A stretch of 64,000 nt of DNA from Opitutaceae bacterium (GTDB lineage: Bacteria; Verrucomicrobiota; Verrucomicrobiia; Opitutales; Opitutaceae): NCBI GenBank assembly GCA_018402455.1, contig JAGYIG010000001.1:62001-126000 (forward strand), in the 5' to 3' direction. The notes under the pieces are model-generated. The model was not told the origin of the DNA. It saw only the letters and a list, made by a program, of their open reading frames with translations, and searched no databases. This document shows, piece after piece, positions 1 through 64,000 of this stretch (its first letter is position 1; each line of letters begins with the position of its first letter). The position numbers and the translations under genes are program-made.

Positions 1-591
1 GACCAGTTCGACAGCGCGGGCACCCTGGACATCGACGGGATCCTCACGATGAACGGCGGGACGATCTCCGGGGGCACGGGCGCAGGTTCGACCGGGGAAC
101 TTATCCTGACGGCCGGCAACACGCTGAACATCACCAGCGATTACGACTTTGGCGGCACGTTGGAACTGACCGCCGGCACCACGCTGGCCCTCTCGGGAGA
201 CGGATCGCAGATCGACTTTGGCACCCTGCGGGTGACCGGAGACACCGTGATCGACTTTGGCGCCGGCGAGGCGATTGAGTTTAATCTGGGCGCGCTGGAG
301 ATCGCCTCCGGAGTCACCATCACGGTGAACAACTGGATTAACTACCAAGACCTGTGGACGACGGGGTCCTTCACCGGTGGCTTTGGCGCGGTGACGATCG
401 ACGAACGCGATAACAACACCGCCCAGATCACCTTCACCGGGTTTGGTCCTTCGGACACCATTTGGCTGACCGAAGACTTTGGCACCAACGAGATCACGGT
501 ACCGGAGCCCTCGAGCTACGGAGCGATTCTGATGGGCTTTGGCTTGGCTGCCTGGACCCTCCGCCGTCCCCGGCGCATCCGTAAAGGGTGA
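1..591 (+). CDS. C-terminal part of a PEP-CTERM surface protein (5' end outside window)
   Basis: The frame is open from base 1, so the start lies upstream; about 196 residues are visible. The sequence is a Gly/Thr/Asp-rich series of short beta repeats with no Cys, of the kind that builds a beta-helix. It ends in a PEP-CTERM sorting signal: VPEPSS at bases 499-516, a hydrophobic stretch (AILMGFGLAAW), then an Arg-rich tail (RRPRR). In this family the motif is cut by an exosortase and the protein is delivered to the surface or extracellular matrix. No exosortase is in the window. The gene converges on the next one with only 9 bp between stops. The adhesin or matrix role is inferred. Confidence 0.85.
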   Translation, partial: DQFDSAGTLDIDGILTMNGGTISGGTGAGSTGELILTAGNTLNITSDYDFGGTLELTAGTTLALSGDGSQIDFGTLRVTGDTVIDFGAGEAIEFNLGALEIASGVTITVNNWINYQDLWTTGSFTGGFGAVTIDERDNNTAQITFTGFGPSDTIWLTEDFGTNEITVPEPSSYGAILMGFGLAAWTLRRPRRIRKG

Positions 592-600
592 GCGCCCGCG

Positions 601-1485
601 TCATTCGCCCGCGATCCGGGCTGCCAGTTGGCGTAGCCTTGCGCGGAGCGGTTCGCCGCGTTCGCTAAAATTGCGCTGGAGCTGCTCGTAAATTTCCCGC
701 CCGGCGCGGGTCTCCACCTTAATGGGCTCATACCCCAACTCCTTGAGATCATAAGGGCTCGCCCGCATATCGACCTCGCGGATGTCCCGTGCGAGCACGA
801 AGCAGTCGAGCAGCAGCGAGCCGGGGGTGTAGGGGTTCAGTTTATAGGCCCACTTATAGAGGTCCATGTTGGCGTGCAGGCATCCGGGTTGCTCGAAATC
901 GATGGTGGTCTCCCGCGTGGGTTGCAGACGGTTCAAGGGGCGCGCCGCCGGGGTGAAAAAACGAAAGGCGTCGAAGTGACTGCAGCAGCCCGGGCCCTGC
1001 TCGACAATGGCGGCGAGATCATCAGGCGCGAATCGCAGGGGGTGGGCCTGATGGCGGATTTCCTCCGGTGATTGCCGATAGACCATCGCCCATTCATGCC
1101 ACCCGAAGCATCCAAAGAAGGCGGGTCGATTTGCCGTGGCTTCCAGATAGGCGCTCAACCAACCGGCGAATTCCCGGCGCTGCGGGAGGGGATGCTCCCA
1201 GTCCACCGCCACGCCCTCCGCGGTTGCCCGATACTCGGGCCAGCGCAGAAACGCTCGGGCTTCCTCGCCCGCCAGCACCACATCGGGTCCCGGATGCCAA
1301 CGCCGCAGGCGTCCGGGGCGCAGGGAGTAGTAGTTGAACAGGAAGTCTTCCACCGGATGGGCCTGACCGCGAGCGGCCCGTTCACGGTGATCACCAATCA
1401 GTTCATCCACCCGCTGCTCATGAGCCTGTTTCCGCTCCTGCCAGTCGGAGAGGGGGAGAAGCCGGGGTGAAATTGAGAGGGGCAT
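601..1485 (-). CDS. Conserved protein of unknown function
   Basis: 294 residues from an ATG. It contains the blocks ARGQAHPVEDFLFNYYS (near residue 38), RRWHPGPDVVL and GCCSHFDAFRFFTP, with a DLYKWAYKLNPY block further on. I recall the same blocks in actinobacterial proteins that databases often label '3-methyladenine DNA glycosylase', but no HhH or AlkA-type features are visible, so I would not transfer that name. No signal peptide or membrane segment is seen. It starts 15 bp after the kinase stop and is probably the last gene of the SIS-kinase transcript. Conserved Cys-Cys-x-His and His residues could bind a metal; that is inference. Confidence 0.75.
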   Translation of the reverse strand: MPLSISPRLLPLSDWQERKQAHEQRVDELIGDHRERAARGQAHPVEDFLFNYYSLRPGRLRRWHPGPDVVLAGEEARAFLRWPEYRATAEGVAVDWEHPLPQRREFAGWLSAYLEATANRPAFFGCFGWHEWAMVYRQSPEEIRHQAHPLRFAPDDLAAIVEQGPGCCSHFDAFRFFTPAARPLNRLQPTRETTIDFEQPGCLHANMDLYKWAYKLNPYTPGSLLLDCFVLARDIREVDMRASPYDLKELGYEPIKVETRAGREIYEQLQRNFSERGEPLRARLRQLAARIAGE

Positions 1486-1500
1486 CGGAGCAGGCGGCGA

Positions 1501-2385
1501 CTACCGGCGCAGCATCAGCTTGCGCACCCCCTCGATCGGGGGCTGGGGGAGGGGGCGCAACGGAAGCGGAGTGCGGGGCAACAGGATTTCGATCACGGTT
1601 GCGTGGGTCATGATCGGACCGGTGAGGCCGGCCGCCAGCTCGTCGAGCGGAGTGGAAGGAAACAACCGGGTCGCGACTGCGGTGGCCAGTTCCAACAGGG
1701 GCAGGGCGGACGCTGTCACCATGTTCATGGCGGTTTCGTCGCCCTCCGTCGCGAGATGCAGCACCCCGGGGGCCAGGGAGGCCACGATCTTGTTGGGCGC
1801 CGGGTTTTGGTAGAAATACCGGGGCAGGGCCGCTGTATCAAATAAACCGATACTCTCGCCGTGGTCCTTGATGAGCTGACCGATCCGGGTGGGCTTGGCC
1901 CAGCCTTGCAGCTCCAACAGGCCTTGGGCGATGGCTCGGCGGCCCAAATCATAGCCGCTGCCGGGATCGCCGAAGCGCCACCCCAGGCCCCCGGCATAAT
2001 GGGTGGCGTCGTGAGCATCCCGCACCGCGACAAAGGATCCGGTGCCGCCGTGGAGGACCAGGCCCGGCCTCCCCTCGGTCGCCAGCTCGAGCACGGGCAA
2101 GGAATCCTTGAACGCGGCCACTTCGCCAAAGTCATCCAATTGGGCGGCAAAATCCCGCCAAAACTCCGGCGCCCCCGCCATGTAAAGATGGGTGCGGCTG
2201 ACGGGCGGCCGATGAATCTGCCCGAGGGCTTCGAGCAGCACCGCCCGCGCCTGTTCCTGCCCCACCACATTCGGATTGCAGCCGGGCGCAAGGTGCTGGG
2301 TGACGACCTCACCCCGTGCATCCAGCAGCACCAATTCGGTTTTGGTGCCCCCGCCGTCCACCCCGATCTGATAAGGTCCTGCCAT
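1501..2385 (-). CDS. BadF/BadG/BcrA/BcrD-type kinase, probably N-acetylglucosamine kinase
   Basis: 294 residues with an ASKHA (actin-like ATPase) fold. The N-terminus has the phosphate-1 motif VDGGGTKTELVLLD, a central HGGTGSF loop follows, and the block WRFGDPGSGYDLGRRA is typical of BadF-family sugar kinases. The expected reaction is ATP-dependent phosphorylation of GlcNAc or a related amino sugar in the cytoplasm. I place the start at the ATG at 2385 (MAGPYQ); an in-frame TTG four codons upstream would overlap the upstream stop. The SIS-domain protein ends 8 bp before this ATG, so the two are co-transcribed, which supports an amino-sugar role. Slightly short for the family, but the key motifs are present. 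Confidence 0.88.
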   Translation of the reverse strand: MAGPYQIGVDGGGTKTELVLLDARGEVVTQHLAPGCNPNVVGQEQARAVLLEALGQIHRPPVSRTHLYMAGAPEFWRDFAAQLDDFGEVAAFKDSLPVLELATEGRPGLVLHGGTGSFVAVRDAHDATHYAGGLGWRFGDPGSGYDLGRRAIAQGLLELQGWAKPTRIGQLIKDHGESIGLFDTAALPRYFYQNPAPNKIVASLAPGVLHLATEGDETAMNMVTASALPLLELATAVATRLFPSTPLDELAAGLTGPIMTHATVIEILLPRTPLPLRPLPQPPIEGVRKLMLRR

Positions 2386-2393
2386 CACACCAA

Positions 2394-3152
2394 TCAACCG
2401 ATGAGCTTGGAAAGCCGCGTGCGGTAGCGGGCGGCCAGGGCGATATTGGCCGCCATGCCCCCGGGAAGGTTCTGACTCTGCACGACGGGGAGTTCGTGGC
2501 CTTGGTCGCGCAGCCAGGTCATCGCTTCCAGGGTGAGCAGGTTCAGCAGGGTGGCGCCAATGAGGGTCGACGTGGGGCCCGCCATCGCCGAGGCATCGGG
2601 CGGGCGGCCTGCCAGCTTGCCGTTGTTCATCTCCACGATGGCATCGCCCGGGACCCCGAGGTTGTCCAACACGTGGTCCGCGATCGCGTGCAGATTTTTC
2701 CCGCCGGGATGCACGGTCGAGGCGGTCGTGCTCATGGCCAGAGCGGTGAGGGCGACCACCGTCAGGCCCTTCTGCTTGGCGTAGAGACCAACCTCGATGG
2801 GGGCGGCATTCTTACCGGAGTTGGAAATCACGATGATGACCTCCCCGGGGTGCAGCCCATGGGTGTGGTCATACCGCTCCGCCAAACGGGTGCCGTAGCC
2901 CACCACGTTTTCCGAAAACCCCATGCCGGGATCGAAAATGCCCGACACGGGCATCAATCCGCCGGCTCGTCCGATGATTTCGCGCCCGATGATCTCACTG
3001 TGCCCACTGCCAAACGTATGCAGCACCCCGCCATCCGCGATGGACCGGCCAATGAGCACCCCGGCGGTTTTGAGCACCCCGGCGTTTTGCGCGATCGCGC
3101 GATCCAACATCTCCCTCGCCCTTGCGCCATAAACTTCAGCCGGTGATTTCAT
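2394..3152 (-). CDS. SIS-domain sugar-phosphate isomerase/binding protein (UPF0309-like)
   Basis: 252 residues. A helical N-terminus (about 1-40) leads into a SIS fold with the Ser-rich sugar-phosphate loops FGSGHSEI (near residue 49) and VISNSGKN (near 110), both hallmarks of SIS proteins that bind phosphosugars. The long stretch from GHSEIIGREIIGRAGG to MGFSENVVGYG matches the uncharacterised UPF0309 group. It is followed at 8 bp by the BadF kinase, so the pair probably handles an amino-sugar phosphate. Whether it isomerises, deaminates or only binds the sugar cannot be told from sequence. First gene of a three-gene minus-strand set. Confidence 0.85.
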   Translation of the reverse strand: MKSPAEVYGARAREMLDRAIAQNAGVLKTAGVLIGRSIADGGVLHTFGSGHSEIIGREIIGRAGGLMPVSGIFDPGMGFSENVVGYGTRLAERYDHTHGLHPGEVIIVISNSGKNAAPIEVGLYAKQKGLTVVALTALAMSTTASTVHPGGKNLHAIADHVLDNLGVPGDAIVEMNNGKLAGRPPDASAMAGPTSTLIGATLLNLLTLEAMTWLRDQGHELPVVQSQNLPGGMAANIALAARYRTRLSKLIG

Positions 3153-3224
3153 AAAACCCTAAAATGATGAGGAAGTGATAAAGGTGAATCCGTTTATCCA
3201 ACGGGATCAAACCAGGGAAGGGGG

Positions 3225-4130
3225 TCAGGGTTGGAGGGAGCTCCAACGGCCGTAGACGCCGCAGGGGAGCACCTTGCCATCGGCCTCGATGGGGATGCCG
3301 ATCTCACCGCCCCCGACGGCTCCCCCGCGGTTTAGCATGAGCTCGCCGAGCAGGTTGGTGACCACGGTGGGTGAAAGCCGCGCCGTGTAGGCGTTGATAA
3401 GGAAAAACAAGGGCTGATCGGAAAGCAGGTCCCCGCAGGCCGACAGCAACTCCCACAGGTGGTCCTCGAGCTTCCACATTTCGCCCCCTTTGCCCCGGCC
3501 GTAGGTCGGGGGATCCATGATGATCGCGTCGTAGCGGCGTCCCCGGCGGAGCTCCCGGTGCACAAACTTGAGGCAATCATCGACGATGTAGCGGATGGGG
3601 GCGGCGGCCAGTCCGCTGAGCGCCGCGTTTTCCCGACACCACTTGACCATGCCCTCGGCCGCGTCGACGTGACAAACGGCGGCGCCGGCTCGGGCGGCGG
3701 CACAGGTGGCTCCGCCAGTGTAGCCGAACAGGTTGAGCACCGAGATCTCCCGGCCCGCACCCTGGGCCTGGCGGATGAGGTGGCTAAACCACTCCCAATT
3801 GACGGCTTGTTCGGGGAACAGTCCGGTGTGTTTGAACGAGGTGGGGGATATCCGGAAACGAAGTTGCAGGGGTTCGTAGCTGATCTGCCAGGATTCCGGC
3901 AGCGGTCGGGCGTATTCCCATGAACCGCCCCCCCGGTCGCTCCGGTGGTAAAAGCCATCCCACCCGTCCCAGGGTTTGGCACTGCGCCGAGGCCAGATCA
4001 CTTGAGGATCCGGCCGCACCAAGGTGTGGGGACCCCAGCGCTCCAATTTCATCCCGTTGCCGGCATCAAGCAGCCGATATTCGGACCACGAATCGGCCAG
4101 AGCGATGGAGGAGGGGGCAGACGGCAACAT
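3225..4130 (-). CDS. Class I SAM-dependent methyltransferase, RlmI-like (COG1092 type)
   Basis: 301 residues from the ATG at 4130. It lacks the N-terminal PUA domain of E. coli RlmI but keeps the methyltransferase core: SAM motif I in VLNLFGYTGGATCAAARAG, the acidic residue in HVDAAEGMV, and motif IV as MDPPTYGRG followed by GEMWKLE. These are usual for rRNA cytosine-C5 or related RNA methyltransferases, so an rRNA target is likely but not shown. A longer in-frame start at 4202 would push into the promoter region of the divergent DUF481 gene, so the internal ATG is preferred. Transcribed alone. Confidence 0.82.
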   Translation of the reverse strand: MLPSAPSSIALADSWSEYRLLDAGNGMKLERWGPHTLVRPDPQVIWPRRSAKPWDGWDGFYHRSDRGGGSWEYARPLPESWQISYEPLQLRFRISPTSFKHTGLFPEQAVNWEWFSHLIRQAQGAGREISVLNLFGYTGGATCAAARAGAAVCHVDAAEGMVKWCRENAALSGLAAAPIRYIVDDCLKFVHRELRRGRRYDAIIMDPPTYGRGKGGEMWKLEDHLWELLSACGDLLSDQPLFFLINAYTARLSPTVVTNLLGELMLNRGGAVGGGEIGIPIEADGKVLPCGVYGRWSSLQP

Positions 4131-4255
4131 GGATCTGGGGAAAAGTGACAGACTCGCTTCGCCTGTAAATGAATCTTGGCAGCTTTGGGTTTTTCCCTCC
4201 ATACAAGCTATTGATTGACATTTTAAATAGGGAATATCCCCTAGACGTAATTATC

Positions 4256-5290
4256 ATGAAATTCTCCTCATTTCTCAAAACATCCCTCGCTTCTTTGCTG
4301 GTGGCCTTAGGGGCTGCGGCCGACGTGATCGAAACCAAGGACGGGGCCCGCTTGGTGGGCACCGTCAAAGGCATTAACGGGGGTAAAATCACCCTGGGCA
4401 CCTCCTACGCGGGCGACATTATGATCGATCAGGCCGAGGTGGTGAGCCTCACCATGGAAGACGCCTTGGCCATTCGCCTGGACGACGGCACCACGATGGA
4501 GGGCACGATTGCGCCCTCCGGCGGCGGTGAGATTGCGATTGCCGGCAGCGCGGGTTCCGTGACGGCCCCGGTGACGGGTGTGGCGGCGACGTGGTCGCCC
4601 GGAGACATTGATCCCGCGGTCAAGGCGCTGCAGCGCAAGTGGAGCTACGAAGCGGCGTTGGACATCACGGGCAAGACGGGTAACGCGGACAATTTTGGCA
4701 CCGCCATTTCGATTCTCGCCGTGTTGGAAGGCGCCGAGGATCGGCTCGCTTTCTACGGAATTTACGACCAGCAGGAATCCGAAGGCGTGACCTCGGCGGA
4801 CCAGTTCCGGGCGGGGGTTGACTATACCAACAGTTTTCGCGGGGACCTCTCGTGGTATGTCCGCAATGAGGCCGGGTTCGACTACATCAAGGACATCGAT
4901 TTCTTCAACGTCGCGGGTGCCGGTCTCGGTTACCAAGTGATCAACCAGGACCATCAGAAACTGACCTTCCGCGGTGGTCTCTCGTTCCGCTTCGAGACTT
5001 ACGGTGACGGGCTGACCGACGACCTGCAAAGTGGCGGTCTCGATTTTGGACTCAACCACACCTACGAATGGGAGACGGTCAAAATGCGCAACTCGCTGAC
5101 CTTCGTGCCTTCGTTTGAGGATTTTGCCGATTTCCGGGCGACGCATGACACCCACGTCGAGTTGCCTCTGCAGGCGGGTTCCTGGCGGATCCGCTTGGGC
5201 GTCTCCAATGACTTCCGGAGCGAGCCTCCGGGGGGACTCAAGGAGATGGACACCACCTGGTATACCCGACTGGTGTTGAGCTGGGATTGA
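4256..5290 (+). CDS. DUF481-family outer-membrane protein
   Basis: 344 residues from ATG 4256. A signal peptide (MKFSSFLKTSLASLLVALGA) is followed by a soluble part with the repeat-like segment ETKDGARLVGTVKGI, common in front of DUF481 domains. From about residue 140 onward alternating beta strands (KWSYEAALDITGKTGNADN, then repeated aromatic-polar strands) predict a beta-barrel, ending in VLSWD. DUF481 proteins (YdiY-like) sit in the outer membrane; their substrate is unknown. An in-frame start at 4169 is less likely because it precedes the signal peptide by 29 residues. A TTGACA hexamer at 4215-4220 is suggestive of a promoter, but no well-spaced -10 is seen. A strong terminator follows. 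Confidence 0.87.
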   Translation: MKFSSFLKTSLASLLVALGAAADVIETKDGARLVGTVKGINGGKITLGTSYAGDIMIDQAEVVSLTMEDALAIRLDDGTTMEGTIAPSGGGEIAIAGSAGSVTAPVTGVAATWSPGDIDPAVKALQRKWSYEAALDITGKTGNADNFGTAISILAVLEGAEDRLAFYGIYDQQESEGVTSADQFRAGVDYTNSFRGDLSWYVRNEAGFDYIKDIDFFNVAGAGLGYQVINQDHQKLTFRGGLSFRFETYGDGLTDDLQSGGLDFGLNHTYEWETVKMRNSLTFVPSFEDFADFRATHDTHVELPLQAGSWRIRLGVSNDFRSEPPGGLKEMDTTWYTRLVLSWD

Positions 5291-5324
5291 TCCCGTCGCC
5301 AACTTTGCGTCGATTTTAGGTGAC

Positions 5325-5355
5325 GGCCCCATGCTTCGGCGTGGGGTCTTTTTTT
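5325..5355 (+). terminator. Intrinsic terminator with UUCG tetraloop
   Basis: A 10-bp stem (5325-5334 with 5339-5348; two G-U pairs) closes a TTCG tetraloop and is followed by seven T (5349-5355). It lies 34 bp after the DUF481 stop and ends that transcription unit. It also argues against any start for the following esterase upstream of 5355. Confidence 0.93.
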
Positions 5356-5409
5356 GGTTCGTCGGCACTGATAACTCGCGCTCACCGGCACTCGGCCCAG
5401 ATTGAGTGG

Positions 5410-6318
5410 ATGCGGTATCTGCCTCTTGTCTCTCATGGGTTCATCTGGTTCGTTTGGGCAGTTTCCGCGGCGGCGCTCGCCGGCCAGGAAACGACTCCGG
5501 ATCGAGCGGTCACCTACCGTGAAGTCGATGGGCACGAATTGAAGATGCACGTCTTTTTGCCTCAAGATTTTGCCGCGACTGATCGCCGACCGGCGGTGGT
5601 TTTCTTTTTCGGCGGCGGCTTCAACACGGGCACGCCGCGACAGTTTTATCCCTTCGCGGCGTATCTGGCCGAGCGCGGCATGGTGGCCATGGCCGCCGAG
5701 TATCGCACCAAGCAAGGTCATGGGGTAAGCCCCTTCGAGTGTGTGCAAGACGCCAAGGCGGCGATCCGCTGGACCCGGAATAACGCCTCCAGTTGGGGCA
5801 TCGACCCGGAGCGCATTGCGGCGGGTGGGGGCTCGGCGGGAGGTCATTTGGCCGCGGCCACCGCGTTCTTGCCCGGCTTGGACGAGGATGGGGCGAATCC
5901 CGATGAGTCCTGCATTCCCGATGCCTTGATCCTCTACAACCCCGTGATTGATAACGGACCTTCGGAGTATGGCTATGAACGGTTGGGCAATCGCTACCGG
6001 GAATTCTCCCCGCGACACAACATCGGACCCGAAATTCCTCCTCCGACGGTCACGTTTTTGGGCACGTCCGATGCTTTGATCAGCGTCGCCACGATGCACT
6101 CCTTCGCAGATGCCATTCGCGAGGTGGGCGGGCGTTGTGATGTGCACCTTTATGAACAAGCCGCGCACGGCTTCTTTAACGCCCGCGCCTGGCCCAACTT
6201 GAGATATTTTGAGGTCCTGCGAGCGACGGATCGTTTTCTGGGCTCGCTCGGTTGGCTGACCGGCGAACCGGAGGTGAAATTGCCGGCAGACGCGCTTTTA
6301 TTTGCTCCGACGGAATAG
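5410..6318 (+). CDS. Secreted alpha/beta hydrolase (HSL/BD-FAE-type esterase)
   Basis: 302 residues from ATG 5410, with an N-terminal hydrophobic signal segment ending near AAALAGQE. The oxyanion region is FFFGGGFNTGTP, the nucleophile elbow is GGGSAGGH with Ser near residue 142, and the candidate acid and base are the Asp of GTSDAL and the His of AAHGFF. This is the pattern of hormone-sensitive-lipase-like esterases, often acting on acetylated sugars in polysaccharide degraders. An earlier in-frame start at 5320 would lie inside the terminator and is rejected. The next gene starts 27 bp downstream, so they may be co-transcribed. Substrate unknown. Confidence 0.88.
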   Translation: MRYLPLVSHGFIWFVWAVSAAALAGQETTPDRAVTYREVDGHELKMHVFLPQDFAATDRRPAVVFFFGGGFNTGTPRQFYPFAAYLAERGMVAMAAEYRTKQGHGVSPFECVQDAKAAIRWTRNNASSWGIDPERIAAGGGSAGGHLAAATAFLPGLDEDGANPDESCIPDALILYNPVIDNGPSEYGYERLGNRYREFSPRHNIGPEIPPPTVTFLGTSDALISVATMHSFADAIREVGGRCDVHLYEQAAHGFFNARAWPNLRYFEVLRATDRFLGSLGWLTGEPEVKLPADALLFAPTE

Positions 6319-6345
6319 GCCTTCGGCGCGATCGCTCTCAGCGAC

Positions 6346-7082
6346 ATGAAGATTTTTGGCTTCACCGTGTTTCTGGCGATGGTGGCCGTGGTTTCGGGGC
6401 GGGCGGAAGTCACCTTCCGCAGTGGTTCTGCGCCGGTTGCTTTGCTCGAGCTCTTCACCAGCGAGGGGTGTTCCAGTTGTCCGCCGGCCGAACGCTGGTT
6501 GGGGAACTGCGCCACGATGATGGATTGTGGCGGGAATTTGTGCCCGTGGCCTGGCACGTGAACTATTGGGATCGGCTCGGCTGGCCGGACAAGTTTGCTG
6601 ACCAAGCCTACACCGATCGCCAGTATGCCTACTCCACCAAGTGGAAGGCGCGCACCGTTTATACGCCGGGGCTTGTTCGCGCGGGCGAGGAGTGGCGGGT
6701 GCGAGACGGAGATATGCTTGCCGCGGGATCCATGATCGGGGGCGAGCTCACGGTGGTGGTCGCCGGCGAATCGATGGCCGTGACCTTTCAGCCTCCGGTC
6801 GGGGCCCGGTTGCCGGCCGACTTACAAGTGAACGTCGCGCTTCTCGGTGGCGGGATCGAGAGTGATGTCCGGTCCGGCGAGAATCGCGGCCAGAAACTCG
6901 CCCACGAATTCGTGGTTTTGCAATGGGATCAGGCGGCACTCCCAGCAGGTAATACGTCCCTGCCCATCCCGATTTCCGATTTGGATGTTGAGGTCCCCGG
7001 CCGCGCGATGGCGGTGTGGGTGAGCTCCGCGAGCGACCCTACGCCGCTCCAGGCCACGGGAGGGAGGCTGGACAATCGATAG
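6346..7082 (+). pseudogene. DUF1223-family protein, split by a one-base frameshift
   Basis: The first frame gives a signal peptide (MKIFGFTVFLAMVAVVSGRAE) and the family's thioredoxin-like block LLELFTSEGCSSCPPAERWLG. The conserved continuation WREFVPVAWHVNYWDRLGW and everything to the stop at 7082 lie in the next frame. One extra G in the run at 6501-6504 joins them as WLGELRHDDGLW, giving 245 residues, the usual DUF1223 size. The function is unknown; a CxxC motif in a secreted thioredoxin-like fold suggests redox chemistry. Because the rest of the gene is intact, a base-call error is more likely than real decay. Confidence 0.8.
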
Positions 7083-7117
7083 GGCGGGTCACCGTTGCGT
7101 GGGTTGACTTCCGACAC

Positions 7118-7136
7118 TGTAAGCAATTGTCTTACA
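7118..7136. promoter_or_regulatory. Candidate operator of the RHH/PIN module
   Basis: Perfect 6-bp inverted repeat TGTAAG / CTTACA separated by 7 bp, ending two bases before the antitoxin ATG at 7139. A TTGACT hexamer sits at 7104-7109. Ribbon-helix-helix antitoxins usually repress their own operon from such sites. No Shine-Dalgarno sequence fits between the repeat and the ATG, so the message may be leaderless or poorly translated. Binding is inferred. Confidence 0.5.
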
Positions 7137-7138
7137 AC

Positions 7139-7357
7139 ATGAGATCGACCCTCACCATAAGTCTACCCCAGGAGATGCGGAACGAAGTGAGTCGGCAGGC
7201 AAAGTCCCGTCGCATGACTCAAAGTGAGTTTGTGCGTCAAGCGGTGCAGGAAAAGCTCTGGGAGGATGCGGTCAACGAAAGCGTGCGCGTGCTGGCATCG
7301 CGCGCGCGGGGGAGTGGACTGCGGACTGATGGGGACGTGTTTAACACGATTTCGTGA
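7139..7357 (+). CDS. Ribbon-helix-helix antitoxin
   Basis: 72 residues from ATG 7139. The N-terminus (MRSTLTISLPQEM) forms the DNA-contacting beta strand, followed by the helix-turn-helix of the fold (RNEVSRQAKSRRMTQSEFVRQAV). The C-terminal part (about 42-72) would wrap the toxin. The start was chosen because it begins exactly at the fold, although an open frame extends upstream. Its stop overlaps the toxin GTG by four bases (GTGA), the classical arrangement for translational coupling. It should neutralise the PIN toxin and repress the operon through the adjacent inverted repeat. Confidence 0.85.
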   Translation: MRSTLTISLPQEMRNEVSRQAKSRRMTQSEFVRQAVQEKLWEDAVNESVRVLASRARGSGLRTDGDVFNTIS

Positions 7358-7740
7358 AGCTGGTCCTCGACACGAATGTCCTGCTTGCGGCGGTTTTGGT
7401 GCCGGGACTGTGTCGTGAACTTGTGACCAAGGAGCTCCATAAGCATGAGCTCTGTTGTTCGCTCGAGCTATTGGCCGAGTTTGCCGAAAAACTGGAATCC
7501 AAGTTTGATCAACCCCCCTTGGAGCTGCCGTTCTATTTGGCCTACCGCGATCGCGTTAAGTTGGTCGAACCGATCACCTTGAATCGACCTGTCAGCCGTG
7601 ATCCGGATGACGATATGGTCATCGCCACCGCTTTGGCCGCCGCCGCCCATGCCATCATAACCGGTGATAAAGATCTATTGGTCTTAAAACGACACGCGGG
7701 TATTCCCATAGTCTCTCCCCGCCAGTTCTTGGAAAGGTGA
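7354..7740 (+). CDS. PIN-domain toxin (putative toxin-antitoxin RNase)
   Basis: 128 residues from a GTG start. PIN fold: LDTNVLLAAV at residues 4-13 supplies the first metal-binding Asp, DPDDDMVIATAL near residue 83 supplies the next acidic cluster, and TGDKDLL near 104 the last. The block RDPDDDMV followed by ITGDKDLL matches the 'PIN family putative toxin component' group rather than classical VapC. The expected activity is Mg-dependent endoribonuclease. Four-base overlap with the RHH antitoxin. No nearby mobile genes are seen. Confidence 0.88.
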   Translation: MKLVLDTNVLLAAVLVPGLCRELVTKELHKHELCCSLELLAEFAEKLESKFDQPPLELPFYLAYRDRVKLVEPITLNRPVSRDPDDDMVIATALAAAAHAIITGDKDLLVLKRHAGIPIVSPRQFLER

Positions 7741-7777
7741 CTTGAGGGCATCGGACAGGCTTGATCATCTGAATTGA

Positions 7778-8623
7778 ATGAACGCCGACGGAATTCAGGT
7801 GGGCAGTCTCTTCAAGCAGGACGCCAAATCAGAATATTGCCACTGGGTGGTTGGGATCGACGCAGTGGGCGCGTTGATTGTGTGGGGACCTCGCAATCCG
7901 AGAGAATACATCAAAAGACCTTTGGCGATGATGTCCTACGGGATGACCTCAACAGATGTGCTGCGACAGTTGCAACGGGTGGCCGACGTTCCGTTAAACG
8001 AGAGAGAGTCAAAGGCGCACCGGCCGGACCTTCCCTTGAGGATGTTGCGACACCCCACCGTAAATTGGCGAGAGCTTGAAGGTATCTCGCTGGAGTCGTC
8101 TGCGGATTTGGCGCGTGGCCTTGGCCTTGATCTTTCATTGGAGCCTCCCCTCGATGCTCCAGAGATCGTGTTGGCCGTCATTCCGAGCAGTGGAGGATGG
8201 CGCAAAGCGACCAAGTTTACCGCTAGCAATGGCGAATCGTTTTCGCCGGGCGAAGTGCTGTGGCGAGCCAGTCAGGTTTTCGAGATGGAGGGTCTCGCAG
8301 CAGACGACGGCATCGGAATCTTTCGCGCCAGGATAAATAAGAAGGTCCCGTTTTATTTGGTCGGCGTTTATCACGATCTCGCTGGGGTGACCTATCGGTT
8401 TGAGCATCCTGATGCGCCTCCGCAGCAACCCTCGGAGCAATGGGGAGTCAGCAGGAAAAAACCGACCGGGGATTTCGTGGATCGGATTAAGGGATTAAGG
8501 GATTCAAAGCCATCCTGCCTTTTACCCAATAGGCTGAAAAACGAGACAATGGTCTTGAACAATACACCGTTAAAAACTGCCGGGCGGTGCAGCGGGTATT
8601 CATTCAGCTCATCGAAGCCTTGA
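7778..8623 (+). CDS. Unrecognised protein with a disturbed 3' end
   Basis: 281 residues as read; no known domain recognised and no signal peptide. The coding pattern looks real up to FVDRIKG near residue 240 (about base 8500). Beyond that the sequence becomes low in coding character (SCLLPNRLKNETMVLNN). An 8-bp tandem duplication at 8484-8499 sits at this point. With only one copy, the frame would instead read DRIKGFKAILPFTQ and stop at TAG 8530-8532. The true product is then probably about 248 residues. It follows the toxin-antitoxin pair by 37 bp and precedes another unknown small gene; all three may be an acquired accessory patch. Confidence 0.55.
   Translation: MNADGIQVGSLFKQDAKSEYCHWVVGIDAVGALIVWGPRNPREYIKRPLAMMSYGMTSTDVLRQLQRVADVPLNERESKAHRPDLPLRMLRHPTVNWRELEGISLESSADLARGLGLDLSLEPPLDAPEIVLAVIPSSGGWRKATKFTASNGESFSPGEVLWRASQVFEMEGLAADDGIGIFRARINKKVPFYLVGVYHDLAGVTYRFEHPDAPPQQPSEQWGVSRKKPTGDFVDRIKGLRDSKPSCLLPNRLKNETMVLNNTPLKTAGRCSGYSFSSSKP
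8484..8499 (+). repeat. 8-bp tandem duplication GGATTAAG x2 causing a frame change
   Basis: GGATTAAG at 8484-8491 is repeated exactly at 8492-8499 and followed by GGATTC. Eight bases shift the reading frame by two. Slipped-strand duplication in the cell, or an assembly artefact, would both produce this. Confidence 0.85.
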
Positions 8624-8844
8624 TCAAAGCGGGAGAGACGGCTTCAGCGGATATCAAGCTGACACTTTTTGATGAAGCGATGGAGAAACTCAATCGACTG
8701 AACGACCGCGAACCTGAGTTGTTCGAAACCGAGGAACGCGAACAACTTTGCCATCAGTTGGAGGAGCTGGCAGGTGCCGCGGGACTTTCGGTGGAGAAAG
8801 ACCCGGCAGGGGAAAGCCGCATCACATCAGGCCGCGATTGGTAG
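8587..8844 (+). CDS. Small unrecognised protein
   Basis: 85 residues from a GTG, mostly amphipathic helix: FIQLIEALIKAGETASADIK, then FDEAMEKLNRLNDREPELFE and EEREQLCHQLEELAGAAGL. No family recognised. The frame stays open upstream to a TAG at 8530-8532, with coding-like residues (LEQYTVKNCRAVQ) just before the chosen start, so the true start may be earlier. It overlaps the disturbed tail of the preceding gene and ends 3 bp before the convergent oxidoreductase stop. Either a separate gene or the C-terminal part of the preceding one; the in-frame TAG argues for separate genes. Confidence 0.5.
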   Translation: MQRVFIQLIEALIKAGETASADIKLTLFDEAMEKLNRLNDREPELFETEEREQLCHQLEELAGAAGLSVEKDPAGESRITSGRDW

Positions 8845-8847
8845 GAC

Positions 8848-10299
8848 CTAGGCCCGGTAAACATCTTCCCATCCGTCGCGAATGGGCGGAGCGGTGAGGA
8901 GATCGTTCGCGAGGGGGTGCTTCGGGAAGCTCTTGGTCGCCCGGTCGAACTCCAGGTTGCCGCCCAGTCGCTGGGCGATGATGCCAAGGATGAAAACCTG
9001 CGACAAGGGACCGGACACGGAGAAAGGCGAGCGCGCCTCTTCCTGGCCCAGACAGGCCAGACAGAAATTGGCGAAGTGGTCGGAGTTTTTCTGCGGGAAT
9101 TTCGGCAGAGTCGGTCCGAGCTCGCGCATCCGTTCGGGCGGAATGATGCGGAGGGTGGCGCTGTGCGTGCCGCCGCGAAAGACGGTGTCTCCGCCGTAGA
9201 TGAACTTGCCATTGCGTTGGACCTGGGCGTCGGGCGATTCCTCTGCGGGAACGGGCGGTGGGTTGTCGACCCCGTCATACCAAGTGATATCGCAAGGCGG
9301 TTGGGCGCCCCGGGCGGGGAAGCCAAACCGGATCGTGGACGCTTGCGGGAAGATGAAGTCGTTGGGGCCGTCCCGTTTGACCGCTTCGATTTTGGCCGGC
9401 AGCCCCAAATCGAGAAACCGGTGACAGGTGTCGAGAATGTGAGGCGCCCAGTCGCCAAACGCGCCGCTGCCATAGGCATACCAGCTGCGCCAGTTGCCCG
9501 GATGCAATCGCTCGCTGAAGTCGTGCATCGGCCGCCCCACGTGCCATAGATCCCAGTCCAAGCCCGCGGGCACCGGGGCCCCGGTGTCGAAGCCGTCGAC
9601 GGTCCAACCGTGCCACCGACGGGGTGAGTTCATGTGCGCATCGATGCGCGTGACATCGCGGATGACCCCGGCCTCGTGCCAGGCTTTGAATTGGAAATAG
9701 TTGGCGCCGGAGTGCCCTTGGTTGCCCATCTGAGTGACGACTCCCGTGGCGCGCTCGGCGGCGATGAGCGCTTCGACCTCGGCAAAGGTGTGGGCCAGCG
9801 GCTTCTCCACAAAGACATGTTTGCCTGCCTGCATACAGGCCATTGCGACGGGGAAATGGGCAAAGTCGGGGGTCGCAATGGCGACCGCGTCGATGTGCTT
9901 ACCCTCTTTGTCCAACATCTCGCGGAAGTCGCGGTAGATCGGCACCGATCCCAAAAACTGGCGGGGCTCCACGCAGTGCGCACCGTCAGGATCCACCTCG
10001 GCCGCCGCTACCCACTCTACCAAACCGGTATCCTCGAACGCCTTCATGATGGCCCAGCCCCGATTGCCAATCCCGACAATGGCGAGGCGGACTTTGTCCG
10101 GGGAGGATGCCGGGATTACGCCCGGGACGGCCGCGGTGGCTGAACCGGAGGGTTTGGTCTGGCAGCCCGCCCACAGGAGGGAAGAGGCGAGGGCGCCCTG
10201 CCGAGAAAATTGCGTCGAGTGGAAAGCGGGATGCGGGCGGGGGGTGTCGGGGGTGGGGGAAGTCACGGTGCGGCGACTCAAGTCGATTCCTTTGATCAA
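8848..10299 (-). CDS. Gfo/Idh/MocA-family oxidoreductase, exported type
   Basis: 483 residues from a TTG start, preceded by AGGAT at a workable distance and 7 bp after the NUDIX stop. The N-terminal ~65 residues contain FSRQGALASSLLWAGC, which looks like a degraded Tat/lipoprotein signal. NAD(P) binding is shown by AIVGIGNRGWAIM and the catalytic lysine by the EKPLAH motif. The C-terminal domain has the block GSGAFGDWAPHILDT typical of the secreted, Planctomycetes/Verrucomicrobia-type members that act on sugars or inositols. Last gene of the GH-NUDIX-oxidoreductase operon. Substrate unknown; a role in sugar modification fits the linked glycosidase. Confidence 0.88.
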   Translation of the reverse strand: MIKGIDLSRRTVTSPTPDTPRPHPAFHSTQFSRQGALASSLLWAGCQTKPSGSATAAVPGVIPASSPDKVRLAIVGIGNRGWAIMKAFEDTGLVEWVAAAEVDPDGAHCVEPRQFLGSVPIYRDFREMLDKEGKHIDAVAIATPDFAHFPVAMACMQAGKHVFVEKPLAHTFAEVEALIAAERATGVVTQMGNQGHSGANYFQFKAWHEAGVIRDVTRIDAHMNSPRRWHGWTVDGFDTGAPVPAGLDWDLWHVGRPMHDFSERLHPGNWRSWYAYGSGAFGDWAPHILDTCHRFLDLGLPAKIEAVKRDGPNDFIFPQASTIRFGFPARGAQPPCDITWYDGVDNPPPVPAEESPDAQVQRNGKFIYGGDTVFRGGTHSATLRIIPPERMRELGPTLPKFPQKNSDHFANFCLACLGQEEARSPFSVSGPLSQVFILGIIAQRLGGNLEFDRATKSFPKHPLANDLLTAPPIRDGWEDVYRA

Positions 10300-10306
10300 C
10301 TCAATC

Positions 10307-10873
10307 CTAGGCTGACCCTCCTGATTGATTTAAGTTCATGAGGTGAGGGCGGGCCATCAGGAACGCGGCGATATGGGGTCCCTGGTGGAACGTGCCCGCG
10401 GCGATGGCCGCATCCAGTTCGGCGACGGACAGGAGGTGGACCTCGAGCTCCTCGTTGGCGTCAAGCTCCGTCGCGGCATCGAGTTTCACGCCGCGTCCGA
10501 GGTAGCAGTGAAACTGATTGGTTTGCCGGGCGGGGTTGGGGTAAAACGAGACCAGATGGCGCCACTCGCCGCCAGTCGCTCCGCACTCCTCGCGCAGTTC
10601 GCGACGCGCGCCCGCCAGCGGGTCCTCCCCTTCGTCCAGAATCCCTCCGGGGAGCTCCAAACCGAATAAACCCGTGGCGTGGCGATACTGCCGCACCAGC
10701 ACGATGCGACCGTCGTCCAGTACGGACACGGTGTGGACGAAATCCCGCACCTCCCAGACATAGTAGGGTTCGATGCGGTGGCCATCGGCGCGTTCACAGA
10801 CATCCGCCCGCAGGTGCATCCACGGGTCATCAATGAGCAGTTTGCTCGCTAGGGTTTTCCAGGGTTTGAGCAT
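10307..10873 (-). CDS. NUDIX hydrolase (ADP-ribose pyrophosphatase-like)
   Basis: 188 residues from ATG 10873. The Nudix box is complete: GILDEGEDPLAGAR then RELREECGA, matching GX5EX7REUXEEXGU. The preceding LVRQYRHATGLFGLELPGG is typical of ADP-ribose or nucleotide-sugar pyrophosphatases (NudF-like). Likely a cytoplasmic house-cleaning enzyme that hydrolyses nucleoside diphosphate sugars. The start overlaps the upstream glycosidase by 44 bp; an earlier in-frame start would lie deep inside that gene and gives no family-like sequence. Confidence 0.9.
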   Translation of the reverse strand: MLKPWKTLASKLLIDDPWMHLRADVCERADGHRIEPYYVWEVRDFVHTVSVLDDGRIVLVRQYRHATGLFGLELPGGILDEGEDPLAGARRELREECGATGGEWRHLVSFYPNPARQTNQFHCYLGRGVKLDAATELDANEELEVHLLSVAELDAAIAAGTFHQGPHIAAFLMARPHLMNLNQSGGSA

Positions 10874-11957
10874 AAGTTCCAGGAGGAGAGGAGGCGGGGG
10901 CCGCGGTCGCCCCGGACCAGTGACGCGCCACCACGTTTCGCATGTGGGGCTCGCTGACCAGAAAGTTTTCGTCCGGGGCCGGACCCGGGAACCATTTCCA
11001 CAAAAACGCGCCCACCAAGTCATCCTCCGGGTGCTCCACGGCCGCGAGGGCGCGGTCGAGGCATTGGGCCTGGAGTTCGGCGCCGCCCGGTCTTCCGTCC
11101 CCGTCGATCCACGGGGTGCGGGCGGCGTTCAACCCCGTGTCGTAGCCGAGTTCCATGAAGACCACCTGGCGGTATTGCGAGCGGGCATAGGCCAGCACCT
11201 CGCCGCGGATGCGGGACCAAGCCCGATCAAGTTCGGCCGCGGTTGGCTGGCGTTGATGCCGCACCACGGGAAAATAGGCGGAAATCGCAATCACATCGAG
11301 GGCATCCCAGAAAGGCACCCGTTGGTAGTCGGGCCAATTGGCCGCGTAAGCGAGGGGCGCATCGGTTTCGGCCCGCACCGCCTGGATGATTTCCCGCCAG
11401 CGTTTCTCATGCGTCTCGATCGTTTGATCCAGTTCCGACCCGACGGTAAACCCATCCGCATGGCGGCAGACACGGGCCAAAGCGGTGATCCAGACCTGAT
11501 AGTCATCAAAAAAACGCTCCCATTGGGCCTCGGTTTCAAATCGAATCTCGCCCCGCCAACCCCAGCCCGCGCGCCAAGGCGCGACGTGGGGGGTGATGCA
11601 GATCTTCAAGCCCAGCCGGTGGGCCTCCGCGATGGGGCGGGTCAGCCAACGCGGCGGAGGATCCTCCGGATTCCAACGCGGCACGTGCAACCCGCCTTCC
11701 GGGGACACCCCCACATAGGGATGAATCTGCACCCAGTTTGCGCCCAAGGCCTTGATCTCCTGCATCGCGGTCACCATCTCATCGGTGCCCCATTCCCGCC
11801 CCCAGGTTTGGCAGGAGATCACCACGCCGCGAACCGGCTCCGGGGCGGACGGCTCAGCCCCCAGCGATCCGGCAAGCAGCAGCGCGCCCATCCTGGCCAG
11901 CTGGAGCCGTGGCCACGATCGCCGTTTACGAGGAGGGAGGGGGCTCATCGGCCTCAA
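10830..11957 (-). CDS. GH113-like glycoside hydrolase (TIM barrel), secreted
   Basis: 375 residues with a signal segment (RLQLARMGALLLAGSLGAE). A TIM-barrel glycosidase of the GH113/GTA-like clan is indicated by GANWVQIHPYVG near residue 73, a histidine strand ICITPHVAPWR, the candidate acid/base in FTVGSELDQT, ALDVIAISAYFPV, and the candidate nucleophile in VFMELGYDT. GH113 enzymes are beta-mannanases; mannan or another hemicellulose is a reasonable but unproven substrate. First gene of a minus-strand operon with NUDIX and Gfo/Idh genes. The C-terminal 25 residues (Pro/Ala/Thr-rich) are outside the fold and overlap the next gene. Confidence 0.8.
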   Translation of the reverse strand: MRPMSPLPPRKRRSWPRLQLARMGALLLAGSLGAEPSAPEPVRGVVISCQTWGREWGTDEMVTAMQEIKALGANWVQIHPYVGVSPEGGLHVPRWNPEDPPPRWLTRPIAEAHRLGLKICITPHVAPWRAGWGWRGEIRFETEAQWERFFDDYQVWITALARVCRHADGFTVGSELDQTIETHEKRWREIIQAVRAETDAPLAYAANWPDYQRVPFWDALDVIAISAYFPVVRHQRQPTAAELDRAWSRIRGEVLAYARSQYRQVVFMELGYDTGLNAARTPWIDGDGRPGGAELQAQCLDRALAAVEHPEDDLVGAFLWKWFPGPAPDENFLVSEPHMRNVVARHWSGATAAPASSPPGTYAQTLENPSEQTAH

Positions 11958-12142
11958 GCTGGGGAATCAGTCGAGAGGCGGCCACTAGAAATCACCCACC
12001 CGCCGACCGCGGCGCACCTCGCGGTAGCGGACCCATGGCAGCGATCGGGGGCAGGCGGGCAAATGTCACCTGCCATTCACCACTCCCGAGGTCGCGTCAC
12101 TTGACCCGGTTCGCTGACGTCTTAGTGATGATGACCACGCTC

Positions 12143-12697
12143 ATGAACCTTCGCCGCCAATTGATCCTGATTTTTCTGCTGGGGGCACCCGCTCTGGGTG
12201 CGCTCCATGCCCAGGCGGCGCGGTCTCCTTTTTTGCCGCCGGCGGTGGAGGTGACCGAGACGCCCGAGTCGGCAGTGGATCAAAATGCGGAGCTGCAGTT
12301 CTGTGGGGTGTTTGGCGACGGCAGTGACAAACGGTTTCTGATCTACAACCTGACCACGCGCCGTTCCGCCTGGCTGCGATTGCAGGAGGAAGGTCCCGAT
12401 GAACTTTTTGTAGACGGCTTTGATGCCGAACAAAGTCTGGTCAACGTGCGTCACGGGGACCGCCAGCTGACCCTCGGCCTGGAGCCTGCCCGGCTCACCG
12501 GCGGGGGAGGGGGCGGAGCTGCTCCGCCGGTGGCCCTGACGGGCAATGCCCAGCAGGATTTGGTCAACACCGTCCGGGTGAATCCCACGCCATCCGATGA
12601 ACGTCGGCGCCTCGAAGCCGTGGCCGCCGAAGTCCGCCGGCGCCGCGCGGCCCGCGCCGCCGCCGCGTCAGGAACGCCTCCTCCCACCACCCCCTGA
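12143..12697 (+). CDS. Exported PilP/GspC-like protein
   Basis: 184 residues from ATG 12143; ATGs at 12128 and 12131 are alternatives. Signal peptide: NLRRQLILIFLLGAPALGALHAQ. The middle resembles a PilP/GspC homology domain: RSPFLPP, then LQFCGVFGDGSDKRFLIYN, RSAWLRLQEE and a strand with GDRQLTLGLE. The C-terminus is Gly-rich followed by an Arg/Ala helix (EVRRRRAARAAAA) and Pro/Thr tail. PilP/GspC proteins link inner-membrane pilus or secretion parts to the secretin. It is far from the pilus operon at 20.7-25.9 kb, so the partner is unclear. Similarity is by eye and modest. Confidence 0.6.
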   Translation: MNLRRQLILIFLLGAPALGALHAQAARSPFLPPAVEVTETPESAVDQNAELQFCGVFGDGSDKRFLIYNLTTRRSAWLRLQEEGPDELFVDGFDAEQSLVNVRHGDRQLTLGLEPARLTGGGGGGAAPPVALTGNAQQDLVNTVRVNPTPSDERRRLEAVAAEVRRRRAARAAAASGTPPPTTP

Positions 12698-12871
12698 TCG
12701 ACCTGCCGCCACGCCTTCCTCGTATCTGATTGTCGGATACTTCAAGGTCAGTCGCGGATATTTTAGGGGAAAGAAGGCTTGCCGGGGCGCTGGTCGTGGG
12801 GAAAACTGTCTAAACCCCCGAGTAAAAACGTATTGCTTTCGGTAAAGTGAGGTTTACACCGGGAATCCGTT

Positions 12872-13135
12872 ATGGCTAATCGCAAACCCAACGCTGCATT
12901 CATGAAACCGGTCACCCCTGACGCTGCCCTCGCGGCGGTTGTTGGGGCAAAGCCGCTACCCCGCACAGAGCTCACCAAGAAGCTCTGGGTCTACATCAAG
13001 GCAAATGGTCTTCAGGACCCCAAGAAAAAGACTCAGATCAACGCGGATGATAAGCTCAAGGCGGTCTTCGACGGTAAGAAGTCCGTGAGCATGTTCGAGA
13101 TGACCAAGTTGGTCTCCGGACACGTCACCAAGTAA
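12872..13135 (+). CDS. SWIB/MDM2-domain protein
   Basis: 87 residues. The whole protein is one SWIB domain: FMKPVTPDAALAAVVG, then LPRTELTKKLWVYIKANGLQ, the conserved turn DPKKKTQINADDKLKAVFDG and a last helix SMFEMTKLVSGHV. SWIB domains are common in eukaryotic chromatin remodelling and are also found in Chlamydiae and other PVC bacteria, where they are thought to act on DNA topology or compaction. It stands alone, with its own leader and a strong terminator, which suggests high independent expression. The role in this bacterium is inferred. Confidence 0.92.
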   Translation: MANRKPNAAFMKPVTPDAALAAVVGAKPLPRTELTKKLWVYIKANGLQDPKKKTQINADDKLKAVFDGKKSVSMFEMTKLVSGHVTK

Positions 13136-13160
13136 GTTCTGTCCCTAGAATTTTTTGCAA

Positions 13161-13190
13161 GCGCCGCGATTTTTCGCGGCGCTTTTTTTT
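13161..13190 (+). terminator. Intrinsic terminator of the SWIB gene
   Basis: Perfect 9-bp GC-rich stem (13161-13169 with 13174-13182), TTTT loop and eight T (13183-13190), 25 bp after the stop. Confidence 0.93.
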
Positions 13191-13253
13191 GCCTCGCGAG
13201 GGCCCCGCCAGTCAAATTCAACCCTCCTAACACCCTAATATCCAGGTAGTAGT

Positions 13254-14741
13254 TTATTCCAGCGCCGCGGATATGCGCTTGGCCGCCTGGCGTAAAACTT
13301 CAAGGCGGGCGTAACGTTTGTTGTTGGCGGGGATAAGGGACCAAGGGGCGTGAGCGGTATCGGTCAGGGCGAGCATGTCGCCCACGGCGGTCTCGTAGGC
13401 GGCCCACTGTTTGCGGTTTCGCCAGTCCTCCTCATTGATCTTGTGCTGTTTGTGGGGAGTGGTCTCGCGGGCCCGAAAGCGTTCCAGCTGCACCTCCTTT
13501 GAAATTTGGAGCCAATACTTGACCACGATGCTGCCGTGATCTTGGAGCTGTTCTTCAAAATCATTGATCTCGGCGTAGCTGCGCCGCCATTCGTGGGGGT
13601 AGCAGAAGCCCTCAATGCGTTCCACCAAAACGCGACCATACCAGGACCGGTCAAAAATAATGACCCGCCCATCCCGGGGGAGCTGCCGCCAAAACCGCCA
13701 AAGGTAGTGATGGTTTTTTTCTTCGTCGGTCGGTTTGGCGACCGGCATGATGCGGTAGTCCCGGGCGTCCATGGCGCTGACCAGACGTCGAATCGCGCCA
13801 CCTTTGCCGGCAGCGTCCTGGCCTTCGAAGACGAACACGATGGTGCGTTTGGCCTCTTGCGCCCGGCGGATGGCCCGGTTGAGCCGCCCCAGCCATTTTT
13901 CTCGCTTGGCTTCGTAATCCCGGGAACTGAGTTTGTGGTCGAGCGGTAGTTCAAGGAGCCGTTCCCGACCGTCGGGTCGAAGGGCCGCGATGCGGGTGGG
14001 TTTGCTGGGCTTGGTTTGGTTGCGACGATGGAGTTGACGGTGATGCGCCCGGAACCTGCGCAGCAGGGTTTGGGCAAAAGCCAGATTGCGGGCTTTGGGC
14101 TCCACCGATTCAATCAGGTCCCAGCGCGCGCCGGGGCGGTCGGTTTCAGCCAGAATGTGTTCGGCCGTGCGCGAGAGCCGTTGGTAGGCCTTGTGGGCTC
14201 GCACTTGATGATCGGTCACCCGCCAAGCGGTGGATTGATCGGCCTGCAGGTTGTAGAGGCGCTGGCCTTGGTCGTCCCGCGAAAGGTGGAACCAGAGTTT
14301 GATCACCAGCGCATCGCTGTCGGCTAGCAGGCGTTCGAAGTGCCGGATGCGGTGGAGTTCGTCTCCCAGTTTGGCGAGGTCCTGGCGGTTGTCGGTCTGT
14401 TCCCGCAGGGTCTGCGTATACCACGAGTCCACAAAGATGCCGATGCGACCGCTCGATGGGAGGCTGCGCCAGTAGCGCCACATGAAGGGACGTTCGCTCT
14501 CTTCGTTGCTGGGGGCGTCGACGGCGATGGTCTCGACGTTGCGCGGATCCAACCAACCCATCAGGGTGTTGAGCGCCTCCCCGCGACCGGCACCTTCCAC
14601 GCCCGCCAGAATTAACACGATTTTCGTGCGGCTTTGCTGGAGATCAACTTGCAGGTCGACCAAGTCCCGCCGCAGGCGCGAGACCTTGGATTCGTAAGCC
14701 TTTTTGGAGAGCTTGGCCGATGCGCCCGATGCCTTCGCCAT
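13254..14741 (-). CDS. pap: Two-domain PPK2 polyphosphate kinase (polyphosphate:AMP phosphotransferase type)
   Basis: 495 residues with two tandem PPK2 domains. The first (about 15-240) has a degenerate Walker A, AGVEGAGRGE, and DSWYTQTL in place of a full Walker B. The second (about 270-490) is canonical: FEGQDAAGKGGAIRR, the lid block PTDEEKNHHYLWRFWR, FDRSWYGRVLVER and KINEEDWRNRKQW. Duplicated PPK2 proteins of this length are class II enzymes that phosphorylate AMP to ADP with polyphosphate; normally only the C-terminal domain is active, as the motifs here suggest. Cytoplasmic. Monocistronic, divergent from the DMT transporter. Confidence 0.92.
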   Translation of the reverse strand: MAKASGASAKLSKKAYESKVSRLRRDLVDLQVDLQQSRTKIVLILAGVEGAGRGEALNTLMGWLDPRNVETIAVDAPSNEESERPFMWRYWRSLPSSGRIGIFVDSWYTQTLREQTDNRQDLAKLGDELHRIRHFERLLADSDALVIKLWFHLSRDDQGQRLYNLQADQSTAWRVTDHQVRAHKAYQRLSRTAEHILAETDRPGARWDLIESVEPKARNLAFAQTLLRRFRAHHRQLHRRNQTKPSKPTRIAALRPDGRERLLELPLDHKLSSRDYEAKREKWLGRLNRAIRRAQEAKRTIVFVFEGQDAAGKGGAIRRLVSAMDARDYRIMPVAKPTDEEKNHHYLWRFWRQLPRDGRVIIFDRSWYGRVLVERIEGFCYPHEWRRSYAEINDFEEQLQDHGSIVVKYWLQISKEVQLERFRARETTPHKQHKINEEDWRNRKQWAAYETAVGDMLALTDTAHAPWSLIPANNKRYARLEVLRQAAKRISAALE

Positions 14742-14848
14742 GATTCAAGACACTGGGGGGGCGCGGGATGCGTTGTCCAGCCTCGGTCTTTGGCTGGTCG
14801 GACTATTCCCTTGGAGCGCGGGAAAGCCTCAGTAGTTTGAGCGGCTGC

Positions 14849-15835
14849 ATGATGACTTCTGCAGCTCCCGACACACTCCTGCGGCGCCGGGCCGTGGGCA
14901 TGCTGCTATTGGTGACCGCCTGCTGGGGAGTGAGTTTTCCGCTCATGAAGGCGGCGGGCATGTTGGTGGCGGTGCACGCGCCGTCGGCCAACACGTGGTT
15001 TTTCACCGCCATGGTGCTCATGCCTCGCTATGTGTTGGCGACCCTCGTGCTGGCCGTGGTGCTCGGCCCGGCTTGGCGCACGATCACCAAGTCGGAAGTG
15101 CGGCAGGGACTCCTCCTCGGCGGCTTCGCCAGCGGGGGTATGCTGTTTCAAGCGGACGGGTTGCAGTTCACGGCCGCCTCGACCTCGGCATTTTTGTCCC
15201 AGTTCTACGCAATCCTGATTCCGCTGTGGGTCGCCTGGCGCACCCGGCGCAATCCGGGAGTCTCGGTCTGGATTTGTGTTGGTTTGGTGCTGGTCGGAGT
15301 CGCGATTCTCGGCCGGTTTGACTGGCACCAACTGCGGTTGGGCCGAGGCGAGTCGGAGACGCTGTTGGCCTCGGTTTTTTTCATGGGTCAGATTCTCATG
15401 TTGGAGCGCAGGGAGTTCGCGCTCAATCGGGTGGTGCCGATCACCTTGGTCATGTTTCTTGTGCAGGCGGTGGTCTTCACCGCCCTGAGTGTGGCGACCA
15501 AACCGCACTGGGCGGCGTGGGTTGCGCCGTGGGAGTCCGGAGCGTGGTGGGGCTTCACCCTCGTCCTCACCGTGGTCTGCACCCTCGGGGCATTTTTGCT
15601 GATGAACCGCTGGCAAAAGGAAATCGGTTCCACCGAGGCAGGCTTGCTCTATTGCATGGAACCCGTGTTCAGCTCCGGCCTGGCGGCGGTGCTGCCGGGA
15701 CTGTTTTCGATCTGGGCGGGGATCAACTACGGCAACGAAGGGATCACGTCCCATCTGCTGACGGGCGGTGGCTGCATCCTGCTGGCCAACGGTTGGCTGC
15801 AGCTGCGACCGCCGGTGCCGCGAGTCAGCGTTTGA
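14849..15835 (+). CDS. EamA/DMT-superfamily transporter
   Basis: 328 residues, about ten hydrophobic helices in two EamA halves. The first helix (GMLLLVTACWGVSFPLMKAAG) and the block LQFTAASTSAFLSQFYAILIP are typical. The second half contains EIGSTEAGLLYCMEPVFSS, the usual duplicated signature. It probably exports or imports a metabolite across the inner membrane; substrate unknown. ATG 14849 or 14852 is preferred to an upstream start at 14768 that precedes the fold. The 3' end overlaps the convergent lipase gene by 11 bp. Confidence 0.88.
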   Translation: MMTSAAPDTLLRRRAVGMLLLVTACWGVSFPLMKAAGMLVAVHAPSANTWFFTAMVLMPRYVLATLVLAVVLGPAWRTITKSEVRQGLLLGGFASGGMLFQADGLQFTAASTSAFLSQFYAILIPLWVAWRTRRNPGVSVWICVGLVLVGVAILGRFDWHQLRLGRGESETLLASVFFMGQILMLERREFALNRVVPITLVMFLVQAVVFTALSVATKPHWAAWVAPWESGAWWGFTLVLTVVCTLGAFLLMNRWQKEIGSTEAGLLYCMEPVFSSGLAAVLPGLFSIWAGINYGNEGITSHLLTGGGCILLANGWLQLRPPVPRVSV

Positions 15836-16496
15836 AACGGCCGTCGGCCAGAAATGCGTGGACCTGCCTGATGGGCTCCGCTCGATACTGCAGCAGGGTG
15901 TGCGAATGGGGCAGGATGAGATGGTCGGTCATGCCGACGAGCTTGGTGCTCTCCACCGTCACCTTGCCGTCCCCGGGGCCTCCGGTGAGGTGTGCGAAAT
16001 AGGGATTGAACGGCACATTTCCGGCGATGATGCCCAATTCGGGTCCGGGGTGTGGCCAGGCGGGCAGTTGAGCGGGTAGCTGATCCGGCCCGGTGCCCAA
16101 GCGTTTCCCATTGACCCCGGTTGCAAGGGAGAACAAAGGCCAGTGCCTGGTCCGGTCCACCAGTCGAGAGCCGTGATTGGGCGGGGCGATCATCACCACC
16201 CGATGCACCGCCAGAAGCGCGGGTTGCAAGTCCAACCACGCCCGCAGCAACAGCCCGCCCATGGAGTGGGTGACAAAATTTATGCGCGCTCGCGGGCTCG
16301 GCGTCGCATGGTGCCGGCGCAACTGGTCCGGCAACCAGTCCTGCGCCAGAACCTCCAGGGGCACGGTTTGGGAAGGGTAGCTCAGGTTGATCACGCGGTG
16401 GCCCCGGCGGCGCAGCGAAGCGGCCAGTCGAGCCATGGCCCAGCCGCCGAGGCCCAGCCCGTGGAGCAGCACGACGGGGGGCGAATCAGCAGGCAT
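15825..16496 (-). CDS. Alpha/beta hydrolase, lipase/esterase type
   Basis: 223 residues. VVLLHGLGLGGWAM near the N-terminus forms the oxyanion hole and FVTHSMGGLLLRAWL carries the nucleophile Ser in a THSMGG elbow; MIAPPNHGSRLVD is typical of lipases related to LipA/EstA-like GxSxG enzymes. The probable base is His in LILPHSHT. No signal peptide, so cytoplasmic or cell-associated. It overlaps the upstream EamA gene by 11 bp and is likely its operon partner. Substrate not predictable. Confidence 0.85.
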   Translation of the reverse strand: MPADSPPVVLLHGLGLGGWAMARLAASLRRRGHRVINLSYPSQTVPLEVLAQDWLPDQLRRHHATPSPRARINFVTHSMGGLLLRAWLDLQPALLAVHRVVMIAPPNHGSRLVDRTRHWPLFSLATGVNGKRLGTGPDQLPAQLPAWPHPGPELGIIAGNVPFNPYFAHLTGGPGDGKVTVESTKLVGMTDHLILPHSHTLLQYRAEPIRQVHAFLADGRFKR

Positions 16497-17343
16497 GGCG
16501 GGGTGAAGTTGAGCGGATCAGGAGAAGCGATCGGCCGGTGATCCCGCTGATCACCATCAGGCCCCCCGCCATGGCCAGAGCGGTGGGCGTCTCGCCGATG
16601 GCCAACAACACCCAGATCGGGTTGAGGATCGGCTCGACCACTGGAATGAGCACGGCCTGCAAGGCGGTCACATGCTTGATGGCCCGAGCGTAGAGGTGAT
16701 ACGAAACGCCCAACTGCACGCAGCCCAACAGCATCAAGGCCACCCAACCCTCCACCGGGAGGTTGCCGGCCGTCACGATCCAGGGCAGCCCGACCAGAAA
16801 GGCCAAGACATTGCCGAGGACAATCGAACCGAGGGGCGAGCCCTCCTTCTGCGCCCGCAGCGCCAGAGTCATCGCGGCAAAAAACACCCCGGAAAGCAGC
16901 CCCAGCGCATCGCCCGTGACGTTGCCGATGGCCAAACCATCGGCGAGGAACAGCCCCATGCCGCCGAGCACCACCACGATCGTCGACCAATCCAGCCGGG
17001 AAGTGCGTTCGCCCAGCAGCAACGAACTGAACAGCGCGACCCAAATAGGCGCGGTGTATTGCAGCAGGATCGCATTGGCGGCGCTGGTGAGCTTGGTCGC
17101 GGCGCAAAAACACACGGTGCAGCCCGCGTAACAGAAGGCGCCGAGGAGTTGGGGGCGGGACCACGTAAGTCGCAGCGACCGGTTGGTCGTCACCAGAAAG
17201 ATTGCGGCGCAGAACCCCCGTCCGCCGGCCACCGCCATGGGCGGCCAATCCACGTATTTTATCAACAGCCCCCCCGTGCTCCAAAGCAGGGCCGCGGCGA
17301 CCAGCAGTCCGACGGCTTGGCGTTGTTCAAGGGGAGTGCTCAC
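16486..17343 (-). CDS. EamA/DMT-superfamily transporter
   Basis: 285 residues from a GTG start, about ten hydrophobic helices. The first EamA half includes LLVAALLWSTGGLLIKYVDW and AILLQYTAPIWVALFSSLLLGE (the typical YTAPIWV/GE pair); the second includes ALQAVLIPVVEPILNPIWVLLAIGE. Inner-membrane metabolite carrier of unknown substrate. It overlaps the following hydrolase by 11 bp, so the two are translated together. Not closely similar to the DMT gene at 14849, so not a recent duplicate. Confidence 0.9.
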   Translation of the reverse strand: MSTPLEQRQAVGLLVAAALLWSTGGLLIKYVDWPPMAVAGGRGFCAAIFLVTTNRSLRLTWSRPQLLGAFCYAGCTVCFCAATKLTSAANAILLQYTAPIWVALFSSLLLGERTSRLDWSTIVVVLGGMGLFLADGLAIGNVTGDALGLLSGVFFAAMTLALRAQKEGSPLGSIVLGNVLAFLVGLPWIVTAGNLPVEGWVALMLLGCVQLGVSYHLYARAIKHVTALQAVLIPVVEPILNPIWVLLAIGETPTALAMAGGLMVISGITGRSLLLIRSTSPRHAC

Positions 17344-17471
17344 CGGTAATCAGCCGAAGATTGGCATCAGAGCAGAGATAGCGTCTTCGCCCGGGCAGCA
17401 GCCAGCCGAAAGATCGCCGATGGCCCCGAGCCCGGCGCGAATTGCGCGCGGGATCCGGCGCGGCGAGGGGC

Positions 17472-19550
17472 TCAGTTCAAGGCGTCGAGCACGATGCCGG
17501 GAGTGAGTAATTCTGGGAGAATGACGGGCTCGGATTCGCCGGGCAGATAAATCAAGTTGAACGGGACCGCACTGCGTTCCCACCGAGCCAGCTCGGCGGT
17601 GATTTGGGGGTCCCGGTTGGTCCAGTCGGCCTTGAGCATGAGCACCTGCCGCTCGCGAAAAGTCTGCTGCACCGCGTCCGATCCGAAAACGATCTTTTTG
17701 TTGGTTTGGCAGGTGGCGCACCATCGGGCGGTGAAATCGACGTAGACCGGACGGCCCGCGGCCTGGGCCTCGCGGACTGCGGCCGGGCTCCAGGTGGCCC
17801 AAGTCAGGTCGTCATCCGCCGGTGCTTGGGGCCAGCCGAGAATGCCCCCCAAGGCCAGCACCCCCACGCCGGCGAACTGACCGAAACGGGCCCGGCCGGG
17901 GGATGCGCCGGGCGCGGTGTAGCGGCCATAAAGCCACCCGGCCAAGGCGATGACCGTGAGCCCAAAGATCACCATCAGCGACCCCGACTCGGAGGTCTGC
18001 CCGGCCAGCACCCAGACGAGGTATCCAACTGTTGCATACAGCGGGAAGGCCATCGCCTGCTTGAAGGTTTCCATCCACGCCCCGGGGCGCGGCAGCACCT
18101 TGATCGCGCCGGGGAAAAGGGACAGCAGCAGGTAAGGCGTGCTCAGGCCGATGGCGATGGCCGTGAAGACGACAAACGACTCGGTTACGGGGAGCGCGAG
18201 GGCCGCGCCCAGGGCCGGCGCCAGAAACGGTGCGCTGCACGGGGTGGCGACCACGGTGGCCAGCACTCCGGTGAAGAACGAACCCACCAGTCCGTCCTTG
18301 GATTGCAGCTTCGCGCCCACGCCGGTGGCGCTCAGGCCAAATTCGAACACCCCGCTCATGGCCATGGCAAAAATCAGCATGACGCCGGCGAGCACAAAAA
18401 CGAAGCCCGGCGATTGCAGTTGGAAGCCCCACCCGAGCTGATCCCCGCTCGCCCGCAGCACCGCCAGCAGTCCGGCCAGCCCCCAAAAGGAGGCCAACAC
18501 CCCGAGGGTAAACACCCACCCGTGCAGCGCGACCTTGCGACGGTCCTCGCCCGCTTGGTTGACGAAGCCCATGATTTTGATGCCCAGCACCGGAAACACA
18601 CAGGGCATGAGATTGAGGATCAAGCCGCCCACGAAGGCCAGGACCAGAGTGCCCACCAGCGACCTCGCGATGCCACCGCCGCCGCCGCCGGCGCCCGTAT
18701 AATCGGGGGAAGAGCCGCCGACGGTTTCGCCAAAGGGCAAATCAATCCGCAGGCCGGGGACCACTTGAGACGCATCCCAACTGCCGGATTGGCGGAGCAC
18801 GCCGACCAGCCGAGCGCCGTCGCCTTCATAGTATTCCGCCACCGTGAGGGTCATCTCCAACTCGCCTGGCGCGGGTTGGAGAATCTGCTGAGGCTGATCG
18901 AATTGGATCAGCGCGTCGCGGGCGAAAAACCACGGTTCGGTGACCGTCATGGGCAACCCGCTCAATTTGAGGGTGACGGTATCCCCCGAGCGAATGGCCC
19001 GAGCTTCCACCGAGGTCGACAGGTCGGTGAGGGAACTGAGCGCCGCCTCGATCGCCTCAGCGTGGTCCGGATCCCGCTCGGCGGGGGTTGCCACGAGGGG
19101 CAGGGTAAGTTCGATGGGGGCATCGCCGGGGATGCACACGTCGGCACACATCAACCAATCGGCGTGTCCTTTCAGGGTCACGGTCGTGCCCACCGCCGCC
19201 TCGACCGGCACGTTGATTTGCACCGGCAGGTAGGTCACATTTTCATAGCCGTTGCCGGTGATCGTGCCGTGACTGTCGCGAATGATGATGGGTGCTGGCC
19301 ACTGGATCTCGCCGGCCGACCAGCCCTCCGGCAGGTCCCAGTCGATCGAGGTCGGGTAGCCGGTGCCGGGATTGATCCAGTAGGTGTGCCAGTGCGGGAT
19401 GTGCTCGAGTCGCAGCGCCACGGTGTGGCTGGTCCCCGGGACGGCACCCCGCTGCATCGAAACCAACGAGGCTTCGACTTGGTCCTGAGCGAGGGCACTC
19501 GAAGCCAGCGCCACCAACAGGAGCGGCAGGGAAATAAGGCGAGCAAACAT
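17472..19550 (-). CDS. DsbD/ScsB-like thiol:disulfide interchange protein
   Basis: 692 residues. A signal peptide (MFARLISLPLLLVALASSAL) precedes a periplasmic DsbD-alpha/ScsB-like domain (to about 280) with PHWHTYWINPGTGYP and CADVCIP. A polytopic DsbD-beta domain of about eight helices follows, containing LMPCVFPVLGIKI and ATPCSAPFL, the two membrane cysteines that carry electrons. The C-terminal thioredoxin-like domain has FTARWCATCQTNKK, Cys near 611 and 614. It passes reducing power from cytoplasmic thioredoxin to periplasmic partners. An in-frame ATG at 19565 is an alternative start. Monocistronic as far as can be seen. Confidence 0.92.
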   Translation of the reverse strand: MFARLISLPLLLVALASSALAQDQVEASLVSMQRGAVPGTSHTVALRLEHIPHWHTYWINPGTGYPTSIDWDLPEGWSAGEIQWPAPIIIRDSHGTITGNGYENVTYLPVQINVPVEAAVGTTVTLKGHADWLMCADVCIPGDAPIELTLPLVATPAERDPDHAEAIEAALSSLTDLSTSVEARAIRSGDTVTLKLSGLPMTVTEPWFFARDALIQFDQPQQILQPAPGELEMTLTVAEYYEGDGARLVGVLRQSGSWDASQVVPGLRIDLPFGETVGGSSPDYTGAGGGGGGIARSLVGTLVLAFVGGLILNLMPCVFPVLGIKIMGFVNQAGEDRRKVALHGWVFTLGVLASFWGLAGLLAVLRASGDQLGWGFQLQSPGFVFVLAGVMLIFAMAMSGVFEFGLSATGVGAKLQSKDGLVGSFFTGVLATVVATPCSAPFLAPALGAALALPVTESFVVFTAIAIGLSTPYLLLSLFPGAIKVLPRPGAWMETFKQAMAFPLYATVGYLVWVLAGQTSESGSLMVIFGLTVIALAGWLYGRYTAPGASPGRARFGQFAGVGVLALGGILGWPQAPADDDLTWATWSPAAVREAQAAGRPVYVDFTARWCATCQTNKKIVFGSDAVQQTFRERQVLMLKADWTNRDPQITAELARWERSAVPFNLIYLPGESEPVILPELLTPGIVLDALN

Positions 19551-19565
19551 GGTGGAGTTAAACAT

Positions 19566-19928
19566 GGGTAAATGGCTGCGAGGTGCAACGCAGGGGGTTT
19601 GTTCCCGACGAAGGGTTGTCCCGCCAGATGGTTGGAACGTGCGGTTGAAGAAGTGGGCTTGGGGACTTGGCAGATAGGGGGCAACTGGGGCGAGGTCGAT
19701 GATAAGGCGGGCGCAGCGAAGAACGCATCGCCCGATCTTTGAATGCCACCCCGAGGGCCCGCGACGCGGTCCTTGTGGCCACCAAGCTGGGCCGGCGTGG
19801 CGACCCGGGGGGAGCCCGGAATTTTACCCGGCAAGCCGTCCGCCAGCGCACCGAGGATTCGCTGCGGCCGCTCACACCGCGCTCGCCGCCGTCTATCGGG
19901 ACCACGTCGCCGCTCATATTCACGGACC
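19566..19928. other. Intergenic stretch, no gene supported
   Basis: About 360 bp between two minus-strand genes. Open frames exist on both strands, but their translations are Arg/Pro-rich and have no family resemblance. No terminator with a T tract, tRNA or clear promoter was seen. Confidence 0.6.
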
Positions 19929-20636
19929 CTATTGAGGCGTCGCCGCTTCGGGCGGCGGCCGCTGGGACAGGTGGGCAAGCAACAGGGTGAAAAAACACAG
20001 CACCAGGTTTTCCAGCGGCAGCTGGAGGACGGTGGGCAAGGTGTAGATGATCGACACGGTGGGCAGCCAGACCCCCATATTGGCGATGAACACCGGCACC
20101 AAATCCCGCATGATCCAACCCGGCTTCCGCACGCGGCGGACGATCGGCGGCAGGGCAAAGTTGCCCTCCACCCACGTGTAGGCGAGCCACATGCCGGGCA
20201 CGGCCAGCAGGGGGCAATAAACCAGCTGATCAACCAGAACCTTTTTGACCACCGTGCCCACCTCGTTGTCATGCCCGAACAGGGTCGCCATCCCGTTGTA
20301 GAGCAGGTGCATCTCCACGCCCTTGTAGGCCCAGAAGGCGATCAACCCCAATCCTTGCGCCACGGAGTAGCGGTGGCGGGTCGCGGGGTGGGCCTTGATG
20401 TAGAGCCAGGGGATGAGTCCGCCGAACAGGGCCGTGGAGCAGATGCTGTAGAGGATTCCGACGCGGCCCTTGAACGCCTCTAGGTGCCGGAGCGACTCCG
20501 CGATGCCGGGGGCAAAATAATAGCCCAACACCAACGCCAACGCGAAGGTTTGCAGCACCAAGCCCGGGATCAAGTTGGCGCGGGCGCCGCGCAAGCCCGC
20601 CCGCCAAGGGGCTTCAGGTAAGGGGGGACGGGCCAT
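19929..20636 (-). CDS. Multi-pass membrane protein, distantly Mpv17/PMP22-like
   Basis: 235 residues with about five hydrophobic helices. The second half has the layout of Mpv17-family proteins: KKVLVDQLVYCPLL (family K-x-x-x-D-Q-x-x-x-x-P), a helix, a basic segment ending WIMRDLVPVFIANMGVWLP in place of the usual W-x-x-WP, then LPLENLVLCFFTLLLAHLSQ. The family is best known in eukaryotic organelles as a channel. Bacterial members are scarce in my knowledge, so this is a tentative match by eye. Followed at about 60 bp by the PilP-like gene on the same strand upstream of it, so it may be the last gene of the pilus operon. Confidence 0.6.
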   Translation of the reverse strand: MARPPLPEAPWRAGLRGARANLIPGLVLQTFALALVLGYYFAPGIAESLRHLEAFKGRVGILYSICSTALFGGLIPWLYIKAHPATRHRYSVAQGLGLIAFWAYKGVEMHLLYNGMATLFGHDNEVGTVVKKVLVDQLVYCPLLAVPGMWLAYTWVEGNFALPPIVRRVRKPGWIMRDLVPVFIANMGVWLPTVSIIYTLPTVLQLPLENLVLCFFTLLLAHLSQRPPPEAATPQ

Positions 20637-20696
20637 GGGATGAGGGTGCGCGGTTACCGGCGGCGGCCCCCGTCGAGAGACCGGGGGGGCGGCGGT

Positions 20697-21257
20697 TTAG
20701 TTCAACCCCGGGCTGGGTGGCGCCGGGGTTGCGGGGTCTCCGGAACTTCTGGAGTCAATCGCGATGGGGAGGATGGTGAAGGCCCCGCCCAGCGACAGCA
20801 CCACCCGATTCGAGTGAATCTCCTCCACCCGGATAAAGTAGGGTTTGCCCTCGAATTCGACGGTGATCATCCGGCCGGCGGGCGTGGGGGTTTGATTGAT
20901 CACGATCAGGTCCCGGTTGTTGTAGGTGACAATGCCGTTGATCCGCAGCGTGGCGGCGATGGCCTCCAAAAGTTCCGCGTCGGCCCGCGGCAGGAGGGGG
21001 ATTTCGATCGGCTCCTCGCCATCCTCAGGCTCCGGGGGAGGTTCGGGCAAAAAACCCGCGACCCGGTAAAAGGGGTTCAGATCCGCCGCGAGGGGGGGGG
21101 TGGGGTTATCCCGCTGGGCAAATAGGTCGCTGATTTTGGCGCGGATGTCGGAGGTGCGTTGCTCCAACTGCGAGCGGATTTCCTGCTGCGCGGACAAGCC
21201 ACTGGCCAGGACCACGGTCAGGGCAACGAGAACGGTAACGGATGATCGACGGTTCAT
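20697..21257 (-). CDS. PilP/GspC-like pilus assembly protein
   Basis: 186 residues: signal peptide (SSVTVLVALTVVLASGLSAQ), a coiled segment (IRSQLEQRTSDIRAKISDLF), a Pro/Glu linker, and a C-terminal beta domain with INGIVTYNNRDLIVIN, GRMITVEFEGKPYFIR and VEEIHSNRVVLSLGG. This resembles the PilP/GspC beta-sandwich that binds the secretin. Position right after PilO supports the pilP role. Its start overlaps the pilO stop by 4 bp (ATGA). Confidence 0.65.
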   Translation of the reverse strand: MNRRSSVTVLVALTVVLASGLSAQQEIRSQLEQRTSDIRAKISDLFAQRDNPTPPLAADLNPFYRVAGFLPEPPPEPEDGEEPIEIPLLPRADAELLEAIAATLRINGIVTYNNRDLIVINQTPTPAGRMITVEFEGKPYFIRVEEIHSNRVVLSLGGAFTILPIAIDSRSSGDPATPAPPSPGLN

Positions 21258-21799
21258 GGGCGACCCAGCAATTGCACCGACAGGTCGAGCGAGAGCAATT
21301 CGTCTCCGCCGGTTTCCCGCCGCAGGGAGAATTCTTTGATGTGGATCAAGCGCGGTCCGATTTCCAGTTGGCGCAAAAATTCACCGAGGCCAACAAAGTC
21401 GCCGCTGGCACTCAGCTCATAGGGGACTCGCAGGTAGGTTTCGCCCGTGGCGAGGGCGGGCGGATCGAGCTGTCGCAGTTCGGTCAACCGGGTTTGGGTG
21501 CGGCCTTCAATGCTGTAGAAATACCACAGATTCTCCGCGAGGTTGTCTTCGATGACCAGATTCTCATCGGTGCGTCGAATCGCGTCGTTCACCAGTTTAA
21601 GCTCGTTCTCCAGCATGTTGCGCATGGCCACGAGCCCGAGGGTTTCCGTGCCTTGGTTGGTGACGCGGGCGAGCTCCATTTCATAGGCCGCGGTTTGGCG
21701 GGCAATCCACCCGATGCCCAGCAGGCTCAGGCCGAAGACGGCAAGGCACGTGCTGAAAAACGGCTTGGCGCGCAAAAAATCCTTGAGCCGATCAAGCAT
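21254..21799 (-). CDS. pilO: PilO-like inner-membrane pilus assembly protein
   Basis: 181 residues from ATG 21799, chosen because a perfect GGAGG lies five bases upstream; a GTG two codons earlier overlaps it. One N-terminal helix (FSTCLAVFGLSLLGIGWIA), a coiled coil (MRNMLENELKLVNDAIRRTDE) and a C-terminal ferredoxin-like fold (YELSASGDFVGLGEFLRQLE) match PilO. PilO pairs with PilN to form the alignment complex between PilM and the secretin. Overlaps the pilN stop by 8 bp. Confidence 0.78.
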   Translation of the reverse strand: MLDRLKDFLRAKPFFSTCLAVFGLSLLGIGWIARQTAAYEMELARVTNQGTETLGLVAMRNMLENELKLVNDAIRRTDENLVIEDNLAENLWYFYSIEGRTQTRLTELRQLDPPALATGETYLRVPYELSASGDFVGLGEFLRQLEIGPRLIHIKEFSLRRETGGDELLSLDLSVQLLGRP

Positions 21800-22400
21800 C
21801 TGCACCTCCGGTCGGGGGAGTCATGGTGAACTCAAAACTGAGTCCGTCCTCATCGTCGAAACGCTCCAAGCCGGAGAGCTTGATCTCCTCGAAGTGAGGG
21901 CCGATCACGGGATTGTCCGCCAGCCCTTTGACGTAGTTTCCGATCAGCCGGCTCGCCTGCTCCGAGCTGGCTTCGAGGGTGCCTCGCACCACGATTTTGC
22001 CTTCGAAAGACTCGATCATGTCCAAGCTCACGATCGGCGGCAGCGTGCGCCCGATTTCAGCCAGCAGCACGGTAAGCGCGATCGGATTTTTCATCTGCGC
22101 GTGAATTTCATCCACTTGTTCGGTGGCCCGCAGGTACTCCCGCTGCAGGCGTTCCACCTCCCGCAAATCGCTCGAGGCGTTGCCGATTCGCGCATCCCAG
22201 TCCTTGATCCCTTGGTGGGCGGTCCACAAATCGTAGGAGAACCAAGCGAGCGCCAGGCAGGCGCTGGCCGCCAGCAGACCGGCGATGGCGTTGCCGATGA
22301 AGTTACGACCGATGACCGAGTCCTCCGGCAGGGCTTCCACCATCGTGAAATCCAACCGCCAATCACTGCGGGGTGAAATCAAGCTAGGACGCTGGGCCAT
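21792..22400 (-). CDS. pilN: PilN-like inner-membrane pilus assembly protein
   Basis: 202 residues from ATG 22400; earlier in-frame starts lie inside pilM and encode non-family sequence. A short cytoplasmic tail is followed by one helix (AIAGLLAASACLALAWFSY), a coiled coil (LREVERLQREYLRATEQVDE) and a C-terminal fold with LLAEIGRTLPPIVSLDMIE, the PilN hallmark region. Overlaps pilM by 17 bp and pilO by 8 bp. Confidence 0.8.
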   Translation of the reverse strand: MAQRPSLISPRSDWRLDFTMVEALPEDSVIGRNFIGNAIAGLLAASACLALAWFSYDLWTAHQGIKDWDARIGNASSDLREVERLQREYLRATEQVDEIHAQMKNPIALTVLLAEIGRTLPPIVSLDMIESFEGKIVVRGTLEASSEQASRLIGNYVKGLADNPVIGPHFEEIKLSGLERFDDEDGLSFEFTMTPPTGGADA

Positions 22401-23421
22401 GGTCCGGTTCGGAGTTGAGGTTGGCCGCGAGAGCCAAGGTGGGAAACCAGCCCTCGCCGGCGCCAGGCAGGGTGTCGTAGTCCAGCCCACGCTGCGAGGC
22501 CCAGTCGAGGAGATCAAGGGGGGGCACCACCAGATCCACGGCGTGCGCCAGTGCCCCCGGCAGCCAGAGGCGTTGGGCCGGCAGGTTCAGTGGGAAGAGG
22601 GAGCCGACGACCCGCCCGGTCTGGTGCTCGTAGTAATCCAGCGTCAGACGAAGGTGGCTGGCGTAGATACGCAATAATCGGGGCGCTCGCCGGGTAAACT
22701 CTTCGTCGGGTTGGTTCATCGCCTCCCTGACTGCCTCGATGCTGTCGAGCCCGAGTTCTTTTTGGGCGCTCGCTTCGAGGGTTTCCAAGCCGAAGGGAAT
22801 CGGGTCCTGAGGGTGAATGCCTTTTCGGTCGATAAAGTAGAGGGTGGTTTCCCGGGCACTGAATTCACAAACGGCCATCGCGGCATCGGCAAGTTCGCTC
22901 GAGAAATGGGCTTTGATCGCGCCCAGCGTGCTCAACGGGGTAAACTCCATCCGCCGCGGTCGCACCCCGACCTCCAGCAGTCGGTCCTGATGCAGCTGGA
23001 CTTCATGCCGGGGCATGGCCACGATCAGGGCGGTGCAGGGTCCGGTGGTCTGGGCCAGCGAGGATCCGGTGGTCGCGTCGACGATCCCAATACTCCAGCC
23101 CTCTTCCGGGTGGCTGCGGGCCCGCCGATCGACCAGGGGAGCGATGGCCTCGAGTTTTGGCGGCGGCTCTCGAACCACCAAATCCTCCCGAATTAACATG
23201 CTGCCGGCAGGCTGGAACCCACAGTAGCCCGCAACCCAGCCTGGGCCATCCGGGGAGTTTTCCTCCACCCAGACCTTCAGGGCGTCATCATCATCAACCC
23301 CCAACTCGACCGCTGCTTTGATCTTGGTCAACTGCGGGCTGGAACGCTCCAACACCGCCGCCCGGATGAACTGGGAGGAGGTGTGTACGAGGATGGTGCT
23401 GCGGGGAGCGCGTTCGAACAT
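22384..23421 (-). CDS. pilM: PilM-like actin-fold ATPase
   Basis: 345 residues, ATG 23421 with GGAG eight bases upstream. The order of segments (TILVHTSSQFIRAAVLE at the start, WSIGIVDATTGSSL, VGVRPRRMEFTPLSTLGAI, MAVCEFSARETTLYFID) follows PilM/GspL-like ASKHA folds, but the nucleotide loops are degenerate, so ATP binding is uncertain. PilM is the cytoplasmic anchor for PilN. Likely in one transcript with the prepilin genes upstream (77 bp gap containing only a weak hairpin). Confidence 0.75.
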   Translation of the reverse strand: MFERAPRSTILVHTSSQFIRAAVLERSSPQLTKIKAAVELGVDDDDALKVWVEENSPDGPGWVAGYCGFQPAGSMLIREDLVVREPPPKLEAIAPLVDRRARSHPEEGWSIGIVDATTGSSLAQTTGPCTALIVAMPRHEVQLHQDRLLEVGVRPRRMEFTPLSTLGAIKAHFSSELADAAMAVCEFSARETTLYFIDRKGIHPQDPIPFGLETLEASAQKELGLDSIEAVREAMNQPDEEFTRRAPRLLRIYASHLRLTLDYYEHQTGRVVGSLFPLNLPAQRLWLPGALAHAVDLVVPPLDLLDWASQRGLDYDTLPGAGEGWFPTLALAANLNSEPDHGPAS

Positions 23422-23498
23422 GGTTTGCTCCTTTCGTTACTCACCCGGCGCCTTTTGGCGAGATTCGTTGAGAATTATTCCGCCACCGGCGGATTCCC

Positions 23499-24911
23499 TC
23501 ATTGCGCGGGGTCGAAGGCGTAGGCCTTTTCGATTCCGTCGAAATGCGCATCGCGCAGGGCGACGTCGAAATGGAAATTGGTGTCGTCGTCGAAGATCAC
23601 TTGGCGCGCCACGATCGCCCCGTAAATGGTGCGGGTGGTTCGATTGCCGTAGGCGTAAAAATCTGAATTGGGGGCAAACACCGCACCGTGGAGGGCTTCG
23701 TCTCCCCGGAAAATAATGCTGCGACGATCTGAATTGGTGCCGATGATCGCCACATTGGCCGGAATCTCGGATAGGTTGATGATGCCGCGCCCGTCCAAAT
23801 TGACGTTGCCGTCGACATGGATTTCCAAGGCCCCCGTCCGGCTAAGGATGATGGCGGCGTTGTCGCTCAAATTTATGTCGCCGGCCACGACCAAGCGGGT
23901 GGGGCCGTCGATGGTGATGCTTTCGTTGTTACCCAGATTGATGTCGCTGGCGTAGTAGAGCCGAGGCTCCGAGGAGTTACTGGAACCCAACGTGGAATTC
24001 GGCCCGCGGTAAAGAGAACCCACCCCCGAGGCCTCGCTGGTGTCCAGGTTGGGTTTATACGGCGCCGGGACGATGCGGGTCGGGTCCACTTTAATGCGTT
24101 GATCGGTTTCCGGTCCCTTCAAGACCGCTCGTCGGCCAAAGTAGGGGCTGCGATAAATACTCGCAGCATAGCCGGAAATCTGGGCGCGCGTGATGCTCAC
24201 GTAGTTGCCGGCGAGTACCGCTTCGTAGCCTTGGTTGTCTGGGCCATAACTTCCCTGCCGGGAATCGTAGCTGTCCACCACGCCGTTCCGACGAAGCCGG
24301 ATGGTGCGGTCGGCCGCGATGGCGACTTGGAAGGGCGAGATGGGCGACATCGTCGCGGAGAGCGTGCGGGTCTCCACTGATCCGTCCTCCAACCGGGTCT
24401 GCTGGGAAAGGGTGAGGGTGCGCTGATCGGTGCCGTCGTCCAGCCCCGTCAAGGTGAGCTGAATCGCATCCGGATCGATGGGGGTGGCGTCCGCCTCCGG
24501 CGCTGGAGCGGGGGCACGTAAGCCAAGCCGCCGGAAGAGATTGGCGAAGGCGTCGGGAATGTTCTGCTTGGGCGCGGGCGCTTTGGTGATGACAACTGTT
24601 TCCGTGAAATTGATCGGCAGCGAGCCGGCGAGCAGCGCGAGGTCGGTTCCGGTCACCGTTTTCGAGGCGGTGCCGCCGTCACGCGTCCAACCGGTCAGAT
24701 CGGAGCTGGAGACGCGATAGAGGGTTTCCTCCAACATATTTTCACCCTTGAGCAACTTGCTGGCGGCAGTGACCCTTTCGTCGACCCGCGCCAAGGTGCT
24801 GTAACTGATCGCCACATAGCTGGCCATCGAAATGGCCAGAACCGACGCGAAGGACAATGCGGCCAGCAGGGTCGCTCCTCGTTCGGAATGGATGCGGTTG
24901 ATCGGGTTCAT
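23499..24911 (-). CDS. PilX/GspK-like prepilin-type protein with beta-helix-like C-terminus
   Basis: 470 residues. The N-terminus (NPINRIHSERGATLLAALSF) is a class III signal with cleavage after Gly but without Glu at +5, as in PilX/GspK. The middle is variable. The C-terminal third has repeating strands (INLGNNESITIDGPTRLVVA, DINLSDNAAIILSRTG, DGNVNLDGRGIINLSE) and VFAPNSDFYAYGN, a right-handed beta-helix-like region seen on PilX-type proteins of environmental bacteria. Probably a minor, tip-located pilin. Starts 10 bp after the preceding prepilin stop. Confidence 0.78.
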   Translation of the reverse strand: MNPINRIHSERGATLLAALSFASVLAISMASYVAISYSTLARVDERVTAASKLLKGENMLEETLYRVSSSDLTGWTRDGGTASKTVTGTDLALLAGSLPINFTETVVITKAPAPKQNIPDAFANLFRRLGLRAPAPAPEADATPIDPDAIQLTLTGLDDGTDQRTLTLSQQTRLEDGSVETRTLSATMSPISPFQVAIAADRTIRLRRNGVVDSYDSRQGSYGPDNQGYEAVLAGNYVSITRAQISGYAASIYRSPYFGRRAVLKGPETDQRIKVDPTRIVPAPYKPNLDTSEASGVGSLYRGPNSTLGSSNSSEPRLYYASDINLGNNESITIDGPTRLVVAGDINLSDNAAIILSRTGALEIHVDGNVNLDGRGIINLSEIPANVAIIGTNSDRRSIIFRGDEALHGAVFAPNSDFYAYGNRTTRTIYGAIVARQVIFDDDTNFHFDVALRDAHFDGIEKAYAFDPAQ

Positions 24912-24921
24912 GTCTCGGAAA

Positions 24922-25449
24922 TCATAGGCCGGTCCCGGCCACGATCATGGCAGGCGAAACCAGCTGGTGGGTGACGTAGGTGCCCGAATCGTAGACGCCA
25001 CTCACGGTGGTGGCATCGAACTCGATCTTTTTGACGGAACTCGCGGTCGTCGTGGCGTTGCCGTTCGCGTCGGTGTAAGTGAAAGAGCAGGCGGTCGCCT
25101 TGCGCAGGAGCACGAAGGTCTGATTGGAATCAGCCCGGGTAACCTCATCGGCGTTGGCATCGTAGGCGTAGGTGACCGTGTCAGTTCCGGCACCGGTGTT
25201 GACCGTCAAAGTCAGGCTGGTCGCACTTACGGCGATCACCGCGGCCGCATTGGCCACGTCTTTCTGCACGGTCGCCGAGGCGATGGCAGCGCGGCTTTGC
25301 AGGTCGCTGTTGTTGGCGATGCGGACCATGTTTCGCCCGAGAAAGGTGAATGCCGAAATGACCCCGAGGGTGATGACCGCAGCAAGCGAGGCTCCGATCA
25401 GGAGCTCAACAAGGGTGAAACCCCGGGAGGACTGTGACTTAGTAACCAT
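24922..25449 (-). CDS. Prepilin-type protein (PilW/GspJ-like minor pilin)
   Basis: 175 residues from ATG 25449. Classical class III signal: basic leader MVTKSQSSRG then FTLVELLIGASLAAVITLG with Glu at +5. The C-terminal domain is Thr/Ala/Asp-rich with beta strands (TVTYAYDANADEVTRADSNQ). Probably processed by PilD and assembled in the pilus or pseudopilus tip. A longer start at 25485 is possible but would lengthen the leader unusually. Overlaps the upstream prepilin gene by 11 bp. Confidence 0.85.
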   Translation of the reverse strand: MVTKSQSSRGFTLVELLIGASLAAVITLGVISAFTFLGRNMVRIANNSDLQSRAAIASATVQKDVANAAAVIAVSATSLTLTVNTGAGTDTVTYAYDANADEVTRADSNQTFVLLRKATACSFTYTDANGNATTTASSVKKIEFDATTVSGVYDSGTYVTHQLVSPAMIVAGTGL

Positions 25450-25873
25450 AGGTCGCGCTGAGACCGTTTTTGGCGAATAGAGCATCCTCGCTCTCGGTGT
25501 AATTGCGCCCGGTGATCCCCGTCCACGAGACGGCGAAAGTGGCCCGGTAGAGATTGGTGTCTTCCTCCACCACCGTCCGATGAATGCTCATGCCGTTGGC
25601 CACGGACGAGAACCGGGTCGGCACACTGAGGGTGCGGCTGGCGGGTAGCGTGGCAACGCGGTCCCACCCTTCGAGCCGGAGCTCGTTCACGTGGTGCGTG
25701 ATGAGGTTGCTGGCGGTGACCATCCGGTTCGAGCTGTCCAGCATCTGCGCTCCCGAGGTGACGGCGCTTAACATCCCAGCGATCACAAACAGCATCACGG
25801 TGGCGGACAAAGCCACCTCGACGAGGGTAAACCCGGCCTCTTTTTTGCGTGGGGGGTGATTCGAGTGATTCAT
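25439..25873 (-). CDS. Prepilin-type protein (PilV/GspI-like minor pilin)
   Basis: 144 residues from ATG 25873. Leader NHSNHPPRKKEAG then FTLVEVALSATVMLFVIAGM, with Glu at +5. A short C-terminal domain with LRLEGWDRVATLPASRTL. First gene of the operon prepilin-prepilin-PilX-pilM-pilN-pilO-pilP-like. An ATG ten codons earlier (25903) is an alternative. PilQ, PilB, PilC and PilD are not in the window. Confidence 0.85.
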   Translation of the reverse strand: MNHSNHPPRKKEAGFTLVEVALSATVMLFVIAGMLSAVTSGAQMLDSSNRMVTASNLITHHVNELRLEGWDRVATLPASRTLSVPTRFSSVANGMSIHRTVVEEDTNLYRATFAVSWTGITGRNYTESEDALFAKNGLSATYGY

Positions 25874-26404
25874 CGCTTTTCGGAGCTGTGTGGAGAATTT
25901 CAAATTTCGGGGCTTTCGACAAACTGTGAGAATACTTATCCCCCAAGATCTTTAAGTTCATAAAGCGGCCGGCTGATCCCGTCGCCGCCCGCTCAGCGCC
26001 TCCTTGGCATCGAAAATTGACCCAAACCCTCACGCGGCCCGCTGGCGTTGGCCCACATCAGATTCGAGACATGCAAAATAAATTTCGCATAACATTGATA
26101 AACAAACATTAAAAATTTCTAAAGCGGGAGCGTTTTGAGTCGATAACACTTTCGCAACCGGATGTCGAAAATGCGCTCACTCCTCTCCGTTGAACGCCCC
26201 ATCCCCGCGCACTATGGCGGGAGACAGGGGAAATTTTTTTTTGAAAACGAGGTGTATACCCCCCCTCACTGCGGTAACTACGTAGCCGAAATCGACGATT
26301 TTTACATTTATCGGCGCACCCCAAATCTACCTGGTTCGACCTGTTTTCGTCGCTTGATCGGTAAAGGTTTGGCGGTGGGGCCTGATGGGGGTTAGGCTGC
26401 CGTT
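25874..26404. other. Divergent intergenic region with an AT-rich core, probable promoters
   Basis: About 530 bp between the pilus operon and the flavin reductase gene. The segment 26070-26120 is clearly AT-richer than its surroundings (runs such as AAAATAAATTT and ATTAAAAATTT). It probably holds the promoter(s) for one or both units, but no -35/-10 pair with good spacing was convincing. Small open frames here look non-coding. Confidence 0.45.
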
Positions 26405-27007
26405 ATGCAGGTTGATTTTACGCAATTATCTCCCCGAGCCGCCTACCAGTGGATGATCTCCATGATTGTGCCGCGGCCGATCGCGTGGGTTTCGTCCACC
26501 AGTCCATCCGGCGTCGTTAATCTCGCGCCCTTCTCCTTCTTCAATGGTGTGACATCCCGCCCGCCGACGCTGATGTTTGTGCCGGTGACCAAGAACGACG
26601 GCACGCCGAAGGACACGCTGCGAAACATCGAGGCCACCGAGGAATTTGTGGTGAACCTCGTTGCCGCGAAGCAGGCCGAATCGATGAATGCGACCGCGGC
26701 CGCCCTCCCGCCGGACGAAAGTGAGATGGACCGGTTTGCCATCGCGGGCGTGCCCTCCGAGCAGGTGAAACCTCCCCGGGTGGCCGGTGCCCCGGTTGCC
26801 TTCGAGTGTCGGCTCGAAAAAATCATCCGGATCGGCGATGCCCCCGGCGTGGCCAACCTGGTGCTTGGTCGAATTCTTTGTGCCCATGTGCTCGACGAGG
26901 TGCTGACCGATGCGGGCGTGATTGATCCGGCCAAGCTGGACCTGATCGGCCGGATGGGCGGCGACGATTATTGCACCACCCGCGACCAGTTTACCCTCTC
27001 CCGGTAG
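26405..27007 (+). CDS. Flavin reductase-family (FMN-binding split barrel) protein
   Basis: 200 residues. MISMIVPRPIAWVSSTSPSG is the signature N-terminal strand of the DIM6/NTAB flavin reductase family, followed by NLAPFSFFNGVTSRPP and VTKNDGTPKDTLRNIEATEEFVVN. Such proteins bind FMN and either reduce flavin for a partner oxygenase or act on unknown substrates. Full length for the family. Stands alone; the next gene follows after 59 bp. Confidence 0.9.
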   Translation: MQVDFTQLSPRAAYQWMISMIVPRPIAWVSSTSPSGVVNLAPFSFFNGVTSRPPTLMFVPVTKNDGTPKDTLRNIEATEEFVVNLVAAKQAESMNATAAALPPDESEMDRFAIAGVPSEQVKPPRVAGAPVAFECRLEKIIRIGDAPGVANLVLGRILCAHVLDEVLTDAGVIDPAKLDLIGRMGGDDYCTTRDQFTLSR

Positions 27008-27066
27008 AGACCCCGAAGGAGAGGGGAGGCATTTGTTTCACAACGCCCTTTTCAACCGGTGGTTAA

Positions 27067-28263
27067 GTGCCACCTTTTAGGACTGTGCCAACCCCTCCGC
27101 GCTTCCCGAACGATTTCGAATCCACCTCCGTCCGTGGAGGGCCTCGCGGCGTGACGCTGGCCCAAAGCCACGCGGGCCAGTGGTGGTGGTGGTCTCCCCG
27201 GACCGCATCCGCCCACGTGGTTGCGGGAGTTCAGGGCGTCGACGCGACCGTCGGCGCGGAGCCCGCGGACCGGCAGGTGCAACGGTGGGGCTTCAACCTC
27301 CTGATGCCACCCACCGCTCCCGCCTTTCTCCGCAAAGGTGGGGACCATTGCCTTGATCTGGCGCTAAGTCTTAACGGGCCCAACCTGGTGAGGGAGGAGG
27401 GCGTTGCGCTACCCGATGTGTTTGATTCGAGTTGGGCCGAAGCGGTGGAGCAGCGCATCAATGGGATCGAACCGGTGGCGGGATTGGTGGGCTGGTCGGG
27501 CGATGGGGCGTGGCGCTGGGGAGGCTGGGCCGCGCCCGGCGAAGCCTTGCCCCGGCCGGGTCTGCTGCAGGTCTGCCTCAGTTTGGACCCGGCTTTTCGA
27601 GCTTACCACTCGGCGTGGGACTTTGTCCTGGCCCGCCATGGGGGAAAGCTGGCCGAAGTCGCCGCAACTTGGGGCGTCGAACTGGCGGGGCGGGGCGCTG
27701 CCCGGCAAATGACCCGGGAAGAGCGGATCATCGACAGCCCCGGATACCGCCGCGACCTCGACGATTTCATCAAGGAATACGCCCTGCGTTACCTGTCCGT
27801 GATCCGCCGCGCGGCTCGCCAGATTAATCCGGATTGCCTCGTGCTCAGTCCGTTGTTGACCGGAGCGACGCCGCCGCTGGTGCGGGAGATGGCGGCCAGT
27901 CAGTGCGATTTGCTGCAAGTGGACGGCCTGGGCTTGGTCACCGCCGATGCCCCGCAACTGTGGCTCGTGCCGGAATGGGTGGGCTCGAACGGGGGCGTCG
28001 ATCTGGCTTCCGGGGAGGGGGAGTATGAACGTCGCATCCGCGAGGGCCGGGCCTCGATCGGGGCCGGGCTGCGCGATCCGCGGGTCATCGGCTACGTCTG
28101 GACTCGATTCCGACGGGGCGACCTCGTGGTGGACTCCCCCTTCGATGTCGGTTTGGTCGATGAAAACGGCCGACGCAACGATGCCCTGGTCGAGCCGCTG
28201 CGGTCGCTCAATGCCGTCGCCGATCAATTGCGCGCCGCCGCGGCCCCCGCGCCCGAGGCTTAG
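27067..28263 (+). CDS. Agarase-like (GH50-type) TIM-barrel hydrolase, tentative
   Basis: 398 residues from a GTG with GGTGG upstream. RWGFNLLMPP, then AYHSAWDFVLARHGGKLAEV and TWGVEL, then a long helix DDFIKEYALRYLSVIRRAAR and INPDCLVLSPLL follow the layout of agarase/GH50 C-terminal barrels (helix-YA-x-x-Y-x-x-x-x-R, then DPxxLxLG). The candidate nucleophile is Glu in LWLVPEWVG. No signal peptide is seen, unlike secreted agarases. Could be a glycosidase of another clan-A family. Similarity by eye only. Confidence 0.55.
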   Translation: MPPFRTVPTPPRFPNDFESTSVRGGPRGVTLAQSHAGQWWWWSPRTASAHVVAGVQGVDATVGAEPADRQVQRWGFNLLMPPTAPAFLRKGGDHCLDLALSLNGPNLVREEGVALPDVFDSSWAEAVEQRINGIEPVAGLVGWSGDGAWRWGGWAAPGEALPRPGLLQVCLSLDPAFRAYHSAWDFVLARHGGKLAEVAATWGVELAGRGAARQMTREERIIDSPGYRRDLDDFIKEYALRYLSVIRRAARQINPDCLVLSPLLTGATPPLVREMAASQCDLLQVDGLGLVTADAPQLWLVPEWVGSNGGVDLASGEGEYERRIREGRASIGAGLRDPRVIGYVWTRFRRGDLVVDSPFDVGLVDENGRRNDALVEPLRSLNAVADQLRAAAAPAPEA

Positions 28264-28323
28264 CCCTTGCTCCCGCTCCGCGGGCCGTCGCATCTTCGAG
28301 CGCCCCTCCCACTGCTTCTCGCC

Positions 28324-28875
28324 ATGGAAACCGACGCCCTCTCCTCCTACCTCAAAAAACGTATCCGCACGGTAAAGCACTGGCCGATCGACGGGGTGAA
28401 TTTCCGCGATGTCACCACGCTGTTTAACGACCCCGAAGCCTTTCGGGTCATGATTGAAGCCTTTGCCATGGATTGCACCCAGCTCGAGGTGGACGTCATT
28501 GCGGCGATCGATGCCCGGGGGTTCATCATTGGCGGAGCCCTGTCCTACCAACTGCACAAGCCCTTCGCCCTCGTGCGCAAAAAAGGCAAGCTGCCCTATC
28601 AAACCGTCGAGGAGAGCTACACTTTGGAGTATGGCTCGGCGACGATTGAGATCAACGCCGACGCCTGCGAAAAAGGCCAGCGCGTGCTGCTGGTGGACGA
28701 CCTGATCGCGACCGGAGGCACCTTGATCGCGGCGGCCAAGCTCTTTCGCAAAATCGGGGCCGAAGTGGTCGGAGTCGCGGCCATCATCGATCTGCCGGAA
28801 TTGGGCGGGTCGGAAAAACTCCGCGGTGCGGGGCTGCCCGTGCACACGTTGTGCGCCTTCAACGAGGAGGAATAG
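28324..28875 (+). CDS. apt: Adenine phosphoribosyltransferase
   Basis: 183 residues from ATG 28324. VNFRDVTTLFNDP near the N-terminus, AAIDARGFIIGGALSYQL and RKKGKLPYQTVEESYTLEYG are Apt signatures, and VLLVDDLIATGGTLIAA is the PRPP-binding loop. It salvages adenine with PRPP to AMP in the cytoplasm. Usual family length. The downstream dehydrogenase starts 8 bp after the stop, so the two are probably co-transcribed. Confidence 0.96.
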   Translation: METDALSSYLKKRIRTVKHWPIDGVNFRDVTTLFNDPEAFRVMIEAFAMDCTQLEVDVIAAIDARGFIIGGALSYQLHKPFALVRKKGKLPYQTVEESYTLEYGSATIEINADACEKGQRVLLVDDLIATGGTLIAAAKLFRKIGAEVVGVAAIIDLPELGGSEKLRGAGLPVHTLCAFNEEE

Positions 28876-28883
28876 GTCCGACC

Positions 28884-29873
28884 ATGGCGAAACCGCGGCT
28901 AAAAATCTGGTGCAACGCGGAGCTGGATGCACCCGCCCTGGCGCGGCTGCGCGAGGCCACCGTCTCCCATCGGCTGGTGGTGGCCCCCCAACGGTCCGCG
29001 AATGCATGGGAGGAGGGTGCGCCCTCCGCGGAGCTGGCGAGGGCGGACGTCGCGTTCGGGCAACCCCATCGCCTGACGTGTCAGGCGTCGACGCACCTGC
29101 GTTGGTTGGCGCTCAACTCCGGCGGCTACACGAACTATGACGAGCCGGAGTTCAGGGAAGGGCTGCGGGCCCGGGGGACCGTGTTCACCAGCATGTCCTC
29201 GGTCTTCGCCGATCCGTGTGCCCAGCATGTGTTGGGCATGATGCTGGCCTTGAACCGGCGGCTGCCGGACTCCTGGGCCGAACAACAAAAACCCTTGCCT
29301 GGCTGGCCTTACCTCGAGCGACGCGGACAGTCCCAGCTCCTCACCGGGCAGACGGTCCTGATGCTCAGTTTCGGCACCATCGCCCGCCGCTTGGTGGAAC
29401 TGCTGCGCCCGTTCGACATGAAAATCTATGCACTCCGCCGACGGGCCTACAGTGAAACGGGGGTTCATGTGATCGCCGAGGAAAGACTCAGCGCCGTCCT
29501 GCCCGAGGTGGATCACCTCGTGAATATCCTGCCCCAAAATCCTTCGACCGACTCTTACGTGAACGCGCGGCGGCTGGCGTTGCTCAAACGCGGAGCCCAC
29601 TTCTACAACATCGGCCGGGGCACGACCGTTGATCAAAACGCCCTGATGGAGGCCTTGGGAACCGGGCGGGTGGGCGCGGCGTATCTGGACGTCACCGATC
29701 CGGAGCCGCTGCCCCCCGAGCATCCGCTATGGCGCACGCCGCATTGCCACATCACCCCCCACAGCGCCGGCGGTCGCCCGCGGCAACCCGCGGCCGTGGT
29801 GGACCATTTTCTGGCCAACCTCACCCGATTTGAGACCGGGGACCTGGCGGGTATGCTCGACCGGGTGGACTGA
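28884..29873 (+). CDS. D-isomer-specific 2-hydroxyacid dehydrogenase family protein
   Basis: 329 residues from ATG 28884. The central NAD-binding domain has LMLSFGTIARRLVELLRPFD, where the usual GxGxxG is altered to SFGTIA, and NIGRGTTVDQNALMEAL with DVTDPEPLPPEHPLW near the C-terminus. The catalytic His is in HITPHSAGG. The altered glycine loop suggests unusual cofactor binding or changed activity. Substrate unknown. Operon with apt. Confidence 0.85.
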   Translation: MAKPRLKIWCNAELDAPALARLREATVSHRLVVAPQRSANAWEEGAPSAELARADVAFGQPHRLTCQASTHLRWLALNSGGYTNYDEPEFREGLRARGTVFTSMSSVFADPCAQHVLGMMLALNRRLPDSWAEQQKPLPGWPYLERRGQSQLLTGQTVLMLSFGTIARRLVELLRPFDMKIYALRRRAYSETGVHVIAEERLSAVLPEVDHLVNILPQNPSTDSYVNARRLALLKRGAHFYNIGRGTTVDQNALMEALGTGRVGAAYLDVTDPEPLPPEHPLWRTPHCHITPHSAGGRPRQPAAVVDHFLANLTRFETGDLAGMLDRVD

Positions 29874-29916
29874 GGGCGGCGGCGGAGGGCCGCCTCCGGG
29901 GACCGTGGGACCGGCC

Positions 29917-30999
29917 TTAGGTATCGTCGGGGTGGATACGTCGACCGCCGCGCGGGGGTTCGTTGACCCGTCGCCGCCAGCCGGGTTGGTTGGCGACGGT
30001 CCGGTTGGATTTGCGGGCGGCCGGGGGGAGCGCGTAGGCCCCGCGGAGCTTTTGGTAGTGAGCGTAGCGCACGGCGTCCAACGTTCCGTCGTCGAGTGCC
30101 CGTCGCACCGCGCAACCCGGTTCATTGGTATGCCGGCAGTTGGCGAAACGGCAGCGGAGGGTCAGCGCGACGATGTCGGCGAACGTTTCACTCACCCCGT
30201 CTTCAACCGCCCAGAGTTGGAGCTCCCGCAAGCCGGGCGTATCGATCAACATCGCCCCGCCGATGGTGGGCACCAACTCGCGCCGGGTGGTCGTGTGGCG
30301 ACCCTTGCTGTCCTTGACCCGGACCTCGCCGATGGGCAGATCGGCCTCCGCGGTCAAGGCGTTGATGAGCGAGGACTTGCCGACGCCGGATGATCCGACC
30401 AAAGCCAGCGTGGTGCCCGGCCGGGCCAGCGCCCGCAGGGGCGCCAGCCCCTGCTGGTTCACCGTGCTGGTGAGCAGCACGGTGACGCCCGGCACCAGTT
30501 GCTCGAGCGCTGTTTTGATGCCGATCGCGTCGGCGACGACATCGGCCTTGTTGAGCACGATGATCGGCTGGGCTTTGCTCTCCCGGGCCGCTACCAAAAA
30601 GCGTTGGATGCGAGCCGGGTTGTAGTTGCGATCCAGACCGCTCACCAAGAGCACGTAATCGACGTTGGCCGCCACCACCTGTTCGATCTGCTCCTCGCCG
30701 GCGGCCCGCCGGGAGAACTTGGTGCGGCGTGGGAGCACCGCGTGAATATCGACTCTTTGGCCATCCTCCCGGTGCTGGATCGCCACCCAGTCGCCCACCG
30801 CCGGAAAGGAGCTCGTCTGGGCGTGACGGTGGAAAAAACCGCCGCGACACTCCCCCAACCACTCACGATCCTCATCCTGCACTGCGTAGAACTTTCGGCG
30901 CAGTTCACAGACCACCCGGGCGGGGACAAAACCCTGCGCCGCATAGGGGGCGAAGGCGGCGGCCCAGTCGGGGTTCCATCCAAAGGTTTCGAGCACCAT
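29917..30999 (-). CDS. rsgA: Small ribosomal subunit biogenesis GTPase RsgA
   Basis: 360 residues. An N-terminal OB-fold (FFHRHAQTSSFPAVGDWVAI) is followed by a circularly permuted GTPase: NKAD (G4) first, then GSSGVGKSSLINAL (G1) and DTPGLREL (G3). The C-terminal zinc finger is CRFANCRHTNEPGC. RsgA checks 30S subunit maturation. Basic C-terminal tail. Convergent with the dehydrogenase; a GC-rich 6-bp hairpin at 29883-29898 lies between, without a T tract. Confidence 0.96.
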   Translation of the reverse strand: MVLETFGWNPDWAAAFAPYAAQGFVPARVVCELRRKFYAVQDEDREWLGECRGGFFHRHAQTSSFPAVGDWVAIQHREDGQRVDIHAVLPRRTKFSRRAAGEEQIEQVVAANVDYVLLVSGLDRNYNPARIQRFLVAARESKAQPIIVLNKADVVADAIGIKTALEQLVPGVTVLLTSTVNQQGLAPLRALARPGTTLALVGSSGVGKSSLINALTAEADLPIGEVRVKDSKGRHTTTRRELVPTIGGAMLIDTPGLRELQLWAVEDGVSETFADIVALTLRCRFANCRHTNEPGCAVRRALDDGTLDAVRYAHYQKLRGAYALPPAARKSNRTVANQPGWRRRVNEPPRGGRRIHPDDT

Positions 31000-31091
31000 G
31001 ATTGGCCTGAAAATCGAGGGTCAATCCCTGCGTGGCAACGGACAAACCATGCGCGGACGATTTCCGTCACAAGGTCCATACTGCCGCCACT

Positions 31092-31955
31092 ATGACAACC
31101 CAGCTCCTTACCGTTTCGCCGGCGGTGGTGCGAGCTAATCCCCGTAAAACCCCCGCCGACACCCGTCTGCCCTCGCGCAGGCCTCCACCCGAATTCCGGC
31201 CGCAGCCGGATCGTCCGACCCCTCCACCGGAGCGGCCCCCGATCAAAGGGGACTGGCGGTATGAACCGAGCCAGCAACCCACCCGATATGTGTTCGTGAT
31301 CGGCCTCGCCATCTCGGCCGCGCTTCACGCCATGGCCTTGCTCGCGTTCAATGATCCCGCCGTCGTCGTCGAGAACACCGATGCGGTGCCCGAGCTGGAA
31401 ATCACCTTCATGGAGATGCCTCCGATTGAAGAGCTGCCCGATCCGGACGAGGTGTTCGAGGACAACGGTCCGCAGGAGGAGATTGATCCCGGGGCCTACG
31501 TGCCGATGCAGGCCGATGTGCCCTCGTTTAATTCCGAGGCCGTATTCCAACAGAAGCTCGACCTGGCTTCGTTGCTGCCAAAACCCGATTTTGATTCGGC
31601 CAAGGTGGTTTCGATTCCGCCCCGGATCTCCCGGTCGGGCGTGAGCCCGGCCAAGATGAACGACCTCTTTAATCTGGCGGATTTGGACAGTCAGCCGGTT
31701 CCCCTGCTGCAACGTCCCCCCGCTTTTCCCTACGAGCTGAGACAGTTGGTTAACTACGCCGAGGTCGTGGTTGACTTCATCGTCGACAAAAATGGCCGCG
31801 TGCCCTGGGCCGCCGTCAAAAGCTCCACCCACTCAGGATTCGAGGATGCGGCGGTCCTCGGGGTTTCCCGTTGGCAATTCAAACCAGGCACCAAGGCCGG
31901 CCGCACGGTTAACACCCGCATGCGTGTCCCGCTACGTTTCCGGGTCACAGATTGA
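31092..31955 (+). CDS. TonB-family energy transducer
   Basis: 287 residues from ATG 31092. A Pro/Arg-rich cytoplasmic segment (residues 15-50), one membrane helix (VFVIGLAISAALHAMALLAF), an acidic Pro-containing spacer (ELPDPDEVFEDNGPQEEIDP) and a C-terminal TonB fold with VVVDFIVDKNGRVPWAAVK and WQFKPGTKAGRTVNTRMRVP. The long cytoplasmic N-terminus before the helix is unusual for TonB. It should power outer-membrane receptors; a TonB-dependent receptor lies at 32395-34449. No ExbB/ExbD in the window. Followed by a terminator. Confidence 0.88.
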   Translation: MTTQLLTVSPAVVRANPRKTPADTRLPSRRPPPEFRPQPDRPTPPPERPPIKGDWRYEPSQQPTRYVFVIGLAISAALHAMALLAFNDPAVVVENTDAVPELEITFMEMPPIEELPDPDEVFEDNGPQEEIDPGAYVPMQADVPSFNSEAVFQQKLDLASLLPKPDFDSAKVVSIPPRISRSGVSPAKMNDLFNLADLDSQPVPLLQRPPAFPYELRQLVNYAEVVVDFIVDKNGRVPWAAVKSSTHSGFEDAAVLGVSRWQFKPGTKAGRTVNTRMRVPLRFRVTD

Positions 31956-32004
31956 TCGGCTGATCCGATCCTTCGAATAAAGCCAACGGTAGATCCAAGA
32001 TCCG

Positions 32005-32042
32005 GGCGTCGAACCTCCCAAGGGTTCGACGCCTTTCTTTTT
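32005..32042. terminator. Intrinsic terminator between convergent TonB and YhbY genes
   Basis: Perfect 11-bp stem (32005-32015 with 32023-32033), 7-nt loop, followed on the plus strand by TTTCTTTTT to 32042. The T tract overlaps the stop codon of the convergent YhbY gene. It ends the tonB-family transcript. Confidence 0.92.
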
Positions 32043-32340
32043 AGTCGGCGTGGTCCTCGGCCGCCGCGGGCGCCCGAAAGAGCACCGCCGTGCGCCCAAC
32101 CGTGCTGATCAAAGCCGACCCCGTGGCCTCCGCCAGCGCCACGAAAAGGAGTTTCCGCACGTTGCGATCGGTCTCGGAGGCCCGCACTTTCACCAACTGA
32201 TCCCGCGCCAACCGGCCGTTCAATTCCTTCACCACCGTGGCGGTCAAGCCGTGGTGGCCCACGTGCAGGCCATCAACCAGCCGTTGGCCTTCGGCCCGGA
32301 GGGCCCGGAGCTCAGCCCCGGTGAGTTCAGGAGGATTCAT
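32041..32340 (-). CDS. YhbY/CRM-domain RNA-binding protein
   Basis: 99 residues from ATG 32340. A single CRS1/YhbY fold: LTGAELRALRAEGQRLVDGL, then HVGHHGLTATVVKELNGRLA, the KVR strand, and a C-terminal GRTAVLFR. In E. coli YhbY binds 50S precursors; a ribosome-assembly role is likely. The stop codon lies within the T tract of the tonB terminator. Confidence 0.9.
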   Translation of the reverse strand: MNPPELTGAELRALRAEGQRLVDGLHVGHHGLTATVVKELNGRLARDQLVKVRASETDRNVRKLLFVALAEATGSALISTVGRTAVLFRAPAAAEDHAD

Positions 32341-32394
32341 CCTGCCACCCGAACCGAGCCCGCCCCGCACGTCAATCACCCGACGTCCCGCATC

Positions 32395-34449
32395 CTACCA
32401 ATACCACCGCATCCCGATCCGGGCGAACCGCGGCGTCGCCAGATCGATCAGCCCGTCGGGGGAGCGTCCGGACTGCACGTCCTCATCGGTGACATTTTCC
32501 ACCGCCAGAAAAACTTCCGCGTCGTTGGCCAGGGTTCGACTCACGTGGAGGTCGAAGGTCAGGGCCTCGGCGAGCACGAGCAGGTTGGCGTCGTCTTCAA
32601 ACGCCTCGCTGACGTAGCGACTGCCCACGCCGATGGACCACCGGGGCGCCGGTCGCCAGTCAAAGCCCGCAACCACCGTGTGGCGCGACGCCTGCGGCAG
32701 CACCCGATCCGTGGCCGTGTCCCGCGCGTCGCTATATAAGTAGTCGATTCGCCCGCGGAGAGATTCGGTGACCTGCCAATGGGCCTCGAACTCGATTCCC
32801 GAGATGGTGATGCGGTTCAGGTTCTGTCGTTGGCGGCCCACCCCGCCCGCGGGAACAAACCCCACGCCGGGAACAAATCCCGGTCCGACGCCGAGGGTCA
32901 CGTTGGCCACCGCATCCTCAACTTCGGTCATGAATCCGGTCAGGCGGAAGGACGCCTGCGGAGTGCGCCAGGTGGACCCCACTTCTACGCCCTGCAGATG
33001 CTCGGTCTCCAGATCGGGATTGGCCTCGGTGATGACGCTGCCGACCCGGAAGGGCCGGTAAAATTCATTCAGGGTGGGGAGCCGAAACGCCTGATAGGCC
33101 GCCGCCTGCCAGGCCCAGTTGTCCGCCGCCTGCCAGACAATTCCCAAGCGGGGATTAAACTCGGTGGCGGAACGGTCGGCATAGGTCTCGTCCCGCATCC
33201 GGCTGCCATCGGTGCGATCGGTCTCCACCCGGCGACCATCGGTTAGTTGCCAATGGTCGACCCGCACCCCCAGGTCCAGATGCCACGTGGGGGCCAGTGA
33301 CCGATGGTGGTTGGCAAAAACGCCCGCGGTGCGCTGCTCCCCGCCGGCGATGCGGTTGCGTAAAAAGGCGTCGCCGCTGCGAAAGTAGTTCTCGCGGGTC
33401 TCGCCTCGGACCCACCGCGCGTCGGCGCCCACCGTCGTTTGGTGGTCCGCGCCCGGCCAGGTGACTTGCCCGCCCGCGCCGACGGCATCGGCGGGCACGG
33501 CGTATTGATCGAGCACGGGTGACTCGGTTTCTCGCGAAGCATCCACCGCCGTGAACAGACTGCGAAACTCTTGCGTTTGGAGGTAGGCGTGGGTGGCCCA
33601 TTTCGCCGCCCGCCCCCCCAGGTCCCGGGTGCCGTCCGCCCGGGCGGCGAGCATGAGCTCCTGACTGCGGTTGCGTTGCTGGGGCGTGCCATTGCCCCGG
33701 TCCTCGGTGAAACCCCGCAGGGTCAACCCACCAGTGGTGCCGGCGGCGGTGCGCCCGGTCCAGCCCAGCTCCAGGTAGCCTTGCTGCAAATCGGTGCTGC
33801 GATCAAGCGGCCCGGCGCTGGCGGGCGCCTTGCGGCGAAACCCGTCGCTGTGCAACCCGCGGGCTTGAACGGACCACGCCTGATTCCCCGTCCCGTAATG
33901 ACTGGAAAATTCCGCCAGCACGGTGCCAAAGTCACCGATTTCCCATTGCGCCGCCGAACGATCCTCAAAGGGCTCGCGCTGGGAGCGAACCTGGATGGTG
34001 CCACCCATCGCCGCACTGCCCCAGCTGCCCGATCCGCCACCGCGCACAATCTCGACGGCCGCCAGATCAAGCTGGGAAGTCTTGGACCAGGCCACCCATC
34101 CGCCAAACGGATCATTCAGCGGAATACCGTCCACCAGCACGAGGGTGCGCCCTGCGCCGCTGGGGCCGATGTTGCGCAGGGAGACCCCCTGCGCCGTCGG
34201 GTTGGCGGACAGACTGCCGGTGCGGCGAAACAGCTGAAACGCGGCCGACGCCTTCAGCTTGTCATCCAGCGCCAGGGCGGGAGAGGCGCGGAGGGTTTCC
34301 GCGGAAAACAGGTCCACCACCAGGGGCACCTCCGCCGCCGGCAACGCCTCCCGGGACACACTCACCACCAGCGGAGCGAGCATTTGAGCCGTTCCGACGG
34401 TGGCGCTCAGGACGGCGCCGAGGAGGAGAGGGGGGAGCGTGATCTTCAA
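32395..34449 (-). CDS. TonB-dependent outer-membrane receptor
   Basis: 684 residues. Signal peptide (MKITLPPLLLGAVLSATVGT), a plug domain with LAPLVVSVSREALPA as the TonB-box region, VSLRNIGPSGAGRTLVLVDG and IPLNDPFGGW, then EIVRGGGSGSWGSAAMGG. A 22-strand barrel of alternating aromatic strands ends in MRWYW, the usual outer-membrane C-terminal signal. Size and plug are like vitamin B12/siderophore receptors; the ligand cannot be named. Its ATG overlaps the DUF2071 stop by four bases. Confidence 0.92.
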   Translation of the reverse strand: MKITLPPLLLGAVLSATVGTAQMLAPLVVSVSREALPAAEVPLVVDLFSAETLRASPALALDDKLKASAAFQLFRRTGSLSANPTAQGVSLRNIGPSGAGRTLVLVDGIPLNDPFGGWVAWSKTSQLDLAAVEIVRGGGSGSWGSAAMGGTIQVRSQREPFEDRSAAQWEIGDFGTVLAEFSSHYGTGNQAWSVQARGLHSDGFRRKAPASAGPLDRSTDLQQGYLELGWTGRTAAGTTGGLTLRGFTEDRGNGTPQQRNRSQELMLAARADGTRDLGGRAAKWATHAYLQTQEFRSLFTAVDASRETESPVLDQYAVPADAVGAGGQVTWPGADHQTTVGADARWVRGETRENYFRSGDAFLRNRIAGGEQRTAGVFANHHRSLAPTWHLDLGVRVDHWQLTDGRRVETDRTDGSRMRDETYADRSATEFNPRLGIVWQAADNWAWQAAAYQAFRLPTLNEFYRPFRVGSVITEANPDLETEHLQGVEVGSTWRTPQASFRLTGFMTEVEDAVANVTLGVGPGFVPGVGFVPAGGVGRQRQNLNRITISGIEFEAHWQVTESLRGRIDYLYSDARDTATDRVLPQASRHTVVAGFDWRPAPRWSIGVGSRYVSEAFEDDANLLVLAEALTFDLHVSRTLANDAEVFLAVENVTDEDVQSGRSPDGLIDLATPRFARIGMRWYW

Positions 34450-35192
34450 ACGGTTTTAAGTAACGGGTAAATGGATACGGAAACCCCGGGACTGGCGAGG
34501 GCGTGATCGGCAGGACGATTCGGGGCGGTCCAACCTTGGTCAACCCAGAGGGCGCTCTCGGCTTGGCGCACGTTGACGGAGCGGATCGCGTAAGGGGGGT
34601 GCCACACTTGGCCACGGTGCAGCCGACCCCGGTGGGCGCTGAAAAGCAGGTAGCGCTCGACCAGAAAGAACGCCAACGAGCCGGGAGCAGCCCCACCGGC
34701 CTCGCCGGTGGGTTCCCATTCGAAGTGGCTCCCCCCGTCCGTGGCCCGGCGGGTGGAATGAAACTCAGCGGCCCGGGTCGCCGCGGGCCGGCGCCCGACT
34801 TGGCGGGCCCCGACGTAGTTGAGCCCAAACAGTCGCCGAGCCACGGCGGTGGCGATGCGTTGATTGCAGTCGAGGGAGTAAAACCATACGCCCGGTTCCC
34901 CGTTTTTATCGAAGACGTAGGTCCGCAGATTGAGTTCGAGAAACCACGAGAGGCCGGGGACCGGCGGCAGCCACCGCGGGCGCACCGCGTCCATCCAAAA
35001 GGGCACCACTCCCATCCAGGCGACACCTTCGTGTGTGTCCACCGTGAGTCCGGCCGGCAGCGAGGCTTGGATCTCCTCCGCGGGCCACCGCCAGTGCAGA
35101 AACAGCAGGTCCGACCAGCGTTGATACATGACCGGCGCCCCCGCCGGGCGGTCGCGGGCCCGGAGACGTTGATCGAGTGATGGAGCAGGCAT
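34446..35192 (-). CDS. DUF2071 (YqjF-like) protein
   Basis: 248 residues. RWSDLLFLHWRWPAEEIQAS near residue 25, then VDTHEGVAWMGVVPFWMDAV, FLELNLRTYVF and VWFYSLDCN are DUF2071 landmarks. The fold is related to acetoacetate decarboxylase-like barrels and no enzymatic role is known. The coupling to a TonB-dependent receptor through an ATGA overlap is unusual for this family and suggests a shared task. Start ATG 35192. Confidence 0.85.
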   Translation of the reverse strand: MPAPSLDQRLRARDRPAGAPVMYQRWSDLLFLHWRWPAEEIQASLPAGLTVDTHEGVAWMGVVPFWMDAVRPRWLPPVPGLSWFLELNLRTYVFDKNGEPGVWFYSLDCNQRIATAVARRLFGLNYVGARQVGRRPAATRAAEFHSTRRATDGGSHFEWEPTGEAGGAAPGSLAFFLVERYLLFSAHRGRLHRGQVWHPPYAIRSVNVRQAESALWVDQGWTAPNRPADHALASPGVSVSIYPLLKTV

Positions 35193-35355
35193 GCCTTAAC
35201 CTGCAGAACGGAGGGGAAGTTTGCCACTCTCCCCCGCAATTCGTGAACCCGACACCGGTCCAGCGGGGCTGGCCGACAATATGCCGAGTTCGGCGGAAGA
35301 CGGGGGCGCATAACCCGGAGGGGATGCGGTCCGCTCGTTCATGCCTAAGCCCGCC
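35193..35355 (-). other. Structured leader region upstream of DUF2071/receptor operon (function unclear)
   Basis: 163 bp between DUF1080 and DUF2071, both on the minus strand. Two small perfect hairpins are visible: arms 35260-35264 with 35268-35272 (CCAGC/GCTGG), and GCCGAGTTCGGC at 35283-35294. I compared it by eye with the cobalamin riboswitch consensus, since receptors are often controlled that way, but the core elements do not align. Could be a terminator, a leader or nothing. Confidence 0.25.
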
Positions 35356-36207
35356 CTAGTTGGCGGAGTCCAACTCGCGAATCCGCACCATCCGATACTC
35401 GAGTTCGGCCCACTCGGCCTGCAGGGAAATATGTCCGGAGTCCAGCGGTTGCCACTGGCCGGTCTCGTCCCGGTAGCGCATGTCCCGCACCTCGTTCACC
35501 CGTTTACCGTTGAGGTAGTAGGTCGCGTGGTCGGCGCCGTCGACGATCACTTCGGCCAGATTCCATTCCCCGTGCGGCTTGGTCGCCGCGACGGAGGTGT
35601 AGCTCGCACCCGGCAACTCTTCGTTGGCGGGGTGGCTTCCGCCCAACTCGAGAACGGGCCCCGTGGGATCGTAGTAGAAAGCAGTGCCGTCCGGCACCGC
35701 CCGGGCCCGCGCCCGCGTATTTCCGATGATCCAAATATCCCCGGTGACATAGGGGGCTCCCGGCTCCCCTCCGCCCAGCTGCATTTCGACCGATGGAGGC
35801 CAGACCGCTCCGATATCCGTGTGGAGATGAAAGAGGATGCCCGCATCCCGGACAGCGGCATGGCGGGGCTGGAAGCGGTGGTCCCGCCACCGGTATTCGA
35901 CCTGCAGGTGGAATCGCGAAAACGTCGCGGTCGTGCGCAGGTTGGCGCTGAATTGTTTGGTGCGATTGGGGGCATCCCGGTAGACGTGAATGCTCCCGTC
36001 GTGGACGGAGAAGATGTCCTCCAGCGGGAGACTGGTTTCGTTGCCCCGCTGGCCGAGGTGTGCCACCCAGCCCGTCAGCGATTGCCCGTCGAACAGGACC
36101 GTCCAGCTCTGGGTCTCGGCGGGGACGGGCGGTTCGGCACTGTCGGCCCACCCGCTCGCGCCGAACAGAGCCGTGATGCCCCAGAGGATGAGTTGACGGG
36201 GTCTCAT
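35356..36207 (-). CDS. DUF1080 family protein (3-keto-disaccharide hydrolase-like), secreted
   Basis: 283 residues. Signal peptide (QLILWGITALFGASGWADSA), then SWTVLFDGQSLTGWVAHLG, the opening motif of DUF1080. FHLQVEYRWRDHRFQPR and ILFHLHTDIGAVWPPSVEMQ follow, ending in a concanavalin-like strand set (SGHISLQAEWAELEYRMVRI). Family members have been described as 3-keto-glucoside hydrolases that work with Gfo/Idh oxidoreductases; two such oxidoreductases are elsewhere in the window. Periplasmic or extracellular. Confidence 0.9.
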   Translation of the reverse strand: MRPRQLILWGITALFGASGWADSAEPPVPAETQSWTVLFDGQSLTGWVAHLGQRGNETSLPLEDIFSVHDGSIHVYRDAPNRTKQFSANLRTTATFSRFHLQVEYRWRDHRFQPRHAAVRDAGILFHLHTDIGAVWPPSVEMQLGGGEPGAPYVTGDIWIIGNTRARARAVPDGTAFYYDPTGPVLELGGSHPANEELPGASYTSVAATKPHGEWNLAEVIVDGADHATYYLNGKRVNEVRDMRYRDETGQWQPLDSGHISLQAEWAELEYRMVRIRELDSAN

Positions 36208-36281
36208 ATCAGTAGGGCCGGAGGAAAGAGGTCCGCCTCACGTCGGCTGGGTTGGCGAAACGAGGGGGGGCGGGTCGGGAC

Positions 36282-36725
36282 TCAATCCTCGTCAGGCTTC
36301 TTGTAGGCCTTGTGACTGCTGCGCTGCTGGTCGCGCAGGGCGTCCACCAGCTCATTGGCCTTCTCGTTGTCGTCGGCTTCCAATGCCGCCTTCAGCTCGG
36401 TCAATAGGTCGATGAATTTCTGCATCTCCTTTTTGTAACCCGCCACGAAGTCGGCCTGCTCGGCGGCGGGCTGGTCTGCCGTCCACGCGGGATCGTGGTC
36501 GATTGAGGCCCGCGCCGCGGCCAGCATCTCGCCGGCCATTTCCGCCGCTTCCGCATTCTTGGCCGGGTCGCGCACGGCCCGGCGGAGGGATCGGAAGGTC
36601 TTGCCGATGACCTCCATTTGCTCACCGAGTTCGGTGTGGCCGTGGTCCTCGGCGGGGAGCGGCAAGACGGGCAAAACCAAGCCGAAGGCGAGTAACAACG
36701 CGAGGGGGTGACGGATCATTTTCAT
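36282..36725 (-). CDS. Cytochrome b562-like periplasmic protein
   Basis: 147 residues. Signal peptide (HPLALLLAFGLVLPVLPLPA) followed by a four-helix bundle. The two axial haem ligands of cytochrome b562 appear conserved: Met in LGEQMEVIGKTF at the start of helix 1 and His in RSSHKAYKK at the end of helix 4. There is no CxxCH, so haem would be bound non-covalently. Some family members lack haem, so binding is inferred from position. Role in electron transfer unknown. Confidence 0.75.
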   Translation of the reverse strand: MKMIRHPLALLLAFGLVLPVLPLPAEDHGHTELGEQMEVIGKTFRSLRRAVRDPAKNAEAAEMAGEMLAAARASIDHDPAWTADQPAAEQADFVAGYKKEMQKFIDLLTELKAALEADDNEKANELVDALRDQQRSSHKAYKKPDED

Positions 36726-36873
36726 GGACGGTAAATCAACGGGGGGAACGAGGGGGAGAAGCTATAGGATGCAAATTTTTGTTCCCGGCTCAATCCTTGG
36801 AATCGGGAAATAGGCCCGGCGGCGGGAGTAAGGTCGACTTCGCCGGGGCCCCGATGGGTTTCGCCGGATCTGC

Positions 36874-37564
36874 TTACCCTTCCAAGGTGTCCAACGGCAT
36901 TTCGCGCCACTCCCCGACCGGGAGGTCGGTCAGATCGAGCGGCCCGAAGCGCCGACTGAAAGCGATCTGCTGCTCGGGGCTTGGCGAACATCCGCCGGAC
37001 TTGGTGGTATTTGCCTTCAATCAAGGTCAGCTCGGCGACGCGGGGCTCGCGGATGACCAAGGTGGCCGGAGCCAACGGAGCTTTTTCGCCTTCCAACTCC
37101 AAGGTGCCGGCGCCGAAAAGCGGGATCAGGTCCGGATCGAGGTCGCGGTCCACGGTCGCGCGGTAGACTTTGGGCACCTTGTGTTTTGGCGAGGTGAGGC
37201 GGTGGACCAATGGGGATTGGTCCGTGAGCAGGATCAGGCCGCTGGTGTCCTTATCGAGGCGGCCGACCGAAGTGACAACCGGATTGCGGGCCCGCCAGCG
37301 GTCCGGCAGCAGGTCATAAATCGAGGGCCCCTCGCGGACATCGTGCGAACAGACCAAGCCGGTCGGTTTGTGCAGCAGCAGCAGCAGACCGGCGGGATGG
37401 TCCAACGGTTCCCCGTCCACGCGGACCTGCGCGGGGTCGGCCTTTTGGCCGCTGTTGCGAGCGACGGTGCCGCCCACGGTGACGCGGCCCCGCGTCACCC
37501 AATGGCGCGCATCGCTGCGCGAGCAGTAGCCGAGGTTGGCGAGGAGTTGGTCGAGACGTCGCAT
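36874..37564 (-). pseudogene. RsuA/RluB-family pseudouridine synthase, frameshifted near the C-terminus
   Basis: N-terminal S4 domain (RRLDQLLANLGYCSRSDARHW), then GLVCSHD and the catalytic block SVGRLDKDTSGLILLTD (Asp in GRLDKDT), and IEGKYHQVRRMFA. After MFAK the frame is lost. The family-like end, FGPLDLTDLPVGEWREM, lies in another frame and stops at TAA 36874-36876. Two added bases in the G run at 36977-36980 (C on the coding strand), or loss of one base, restore about 230 residues, a normal RsuA length. It modifies uridine in rRNA, probably 16S. Likely a base-call error. Confidence 0.8.
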
Positions 37565-37653
37565 GGCCGGAAAGCATTAGGATCAAGGCTGAGCCGAGCG
37601 AAGCGAGACCGAACGTTGCAGCCCGCCCGTGGTTACATCCTACTTGCCGCCGG

Positions 37654-38835
37654 ATGCGTTGGATGTTCCTCAGCTTTGCCGTGGTGCTCGCGGCCCTCTC
37701 CAGCCTGACTTGGGTGCCGGCTTGGCATGTCGTGGTGTGGCAGGCGGCGCTGTTGGCGGGCGAGTTTGGCCACTACCTGGGATTGGTCGCGTTGGTGCTC
37801 GTCTGTGTGGTGATCGCCTACGGCGCAGTGGTGGTGGAGCCGGATCAACCGTATTGGGGCGTTGGGGGCGTCGCGCTTGGGCTTGGCCTTATCGCGACGG
37901 TGATGTTTTTCACCCCGACCGGTTATGCCACCAAGATCGCCCAGCGGCTTCCGGCCAAAATGGAAGCCGCGTTTGGCGTCGAACCCGCTTCGTCCCGCCC
38001 ACTGAATTTGCGCCGCATGTGGCTCCCGCTGCCCGCCGGGGAGCGGGTCTCTGTTGCAACGCACATCTTTACGCCGACCACTTGGCCGCAGGTGCTGAAA
38101 CTGGATTTTTATCCGACCGCGACCGCCCAGGCTCCCGTGGTGATTGTGGTCCACGGTGGAGGTTGGGACGGCGGTGCCCGCGACCAGATTCCGCACTTCA
38201 ACCACTGGCTGGCCGGGCAGGGCTACAACGTCGCCGCGATCAGCTACCGATTGGCCCCGCAGTATCCTTGGCCCGCTCAGCGGGAAGACATCCGGCAGGC
38301 GATCGCATGGCTCAAGGCCAACGCGAGCCCCCTGCAGATCGACGCCAGTCGCATCGTGCTCCTGGGCCGTTCGGCAGGCGCCCAAATCGCGAGTGCCGTG
38401 GCCTACGGGGAGCCCGATCCCGCCGTGCGGGGGTTCATTGGCCTCTACGGCGTCTACGATATGAATTTTGTCTGGTCGATTTCCCGGTCCGACGACGTGC
38501 TCAACTCGATCAAGCTCATGGAGCAATTTCTCGGCGGAGCGCCCACGCCGGCGAATCAAGCCGACTACGATTCCGCCAGTGCCCAAGGTCTGGTCAGGCC
38601 CGGCGAGACCCCACCCACGCTTCTCCTCCACGGCACGGTGGACACCCTCTGCTGGGTCAAACACAGCCAACGCCTCGCGGACCAGCTCCAACACTCCGCG
38701 GTCCCCCACGCCTTGATCGAACTCCCCTGGGCCGTCCACGCCTTCGACTACAATCTCACCGGCCCCGGCGGCCAAATCACCACCTACGCGATCAAAACCT
38801 TCCTTGATGAGATTTTCTCAATCGAAAAATCTTAA
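37654..38835 (+). CDS. Membrane-anchored alpha/beta hydrolase (HSL type)
   Basis: 393 residues. Three N-terminal membrane helices (to about residue 90) precede a hydrolase with VHGGGWDGGARD as the oxyanion loop near residue 166, YRLAPQYPWPAQ, and the nucleophile elbow LLGRSAGAQIAS (Ser near 233). Candidate acid Asp in GTVDTL and base His in WAVHAFDYN. An esterase of the BD-FAE/HSL type that probably faces the periplasm. Its last ~30 codons are repeated at 39791-39877 beyond a toxin-antitoxin pair. Confidence 0.88.
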   Translation: MRWMFLSFAVVLAALSSLTWVPAWHVVVWQAALLAGEFGHYLGLVALVLVCVVIAYGAVVVEPDQPYWGVGGVALGLGLIATVMFFTPTGYATKIAQRLPAKMEAAFGVEPASSRPLNLRRMWLPLPAGERVSVATHIFTPTTWPQVLKLDFYPTATAQAPVVIVVHGGGWDGGARDQIPHFNHWLAGQGYNVAAISYRLAPQYPWPAQREDIRQAIAWLKANASPLQIDASRIVLLGRSAGAQIASAVAYGEPDPAVRGFIGLYGVYDMNFVWSISRSDDVLNSIKLMEQFLGGAPTPANQADYDSASAQGLVRPGETPPTLLLHGTVDTLCWVKHSQRLADQLQHSAVPHALIELPWAVHAFDYNLTGPGGQITTYAIKTFLDEIFSIEKS

Positions 38836-39060
38836 GTCGGCGCGCTCAAGGATGAGTTCGTTGAAATTCAAGCAATGCCCTTTTTCATCCTTGGTCCCAA
38901 ACCGCCGAAACCATAACTAACAAACCCGTTCCAACTGTCCAACCGACGGGGTCCACTTCATCTTGGAATTGTCGGCAGAGGCAGCGAAACGGGACGTTGT
39001 ATTACGCTTTACGAAAGCAACACCATTTAGGGTTCGATTTTTGATGAATCGATTCCTGAG

Positions 39061-39483
39061 TCAGCGATCAAACAACGAAATGAGGCCTGAGTTTTGCGCT
39101 TCTTGAGCGAGTTTCTTGTCGAGGGTTGCCAGGGGGAGGTTGCGGCGCAAAGCCAGCTCAAGGTAGGAGGCATCGTAGCTCGTAAGCTGGTGGGATTCGG
39201 CAATGGCAAGGGTTTGGGACCAAGCCTGATTGACGGTTTCATCGTCGACGTGGATCTCGAAAGAATTGAGCGCAGTGAGAAATCCGGTGATTCCCGCTTC
39301 ATCGATACGGCCGCGCTTTTTTGCGCCCAACAACACGTTGGCCAGCTCGAGGTGCCATAAACTGGGGACCCATACCTCGGCTCCGTTGGTAACCGTGGTC
39401 AGAAGCGCGTCGGTTGCGTCGGTCGCCTCGGATCCGAACACCCAAGGCAGGGTGGCGGAACAATCCAACACCAGCGCTCTCAC
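39061..39483 (-). CDS. vapC: VapC-type PIN-domain toxin
   Basis: 140 residues. ALVLDCSATLPWVFG supplies the first catalytic Asp, WHLELANVL the Glu, and LTSYDASYLELALRRNLPLA with ATLDKKL the remaining acidic residues; this is the VapC layout. The expected activity is site-specific RNA cleavage. Its ATG overlaps the antitoxin stop by 4 bp. The gene sits in a patch of lower coding density and lower GC than its neighbours (38836-39060 is empty), consistent with an acquired module. Confidence 0.92.
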   Translation of the reverse strand: MRALVLDCSATLPWVFGSEATDATDALLTTVTNGAEVWVPSLWHLELANVLLGAKKRGRIDEAGITGFLTALNSFEIHVDDETVNQAWSQTLAIAESHQLTSYDASYLELALRRNLPLATLDKKLAQEAQNSGLISLFDR

Positions 39484-39731
39484 CGGCGCCCCTCAGCGAT
39501 CAAGGCTTTGGCATCAAGGCCATCGAGTGAGTAGCGTTGCTGAAACGAGCGAAGCGTTTTGCTCGCCCGTTCTCGGGCCGACTGATCATCCGCCGCCACC
39601 GCGACCATCCTAACCACGGGTTTCTCGTGTTTGGTGATGGTGATCTCAGCACCGCGCCCCACTTGGGCAATCAGTTCCGAAAAACGGTTTTTGGCTTCGA
39701 AAGCCCCGATGGTGCGAGTTTTGGACTTCAC
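39480..39731 (-). CDS. Phd/YefM-type antitoxin
   Basis: 83 residues from a GTG. TRTIGAFEAKNRFSELIAQV followed by RGAEITITKHEKPVVRMVA is the Phd/YefM DNA-binding fold; the C-terminal 35 residues would bind the VapC toxin. It overlaps vapC by 4 bp. The start abuts a pair of repeats that are likely its operator. Confidence 0.92.
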   Translation of the reverse strand: MKSKTRTIGAFEAKNRFSELIAQVGRGAEITITKHEKPVVRMVAVAADDQSARERASKTLRSFQQRYSLDGLDAKALIAEGRR

Positions 39732-39733
39732 AC

Positions 39734-39757
39734 AAACAGGCTTGTTAAACAGGCCTG
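39734..39757. promoter_or_regulatory. Candidate operator of the Phd/VapC module (13-bp spaced direct repeat)
   Basis: AAACAGGCTTG (39734-39744) and AAACAGGCCTG (39747-39757) are 13 bp apart, just upstream of the antitoxin GTG at 39731. Each copy is near-palindromic (AACAGGCTTGTT; CAGGCCTG is perfect). Phd-family antitoxins bind paired palindromes at this position. Confidence 0.55.
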
Positions 39758-39790
39758 ATTGTCAAGTTCGATGGTAGCAGCGGTTTGGTC

Positions 39791-39877
39791 TCCGACTACA
39801 ACCTCACCGGCCCCGGTGGCCAAATCACCACCTACGCGATCAAACCCTTTTTGGATCAAATCGTCTCGATCGAATAG
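39791..39877 (+). pseudogene. Remnant: 3' end of an alpha/beta hydrolase paralogous to 37654-38835
   Basis: Encodes SDYNLTGPGGQITTYAIKPF then LDQIVSIE and TAG (39875-39877). The first part is almost the same at DNA level as bases 38746-38809 of the complete hydrolase upstream, then diverges. No start or upstream domain is present. It marks either a truncated tandem copy or the scar of an insertion. Confidence 0.85.
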
Positions 39878-40027
39878 GCTCGTTCCCCCCGTTCCTGGCA
39901 ACGGCGGGTGGAACCGCGGGCACCGGGTGGGCGTGGGGTCGGGATTTTTAAGGTGGGTTTCGAAAAGTCTCGGCAGTCCGGTTGGGATCTGGGAGGGGTG
40001 AGGGGCCCGGTCAGGGCACAAGCACTT

Positions 40028-41659
40028 ATGGCTATCTGGGAATACAAAGTAATCAGCAGTGGTAAGGGGGGCTTCGCCAGTCCTCAGCTGTTGGAAAATT
40101 TTCTTAACGAACTCGGCACCGACGAATGGGAAATCATCGATTACCGCGCGGCGCCGGATAATCCGCTCGCCTTCAACGGGCTGGCGCGGCGCGGGTCGCA
40201 GCGGGACTGGACCCTCGAAGCCGAGGCCGCGGCCCACGCCCGCGACGAGGAACGCCGTCGGAGGGAAGAGGAGCACCGCCGGGAAGAGGAACGCATTGAG
40301 CGGGCCACCGCGGAAGCCGCAGCCGAGCGGCAAGAGGCCGTGGAGGCCAAGGGGGACGCGACCGACGGTTTGCGCCCGGTGCGGGATACGGAGCGCGACG
40401 ACGATCCGGAAGCCCTCGCCGACGAGGCTGAGGGCTACGAGGAGTGGGACGAACTCGACATGGAGGACGACCTGCCGACCCTGCTCGACGCCATTAAGCC
40501 GCACCTGCGCCGCAATCCCAAGAGCATCGGTGAAGCGGCGGCGATTGATTATCTGGCCAAGCGGTGGGATCAGGAACCCGACGATGTGTTGGGTGCGCTC
40601 GTCGAATGTGGTTTCGAGGTGCCCGAGGGGGAGGACGACCTGCCCGTCTATTTTGATTTCGAAGGCGATCTGTTTTGGCTCAACCGCAACAATCGGGGCC
40701 AACTCTTCATCAACGTGCGCGAGAAGCCCCGGCCCCGCTTCAAGACCAGCAAGGGCAAAAAACTCGATCCGGATGACCCGGCGGCGGCGGATGTGCGCGG
40801 TGAGCATCAGGCCGAGCGGGCGAAGCGCCTGCAGCTGGAAGAGGAGAAGGCACACCGTCAGGCGGCTCGCGAGGCCGCCGCGAATCAGCCCCCCGAGCCC
40901 CTGCCGGAAGGCAAGGAACTGCTCGATCTCATCAAACCGAAGATGCGTCGCAATCGTCGCGGGCCTGGCCTGTCGGGCTCGGTCAGCTTCCTCTCCAAGG
41001 CGTTCAAGCATGAGCCCGAGTCGCTGCTCGAAGCGTTGGCGGGCATCGGGTTGACCGCGGCGGAAGACCAGGACGCCAAGCCTGATTTTGTCGAGCACGG
41101 CGACGAGCTGTTCTGGATGAAGCAGGACGGCCGGGGCGGGGTCTGGATCAATTGCCGGGATAAGGACAACGGCAAATCCCGTTCGAATCAGTCGGAGGAT
41201 TCCGAAGAATCCTCCGCGGAAGCGGCGTCGTCGAACGACGAATCGGAAGGGTCCCAGCCCGCGGAGTCCGCCGCGGAAATCACCTTTGCCCCGGGACCCA
41301 ATGCCGTGCCCGCGCTCCGATTGCTCCTCAAGCCCAAGTCCCGCGGCACGGGCGCTTCCGCCGAGGTCGGGGTGCTGGCGGAAAGGCTCAACAAGCCAGC
41401 GGTTGAGATCCTCGAAGTTTTGGTGAACGCCGGACTCAATGTGCCCGAGTCCGCCGAGGAGAAACCGCAGTTCCTGGAACTGGGTGACGAAATCCTCTGG
41501 CTCAATCGCAACAGTCGGGATGACACGCTCTGGCTCAACGCCAAGCCCAAGCCGAAGCGGAAGTCGGGTTCGCGCAAAACCGCAGCGAAGAAAGCCCCCT
41601 CGAAGACGGCCAAATCAAAGGACGATGCAGCGGAAGCAGCATCGTCCGAGGAGTCCTAG
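40028..41659 (+). CDS. Three-repeat protein with DUF4177-like N-terminus and histone-H1-like tail (undescribed family)
   Basis: 543 residues from ATG 40028. Residues 1-62 resemble DUF4177 (AIWEYKVISSGKGGF, then LENFLNELGTDEWEIIDYR). A charged Arg/Glu coiled coil spans about 68-110. Then come three copies of one module at about 146-236, 295-378 and 425-509. Each has a helical part with an IKP or LKP start and a helix-turn-helix-like LxxLVExGF segment, and ends in a strand pair: FWLNRNNRGQLFINVR, FWMKQDGRGGVWINCR and LWLNRNSRDDTLWLNAK. The tail (510-543) is Lys/Ala/Ser-rich (KPKRKSGSRKTAAKKAPSK). The repeats look winged-helix-like, so nucleic-acid binding is plausible. No known family recognised for the repeat. 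Confidence 0.8.
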   Translation: MAIWEYKVISSGKGGFASPQLLENFLNELGTDEWEIIDYRAAPDNPLAFNGLARRGSQRDWTLEAEAAAHARDEERRRREEEHRREEERIERATAEAAAERQEAVEAKGDATDGLRPVRDTERDDDPEALADEAEGYEEWDELDMEDDLPTLLDAIKPHLRRNPKSIGEAAAIDYLAKRWDQEPDDVLGALVECGFEVPEGEDDLPVYFDFEGDLFWLNRNNRGQLFINVREKPRPRFKTSKGKKLDPDDPAAADVRGEHQAERAKRLQLEEEKAHRQAAREAAANQPPEPLPEGKELLDLIKPKMRRNRRGPGLSGSVSFLSKAFKHEPESLLEALAGIGLTAAEDQDAKPDFVEHGDELFWMKQDGRGGVWINCRDKDNGKSRSNQSEDSEESSAEAASSNDESEGSQPAESAAEITFAPGPNAVPALRLLLKPKSRGTGASAEVGVLAERLNKPAVEILEVLVNAGLNVPESAEEKPQFLELGDEILWLNRNSRDDTLWLNAKPKPKRKSGSRKTAAKKAPSKTAKSKDDAAEAASSEES

Positions 41660-41689
41660 CGGAAACCGCCCGTGGGCAGGGGATGAGGG

Positions 41690-42760
41690 TCAGTCCTCGC
41701 GCTTCCGCACGAGGATGTCGCCGTTCATCGTGGCGATTTGCAGGTCCACGCCACCGCCGTTGAGGGTGCCGCTGATGACCTTGCCTCCGGCCATGGAAGG
41801 GATGCTGGGCGGGCGGGGAGGCCGCGGGGCGCGGGGGGCACTGCCGACGGCGGTCCGTTTGCCTTGGGCGATGGCGATCTCGCGTTCGGCGTCGCGCATC
41901 TCCTGCTCGGCCTCGCGGAGCTGCTGTTCCCGGTTGCGTTGCTCCCGCATGTCGGAGCGGGCCTCCTGCACCGCCTGGCGCACCTCCGCGGCGATTTCCA
42001 TGGCCAGTTCGACGGCTTCTTCGGCCATCTCGGCGGCGAATTCGGCAATCTCTTCGCTGGCGCCCGGCGCGAACGCGCGTCCGGCCGTGGTGGTGGTCAC
42101 CAGCACGTCTTCCCCGAAGTTCGTCAGGATGGTGCCGTTTTGGGTGCGGAAACGCACGTTGGCCGCGGTGTCAGCCGGCAGGTGCACTTCGACTTCGCCG
42201 TTCATCGAGGTGAAGGAGAGCGGGCGGTCGGGTTGGACGGCGAGAAACGACGCTTCGATCTCCCCGTTCATGGATTCGACAATGGCCCCCCCCCGGAGGT
42301 CGCTGAGCGTGATTTCGCCCTTGAGGTTTTTGATCGAAACATCGCCGGAGACATCGGCCACGGAGATCTGGCCCCCCATACTGACCTCGATATCCAGATG
42401 GGTGTGGCGAGGCACGGTAATGACAAACGCGGACGGGTTGGCCCAGCCATCGGAGTGGCTGTAGTCGAGCGTGATGACGTTGTCCCGCTCCTCCAGGGAG
42501 AAGGCGGCCCCGGAGCTGATCACCCGCATGCCATCCGGCCGGGCTTTTTCCTCTGTGGGGCGGAGTGCGTCAGTGGAGACGGTAACCTCATTGACGTCGC
42601 CGCCACGGAGGGTGATTTCGCCATTGAGCAGCCGGGCATGGAAACGGCCGGGTTGGCTGGGGTCGGAGAAGGTCGCGGTGACGTTGGGTTGATTGGCGGA
42701 CAGCGATCCGACGGTGAGCAGGCTGCCGAGCAGCAGGGCGGTGAGGTTGCGGATAGTCAT
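41690..42760 (-). CDS. DUF4097-family protein with an inserted coiled coil
   Basis: 356 residues. A signal peptide (NLTALLLGSLLTVGSLSANQ) is followed by adhesin-like beta repeats typical of DUF4097: HLDIEVSMGGQISVADVSGD, IKNLKGEITLSDLRGG and ESMNGEIEASF. A long helical insert (about 235-300) rich in Glu/Arg/Ala, including REQQLREAEQEMRDAERE, separates the last repeat (LNGGGVDLQIATMNGDILVR). Secreted or periplasmic, function unknown. It lies 57 bp after the sigma-HEAT gene; sigma factor, anti-sigma and DUF4097 are a common trio. Confidence 0.85.
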   Translation of the reverse strand: MTIRNLTALLLGSLLTVGSLSANQPNVTATFSDPSQPGRFHARLLNGEITLRGGDVNEVTVSTDALRPTEEKARPDGMRVISSGAAFSLEERDNVITLDYSHSDGWANPSAFVITVPRHTHLDIEVSMGGQISVADVSGDVSIKNLKGEITLSDLRGGAIVESMNGEIEASFLAVQPDRPLSFTSMNGEVEVHLPADTAANVRFRTQNGTILTNFGEDVLVTTTTAGRAFAPGASEEIAEFAAEMAEEAVELAMEIAAEVRQAVQEARSDMREQRNREQQLREAEQEMRDAEREIAIAQGKRTAVGSAPRAPRPPRPPSIPSMAGGKVISGTLNGGGVDLQIATMNGDILVRKRED

Positions 42761-42817
42761 GGGTGAGGGGGGCTGATGGTCTTAAGGGATGCGAAAGGAC
42801 GGGAGGAGAAAAGAAGT

Positions 42818-43483
42818 TTAACTGATGCCCAGCCGCACGAGGCCGCGGCGAGCTGCCTCGCGGACCACGGCGTCCGTGGCGGGATTGCGGGTCAACGCGT
42901 CGAGAGTCGCGGCGGCGCCTTCGTCCCGGGAGGCGATGACAAAATCGATCATGGCCACCTGCACCAAGGGGGAGGTTTCCCGGGGCAGGATGAGGACCTC
43001 GCGCTGCTCCGGGGGGAGCGATTGGAGGGCGCGTTTCATGACCTTGAGGTCGTCCAGCCGGCTGGCGGCAGCTTCGGCGGTCGGGGTGGTGTCATCGGAG
43101 ACGCGATCGAAATCCGAGGGGTCCGTGGCGGTGCCTTGGCGGGCGTTGCGGCGGTGATGATCGGCGGCGACGTGGCGCGCGAGGTGATAGATCCAAGCGG
43201 AGAATTTTCCTTCGTCGCGGTAGGTGTGGCGGTATTTATGGATGCGCTGGAAGACGATCTGCACCAGATCCTCGGCGGATTCGCGGTCGCCGATCAAGCG
43301 GGCGAGGAAGCCATAAAGCGGGCGATGGTGGCGCTCGAACAAATCGCCCAAACGGGAAATTTCTCCGGCTCGCACGGCCAACATCAGTTCGTGATCACTG
43401 GGTTCTTCCATGGGATCGAATGAAGCCAAGGTAGCCCGGGTGGGCGCAGAGGCGAAGGGCATTTGTTGAGTGGTGGCAGTCAC
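42818..43483 (-). CDS. ECF sigma factor lacking region 4, fused to a HEAT-like tail
   Basis: 221 residues from a GTG (ATGs at 43462 and 43411 are alternatives). Sigma region 2 is intact: LFERHHRPLYGFLARLIG, SAEDLVQIVFQRIHKYR, FSAWIYHLARHVAADHHR. Region 4 begins (MKRALQSLPPEQREVLIL) but stops at residue 166. Instead of the helix-turn-helix, residues 167-221 read PRETSPLVQVAMIDFVIASR and end in VVREAARRGLVRLG. That resembles the last HEAT repeat of the anti-sigma/HEAT protein usually encoded next to such sigma factors. The joint, near 42985, is in frame. Without region 4 it could not contact a -35 element in the usual way. Confidence 0.75.
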   Translation of the reverse strand: MTATTQQMPFASAPTRATLASFDPMEEPSDHELMLAVRAGEISRLGDLFERHHRPLYGFLARLIGDRESAEDLVQIVFQRIHKYRHTYRDEGKFSAWIYHLARHVAADHHRRNARQGTATDPSDFDRVSDDTTPTAEAAASRLDDLKVMKRALQSLPPEQREVLILPRETSPLVQVAMIDFVIASRDEGAAATLDALTRNPATDAVVREAARRGLVRLGIS

Positions 43484-43626
43484 GGTGATCGGTCATCAGG
43501 GCGGCTCGTTGGGGAAGGAATACCGCGGGGGGAGCAGTGGGGTTACCAAAACAGGGAAGATTTTTATGGGATTAAGCTGAAGGATTCCGGCAAGCCCGGC
43601 CGTTCCAGTGGACACAAGTGATTCCC

Positions 43627-43878
43627 ATGTCCTCTGGTCCCCCCTCCTCCAAAGTTACCTCGTCCGCGGCGCCACCTCCGGTGAGGTCGCCCGGCATCCG
43701 CATCGAGTGCGTGAGCCGACACCCCCTTGAAACCCTGGCGGAGCGTTTGGAGCGGTGTCGTGAGCACCAACCGGCGGCCGGCCGCGTGCTGGCTTCCACG
43801 AGCGGTCAGGGCGCCAGTTTGATTTTGGTGTTCAAGCCCGGGCCCCAGCCGGGATCTCCTTTTCCGCCGTCGCCGTAA
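43627..43878 (+). CDS. Small hypothetical protein
   Basis: 83 residues from ATG 43627 (a GTG at 43618 is in frame). Pro/Ser-rich ends flank a more protein-like core, IRIECVSRHPLETLAERLER followed by VLASTSGQGASLILVFK. No family, signal peptide or clear ribosome site recognised. It is divergent from the sigma gene and precedes a long hairpin. The coding call rests on frame only. Confidence 0.4.
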   Translation: MSSGPPSSKVTSSAAPPPVRSPGIRIECVSRHPLETLAERLERCREHQPAAGRVLASTSGQGASLILVFKPGPQPGSPFPPSP

Positions 43879-43907
43879 GTCGAGTCACCCGACGGCGGAA
43901 TGTCCCC

Positions 43908-43945
43908 GGGGTCGCCGGCAAGTGGGCCAATTTGCCGGCGACCCC
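43908..43945. terminator. Strong 14-bp hairpin between convergent genes
   Basis: Perfect 14-bp stem (43908-43921 with 43932-43945), 10-nt loop, between the small gene at 43627 and kynB. There is no T tract on either strand, so it may be a Rho-linked or bidirectional end, or a palindromic repeat. Confidence 0.5.
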
Positions 43946-43977
43946 CTTGGGTGGGAGCAGGCGGCGCGCCGCCGGGC

Positions 43978-44604
43978 TCAACCCAGGGTCCGCAAAACCG
44001 CCCGGACGGGTGAGCCGTCCGCGCCTTGCAGCCGCAGAGGCAGGGCGATCAGTTCGTAGTCCCCCGGGGGGGCCGCCTCGAGGAGCAGGTTTTCCATGAT
44101 GAACAGTCCGGCGGCCTTGCAGGCGAGGTGCCGGGGCAGGTCCTTGCTGGTGAGCGCATCGACGGACGGGGCATCCAGGCCGATGAGTTTCACGCCTTGG
44201 GCGGTGAGCCAGCCGGGCACCTCCGGTTGCATCAAGGGCCAGGTTTCCGGAAACACCTCCGGGCGCTGCCAGGCCCCGGTGCGCAGCAGCAGGCGCTCGG
44301 CCGAGCCGGCGTCAATCGCCTCCAAACGCGGGCGGGTGATCGCATCCCAGTCGCGGATATCCACGACGCGGGCGGGCCCCACATAGGTTTCAATCGGCAC
44401 CTGGTCGATGGTGATGCCTTCCTCGCAGTAGTGATAGGGGGCGTCGGCGTGGGTGCCGTTGTGGGGACTGATCGTGAGGCGGCCCACATTGACGGCGTCG
44501 CCCCGCTTGATGCGGGCCACAAAATCGAAGGCCACGGGCGTGTCGCCGGGCCACTCCGGGGTGCCGGGGTGCAGCGGGCGGGTGATGTCGATGAATCGGC
44601 TCAT
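43978..44604 (-). CDS. kynB: Cyclase-family kynurenine formamidase
   Basis: 208 residues. ITRPLHPGTPEWPGDTPV near the start and the zinc motif SPHNGTHADAPYHY (HGTHxDAPxH type) at about residue 45 identify the KynB/cyclase family. LLLRTGAW and LIGLDAPSVDAL follow. KynB hydrolyses N-formylkynurenine to kynurenine and formate. The adjacent kynureninase makes this assignment stronger than family membership alone. kynA (tryptophan dioxygenase) is not in the window. Last gene of the minus-strand unit. Confidence 0.92.
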   Translation of the reverse strand: MSRFIDITRPLHPGTPEWPGDTPVAFDFVARIKRGDAVNVGRLTISPHNGTHADAPYHYCEEGITIDQVPIETYVGPARVVDIRDWDAITRPRLEAIDAGSAERLLLRTGAWQRPEVFPETWPLMQPEVPGWLTAQGVKLIGLDAPSVDALTSKDLPRHLACKAAGLFIMENLLLEAAPPGDYELIALPLRLQGADGSPVRAVLRTLG

Positions 44605-44620
44605 GAGGAAGGGAGCGGGG

Positions 44621-45873
44621 TCAGGGTGCGGCAGTCCCGACGGGGGGCCAGTTTTGGTAGGCGCCCGTGTGCATCACCGCCACCAACCGATCAACGGCGA
44701 CGTCCACTTCGCCGGGCGAGGTGTGGAAGGCGTTTGGTGCGATCCGCAAGACCCGGGGGTGGCGATAATCGGGAATGACCCCCACGTCGCGCAGCGCGGG
44801 GCAAATTTGGCCAGCCGCGGGGTGATGCAGTGCGAGGTGTCCTCCGCGGGCTTCGGGGGGTCGTGGGGTGATGAGCCTGAACCCGAAGGGAGTCAGGTCG
44901 GCGTCGATGCGTTGAAGCAGGCGCTGATTGAGATCGAGTGAACGCTGCCGAATCGCGGCAACCCCTCCCGCCTGCTCGAACAAATCCAAGGACCCCGCCA
45001 GCGGGGCGAGGCTCAGAATCGACGGCGTGCCCACCTGCAGCCGGGCGGCGCCGGTGGCCGGCACGTGGGTGGGATCCAGCTTGAAGCGCTGCGCGGGCTC
45101 CACTCCCCACCAACCGGCCAACCCGGGGGCCCGTTCATGATGACGGGGGTGCAGAAAAAGTCCGCCGATCGCTCCCGGTCCGGCGTTGAGGTATTTGTAG
45201 TTACACCAGAACGCAAAGTCGGCCCCCATCTCCTCCAGTTGATGGGGCACCACCCCAATGCTGTGGGAAAGGTCCCAGCCAAGGATGATGTGGCGCGCCC
45301 GGGCGGCGGTGGTGATGGCGGCCACATCAAGGAGCTGTCCACTCACGTAGAGCACACTGGGCAACACCACCAACTGCACGTCCTCGGTCATCGCGTTGAT
45401 GATGTCCGCCGTGGTCAGGGTGTGGCCATCGGGGGACTCCACCTGCCGCAGGGTCCGGCGGGGATCGCGTCCGCGGAGCCGCAGATGGCTCGCAATGGCG
45501 TGGTGGTCGGAAGCAAAGTTCAGCGCGTCGGCGAGGATAACCGGCCGATCCGTATCATCGGCGTCGTAGAGGGTGGCGAGCAGCTGGTGGAGGTTGACGG
45601 TGGTCTGGCCGGTCAGCGCCACGGATCCAGCCGTGGCGCCCACCATCATGAGCGCCAGCCGGTGGCAGCCGCTTTCGGGAGATCGATCCAACCGGCGGAC
45701 TCCCAAGCCCCAATGCCGAATTGTTTCCACGCCGCGATCGCCTCGTTCAGTTTGGTTTCGGCGGAGCGGCTGAGCAGGCCGAGGGAGTTGCCATCGAGGT
45801 AAATCTGGCCCGGCGGCAGGTGAAACTCCGACCGAAGGCGGTCCCAAGGGTGGTCGTCGGTTCGCGCATCCAT
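44621..45873 (-). pseudogene. kynU: Kynureninase, split by a one-base frameshift
   Basis: The first 70 residues (RTDDHPWDRLRSEFHLPPG, IYLDGNSLGLLSR, GAWESAGWIDLPKAAATG) are in one frame. The rest, from LALMMVGATAGSVALTGQTT, is in another. One added G on the coding strand near 45659 joins them as AAATGLALMMVGA, matching the family's LPxxxGxxLAxLxGA, and gives 417 residues, the normal kynureninase length. The PLP lysine is in FWCNYKYLNAGPG. It converts kynurenine to anthranilate and alanine. Start ATG 45873 is 5 bp after the RNA methyltransferase stop; kynB follows 16 bp after. Probably a sequencing error. Confidence 0.85.
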
Positions 45874-45878
45874 CGGGA

Positions 45879-46610
45879 TCAACGGCGAAGGTGCGCGCAG
45901 ACGATGCCAGCGGCAACCGCCGCATTCAGCGATTCGGCGCGGCCGAATTTGGGGATGGTGACCCGGCGGGTGAGATGAGCCAACACGTCCTCCGACAGGC
46001 CGCGTCCTTCGCTGCCGATCACCACCACGGCCGCGTTCAACGGCCCCAACGCCGTCACGGGGTCGCCCGCCAATTCGCAGCCGAGCACAGGAGCGCGGCA
46101 GGTGGCCAGGACCGGAGCCAAGGCCGTGGTCACGACCCGCACCCGGGCAAAGGATCCCATGCTGGCGTTGATCACCTTTTGGGAAAACAGGTCGGCGCAC
46201 GTCGGGGAGAGCAGCACGCGGTCGAAACCGAACCAGTCAGCAATGCGGAGCAACGTGCCCACATTGCCGGGGTCCTGCACCCCATCGAGGGCCAGCGTGA
46301 ATCCAGCGGAGAGCTCGTCCGCGACGAGCTGGGGGCGTTCGATGGTGCCAACCGCCAACACTTCGGATGGCGAAGGGAAATGGCTGATCCGACTCATCTC
46401 GGTGGCGGTCACGGGCGTCGGGGTGATGCCGGCCGGCGGCGGCCACTCCCCGATTGCGTAAATCGCCGCGAATCCATGACCGGCCGCGAGCAATTCCGCG
46501 ACGACCTTGGGACCCTCGACCACAAACTGGCCGGCCGCCTCCCGGTTTCTTTTTAAGCGGAGGCCACGGAGGCGGGAAATCTCGGCCTTGGACAAGGGCA
46601 TCTCGTCCAT
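45879..46610 (-). CDS. TrmH/SpoU-family (SPOUT) RNA methyltransferase
   Basis: 243 residues from ATG 46610. An N-terminal substrate-binding domain (KAEISRLRGLRLKRNREAAG, FVVEGPKVVAELL) precedes the knotted SPOUT domain: LDGVQDPGNVGTLLRIADWF (motif 1), VVIGSEGRGLSE (motif 2) and IPKFGRAESLNAAVAAGI (motif 3). Such enzymes methylate ribose 2'-OH in tRNA or rRNA. First gene of the unit with kynU and kynB; functional link to kynurenine breakdown is unlikely. Confidence 0.92.
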   Translation of the reverse strand: MDEMPLSKAEISRLRGLRLKRNREAAGQFVVEGPKVVAELLAAGHGFAAIYAIGEWPPPAGITPTPVTATEMSRISHFPSPSEVLAVGTIERPQLVADELSAGFTLALDGVQDPGNVGTLLRIADWFGFDRVLLSPTCADLFSQKVINASMGSFARVRVVTTALAPVLATCRAPVLGCELAGDPVTALGPLNAAVVVIGSEGRGLSEDVLAHLTRRVTIPKFGRAESLNAAVAAGIVCAHLRR

Positions 46611-46943
46611 TGAGGCGCCCCCTGCCGGGGAAGCAATCCCTGTTGCACAGTCGTCCCCCGGTGGCGGAATTAGGGCGTCCCGGTGACGAGGCCGCAGCGG
46701 GTTGGGCCGGCCGCTGACGCCCATGCCGCGGAGCAGGAACCGGGCGGGCCTCCCGCTCTCAGCCCCCTGAATCGAATGGGCTCATGCCTCGTCCTCACCG
46801 CAGCGGTCACATCGACCGCGTGATCTCCGGCTTCCGGCGGGTCGCTCGGAAAACGGACGCAACGGGTGTCGCCGGCCTCAAGGCACCCGTCGCGGGCTCC
46901 GCATAACTGCAAGATTAAAAGTTTGACCCCATTGGTTTGGGTT
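46611..46943. other. Intergenic stretch, no gene supported
   Basis: About 330 bp between two minus-strand genes. Open frames give Cys/Arg/Gly-rich sequence without family resemblance. No terminator or RNA gene recognised; it should contain the promoter of the methyltransferase unit. Confidence 0.55.
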
Positions 46944-47810
46944 TCAGGCGGTCAGGCCGGCGAGGGTGCCGCGGAGGTAGGCGATGGAGCGGAGCATGCC
47001 GGGCACAGGGTGGGCGGCGTCGATTTCGTATTCGAGGTTGGCGCAGCCGGTATAGCCCTGGCGCTGGAGTTGGCGGAGGAGGGCGGGAAGCGGGAGCAAG
47101 CCCTCGCCGATGACGCATTGGCTGTCGCGCTCGGTTACGACCTTGAGGTCCTTCAGGTGGACGTCGAAGAGGCGCGGACCAGCGAGGGCGGCCTCGGCGA
47201 CGATGTCGGCGCCCGCACGGGCGGCGTGGCCGATGTCGAGACACACGCCCATGCGCGGGTCCATGCCTTCGAGGTAGCGCAGGGCGTCGCTGGCAGAGGG
47301 ATACTCCTTGTCCTCGGGACCGTGGTTGTGGATGGCGATCTTGATGTCGTATTCCTGCACGAATTTCTCAATGCGCGGCAGGGCGGCGATGAGGGGCGAG
47401 CAGACGATGACGGGCATGCCGGCGGCCTTGGCGTAGTCGAAGTATTTGCGGATGTCGTCGTCGTCATCCTGGCGCAGGGCGATGTTGCCGCCGCCGACGA
47501 TGGTGAGCCCGGCGGCCTCGTAACGGGCGCGGCCGGCGGCGAGTTCCGCGGGGCTCAGTTCGTAGGGCAGGTGGAAGGACTTCAGGCAGAGCCACGGCGT
47601 CTGCAATTGGTGCATCGCGTCAATCACGCCCTCGACGGGCAATTTGCGCAGGGAGTAGCTGGCGACGCCGATGCGAAAAGGGACGCCCTCAGTTGCGGTG
47701 CCGTCAGCAAGGGGAGTGGTGGCGGAGGCGGTGCGAGAGAAAGCCAGCGAGGCGGCGACGAGACCGGCAGTTTTAAAGAAAGTGCGGCGGGAGGGGAGGG
47801 ATGGGGGCAT
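46944..47810 (-). CDS. Tat-exported sugar phosphate isomerase/epimerase-like TIM barrel
   Basis: 288 residues from ATG 47810. The N-terminus has a twin-arginine signal, SRRTFFKTAGLVAASLAF. The body is an AP-endonuclease-2/xylose-isomerase-like barrel: IGVASYSLRKLPVEGVID, IVGGGNIALRQDDDDDI, KIAIHNHGPED, GVCLDIGHAARAG, FDVHLKDLKV and ANLEYEID with the metal-binding His, Asp and Glu. Secreted members are common in Verrucomicrobia and Planctomycetes, with unknown substrates. Monocistronic. Confidence 0.9.
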   Translation of the reverse strand: MPPSLPSRRTFFKTAGLVAASLAFSRTASATTPLADGTATEGVPFRIGVASYSLRKLPVEGVIDAMHQLQTPWLCLKSFHLPYELSPAELAAGRARYEAAGLTIVGGGNIALRQDDDDDIRKYFDYAKAAGMPVIVCSPLIAALPRIEKFVQEYDIKIAIHNHGPEDKEYPSASDALRYLEGMDPRMGVCLDIGHAARAGADIVAEAALAGPRLFDVHLKDLKVVTERDSQCVIGEGLLPLPALLRQLQRQGYTGCANLEYEIDAAHPVPGMLRSIAYLRGTLAGLTA

Positions 47811-48309
47811 GGTAAGAAGATGGGTGACACGGGGTCGCGCGGCGAGACCTACACCGCTAATTCTGATGGGTGCATTGGCCAGTGGAAACCTTGACCCGCG
47901 CGGGATCCGGGCCGGCAAATCCGTTCACTTTTCAGCGGCCGGTGGGTTTGGCGTGGTCGTCCTGGCGTTGCCGGCGATTGACCTCGCGTTGGTTCTCCCG
48001 CCCCCAGCTACCGTTCAGATCATCCGGTTCCGCCGTGAAGCAGTGGAGCGCATCGTGGCCCTGCCGAGTCAGAGCTCCCAAAGCTTGCTGACCGGCCCGG
48101 CCAGAAACCGGTCGTCACCACTGGGGAGGATACGGTCTCCGGCGGGGATGATTATCCCGGCCTGAAATTGTGAGCCCGCTTGATCGGCCAACCTGCTCAA
48201 TCCGTGGTAATCTGCCGCGTTGAAGGAATTCGCGCCGTCCTGAACCGGCCCGAACAATCCGAACAATTTGTCCCGGGTTACCCTCGGGACCGCCGACCGG
48301 CTAATCGAT
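47811..48309. other. Intergenic stretch, no gene supported
   Basis: About 500 bp between two minus-strand genes. A small imperfect hairpin (48270-48290, GTCCCGGG/CTCGGGAC arms) lies 20 bp after the esterase stop, without a T tract. A minus-strand frame through 48069-48300 (for example GIIIPAGDRILPSGDD) is protein-like but has no start or family match. Confidence 0.5.
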
Positions 48310-49497
48310 TTACTCGCGCCAGAGGCGGGGGAGGAAGCGGTAGTAGAGCAGGTGGCGCCAAGTGGCCCAATCGTGAGCGGTGTATCCACCGACGTAATAC
48401 TCATGCTCGATGCCGTGGGCTGCGAGCGCGTGGAGCAGCCCATCGACCCGGGCACCGAACCGTCCTGCCGCCTCCATCGGACCCTGGCCGATAAAGAGGT
48501 AGTCGATTTTGTCGTTTACAGACGGATCGTTGAGGAAGTCGGGCAGGGTCTCCTCGGCGGTGGTGTCGCCGGCACTCAACACGCCGAAAGAAGCGAACAG
48601 ATCGAGTGAATTGAACCCGACGAACATGGTGTGGCGTCCGCCCATGGACAGTCCCGCCAGCGCCCGGCCTGACGGGTTGGGAAGGGTGGCGTAGGTCGCA
48701 TCGATCAACGGGATCACATGCTCGCGCATCTCGCGTTCGAACAAATCAAAGGTCAGCTCCCCGTGCTGGGGGTGCCGGCGGTGAATCACCTGGTTGTTGG
48801 GGATCACGATGATCATGGGCTCCGCCTTCTTCTCGGCCAGCAGGTTGTCCATGATGAAGTTGGCCCGTCCGTCGTGAATCCAGTTGTGGGGCAGTTCGCC
48901 ACTGCCGCCAACCAGGTAAAGCACCGGGTATTGCCGGGCCGGGTCATAGCCCGGAGGCGTATAGACGTAGAGGTCGCGCTCACCGTTGGTTACCGCCGAC
49001 GAGTAAATGTGCCGGGTGATACTGCCGTGTGGGACGGGCTTCGCATCGTAGTAGGCCGGCTCATCGCCGTGCACGACCAACTGGCTGTAGGGCGGCATGC
49101 CGGTGAAAGAGGCAATCGTATTGGAGGGGTCGGGTCCCTGCACGCCGTCGATGCGCACGAGGTAGGCGTAAATGTCGGGCCGAATCGGACCGACGGTCAG
49201 GGTCCAGATACCGTCCTCGCCCTTCGTGTAGGGAAGGGTGTCGCCCCAAGCGCGACCGAAGGCAGCCAGCACCGCGCCGTTGAGTTCGACGGATGCTGCT
49301 TCGGGCGCGTTCACCCGAAACGTCACCGTCCGGTCATCGTGAACCTCCGGCGAGTTGAGCGGCGCACTGAATGGCGTGAGCCCTGCGGTGTTTTTCTGGG
49401 GATTCCAGTCCAGGTTGACGTTGGCTTGTTGAGCCCAGGTCAGCGTGGTGGCCAGCAGCGCGAGCACCAGGCGGGGCAGATTTATTTTAACAGTCAC
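48310..49497 (-). CDS. Secreted esterase, enterochelin/feruloyl-esterase-like, with N-terminal CBM48-type domain
   Basis: 395 residues from a GTG at 49497. Signal peptide: KINLPRLVLALLATTLTWAQ. An early Ig-like E-set domain (DDRTVTFRVNAPEAASVELN, DGIWTLTVGPIRPDIYAYLV) resembles those of CE1 esterases. The catalytic part has ERDLYVYTPPGYDPARQYPV, nucleophile elbow ALAGLSMGGRHTM and candidate base His in GGYTAHDWATWR. Such enzymes release ferulate or acetyl groups from plant polysaccharides. Divergent from the S9 peptidase. Confidence 0.9.
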   Translation of the reverse strand: MTVKINLPRLVLALLATTLTWAQQANVNLDWNPQKNTAGLTPFSAPLNSPEVHDDRTVTFRVNAPEAASVELNGAVLAAFGRAWGDTLPYTKGEDGIWTLTVGPIRPDIYAYLVRIDGVQGPDPSNTIASFTGMPPYSQLVVHGDEPAYYDAKPVPHGSITRHIYSSAVTNGERDLYVYTPPGYDPARQYPVLYLVGGSGELPHNWIHDGRANFIMDNLLAEKKAEPMIIVIPNNQVIHRRHPQHGELTFDLFEREMREHVIPLIDATYATLPNPSGRALAGLSMGGRHTMFVGFNSLDLFASFGVLSAGDTTAEETLPDFLNDPSVNDKIDYLFIGQGPMEAAGRFGARVDGLLHALAAHGIEHEYYVGGYTAHDWATWRHLLYYRFLPRLWRE

Positions 49498-49896
49498 GAT
49501 GCGGAGGGGAGGGTTGGGGCGAAAGCAATGCACCGTCGCCGTCGCGCCGTCGCCGAAGGAGGTGGGGGTCGATGCAGAGGGGCGCTGATTGACGTCGTTT
49601 GGCGCCCGTGTTTCGACCGTTCATCTTGTCCCATTTTAGCGCAGATAGGGAAAACGTCATGTTCGATGAGACGAGATCATCAACCCGGGCCGAAGGGGCC
49701 CATAATTCTTGCAGGTGTTCGTTCATCCGCTGCTAAAGCCTCTGCCTAGGTGGCCCACGTAGCGGCACACCGCGGGCGCCACGGCGCGGTTGGACGCCTG
49801 CGCTGCGGGAACGGTGCCAAGCGCGACCAAAAATCACACGCACAAACCGGTCTGACGTCTTGCCCGGGCGGCCCAATTGCTGCAATGGTGTTGGCC
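49498..49896. other. Divergent promoter region, no gene supported
   Basis: About 400 bp between the esterase and the peptidase, transcribed away from each other. The part 49615-49700 is less GC-rich than the rest and is the likeliest promoter site; no clear -35/-10 pair was found. Confidence 0.45.
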
Positions 49897-51798
49897 ATGA
49901 TTCAACATCTCATGCGTTGGGGCAGTGGATTGGTGATGTTTGCGTTGGTGGCGGGGGCCACTCCCGAGATCGCGTTGGAGGACTTTTTCAAGGACTTTGC
50001 CTTCGACGAAGTCCGGCTCTCGCCGGATGGCAGCAAGATTGCGGTGCTTTCGATGTGGCGCGATCACCGCAACCTCTACGTCATCGATCTGAAGACGAAG
50101 CAGCCCACGATGCTGACGGGACTGAGCTCGGCCCACGTCGCGGGCGTGCGCTGGGTGGGCAACGAGCGACTGATCTTCACGACGGAGGAGGACGGCTACC
50201 TGACGGGCGGGCTTTTCGCCATCGATGTGGACGGCAAACGGGCGCGCACGCTGGCCGAGAGCGCCGGCCAAAGCGGTGCACGCGGGGCCTATACCTTCCG
50301 CCAGACGCAATTTCTGAGCTACCTACCCGATACGGACGCTCAGGTGCTGGTCACTTCCAATGAGCGGTCCGAGTTCGATCCGGATGTGTATCGCATGAAC
50401 GTGAGTAACGGGCGCAAGCGGATGGTGGCGCGCAACCCCGGCGGGATTCGATTCTGGCTGGCGGATTCGACCGGCACGGTGCGCTTGGGTTTTGGTGAAC
50501 AGGGGCGGCGCTAGTTTGTGATCCATCGGCCCACCGAGGACGAACCTTGGAACGAGGTCAGCGAGTTCGATTTCATGGACGGTAAGATCATTCCGCTCGG
50601 GTTCCTCCAAGGTGACGAGCTGTGTTACGTGCTCAGTGACGTGGAGTCCGATTTGGCCTCGGTGCGGGTGTTTAATCCGGTCACCGGGGAGCTGGGTGAG
50701 GTCGTGTTTGCTCACGACACCTACGACGCTTCGGATGTGGTGCAGACGCGTGATCGGCGATTATTGGGGATCGCCTACGAGACCGACAAGCGGCAGGTGG
50801 AGTGGCGCGATCCGGCCATGAAGGAATGGCAGGCCATGCTGGATGTTGAGCTTCCGGAAACCCGCAATTCGATCTACAGCCGCAGTCTGGACGAACGTTG
50901 GATGGTGGTGCTGGCGCACAGCGACCGCCACGCCGGCACATTCTACCTGTTCGACACCCAGGAGCTCACGTTGGAGACTCTGGTGGCGCGGGCGCCTTGG
51001 CTCGATCCGTCCCGGCTGGCCGAGATGCGGCCGATTTCCTATACGGCGCGCGACGGGCTCACGATTCACGGCTATCTCATCCTGCCGCCCGGGGTGGAGC
51101 CGCGCAACCTGCCTTTGATCGTGAATCCGCATGGTGGCCCCTGGGTGCGGGACAGTTGGGGGTTCGACCCCGAGGTGCAGTTTCTGGCGAGCCGCGGCTA
51201 CGCGGTGTTGCGGATGAATTTCCGCGGGTCCACCGGCTATGGCCGCAACCACCTGCAGGCGGGGTACGGGCAATGGGGGCTCGCCATGCAGGACGACATC
51301 ACGGACGGGGTGAAGTGGGCCATCGCCGAAGGCATTGCCGATCCTGAACGGGTCGGCATCTATGGCGCCAGTTATGGTGGGTACGCCACCATGGCGGGTC
51401 TGGCCTTCACGCCGGAGCTGTACCGCTGCGGTGTCAACTACGTGGGGGTCACCGATGTGACGCTGCTGTTGCGCACGGTGCCGCGGGCGTGGGAGTCGAT
51501 CATGGCCCAGCTTGAGGGTATGACGGGTGATCGCCGGTTGGACCGCGAGCGGCTGGAGGCCAGTTCCCCGATGAAGAACGTGGACCGCATCCGGGCGCCG
51601 GTGTTTTTTGCCTACGGCGAACTGGACGACCGGGTGGACCTGAAGCACGGCACGCAAATGGCCTCGGCGCTACGGCGCAACAGGGTGCCCGTGGAGTTTC
51701 TTTCGCGCTCCGATGAAGGCCATGGATTCCGACGTTGGGATAACAAGATCGCGTTCTACAGCCTGATGGAAACCTTCCTGGCCGAGCACATGCGGTAG
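49897..51798 (+). pseudogene. S9 prolyl oligopeptidase-family peptidase with an in-frame amber codon
   Basis: 633 residues plus one internal TAG at 50512-50514; both sides are in the same frame (GFGEQGRR, stop, FVIHRPTEDEPW). Signal peptide from ATG 49897 (RWGSGLVMFALVAGA; ATG 49885 is an alternative). A beta-propeller with LSPDGSKIAVLSMWRDHRNL precedes the catalytic domain: NPHGGPWVRDSWGFD, the nucleophile elbow GIYGASYGGYATMAG, Asp in YGELDDRVD and His in DEGHGFRRW. A dipeptidyl-peptidase-like secreted enzyme. The stop could be a true nonsense mutation or a base-call error. Confidence 0.85.
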
Positions 51799-51888
51799 GT
51801 ACTCGACGGCCAGTGGCTGCCGCTCCTCGGGTGCTCAGGAAGTTGGTGTCGAGAATTCCCCCCCTCAAGCATCGGGCCAGCTGAGGGG

Positions 51889-52542
51889 TCATTCCTCCGC
51901 TTCAAACGGGGTGACCGCCGCGCTCTGCAGCGTGTAGCCGATGTGGATATCGGCGGCACCGTCCACAAAGTAGAGCCCTTTGGTCACGTCGCCAACTGCC
52001 ATGAGGCCTTCGACGTAGACGGGTTCCCACTGGCTGCGCACCGTCCAGGGCTCGGCGGCCTTGACGTAGACAATTTGATTGGGCGGGGGCGGCGGGGTGT
52101 GGATGCAGGCCCCCACCCAGGGCACGAGCAAAAATTCGGTGACCTCGCCTTCGGTCACATCGAGCGGCAGAAGATATCCGGGCATCCGGATGGTCTTGCC
52201 CTCATAATCGGTGCGGGTGGCGTTCGCCCGTTGGCGCCGCAGATCGGTGATCTCCTGCCGCTTGGCGAGCAGGCCATCGATGTCGATGCCACTCTCCGAC
52301 AGGGTCTTGGTAAACTTGGTGAGCTCGGCGGCATCCTCGGCCGGGAAGGTGTCGGGATTGGCCTGCTGCATTGCGCGCAGTCGGGCGACCATGCCGAGGT
52401 GAAACAGCTGGTCACTGTCGAGGGCGGTGAACGGATCTTCGAATTCTCCCACCTCGCCCTGCAAATCCGGCCAGACGAGGTTCAAGGTCTCGGCGGTGGC
52501 GAGGGTGGTGAGCAGACAAAGGCTGAGGAGGGTGCGGAACAT
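51889..52542 (-). CDS. DUF3299 domain protein, exported
   Basis: 217 residues from ATG 52542 (a GTG precedes it by one codon). Signal peptide: FRTLLSLCLLTTLATAETL. The DUF3299 core is clear: MPGYLLPLDVTEGEVTEFLL, VPWVGACIHTPPPPPNQIVY, and GDVTKGLYF. DUF3299 proteins are often encoded with ABC transporters of the zinc-related Zrg type, and such a transporter is at 54128-56174. Cys and His in ACIH may bind metal. Periplasmic; role in metal handling is inferred from context. Confidence 0.9.
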   Translation of the reverse strand: MFRTLLSLCLLTTLATAETLNLVWPDLQGEVGEFEDPFTALDSDQLFHLGMVARLRAMQQANPDTFPAEDAAELTKFTKTLSESGIDIDGLLAKRQEITDLRRQRANATRTDYEGKTIRMPGYLLPLDVTEGEVTEFLLVPWVGACIHTPPPPPNQIVYVKAAEPWTVRSQWEPVYVEGLMAVGDVTKGLYFVDGAADIHIGYTLQSAAVTPFEAEE

Positions 52543-52624
52543 CACAGCCTAGCGTGGACAGGATACGCCGAGTCGCAAGTCGGGGCTGAGAGGCGATGGT
52601 GTTAAAATCAGGAATGAGCCCGCA

Positions 52625-52736
52625 TAACCACGAATGGTGCTCCGCCCACCGGCTCCACGTCTCTTAAAGAAGGATGTGTCGTGATTGGCTTCAATGCGTA
52701 GCGGTAGCGAAGCGCATTCGTGTCCATTCGTGGTTA
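52625..52736. repeat. Inverted-repeat element (MITE-like), ends AACCACGAATGG/CCATTCGTGGTT
   Basis: Perfect 13-bp inverted repeats at 52625-52637 and 52724-52736 enclose 86 bp. The right end also contains a direct repeat CATTCGTG (52715-52722 and 52725-52732). I recall the motif ATTCGTG...ATTCGTGGTT as an interspersed intergenic repeat in several environmental bacterial genomes. It lies between two divergent genes. Confidence 0.65.
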
Positions 52737-52800
52737 AAAACCTTTTAACGTCTATTTTGTGACGAGTTGCACACGGCTTGGGACCACGCACACTGAGGGC

Positions 52801-53715
52801 ATGCTTTCTGTTGGATTTGTCTCCGCGATTCTCCCCGATCTGTGCTTTGAAGAAGTCATCCGCTTCGCCGCGGAGGCAAACTACGACGGTGTCGAGTTGT
52901 GCTGCTGGCCGGCGGGCAAAGCGGAACGCCGCTATGCGGGGGTGACTCACCTCGATGTCGATGACCTCAGTGAGGAAAGACTGGCCGAGATCAAAGCGTT
53001 TTTGTCCGAGCAGAAAATCTGCCTGTCGGGCCTCGGCTATTATCCCAACCCGATGGATGCCGACACCGAAAAGGCGGCGTTTTACCGGGCCCACCTCCGC
53101 AAGGTGATCGTGGCGGCCTCGCGGTTGGGGGTGCAGAACGTGAACACTTTTATCGGACGGAATCAGGCCCTCAACGAATCCGACAACCTCAAACTCTTCG
53201 CCGAGGTCTGGCCCCCGCTGGTCGCTTTTGCGGCGGAGCACGGGATCAATCTCGGTATCGAAAACTGCCCGATGTATTTCACGCAGGACGAATGGCCGAA
53301 GGGACAGAACCTCGCCTATTCACCGGCGTTGTGGCGGAAGATGTTCGAGATTATTCCGGCCGCCAACTTCGGTTTGAACTATGACCCGTCACACCTGCTG
53401 TGGATGCAGATGGACTACTGCAAACCGCTCACCCACTTCACCGATCGGTTGCATCACCTGCACCTGAAGGACGCCACCGTGCATCACGACAAACTCGATG
53501 AGCATGGCATTCTGGCCAATCCGCTGGAGTTCCACACCCCCCGACTGCCCGGGCGGGGCGATATCGATTGGGCCCGCTATTTCGCGACGCTGAAGACGAT
53601 TGAATGGGACGGCCCGGTTGTGGTCGAGGTGGAGGACAAGGACTACGAAGCCACCTTGGAGGATCGGAAACGCGCCCTCATCGAAACTCGCGACTTCCTG
53701 CGTGAGTGGGTCTGA
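52801..53715 (+). CDS. Sugar phosphate isomerase/epimerase (xylose-isomerase-like TIM barrel)
   Basis: 304 residues from ATG 52801. VGFVSAILPDLCFEEVIRFA opens the barrel; YDGVELCCWP, GIENCPMYFTQDE, LNYDPSHLLWMQ, HLHLKDATVHH and VVVEVEDKDYE provide the Glu, Asp, His, Glu metal site of this family. No signal peptide, so cytoplasmic, unlike the Tat-exported member at 46944. Conserved protein in Verrucomicrobia with an unassigned sugar substrate. Monocistronic, downstream of an inverted-repeat element. Confidence 0.92.
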   Translation: MLSVGFVSAILPDLCFEEVIRFAAEANYDGVELCCWPAGKAERRYAGVTHLDVDDLSEERLAEIKAFLSEQKICLSGLGYYPNPMDADTEKAAFYRAHLRKVIVAASRLGVQNVNTFIGRNQALNESDNLKLFAEVWPPLVAFAAEHGINLGIENCPMYFTQDEWPKGQNLAYSPALWRKMFEIIPAANFGLNYDPSHLLWMQMDYCKPLTHFTDRLHHLHLKDATVHHDKLDEHGILANPLEFHTPRLPGRGDIDWARYFATLKTIEWDGPVVVEVEDKDYEATLEDRKRALIETRDFLREWV

Positions 53716-53733
53716 GGGGGGCGGCCCAACTCC

Positions 53734-54033
53734 TCAGTCAATCAGCGGATCATAGGCGCGGACGGCCTGCTCGTGCTCGGGGCAGCAGAGGGCCTGCATT
53801 TTTAGTCGATCCGATCCGATCAACGGGGTTCCGGCGCCAAACAGCGATCATAGTGGGCGGCGGGGGCAAAATTCGGCGGCGGCCGAGCGGGCGCGGCGGG
53901 CGCGGTGGTCGGGCGGCTTGGGCGGTGCTGGTCGGTGGCCGGTGCGGGCCGGCTGGGTGGTGGCGCACCCGGTGACACCCGCGCCCAGCAGGGCGAGTGC
54001 GATCAGAAGGAGCAGGAGGCGAGGGCAGCGCAC
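53734..54033 (-). pseudogene. Small lipoprotein gene, probably frameshifted
   Basis: From a GTG at 54033: RCPRLLLLLIALALLGAGVT then GC, a lipobox, followed by a Pro/Arg-rich segment. The direct frame stops at 53848. In another frame the same strand reads PNFAPAAHYDRCLAPEP, and one extra base in the G run at 53825-53828 (C on the coding strand) continues as LIGSDRLKMQALCCPEHEQA and ends VRAYDPLID at TGA 53734-53736. At least two frame corrections are needed, so the model is weak. No known family; the Cys/His-rich end is notable beside a possible metal transporter. Confidence 0.45.
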
Positions 54034-54127
54034 GGAGGGAGTAAAACGGAAAGAGGGCGGATCGAAACCACTGATTCGCATTTTGGTAAGGCTTTGGTTT
54101 GATATCCCAATCGAATTCTCACCCGCG

Positions 54128-54837
54128 ATGCCGACCCCCGCCACCAATCTGATCGAAATCAGCGACCTGCGTTTTGCATGGGCGGGTGCCGCGGTGCCGA
54201 TTCTGGATGTGCCTGAGTTGGTGGTGGCGGCAGGCAAGTCGGTGTTCCTGCACGGCCCCAGTGGCTGCGGGAAGACCACGCTGTTGAACGTGATTGGCGG
54301 AGTCCTCTCTCCTCAGTCCGGCCGGGTGACGGTGATGGGCCAGGACCTGAGGCAGCTCAGCGGGGCCGCCCGTGATGCGCTGCGGGCGGATCAGATTGGC
54401 TTTGTCTTTCAACAATTCAACTTGGTGCCCTACCTCTCGGTCAGCGACAACGTCACCTTGCCCGCCCGATTTTCGGCGGCCCGGCGTCGGCGGGCCGAAG
54501 CGGTGGGGCTGCGCTCGAAGCCGCCGCCGCCGCCTTGCTGGCGCAATTGGGGATGTTGGATCTGCAGCACCAGGCGGTGACAAAATTAAGTGTCGGTCAG
54601 CAGCAACGGGTGGCCTTGGCCCGCGCGTTGTTGGGAGCCCCGGCCATGATTATCGCCGATGAGCCGACGTCGGCCCTGGATGCCGATCGGCGCGATGAAT
54701 TTGTGCAGTTGCTGTTTGAGTCCGCCGCCGCGGCCGGCAGCAGCGTGATGATGGTGAGCCATGACCGGGAGCTGGGTCAGCACTTTGACCGGGTCGTTGA
54801 CCTGCGGGACATTAATCGAGCCGGAGGGCAAAGCTGA
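54128..54837 (+). pseudogene. ABC transporter ATP-binding protein (LolD/MacB type), split by a one-base frameshift
   Basis: ATG 54128. Walker A: LHGPSGCGKTTLLNVIGG; Q-loop: GFVFQQFNLVPYLSVSDNV. The frame breaks at AEAVG. The signature LSVGQQQRVALARALLG, Walker B IIADEPTSALDA and the H-loop MVSHDRELG are in the next frame. One added G in the run at 54505-54508 gives VGAALEAAAAALLAQLG and 236 residues, normal for this family. The stop overlaps the permease start (TGATG). Probably a sequencing error, because all catalytic motifs are kept. Confidence 0.88.
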
Positions 54838-56174
54838 TGCTGCTGCGACTGGCCGGACTCTCCCTGATGAACCGTCGGGCGACAGTGCTGCTGACCATGC
54901 TCTCGATCGCGTTTAGCGTGATGCTGCTGTTGGGCGTGGAGCGGGTGCGGCAGGAGTCGCGGGCGAGTTTTTTGAGCACGGTTTCGGGCACCGATTTGGT
55001 GGTGGGCGCGCGCAGTGGCGGGCCGCAGCTCCTGTTGCAGGCGGTGTTTAATGTGGGATTTCCGACGCAGAACCTGAGCCGGGCGAGCTACGCGATGATC
55101 GGGGAAGATCGCCGGGTGGACTGGATCATCCCGCTGTCGATGGGCGACATGCACCGGGGATTTCGGGTGGTCGGAACGACGACGGCGTTTCGGGACCACT
55201 ACCGGTTTGCCCGCGACCAAGGCCTGCGACTGGCGCAAGGGGTCTGGTTCGCCGACGAGCACCAAGCGGTGGTGGGCGCGGAGGTTGCCCGCGAACTGGG
55301 TTACACCATTGGCCAATCAATCGTGGTTTCCCATGGCGCCGGGGAGATCAGTTTTGTGCACCACGACGAGCACCCCTTCGCCGTGAGTGGCGTGCTGGCC
55401 CCCACCGGCACGCCGGTGGATCGGGTGGTGCTGGTGAGTCTGGCGGGGGTGGATGCGATGCACGCGGATTTTGTCGGTGCGGCCGAGCATGACCATGACG
55501 TGACCGATCCGCTGGCGGCGGCCCTCGCGGCCGCCGAGGACCATCATGATCATCACGGGCACGATCATGACCACGTCCACGACGAGCATTGTATTCACGG
55601 CAGTGATGGTCAGGGCGGCACCGGTTCCCTATCGGCGCTGCTCGTCGGGCTGCAAGATCGCGCCGCGGCGCTGGCGGTGCAGCGGATGATCAACACCTAC
55701 GAAGGCGAAGCGCTCACCGCGGTGTTGCCGGGGGTGGCGTTGCAGGAGCTGTGGTCGGTGCTGGGGGTGGTGGAACGGGTGCTGCTCTTCCTCGGTGGCT
55801 TTGTTGTCGTGGTCGGTCTGTTGGGCATGCTCAGCAACCTGCTGGGCACCCTCGACCAACGGCGGCGAGAGATGGCCATCCTGCGCTCGGTGGGGGCGCG
55901 GCCGCGGCATCTGCTCGCGCTCTTGGTGGGCGAATCGTTCTGGGTCTCGGCCCTCGGCTCGCTGCTGGGACTGGCCCTGCTCAGCGTGGCGATGTGGCTG
56001 GGCACCCCGATTCTCGAAGCCCACTACGGTCTGCACTTTGCGCTGGCGTGGCCGACGCGAAATGAATGGGCCCTCCTTGCTGCCATCGTCACCGCCGGCA
56101 CGCTCATCGGATTGATTCCAGGGTGGCGGGCCAGCCGCCAGTCATTGCTCGATGGACTGACCCCGCGGCTCTAG
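54837..56174 (+). CDS. ABC transporter permease (FtsX/MacB type) with a histidine-rich loop
   Basis: 445 residues. A first helix (RRATVLLTMLSIAFSVMLLL), a large periplasmic MacB-PCD-like domain (LVVGARSGGPQLLLQAVFNV, VVGAEVARELGYTIG), then the FtsX core with three helices, including LLFLGGFVVVVGLLGMLSNL and RREMAILRSVGARPRHLLAL. At about residues 216-262 the periplasmic loop holds a cluster of twelve His with Asp (EHDHD, later DHHDHHGHDHDHVHDEH), an obvious metal-binding stretch. Together with the ATPase it resembles Zrg-type zinc uptake; zinc is an inference. Confidence 0.88.
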   Translation: MLLRLAGLSLMNRRATVLLTMLSIAFSVMLLLGVERVRQESRASFLSTVSGTDLVVGARSGGPQLLLQAVFNVGFPTQNLSRASYAMIGEDRRVDWIIPLSMGDMHRGFRVVGTTTAFRDHYRFARDQGLRLAQGVWFADEHQAVVGAEVARELGYTIGQSIVVSHGAGEISFVHHDEHPFAVSGVLAPTGTPVDRVVLVSLAGVDAMHADFVGAAEHDHDVTDPLAAALAAAEDHHDHHGHDHDHVHDEHCIHGSDGQGGTGSLSALLVGLQDRAAALAVQRMINTYEGEALTAVLPGVALQELWSVLGVVERVLLFLGGFVVVVGLLGMLSNLLGTLDQRRREMAILRSVGARPRHLLALLVGESFWVSALGSLLGLALLSVAMWLGTPILEAHYGLHFALAWPTRNEWALLAAIVTAGTLIGLIPGWRASRQSLLDGLTPRL

Positions 56175-56177
56175 GCG

Positions 56178-57428
56178 TCAGGCCTGACGGGCGGGAGCGC
56201 TGGCGGGGGTCGGGGGTTTCGAGTCCTGGCGAAACAGCAGGGCAAACACCACCATCACCCCGATGGCGAAGGCGGCGGGCAGCCACCAGAACTGTTGCCA
56301 TTGGGCCAGGCTGAGGCCGGAGGCGTCCTGTAGGAAGTGATTGAATACGGCGCCGGCGGCCTGCGCCCCGATGAGCATGCCGAAGCCATAAGTCACCAAC
56401 ACCAGCAGGCCCTGTGCCTGACCCCTAATCTGGTCGTTGGATTTTTGGTCCACGTAGATCTGACCCGTGACGAAGAAGAAGTCATAGCAGATGCCGTGCA
56501 GCGCGATGCCGCCGATGATCATCCACGTGACCTGATCGGGCGCCCCCAGCGCAAACAACGCGTAGCGCAACGCCCATGCCCCCATGCCGATCATCAACAT
56601 CCATTTCACCCCGAGGCGGGCAAACATCAGGGGCATGATGAGCATGAAGCCCACCTCCGACATTTGACCGATGGTCTGGGTGCCGGCGATGTTCTGGAAG
56701 CCGGTGGCGCCGAGGTAGAGCTGGGTGAAATTGTAGTAGGCGGCCAACGGAATGCAGATCAGAAAAGAGCAGGCGAGGAATACGAAGAACGACGGGCTGG
56801 CCAGCGCCCGAAACGCGTCCACCCCGACGATGGATCCGAGGGACACCTTCTTCCCGGCCGCAGACGGCGGGGTGTGCGGCAGCGAGAAACAGAACCCGCC
56901 CAGAATCAGTGACGCAATGCCGGCCGTGTAGAGCGGGGCGGCGGTGGCCTCGGCGACGGTGCCGAGGATCTTGCCCAGACCGAACGAAATAAAGAGCCCG
57001 GCGACAATCCAGCCGAGGGTGCCGAACACCCGAATCTTGGGAAACTGTTTTTCCTGATCCGTGATGTGGTGAAACGCCAGGGAGTTGGCCAGCCCGAGGG
57101 TCGGCATGTAGCAGAGGTTGTAGGCGAGCAGCGCCAGAATGAACGCGGTCGGATTCCCGGTCAGCTGCGGCGCAAACAACAGGAGGGCACCGCCCAGCAA
57201 GTGCAGCACCGCCAGCACCTTCTCGGTGGCGAAGAACCGGTCCGCTACGAGCCCCAATGCAAACGGTGCCAGAATCGCGGCGATCGGATTCACCGTGAAG
57301 GGCCAGTGGGTAAGGTCGGCCATCTCATGCGCACTCATGTAAACCGCAATGGACGTGAACCAAGCCCCCCAGACGAAAAACTGAAGGAACATCATGGTGC
57401 TCAGGCGGGCAGTAGGGGCAGGATTCAT
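56178..57428 (-). CDS. MFS transporter, nucleoside:H+ symporter (NupG)-like
   Basis: 416 residues from ATG 57428; a longer start at 57485 adds non-family residues. About 12 helices. LSTMMFLQFFVWGAWFTSIA at the start, NSLAFHHITDQEKQFPKIRV followed by FGTLGWIVAGLF, and CYDFFFVTGQIYVDQKSN are signatures of nucleoside:H+ symporters; many verrucomicrobial copies accompany sugar-catabolism genes. Inner membrane. It converges on the ABC permease with only 3 bp between, inside a perfect 14-bp palindrome (56176-56189). Confidence 0.9.
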   Translation of the reverse strand: MNPAPTARLSTMMFLQFFVWGAWFTSIAVYMSAHEMADLTHWPFTVNPIAAILAPFALGLVADRFFATEKVLAVLHLLGGALLLFAPQLTGNPTAFILALLAYNLCYMPTLGLANSLAFHHITDQEKQFPKIRVFGTLGWIVAGLFISFGLGKILGTVAEATAAPLYTAGIASLILGGFCFSLPHTPPSAAGKKVSLGSIVGVDAFRALASPSFFVFLACSFLICIPLAAYYNFTQLYLGATGFQNIAGTQTIGQMSEVGFMLIMPLMFARLGVKWMLMIGMGAWALRYALFALGAPDQVTWMIIGGIALHGICYDFFFVTGQIYVDQKSNDQIRGQAQGLLVLVTYGFGMLIGAQAAGAVFNHFLQDASGLSLAQWQQFWWLPAAFAIGVMVVFALLFRQDSKPPTPASAPARQA

Positions 57429-57565
57429 GGGCGGAAGCAGGGGGGGGTAAAAGGGGAGCGCACCGGGCGCAGCGGCCGCCACCATGGCAGGCGCTGGGGG
57501 ATTTTCGAGTCTAGGTTCGTTGTCTGTTCAATTGACCGGGCCCGGGTTGCGGCGGCGGTGAGGCC

Positions 57566-58243
57566 ATGCACCTTGACCTCGCGATGCAGGGTTTCGACAC
57601 GAGATGGGTAGGGCTGGGTTTAGTGATGGTGGTCCTGACGGGTTGCGTAAACTCCGGCGTGGTGCCGGAGGAGGAAACGCTACCGGCCGCCTGGGCGGAG
57701 CGTCGGGTTACCGGAGAGACGTTCAACCCCGATGTTCTGGCGGCCGGAATTTTTGCCGAAACCAATCGCGTGCGAACGGCGCGCGGATTGCAGCCGTTTC
57801 GTAGTCGGGTCGGGCTGGCGAGAGCGGCTCAGTTGCAGGCCGTGACCAACGCGGCGGCGGGGCGGCTCTCCCATCACAACCCCTTCGAGGGAAAAACCAC
57901 CGTGCAGGACCGGGTCCGCGCTCAGGGTCTGCGGGCCAGCGACGCTTGGGAAAATGTGGCGTCGGCCCTGTTGCGTCCGCCGTTCGAGGGCAGTGACTTC
58001 GTGGTCAGGGTGGATGCGGCCAGCCGAGAGACGCTCTACGATTTCCAGACCGGGGAGGAATTGCCGTGGCCGACTTACGCCGCGCTCGCACGCCGGATCG
58101 TGCAGCAGTGGATGGATTCGCCGCCGCACCGAGCCAATCTGCTCGATCCGAGACCTGCGCGGTTGGCCTGCGCCGTCGCGCTGCGGCAGATCCCGCTGGG
58201 CGGGGAAGTGATCTTCTCGACCCAGGTGTTCATTGCCCCATAA
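57566..58243 (+). CDS. CAP-domain (SCP/PR1) lipoprotein
   Basis: 225 residues; ATG 57584 is an alternative start. Lipoprotein signal VGLGLVMVVLTGC. The CAP domain runs from NPDVLAAGIFAETNRVRTAR through LSHHNPFEGKTTVQDRVRAQ and ASDAWENVASALL to RRIVQQWMDSPPHRANLLDP, with the family His residues in SHHNPF and PPHRANLL. CAP proteins are extracellular with poorly known roles. The next gene starts 8 bp after the stop. Confidence 0.9.
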   Translation: MHLDLAMQGFDTRWVGLGLVMVVLTGCVNSGVVPEEETLPAAWAERRVTGETFNPDVLAAGIFAETNRVRTARGLQPFRSRVGLARAAQLQAVTNAAAGRLSHHNPFEGKTTVQDRVRAQGLRASDAWENVASALLRPPFEGSDFVVRVDAASRETLYDFQTGEELPWPTYAALARRIVQQWMDSPPHRANLLDPRPARLACAVALRQIPLGGEVIFSTQVFIAP

Positions 58244-58251
58244 ACGCGGTG

Positions 58252-59307
58252 ATGTCTGCTGACGCCGCCCCTTCCGTTGCCCCCGTTCCGCTCCGCTGGG
58301 GCATTGTATCCACCGGTCACATTGCCGGCGTATTTGCCCGCAGTATGGCGGGCTCGCGTCTAGGCCGACTGGTGGGGGTGGGCAGCCGAACCGCCGCCTC
58401 CGCCCGCACCTTTGCATCGGCATGGGGCCTGGCCCCTGCCCATACCCATGGCACGCTCGCCGGGTTGCTGGCCGATCCGGAGATCGATGCGGTTTATGTC
58501 GCGACGCCCCATCCGATGCACTGCGAGGTCGTGGTGGCGGCGCTGGCGGCGGGCAAACACGTTTTGTGCGAGAAGCCCATGGCCATGAGCCTGGCCGATG
58601 TGGAGCAGATGCAACAGGCGGCGCGCGCGGGCGGTCGCACGCTGATGGAGGCGTGGATGTACCGTTGCCACCCGCAGACCGAACGGGTGGAGGCCCTGGT
58701 GGCGGAAGGCGCCATCGGGCGACTGCGACACATCCAAGGCGCGTTCAGTTTTCACGCCGCCTTCGATCCGGCGGGCCGGTTGTGGGATCGCGCGTTGGGC
58801 GGGGGAGGCATTTTGGATGTCGGCGGCTACCCGTTGTCCTACGCCCGACGGCTGGCCGGGGTGGCTCTGGGCCGTGCGTTCGCCGATCCCACCGCCCTGC
58901 ATGCCGTGGGCGTGCTGCACCCCGAGACCGGTGCGGACACACAGGCCAGCGCCGTGCTGCAATTTGACGGGGGGATCACGGCCGAAGTGTCCTGTGGCAC
59001 CTGGGTGACCCAACAGAATCGGGTCCGCCTCTACGGGAGCGAAGGGCGGATTGAGATTCCCTCCCCGTTCGTGGTTTCCCGGGAGGTTGAGCCGACGGAG
59101 ATTTGGTGGCAACGGGAGGGACAGGCCGAGCCGACGGCGATCACCATCACGCCGGATCGGGGCATCTATGCCTACGAAGCGGACGCGTTTGCCGCCGCTG
59201 TCCATGCGGGTCACCTCGAAGTGCCGGCGTGCGGGTGGGCGGACACGCGGGGGAACATCGCCGCTCAGCTGGAATGGTGCCGCCAAGTCGGCGTGCACTA
59301 CGCATAA
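58252..59307 (+). CDS. Gfo/Idh/MocA-family oxidoreductase
   Basis: 351 residues from ATG 58252. Rossmann loop: WGIVSTGHIAGVFARSMAGS; PEIDAVYVATPHPMH; catalytic lysine in LCEKPMAMSL; then TLMEAWMYRCHPQT, and GGGILDVGGYPLSYARRLAG in the C-terminal domain. The EAWMYR block is typical of trans-1,2-dihydrobenzene-1,2-diol / D-xylose dehydrogenase-like members. NAD(P)-dependent oxidation of a sugar or diol in the cytoplasm is expected. Probably co-transcribed with the CAP gene. Confidence 0.92.
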   Translation: MSADAAPSVAPVPLRWGIVSTGHIAGVFARSMAGSRLGRLVGVGSRTAASARTFASAWGLAPAHTHGTLAGLLADPEIDAVYVATPHPMHCEVVVAALAAGKHVLCEKPMAMSLADVEQMQQAARAGGRTLMEAWMYRCHPQTERVEALVAEGAIGRLRHIQGAFSFHAAFDPAGRLWDRALGGGGILDVGGYPLSYARRLAGVALGRAFADPTALHAVGVLHPETGADTQASAVLQFDGGITAEVSCGTWVTQQNRVRLYGSEGRIEIPSPFVVSREVEPTEIWWQREGQAEPTAITITPDRGIYAYEADAFAAAVHAGHLEVPACGWADTRGNIAAQLEWCRQVGVHYA

Positions 59308-59382
59308 TTCCGCATACTTTGCGGGTGGATTTATCAGTGCCGCTGGTTTGTAGTGGCGTGGTCCCCCCCGAGAATTTTGCCC

Positions 59383-60597
59383 ATGAAACGACTGAGCCCG
59401 ATTATCGCTTTCGCATTTGTATTGTCCGTGGTGGTGTTGCCCCTGTGGGCCGCGGATGGCGCGCCGGTCCCTCGTGACCGCTCGCCCGCTGCCCCGGTGG
59501 CGACCGCGGTGGCGGCGGTGACGGGTATTGCCATCTCCCCCCTGCTCGGGTCCGGTGCCTATGGGGCCTACCAGTATTTCCGCACTCCGGCGGAGCAGCG
59601 TCATACGTTACCCTGGTTCGCCCAAGTGAGCTTCTGGTTGCCGGCGATCGGGTTGGTGGGGGCCGTGGCGGCCAAGGATGCGGCGGGTGCGGCCCTGCCT
59701 CCCGGTTGGAAGAAACCGCTCGATGTGCTGGACACGTTGGAAAACAAAGCGACCGGGCTCGTGGCCGCCGGTGCCGTGGTGCCGTTCACGATGGCCTCGC
59801 TGTCCAAGATGATTGCGGGGGGAGGCGATCCGGTCGCGCTCAACCCCGAAGTGCTTTCCATGAGCGGATTGGCCACGATCCATCTGGCCGCCATCGACTG
59901 GTCCTGGTTGCTGAACATCCTGACGGTTCCGCTGGGCATTGCGATCTACGCCATCGTTTGGATGGGATCACATGCCATCAACGGACTCATCTTGCTCAGC
60001 CCCTGGGGCGCGATCGATGCGGCGCTCAAGGCCGGCAAGACCGCCCTGCTTGGTTTGGTGACGCTCACTGCCCAGCTCGATCCCATGATCAGTGCGATCC
60101 TCTCCCTGGTGATCATCCTTATGGCTTGGCTCATCGCGGGATGGTCGTTCCGGCTCACCGTCTTCAGTTGGATCTTTTGCTGGGACTTTTTCAGCCGGCG
60201 CAACCGCCGCTTCTCCGTGGGGATGCACCAGACCAGCGTGTTTGCCGGAGTGGGGTTGAAAGGCGTGCCCCAGCGCACCTACGGCAATCTCGCGCGGGAT
60301 GCCCAAGGCAACAACACCTTCATCTACAAGCCCTGGCTGGTGATGCCGGAGAAGCGGGTGTCCTTCCCGGAGGGCACCGAACTGGCGGCCGGCCGGGGGG
60401 CCTTTTTCTCCAACGTCACCGATGGCGAAAAGGAGCTCTTGGTGCTGCCGCCGCGCTACCGCACCCACGAAGCGGAGCTGGCGAGCCTCTACGGTTTCCA
60501 GCGCGGCGTGGAACCCATCGGCCTGAACAAAGCCTGGAGTTGGTTGCGCGGGGCCTTGGGCGTGGGACCCAAACAGCGGGACCCCGTCACCGCGTAG
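59383..60597 (+). CDS. Unrecognised multi-pass membrane protein
   Basis: 404 residues from ATG 59383. Signal-like first helix (LSPIIAFAFVLSVVVLPLWA) followed by about five further helices, including VATAVAAVTGIAISPLLGSG, WLLNILTVPLGIAIYAIVWM and SAILSLVIILMAWLIAGWSF, and a soluble C-terminal domain from about 285 (YGNLARDAQGNNTFIYKPWL, EKELLVLPPRYRTHEAEL). No family recognised. It ends 16 bp before the FIST gene on the same strand, so it may belong to that signalling unit. Confidence 0.75.
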   Translation: MKRLSPIIAFAFVLSVVVLPLWAADGAPVPRDRSPAAPVATAVAAVTGIAISPLLGSGAYGAYQYFRTPAEQRHTLPWFAQVSFWLPAIGLVGAVAAKDAAGAALPPGWKKPLDVLDTLENKATGLVAAGAVVPFTMASLSKMIAGGGDPVALNPEVLSMSGLATIHLAAIDWSWLLNILTVPLGIAIYAIVWMGSHAINGLILLSPWGAIDAALKAGKTALLGLVTLTAQLDPMISAILSLVIILMAWLIAGWSFRLTVFSWIFCWDFFSRRNRRFSVGMHQTSVFAGVGLKGVPQRTYGNLARDAQGNNTFIYKPWLVMPEKRVSFPEGTELAAGRGAFFSNVTDGEKELLVLPPRYRTHEAELASLYGFQRGVEPIGLNKAWSWLRGALGVGPKQRDPVTA

Positions 60598-60613
60598 GAG
60601 CGGGTGCCCGACG

Positions 60614-61750
60614 ATGCAAACCCGGATGATGCGTTGGGCCGAGGGAACTTGGCAGGGGGCCGGGGAACCCTGGTTGGACGCTCATCTGGTGTTGGTTTTC
60701 GGTGCCGGTGCCGTCCTCCGTGATCCCACCTTCCGGGCGGCCCTGCGAGCCGCCGGCCCTCGCGCCGAGATTGTGGGCTGCAGCACGGCGGGAGAGATTC
60801 TGGGCGACCGGGTGACGGATCAAGGCGCCGTGGCTCTGGCGGTGGCCTTTGACACTGCCCGAGCGCGGGTGGTGCACCACGCATTGGAGGAGGGCAATGA
60901 ACCGAGCTTTGCCGCCGGCCTGGCGCTCGGGCGGGCCTTGGCCACGGAAGGACTGCGGCACGTTCTGGTCCTGAGCAGTGGACTCAAGGTGAACGGATCC
61001 CGCTTGGTGGAAGGCCTGAGAGCGGAATTGCCGGCGGGCGTCAGTGCCACCGGCGGCCTGGCCGGGGATGGCTCCAGATTCCACGACACCACCGTCCTCC
61101 ACCGGGATCACTGCGGCCCGGATGGCGTCATCGGCGTGGGATTTTATGGCGATAGCCTGGAGGTGCACTGGGGCACCGCCGGAGGTTGGGAAGCGTTTGG
61201 CCCCCGTCGTCACGTCACCCGCAGCAAGGCCAACGTGTTGTATGAGCTCGATGGCAAACCGGCTTTGGAACTCTACAAAACCTACCTCGGCGAACGAGCG
61301 GCGGGACTGCCGGCCACCGGTCTGCTGTTTCCCCTGGAGTTGCTCCCGGTCGAGGACAACGCGTCCGGTTTGGTGCGCACGATTCTCGCCGTCGACGAGT
61401 CCACCCAGTCCCTCACCTTCGCCGGGGAAGTGCCGGAGGGCCGCAAGGTTCGGTTGATGAAATCCACGATCGACAAGTTGGTTTGGGGAGCCGAAACCGC
61501 GGCGGAAATGGCCGGTCGGTCCGGCTCGCCCCCCGATCTTGCCCTGCTGGTCAGCTGCGTCGGTCGCCGACTCGTGCTCGATCAACGCGTCGAAGAGGAG
61601 GTCGAGGCCGTGCTCCAACAGTTGGGTCACCCGCGGGCAGCCATCGGGTTCTATTCCTACGGCGAGATCGGACCGGGCGGCGTCAGCCACGGTTGTGAAC
61701 TGCATAACCAAACCATGGCCCTGACCACGCTGAGGGAGCGATCCGCATGA
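60614..61750 (+). CDS. FIST-domain sensor protein
   Basis: 378 residues. FIST_N: LVLVFGAGAVLRDPTF, EIVGCSTAGEILGDRVTDQG and LVLSSGLKVNGSRLVEGL, then SATGGLAGDGSRFHDTTVLH. FIST_C from about 220 has GKPALELYKTYLGE and LLVSCVGRRLVLDQRVEEEV, ending GFYSYGEIGPGG. FIST domains bind small ligands, possibly amino acids, and are linked to signal transduction. Its stop overlaps the histidine kinase ATG (ATGA), so the kinase is its likely partner. No signal peptide; cytoplasmic. Confidence 0.93.
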   Translation: MQTRMMRWAEGTWQGAGEPWLDAHLVLVFGAGAVLRDPTFRAALRAAGPRAEIVGCSTAGEILGDRVTDQGAVALAVAFDTARARVVHHALEEGNEPSFAAGLALGRALATEGLRHVLVLSSGLKVNGSRLVEGLRAELPAGVSATGGLAGDGSRFHDTTVLHRDHCGPDGVIGVGFYGDSLEVHWGTAGGWEAFGPRRHVTRSKANVLYELDGKPALELYKTYLGERAAGLPATGLLFPLELLPVEDNASGLVRTILAVDESTQSLTFAGEVPEGRKVRLMKSTIDKLVWGAETAAEMAGRSGSPPDLALLVSCVGRRLVLDQRVEEEVEAVLQQLGHPRAAIGFYSYGEIGPGGVSHGCELHNQTMALTTLRERSA

Positions 61751-63509
61751 GCGATGACTCCACCCACCCGCTGCTGCGCCGTCAGCTGGAAAAAACCCTC
61801 TCCGGCATCGACCTATCCGACGGCCCCTGGCCGGAGTTTTTGGCGGCGGTCAACGCCGCCTACCAGCAGGCGGACCAGGAGCGCGAATTTGTGGAACGCA
61901 CCCTCGACGTGGTTTCGACGGAATTGACCGCTGCCAATGAACAAATCCGGCGCGATGCCGAGGCGCAGCTGTCCCAACTCACCCACTACTACTCCCGCAC
62001 CCTCGACACCCAAAACGGCCTGGTGCTGTGCTACCGGCGCACGGCCGACGGCGATTTTGAGCACACGCTGTGTCGCGGCCAATTGTGCCAACGCATGGGC
62101 TATTCGCCGGATCGGGTGGAACACCATCGGCTGGGCAAGATTCTGCGCGGCCCCCTGCGACGTCGCATGCTGCGGGTCTACCAGGCCGGTTGGGCCGGCA
62201 AAATCAAGACCCTCGAAGGCGGCAGCAAACGCCGCGGGGTTCGCTTTCTGGCCGTCTTCCATCCCGTGAGGGAAAACGGTGAAACCACCGAGGTGATTGT
62301 GTCGGCGGTGGAAGTGTCGGAACTGAAATCCACCGAACAAGCCCTCCGCCAGGCCAAGGCCAAAGCCGAAGCCGCGGACCGCGCCAAGAGTGATTTCCTC
62401 GCGGTCATGAGTCACGAGATCCGCACGCCCATGAACAGCGTCATCGGCTTCACCAGCCTGTTGCGCACGACCCCCCTCACGGAGGAGCAGGCTCACTTCG
62501 TGAAGATGATCGAGTCCTCCGGAGAGGGACTGCTTGAAATCATCAACGATGTTTTGGACATTTCCAAAATCGAAGCCGGGCGACTGGAACTTTCCCTCGA
62601 GCCGGTCGAACCGCTGGGGCTCGCTCACGAGGTCGTGGCGATGATGCGCCCGCGGGCGGACGAGAAGGGGGTGCTGCTCCAGCTCCACGTGGCGGCCAAC
62701 GTGCCCGAACAGATCAAAACCGATCGCGCCAGACTACGACAGATTTTGATCAACCTGGTGGGCAACGCCATCAAGTTCACTGCCCGGGGATCGGTGTCAT
62801 TGGAGATTGAATACAACACGCCGGCGCAGCTCGGCGGCAAGGTGATCGACACCGGCATCGGCATCGCCCCCGAGGGGGCCGGAAACGCCTGTTCAAGCCG
62901 TTCAGTCAGGTCGACTCCTCGACCACCCGCAACTATGGTGGCACCGGTCTGGGACTCGCGATCTGCAAACGTCTCACCGAGGCCATGGGCGGCGGCATCA
63001 CGGCCTCCAGTGAGGCGGGGCAGGGGTCCTGCTTCGCCTTCACGGTCCTGGCTCCCGTCGTCGCCCCAGTGGTCGTGTCCCGCGCCACTGTCGCTGCGAC
63101 GGGAGATGGAGTGGTCAAGGATGCCGGGGAGGCCCCGTCCATTCTGGTTGTCGATGACAACCCGATCAACCGGAGGGTGTTGGGGATGATTTTGCGGACC
63201 GAGGGCTACCAAAAGATCGCCTATGCGGAAAACGGGGCGGACGCGGTGGCGCGGGTGCGCGAGCACGCGCCGGACCTCGTTTTTATGGATGTGGAAATGC
63301 CGGTGATGGATGGCATGACCGCAGTGCGGGAGATTCGCGGGTTGCCGCGTGTGACCGACCACACCCCTTGGATCATTGGACTGAGTGCGAACGTCTGGCG
63401 CGACACGGTGGAGCGGGCCCGGGCGGCCGGCATGAACGACTACCTTTCCAAGCCGCTGCGGCGGGAAGAGGTGAGCGCGGCCATTCGTCATCGTCTCCGG
63501 TCGCATTGA
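61747..63509 (+). pseudogene. Hybrid sensor histidine kinase with receiver domain, split by a one-base frameshift
   Basis: N-terminal helix, then a PAS-like domain (about 70-195) preceding a HisKA helix with the phosphoacceptor in FLAVMSHEIRTPMNSVIGFT (His near 222). The HATPase has LRQILINLVGNAIKFT (N box) and VIDTGIGIAPEG (G1), where the frame is lost. In the next frame RLFKPFSQVDSSTTRNYGGT and GLGLAICKRLTEAMGGGI (G2) continue, then a receiver domain: ILVVDDNPINRRVL and LVFMDVEMPVMDGM with the phospho-Asp. One added G in the run 62874-62878 restores 587 residues. Coupled to the FIST sensor by ATGA overlap. Likely a sequencing error. Confidence 0.9.
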
Positions 63510-63527
63510 GATCGTCTCAAGGGAAAC

Positions 63528-64000
63528 TCAAGACTGGGGGGTGATGATGGCTTTCACCACTCCATCCGCCAACCCCATGGCCAGGGCATACGCGTCGGCG
63601 GACCGCGCCAGGTCAAATTGGTGACTCACCAATCCGTCGAGCACCCCCTGCATCAGGGGATGTTCGATCAACGCCAGCGCGCGCGGGTAGGTGTGTTTCA
63701 TGCGTCGGGCGAACCGGACGGTGAGGCCTTTGCGCCGGGGGGTGGCGTGACCGAACTCCGTGCGGTCGTGCGCCGGGATGCCCACCAGCACAACCCGACC
63801 GCCTATTCGCGTGGCGGCGAAGGTTTGGTCAACCGAGTTCCCCGCATCGGCCGCTTCGAATCCGACATCGGCGCCCCGCCCGCCGGTGGCCTCCAGCAGC
63901 GGGCGCACCACGCTTTCCGCCGTGCCCTCCGCCGTTCCCGGCCAGGTCGTGGCTCCCGCTTTTTTGGCGTGGGCCCGGCGGGCGGCCATGGGTTCAAAGA
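63528..64000 (-). CDS. Zinc-type medium-chain dehydrogenase, C-terminal part (5' end outside window)
   Basis: The frame is open to the window edge, so only the last 157 or so residues are visible. EPMAARRAHAKKAGATTW is the end of the NAD-binding fold (sugar/alcohol dehydrogenase-like), followed by GRGADVGFEAADAGNSVDQT and TRIGGRVVLVGIPAHDRTEF. SHQFDLARSADAYALA closes the family pattern. The catalytic zinc domain lies beyond the window. It resembles sorbitol/L-threonine dehydrogenase-like enzymes; substrate unknown. Convergent with the kinase. Confidence 0.85.
   Translation of the reverse strand, partial: FEPMAARRAHAKKAGATTWPGTAEGTAESVVRPLLEATGGRGADVGFEAADAGNSVDQTFAATRIGGRVVLVGIPAHDRTEFGHATPRRKGLTVRFARRMKHTYPRALALIEHPLMQGVLDGLVSHQFDLARSADAYALAMGLADGVVKAIITPQS

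Follow-up and report, generated by a model that had tools for sequence, protein, structure and literature searches.

A probable deletion fused and inactivated an ECF sigma factor/anti-sigma pair in one Opitutaceae draft genome

In this study, we describe a 64,000-nucleotide stretch of an Opitutaceae draft genome (hereafter, the window) in which a deletion appears to have fused and inactivated an ECF sigma factor and its anti-sigma partner, leaving the following DUF4097 gene whole, a reading to which we give a probability of about 0.8. The evidence for the deletion lies in the order of the parent genes in relatives, in the stretch that is missing, in the sequence of the junction, and in the lack of a second copy elsewhere in the assembly. 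The deletion, which spans about 840 bp, would have taken the 3' end of the sigma gene together with the anti-sigma gene except for its last 55 codons; it would have arisen between two short similar sequences, with the frame staying open by chance (by simple arithmetic, an open frame is expected in one of three deletions), and it is probably recent. Having lost the helix-turn-helix of region 4, with which the -35 element is read, the fusion would be unable to function as a sigma factor (the role of region 4 in ECF factors is taken from excerpts of PMC8103513), and signal input would be lost, since the zinc-finger anti-sigma domain and the presumed membrane anchor are gone as well. Self-activation of the operon would also be lost. 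The open frame, in turn, would keep ribosomes translating up to DUF4097, which starts 57 bp after the stop codon of the fusion, so that polarity on this gene would be avoided.

As a loss event, a sigma/anti-sigma fusion is ordinary. A natural deletion of this type would, however, reveal how an ECF operon behaves without its switch, DUF4097 being whole, and the fusion has led us to an operon of sigma factor, zinc-finger/HEAT protein, and DUF4097 that is conserved across the family.

The fusion gene and its parent operon

In Pfam searches, sigma region 2 (PF04542) is recognized at fusion residues 48–115 (6e-18, 64.8 bits against a cut-off of 24), whereas region 4 (PF08281) is matched at profile positions 5–21 of 54 only, with 15.1 bits, below its cut-off of 25.7. 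The sigma factor of the closest relative, G002, has region 4 over profile positions 4–54 of 54 (6e-17), that is, 51 of the 54 positions as opposed to 17 in the fusion (Table 1). No zf-HC2 domain is matched by Pfam in the fusion. Over 56 residues, the tail shares 84% identity with residues 261–316 of the HEAT-domain anti-sigma-like protein of G002, and despite this homology no HEAT model of Pfam matches the fusion at E values up to 1. These results bear out the initial annotation, which had divided the product into region 2 plus the start of region 4 (residues 1–166) and the end of an anti-sigma/HEAT protein (residues 167–221), the latter standing in frame in the place of region 4. They also agree with its statement that no separate anti-sigma gene is left before DUF4097: when the G002 anti-sigma/HEAT protein was searched against the window's own genome (91% complete) at E values up to 10, the tail region was the sole match. 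Alongside the sigma gene, the putative cognate anti-sigma gene is absent apart from its last 55 codons, and the fusion keeps sigma region 2 but lacks the helix-turn-helix for -35 recognition, the zinc finger, and the putative anchor in the membrane.

Table 1. Features of the window and altered sigma genes in other genomes
Feature	Position or locus	Strand	Remarks
ECF-type promoter-like site GGTAAC-N16-CGGTATTC	43518..43547	-	upstream of sigma start; sequence resemblance only
Fusion CDS, 221 aa	42818..43483	-	ORF list; GTG start
Sigma-derived part, residues 1–166	42986..43483	-	region 2 complete, region 4 first helix only
Junction	42981..42989	-	9 bp where both parental DNA matches to G002 overlap
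Tail, residues 167–221 and stop	42818..42985	-	C-terminal HEAT-like end of anti-sigma/HEAT protein
DUF4097 gene, 356 aa	41690..42760	-	frame open throughout; third operon gene in relatives
Sigma gene with TAA stop codon	G006, L039
Sigma gene with frameshift	G005, L047
Sigma gene with scrambled stretch	G007, L046
Sigma gene with frameshift	G196, L213		outside genus

In the relatives, the two parts of the fusion belong to different genes. Among 57 genomes searched (the window's own included), the sigma part has its match about 0.8–1 kb away from that of the tail in several members of the genus and family, and in genomes of the same family residues 1–168 and about 166–221 match two adjacent genes. 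The matches to the tail, for which a homology search had been proposed at the outset, lie in the neighbor gene of the relatives, separate from the sigma gene. The 18 loci that were fetched show a sigma gene of normal length, then a protein ending in tail-like residues, and then DUF4097. For a wider view, we used 106 other family loci, which are the stronger matches among 121 other matching genomes, 15 genomes with weaker matches being left out: the HEAT gene is present at 105 of these loci and DUF4097 also at 103, the gaps in the operon at L132, L155, and L195 being contig ends. The neighbor protein carries a zf-HC2 zinc finger and HEAT_2, both above cut-off, at L042; at L045 both are below cut-off (zf-HC2 just so), and at L038 there is HEAT alone, below cut-off. 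A membrane segment in this second protein is presumed, as read by eye from its sequence. The conserved operon of ECF sigma factor, zinc-finger/HEAT protein, and DUF4097 is seen at L038–L055 and L127–L214, with GTAAC-N16-GGT[TA] upstream in most cases, and in the literature searched we found no description of such an operon with a promoter-like site of fixed spacing.

The fusion itself is known from one genome. A sigma gene running on into the tail is found at none of the 106 other family loci, and a match over residues 1–221 comes, among 252 family genomes searched, from the window's own genome only; three weak matches of this search (G148, G149, and G158, with 31–34% identity) extend to residues 181–193. 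At all 27 named loci, some of them in genomes shared with the 252-genome search, the match ends at residue 168–179. The search for the same fusion in related genomes, which had been recommended together with the first description, thus finds none besides that of the window and favors the deletion reading. Of the 170 records from a plasmid search, one holds an annotated SigF, matched at 28.5% identity with a coverage of 85%.

The junction and the missing stretch

The junction, which had been placed near 42985, is confirmed by the overlap of the two parental DNA matches at that point. The missing stretch amounts to 841 bp by G002 coordinates, and to 845–857 bp when compared with four other members of the genus. 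At the breakpoints in G002, used here as a stand-in for the lineage's own parental sequence, there is a short imperfect repeat in which CTGC is exact and seven of the eight letters around CTGC are alike; exact runs of four or more letters occur at 2.7% of position pairs drawn at random. Deletion between short repeats makes gene fusions and pseudogenes. The window resembles such cases in the adjacent genes, the breakpoint repeat, and the single junction, and differs from them in the open frame, which makes a hybrid protein possible.

Were the join an assembly artefact, intact genes would exist and would have been wrongly joined by the assembler or from a mixed sample population. We consider this improbable. 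An exact repeat of about 4 bp, as found at the junction in G002, is too short for the usual overlap or k-mer misjoin; moreover, the junction is far from the ends of its 216-kb contig, protein and DNA matches to the G002 genes reveal no further copy or piece of the missing genes elsewhere in the assembly, and visual inspection of the stretches compared shows no further gene with a similar loss confined to the window's genome. On the other hand, the genome is a 100-contig draft, 91% complete, and the window assembly is less trustworthy because four of the 30 conserved genes checked are frameshifted relative to G002, a state that either indel errors or decay of the genome would produce.

The promoter-like site

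ECF promoter elements are given as AAC and CGT in excerpts of PMC8103513, and the GTAAC-N-GGT[TA] site upstream of the sigma gene resembles them and is a candidate autoregulatory promoter. GTAAC-N16-GGT[TA] occurs upstream in 95 of 105 loci, the form with N17 in two (the window and L167), and neither in eight. The site of the window reads GTAAC-N17-GGTA, with a spacer one base longer than in most relatives; when exact CGGT is counted, the spacer is 16 in the window alone, 15 in 73 loci, and 12 in one. No weight is given to the additional base, because L167 shares N17 and the base falls within a run of C. Two candidate observations were discarded: that the window lacks the -35 element, which came from a misaligned upstream alignment, the element being located on re-examination, and that the window is the sole locus with a longer spacer, since L167 also has N17 when GGT[TA] is counted. 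When seven genomes were scanned for further occurrences of the promoter-like pattern, seven matches were obtained, two of them the operon's own, against four in the backward control, a result that neither supports nor argues against a wider regulon.

Constraint on the fused gene and its predicted product

A codon branch model was fitted to six members of the genus, comparing the branch of the window with the rest. The dN/dS ratio of the sigma part is 0.13 on this branch and 0.093 elsewhere (p 0.36), and that of the tail is 0.012 versus 0.059 (p 0.085). No rise on the window's branch is seen in three ECF genes used as controls, and the control rpoD has a lower ratio there (p 0.049); the fit for DUF4097 was set aside because its branch lengths were saturated. 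Private residues were assessed in 102 aligned sigma sequences, after dropping five broken or cut loci: the window's sigma departs twice from columns conserved in at least 95% of sequences, compared with one or two departures in each of four genus members, and the sigma part is therefore not an outlier. The private substitutions of region 2 are L82H and F/Y110H, neither histidine being present in the 101 other sequences.

Clear decay of the sigma part is shown by neither the branch model nor the private residues. With no significant decay, a recent deletion and a product under constraint both fit; the absence of a rise in dN/dS is what would be expected of a recent event. Against plain inactivation it counts that the branch test also fits a constrained product, with a lower ratio for the tail on the window's branch, that the promoter-like site is largely kept, and that the sigma part is unremarkable in private residues.

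An AlphaFold model was computed from ten aligned sequences that cover the sigma part, with zero alignment depth for the tail (alignment A2; A1 was left out, since in it sigma ends sat against the tail). Region 2 is predicted with good confidence (pLDDT 86–91 over most of residues 31–70), the junction at residues 162–169 is disordered in the fusion model (pTM 0.44), and the tail forms three low-confidence helices (pLDDT about 60–72) with no helix-turn-helix evident. In the window's own genome, 18 matches to PF08281 are found, of which ten coincide with region 2 genes and eight (two under cut-off) were not placed; with these eight left unplaced, a small protein made up of region 4 alone was not recognized.

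The initial annotation had proposed, as its second reading, a new regulator that keeps binding to core polymerase and no longer recognizes the -35 element. The deletion fusion has gained from the adjacency of the parent genes and from the occurrence of the fusion in no other genome searched, while the new regulator has received no positive support; nor does the branch test, in which no decay is seen, refute it. A functional protein of this kind would use its region 2 to bind core RNA polymerase, serving as a competitor or acting with a separate region 4 protein, and we judge it very unlikely. The open frame, the confident model of region 2, and the lack of significant decay would suit it, as would the precedent of SigO-RsoA, the split sigma factor of Bacillus subtilis described in excerpts of PMC8103513. 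Yet the fusion is present in one genome only, the private L82H and F/Y110H fall in region 2 itself, the junction and tail are poorly defined in the model, and the region 4 partner is missing from the matches that could be placed. If polymerase binding were true, the fusion would be one of the rare sigma-2-only proteins, with an origin that can be traced. Even less probable, by a little, is that the product is expressed and constrained, its region 2 taking up core RNA polymerase with no reading of the -35 element, either as a competitor of other sigmas or together with a region 4 partner, and with the HEAT tail as a new dimerization or targeting element.

The fusion can be compared with known systems described in excerpts of PMC8103513. 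It is like an ECF factor with a neighboring zinc-finger membrane anti-sigma in its region 2, its place as the leading gene of the operon, and its putative AAC/CGT-like upstream promoter, and unlike it in that region 4 ends after the first helix and the anti-sigma is reduced to the last 55 codons. With SigO-RsoA it shares being a region 2-type protein without a region 4 of its own, but its region 4 partner was not identified, and it is a probable deletion product of one genome. PhyR-type mimics, which titrate an anti-sigma, are comparable as a sigma-like domain without promoter recognition; however, they copy the whole ECF fold, and the cognate anti-sigma domain of the fusion is missing from the genome.

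The sigma gene across the genus

The deletion may be part of a wider process, the wearing-out of this sigma factor across the smaller genomes of the genus, which would add to the deletion reading and can hold alongside it. The gene is intact in G001, G002, and G003 (5.4–6.1 Mb) and altered in the window's genome (G000), G005, G006, and G007 (3.7–4.4 Mb), whereas one of 98 assessable loci outside the genus is broken (L213); the Fisher test of genus versus outside gives p 3.6e-5, or 4.3e-4 without G007 and 5.6e-3 without G005 too, values that treat related genomes as if they were independent trials. Sigma region 2 matches number 14 in the window's genome versus 34–38 in the three large genus members. 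Some of the lesions at L039, L047, L046, and L213 may nonetheless be assembly errors. In a control based on the G002 reference genes found in each genome, eight of 33 were flagged as disrupted in G005 (flags not inspected one by one), two of 29 in G006, one being the operon's sigma, and six of 30 in the window, four of these being frameshifts and two no more than stops that precede a start. In excerpts of PMC8636102, the authors of the long-read draft G007 suspect many truncated genes. The sigma lesions of G005 and G007 may be errors because of these disrupted control genes and this suspect draft, and in G004, where no sigma orthologue was found, the assembly is 82% complete. We hold the wearing-out to be possible, if on balance doubtful.

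Other genes with altered frames were seen along the way. Another ECF sigma gene (L109, on contig 70 of G006) has an ORF of 131 residues, compared with about 201 or more in relatives. In the window, a hybrid histidine kinase (61741–63494, forward strand) has a frameshift near 62880 with respect to G002, beside a G run, and a kynureninase-like gene (44624–45873, reverse strand) one near 45670, also with respect to G002; in an ABC transporter ATPase (54128–54828, forward strand) the frame shifts by one base somewhere between 54463 and 54550, and a DUF1223 gene (6361–7076, forward strand) has a frameshift near 6500.
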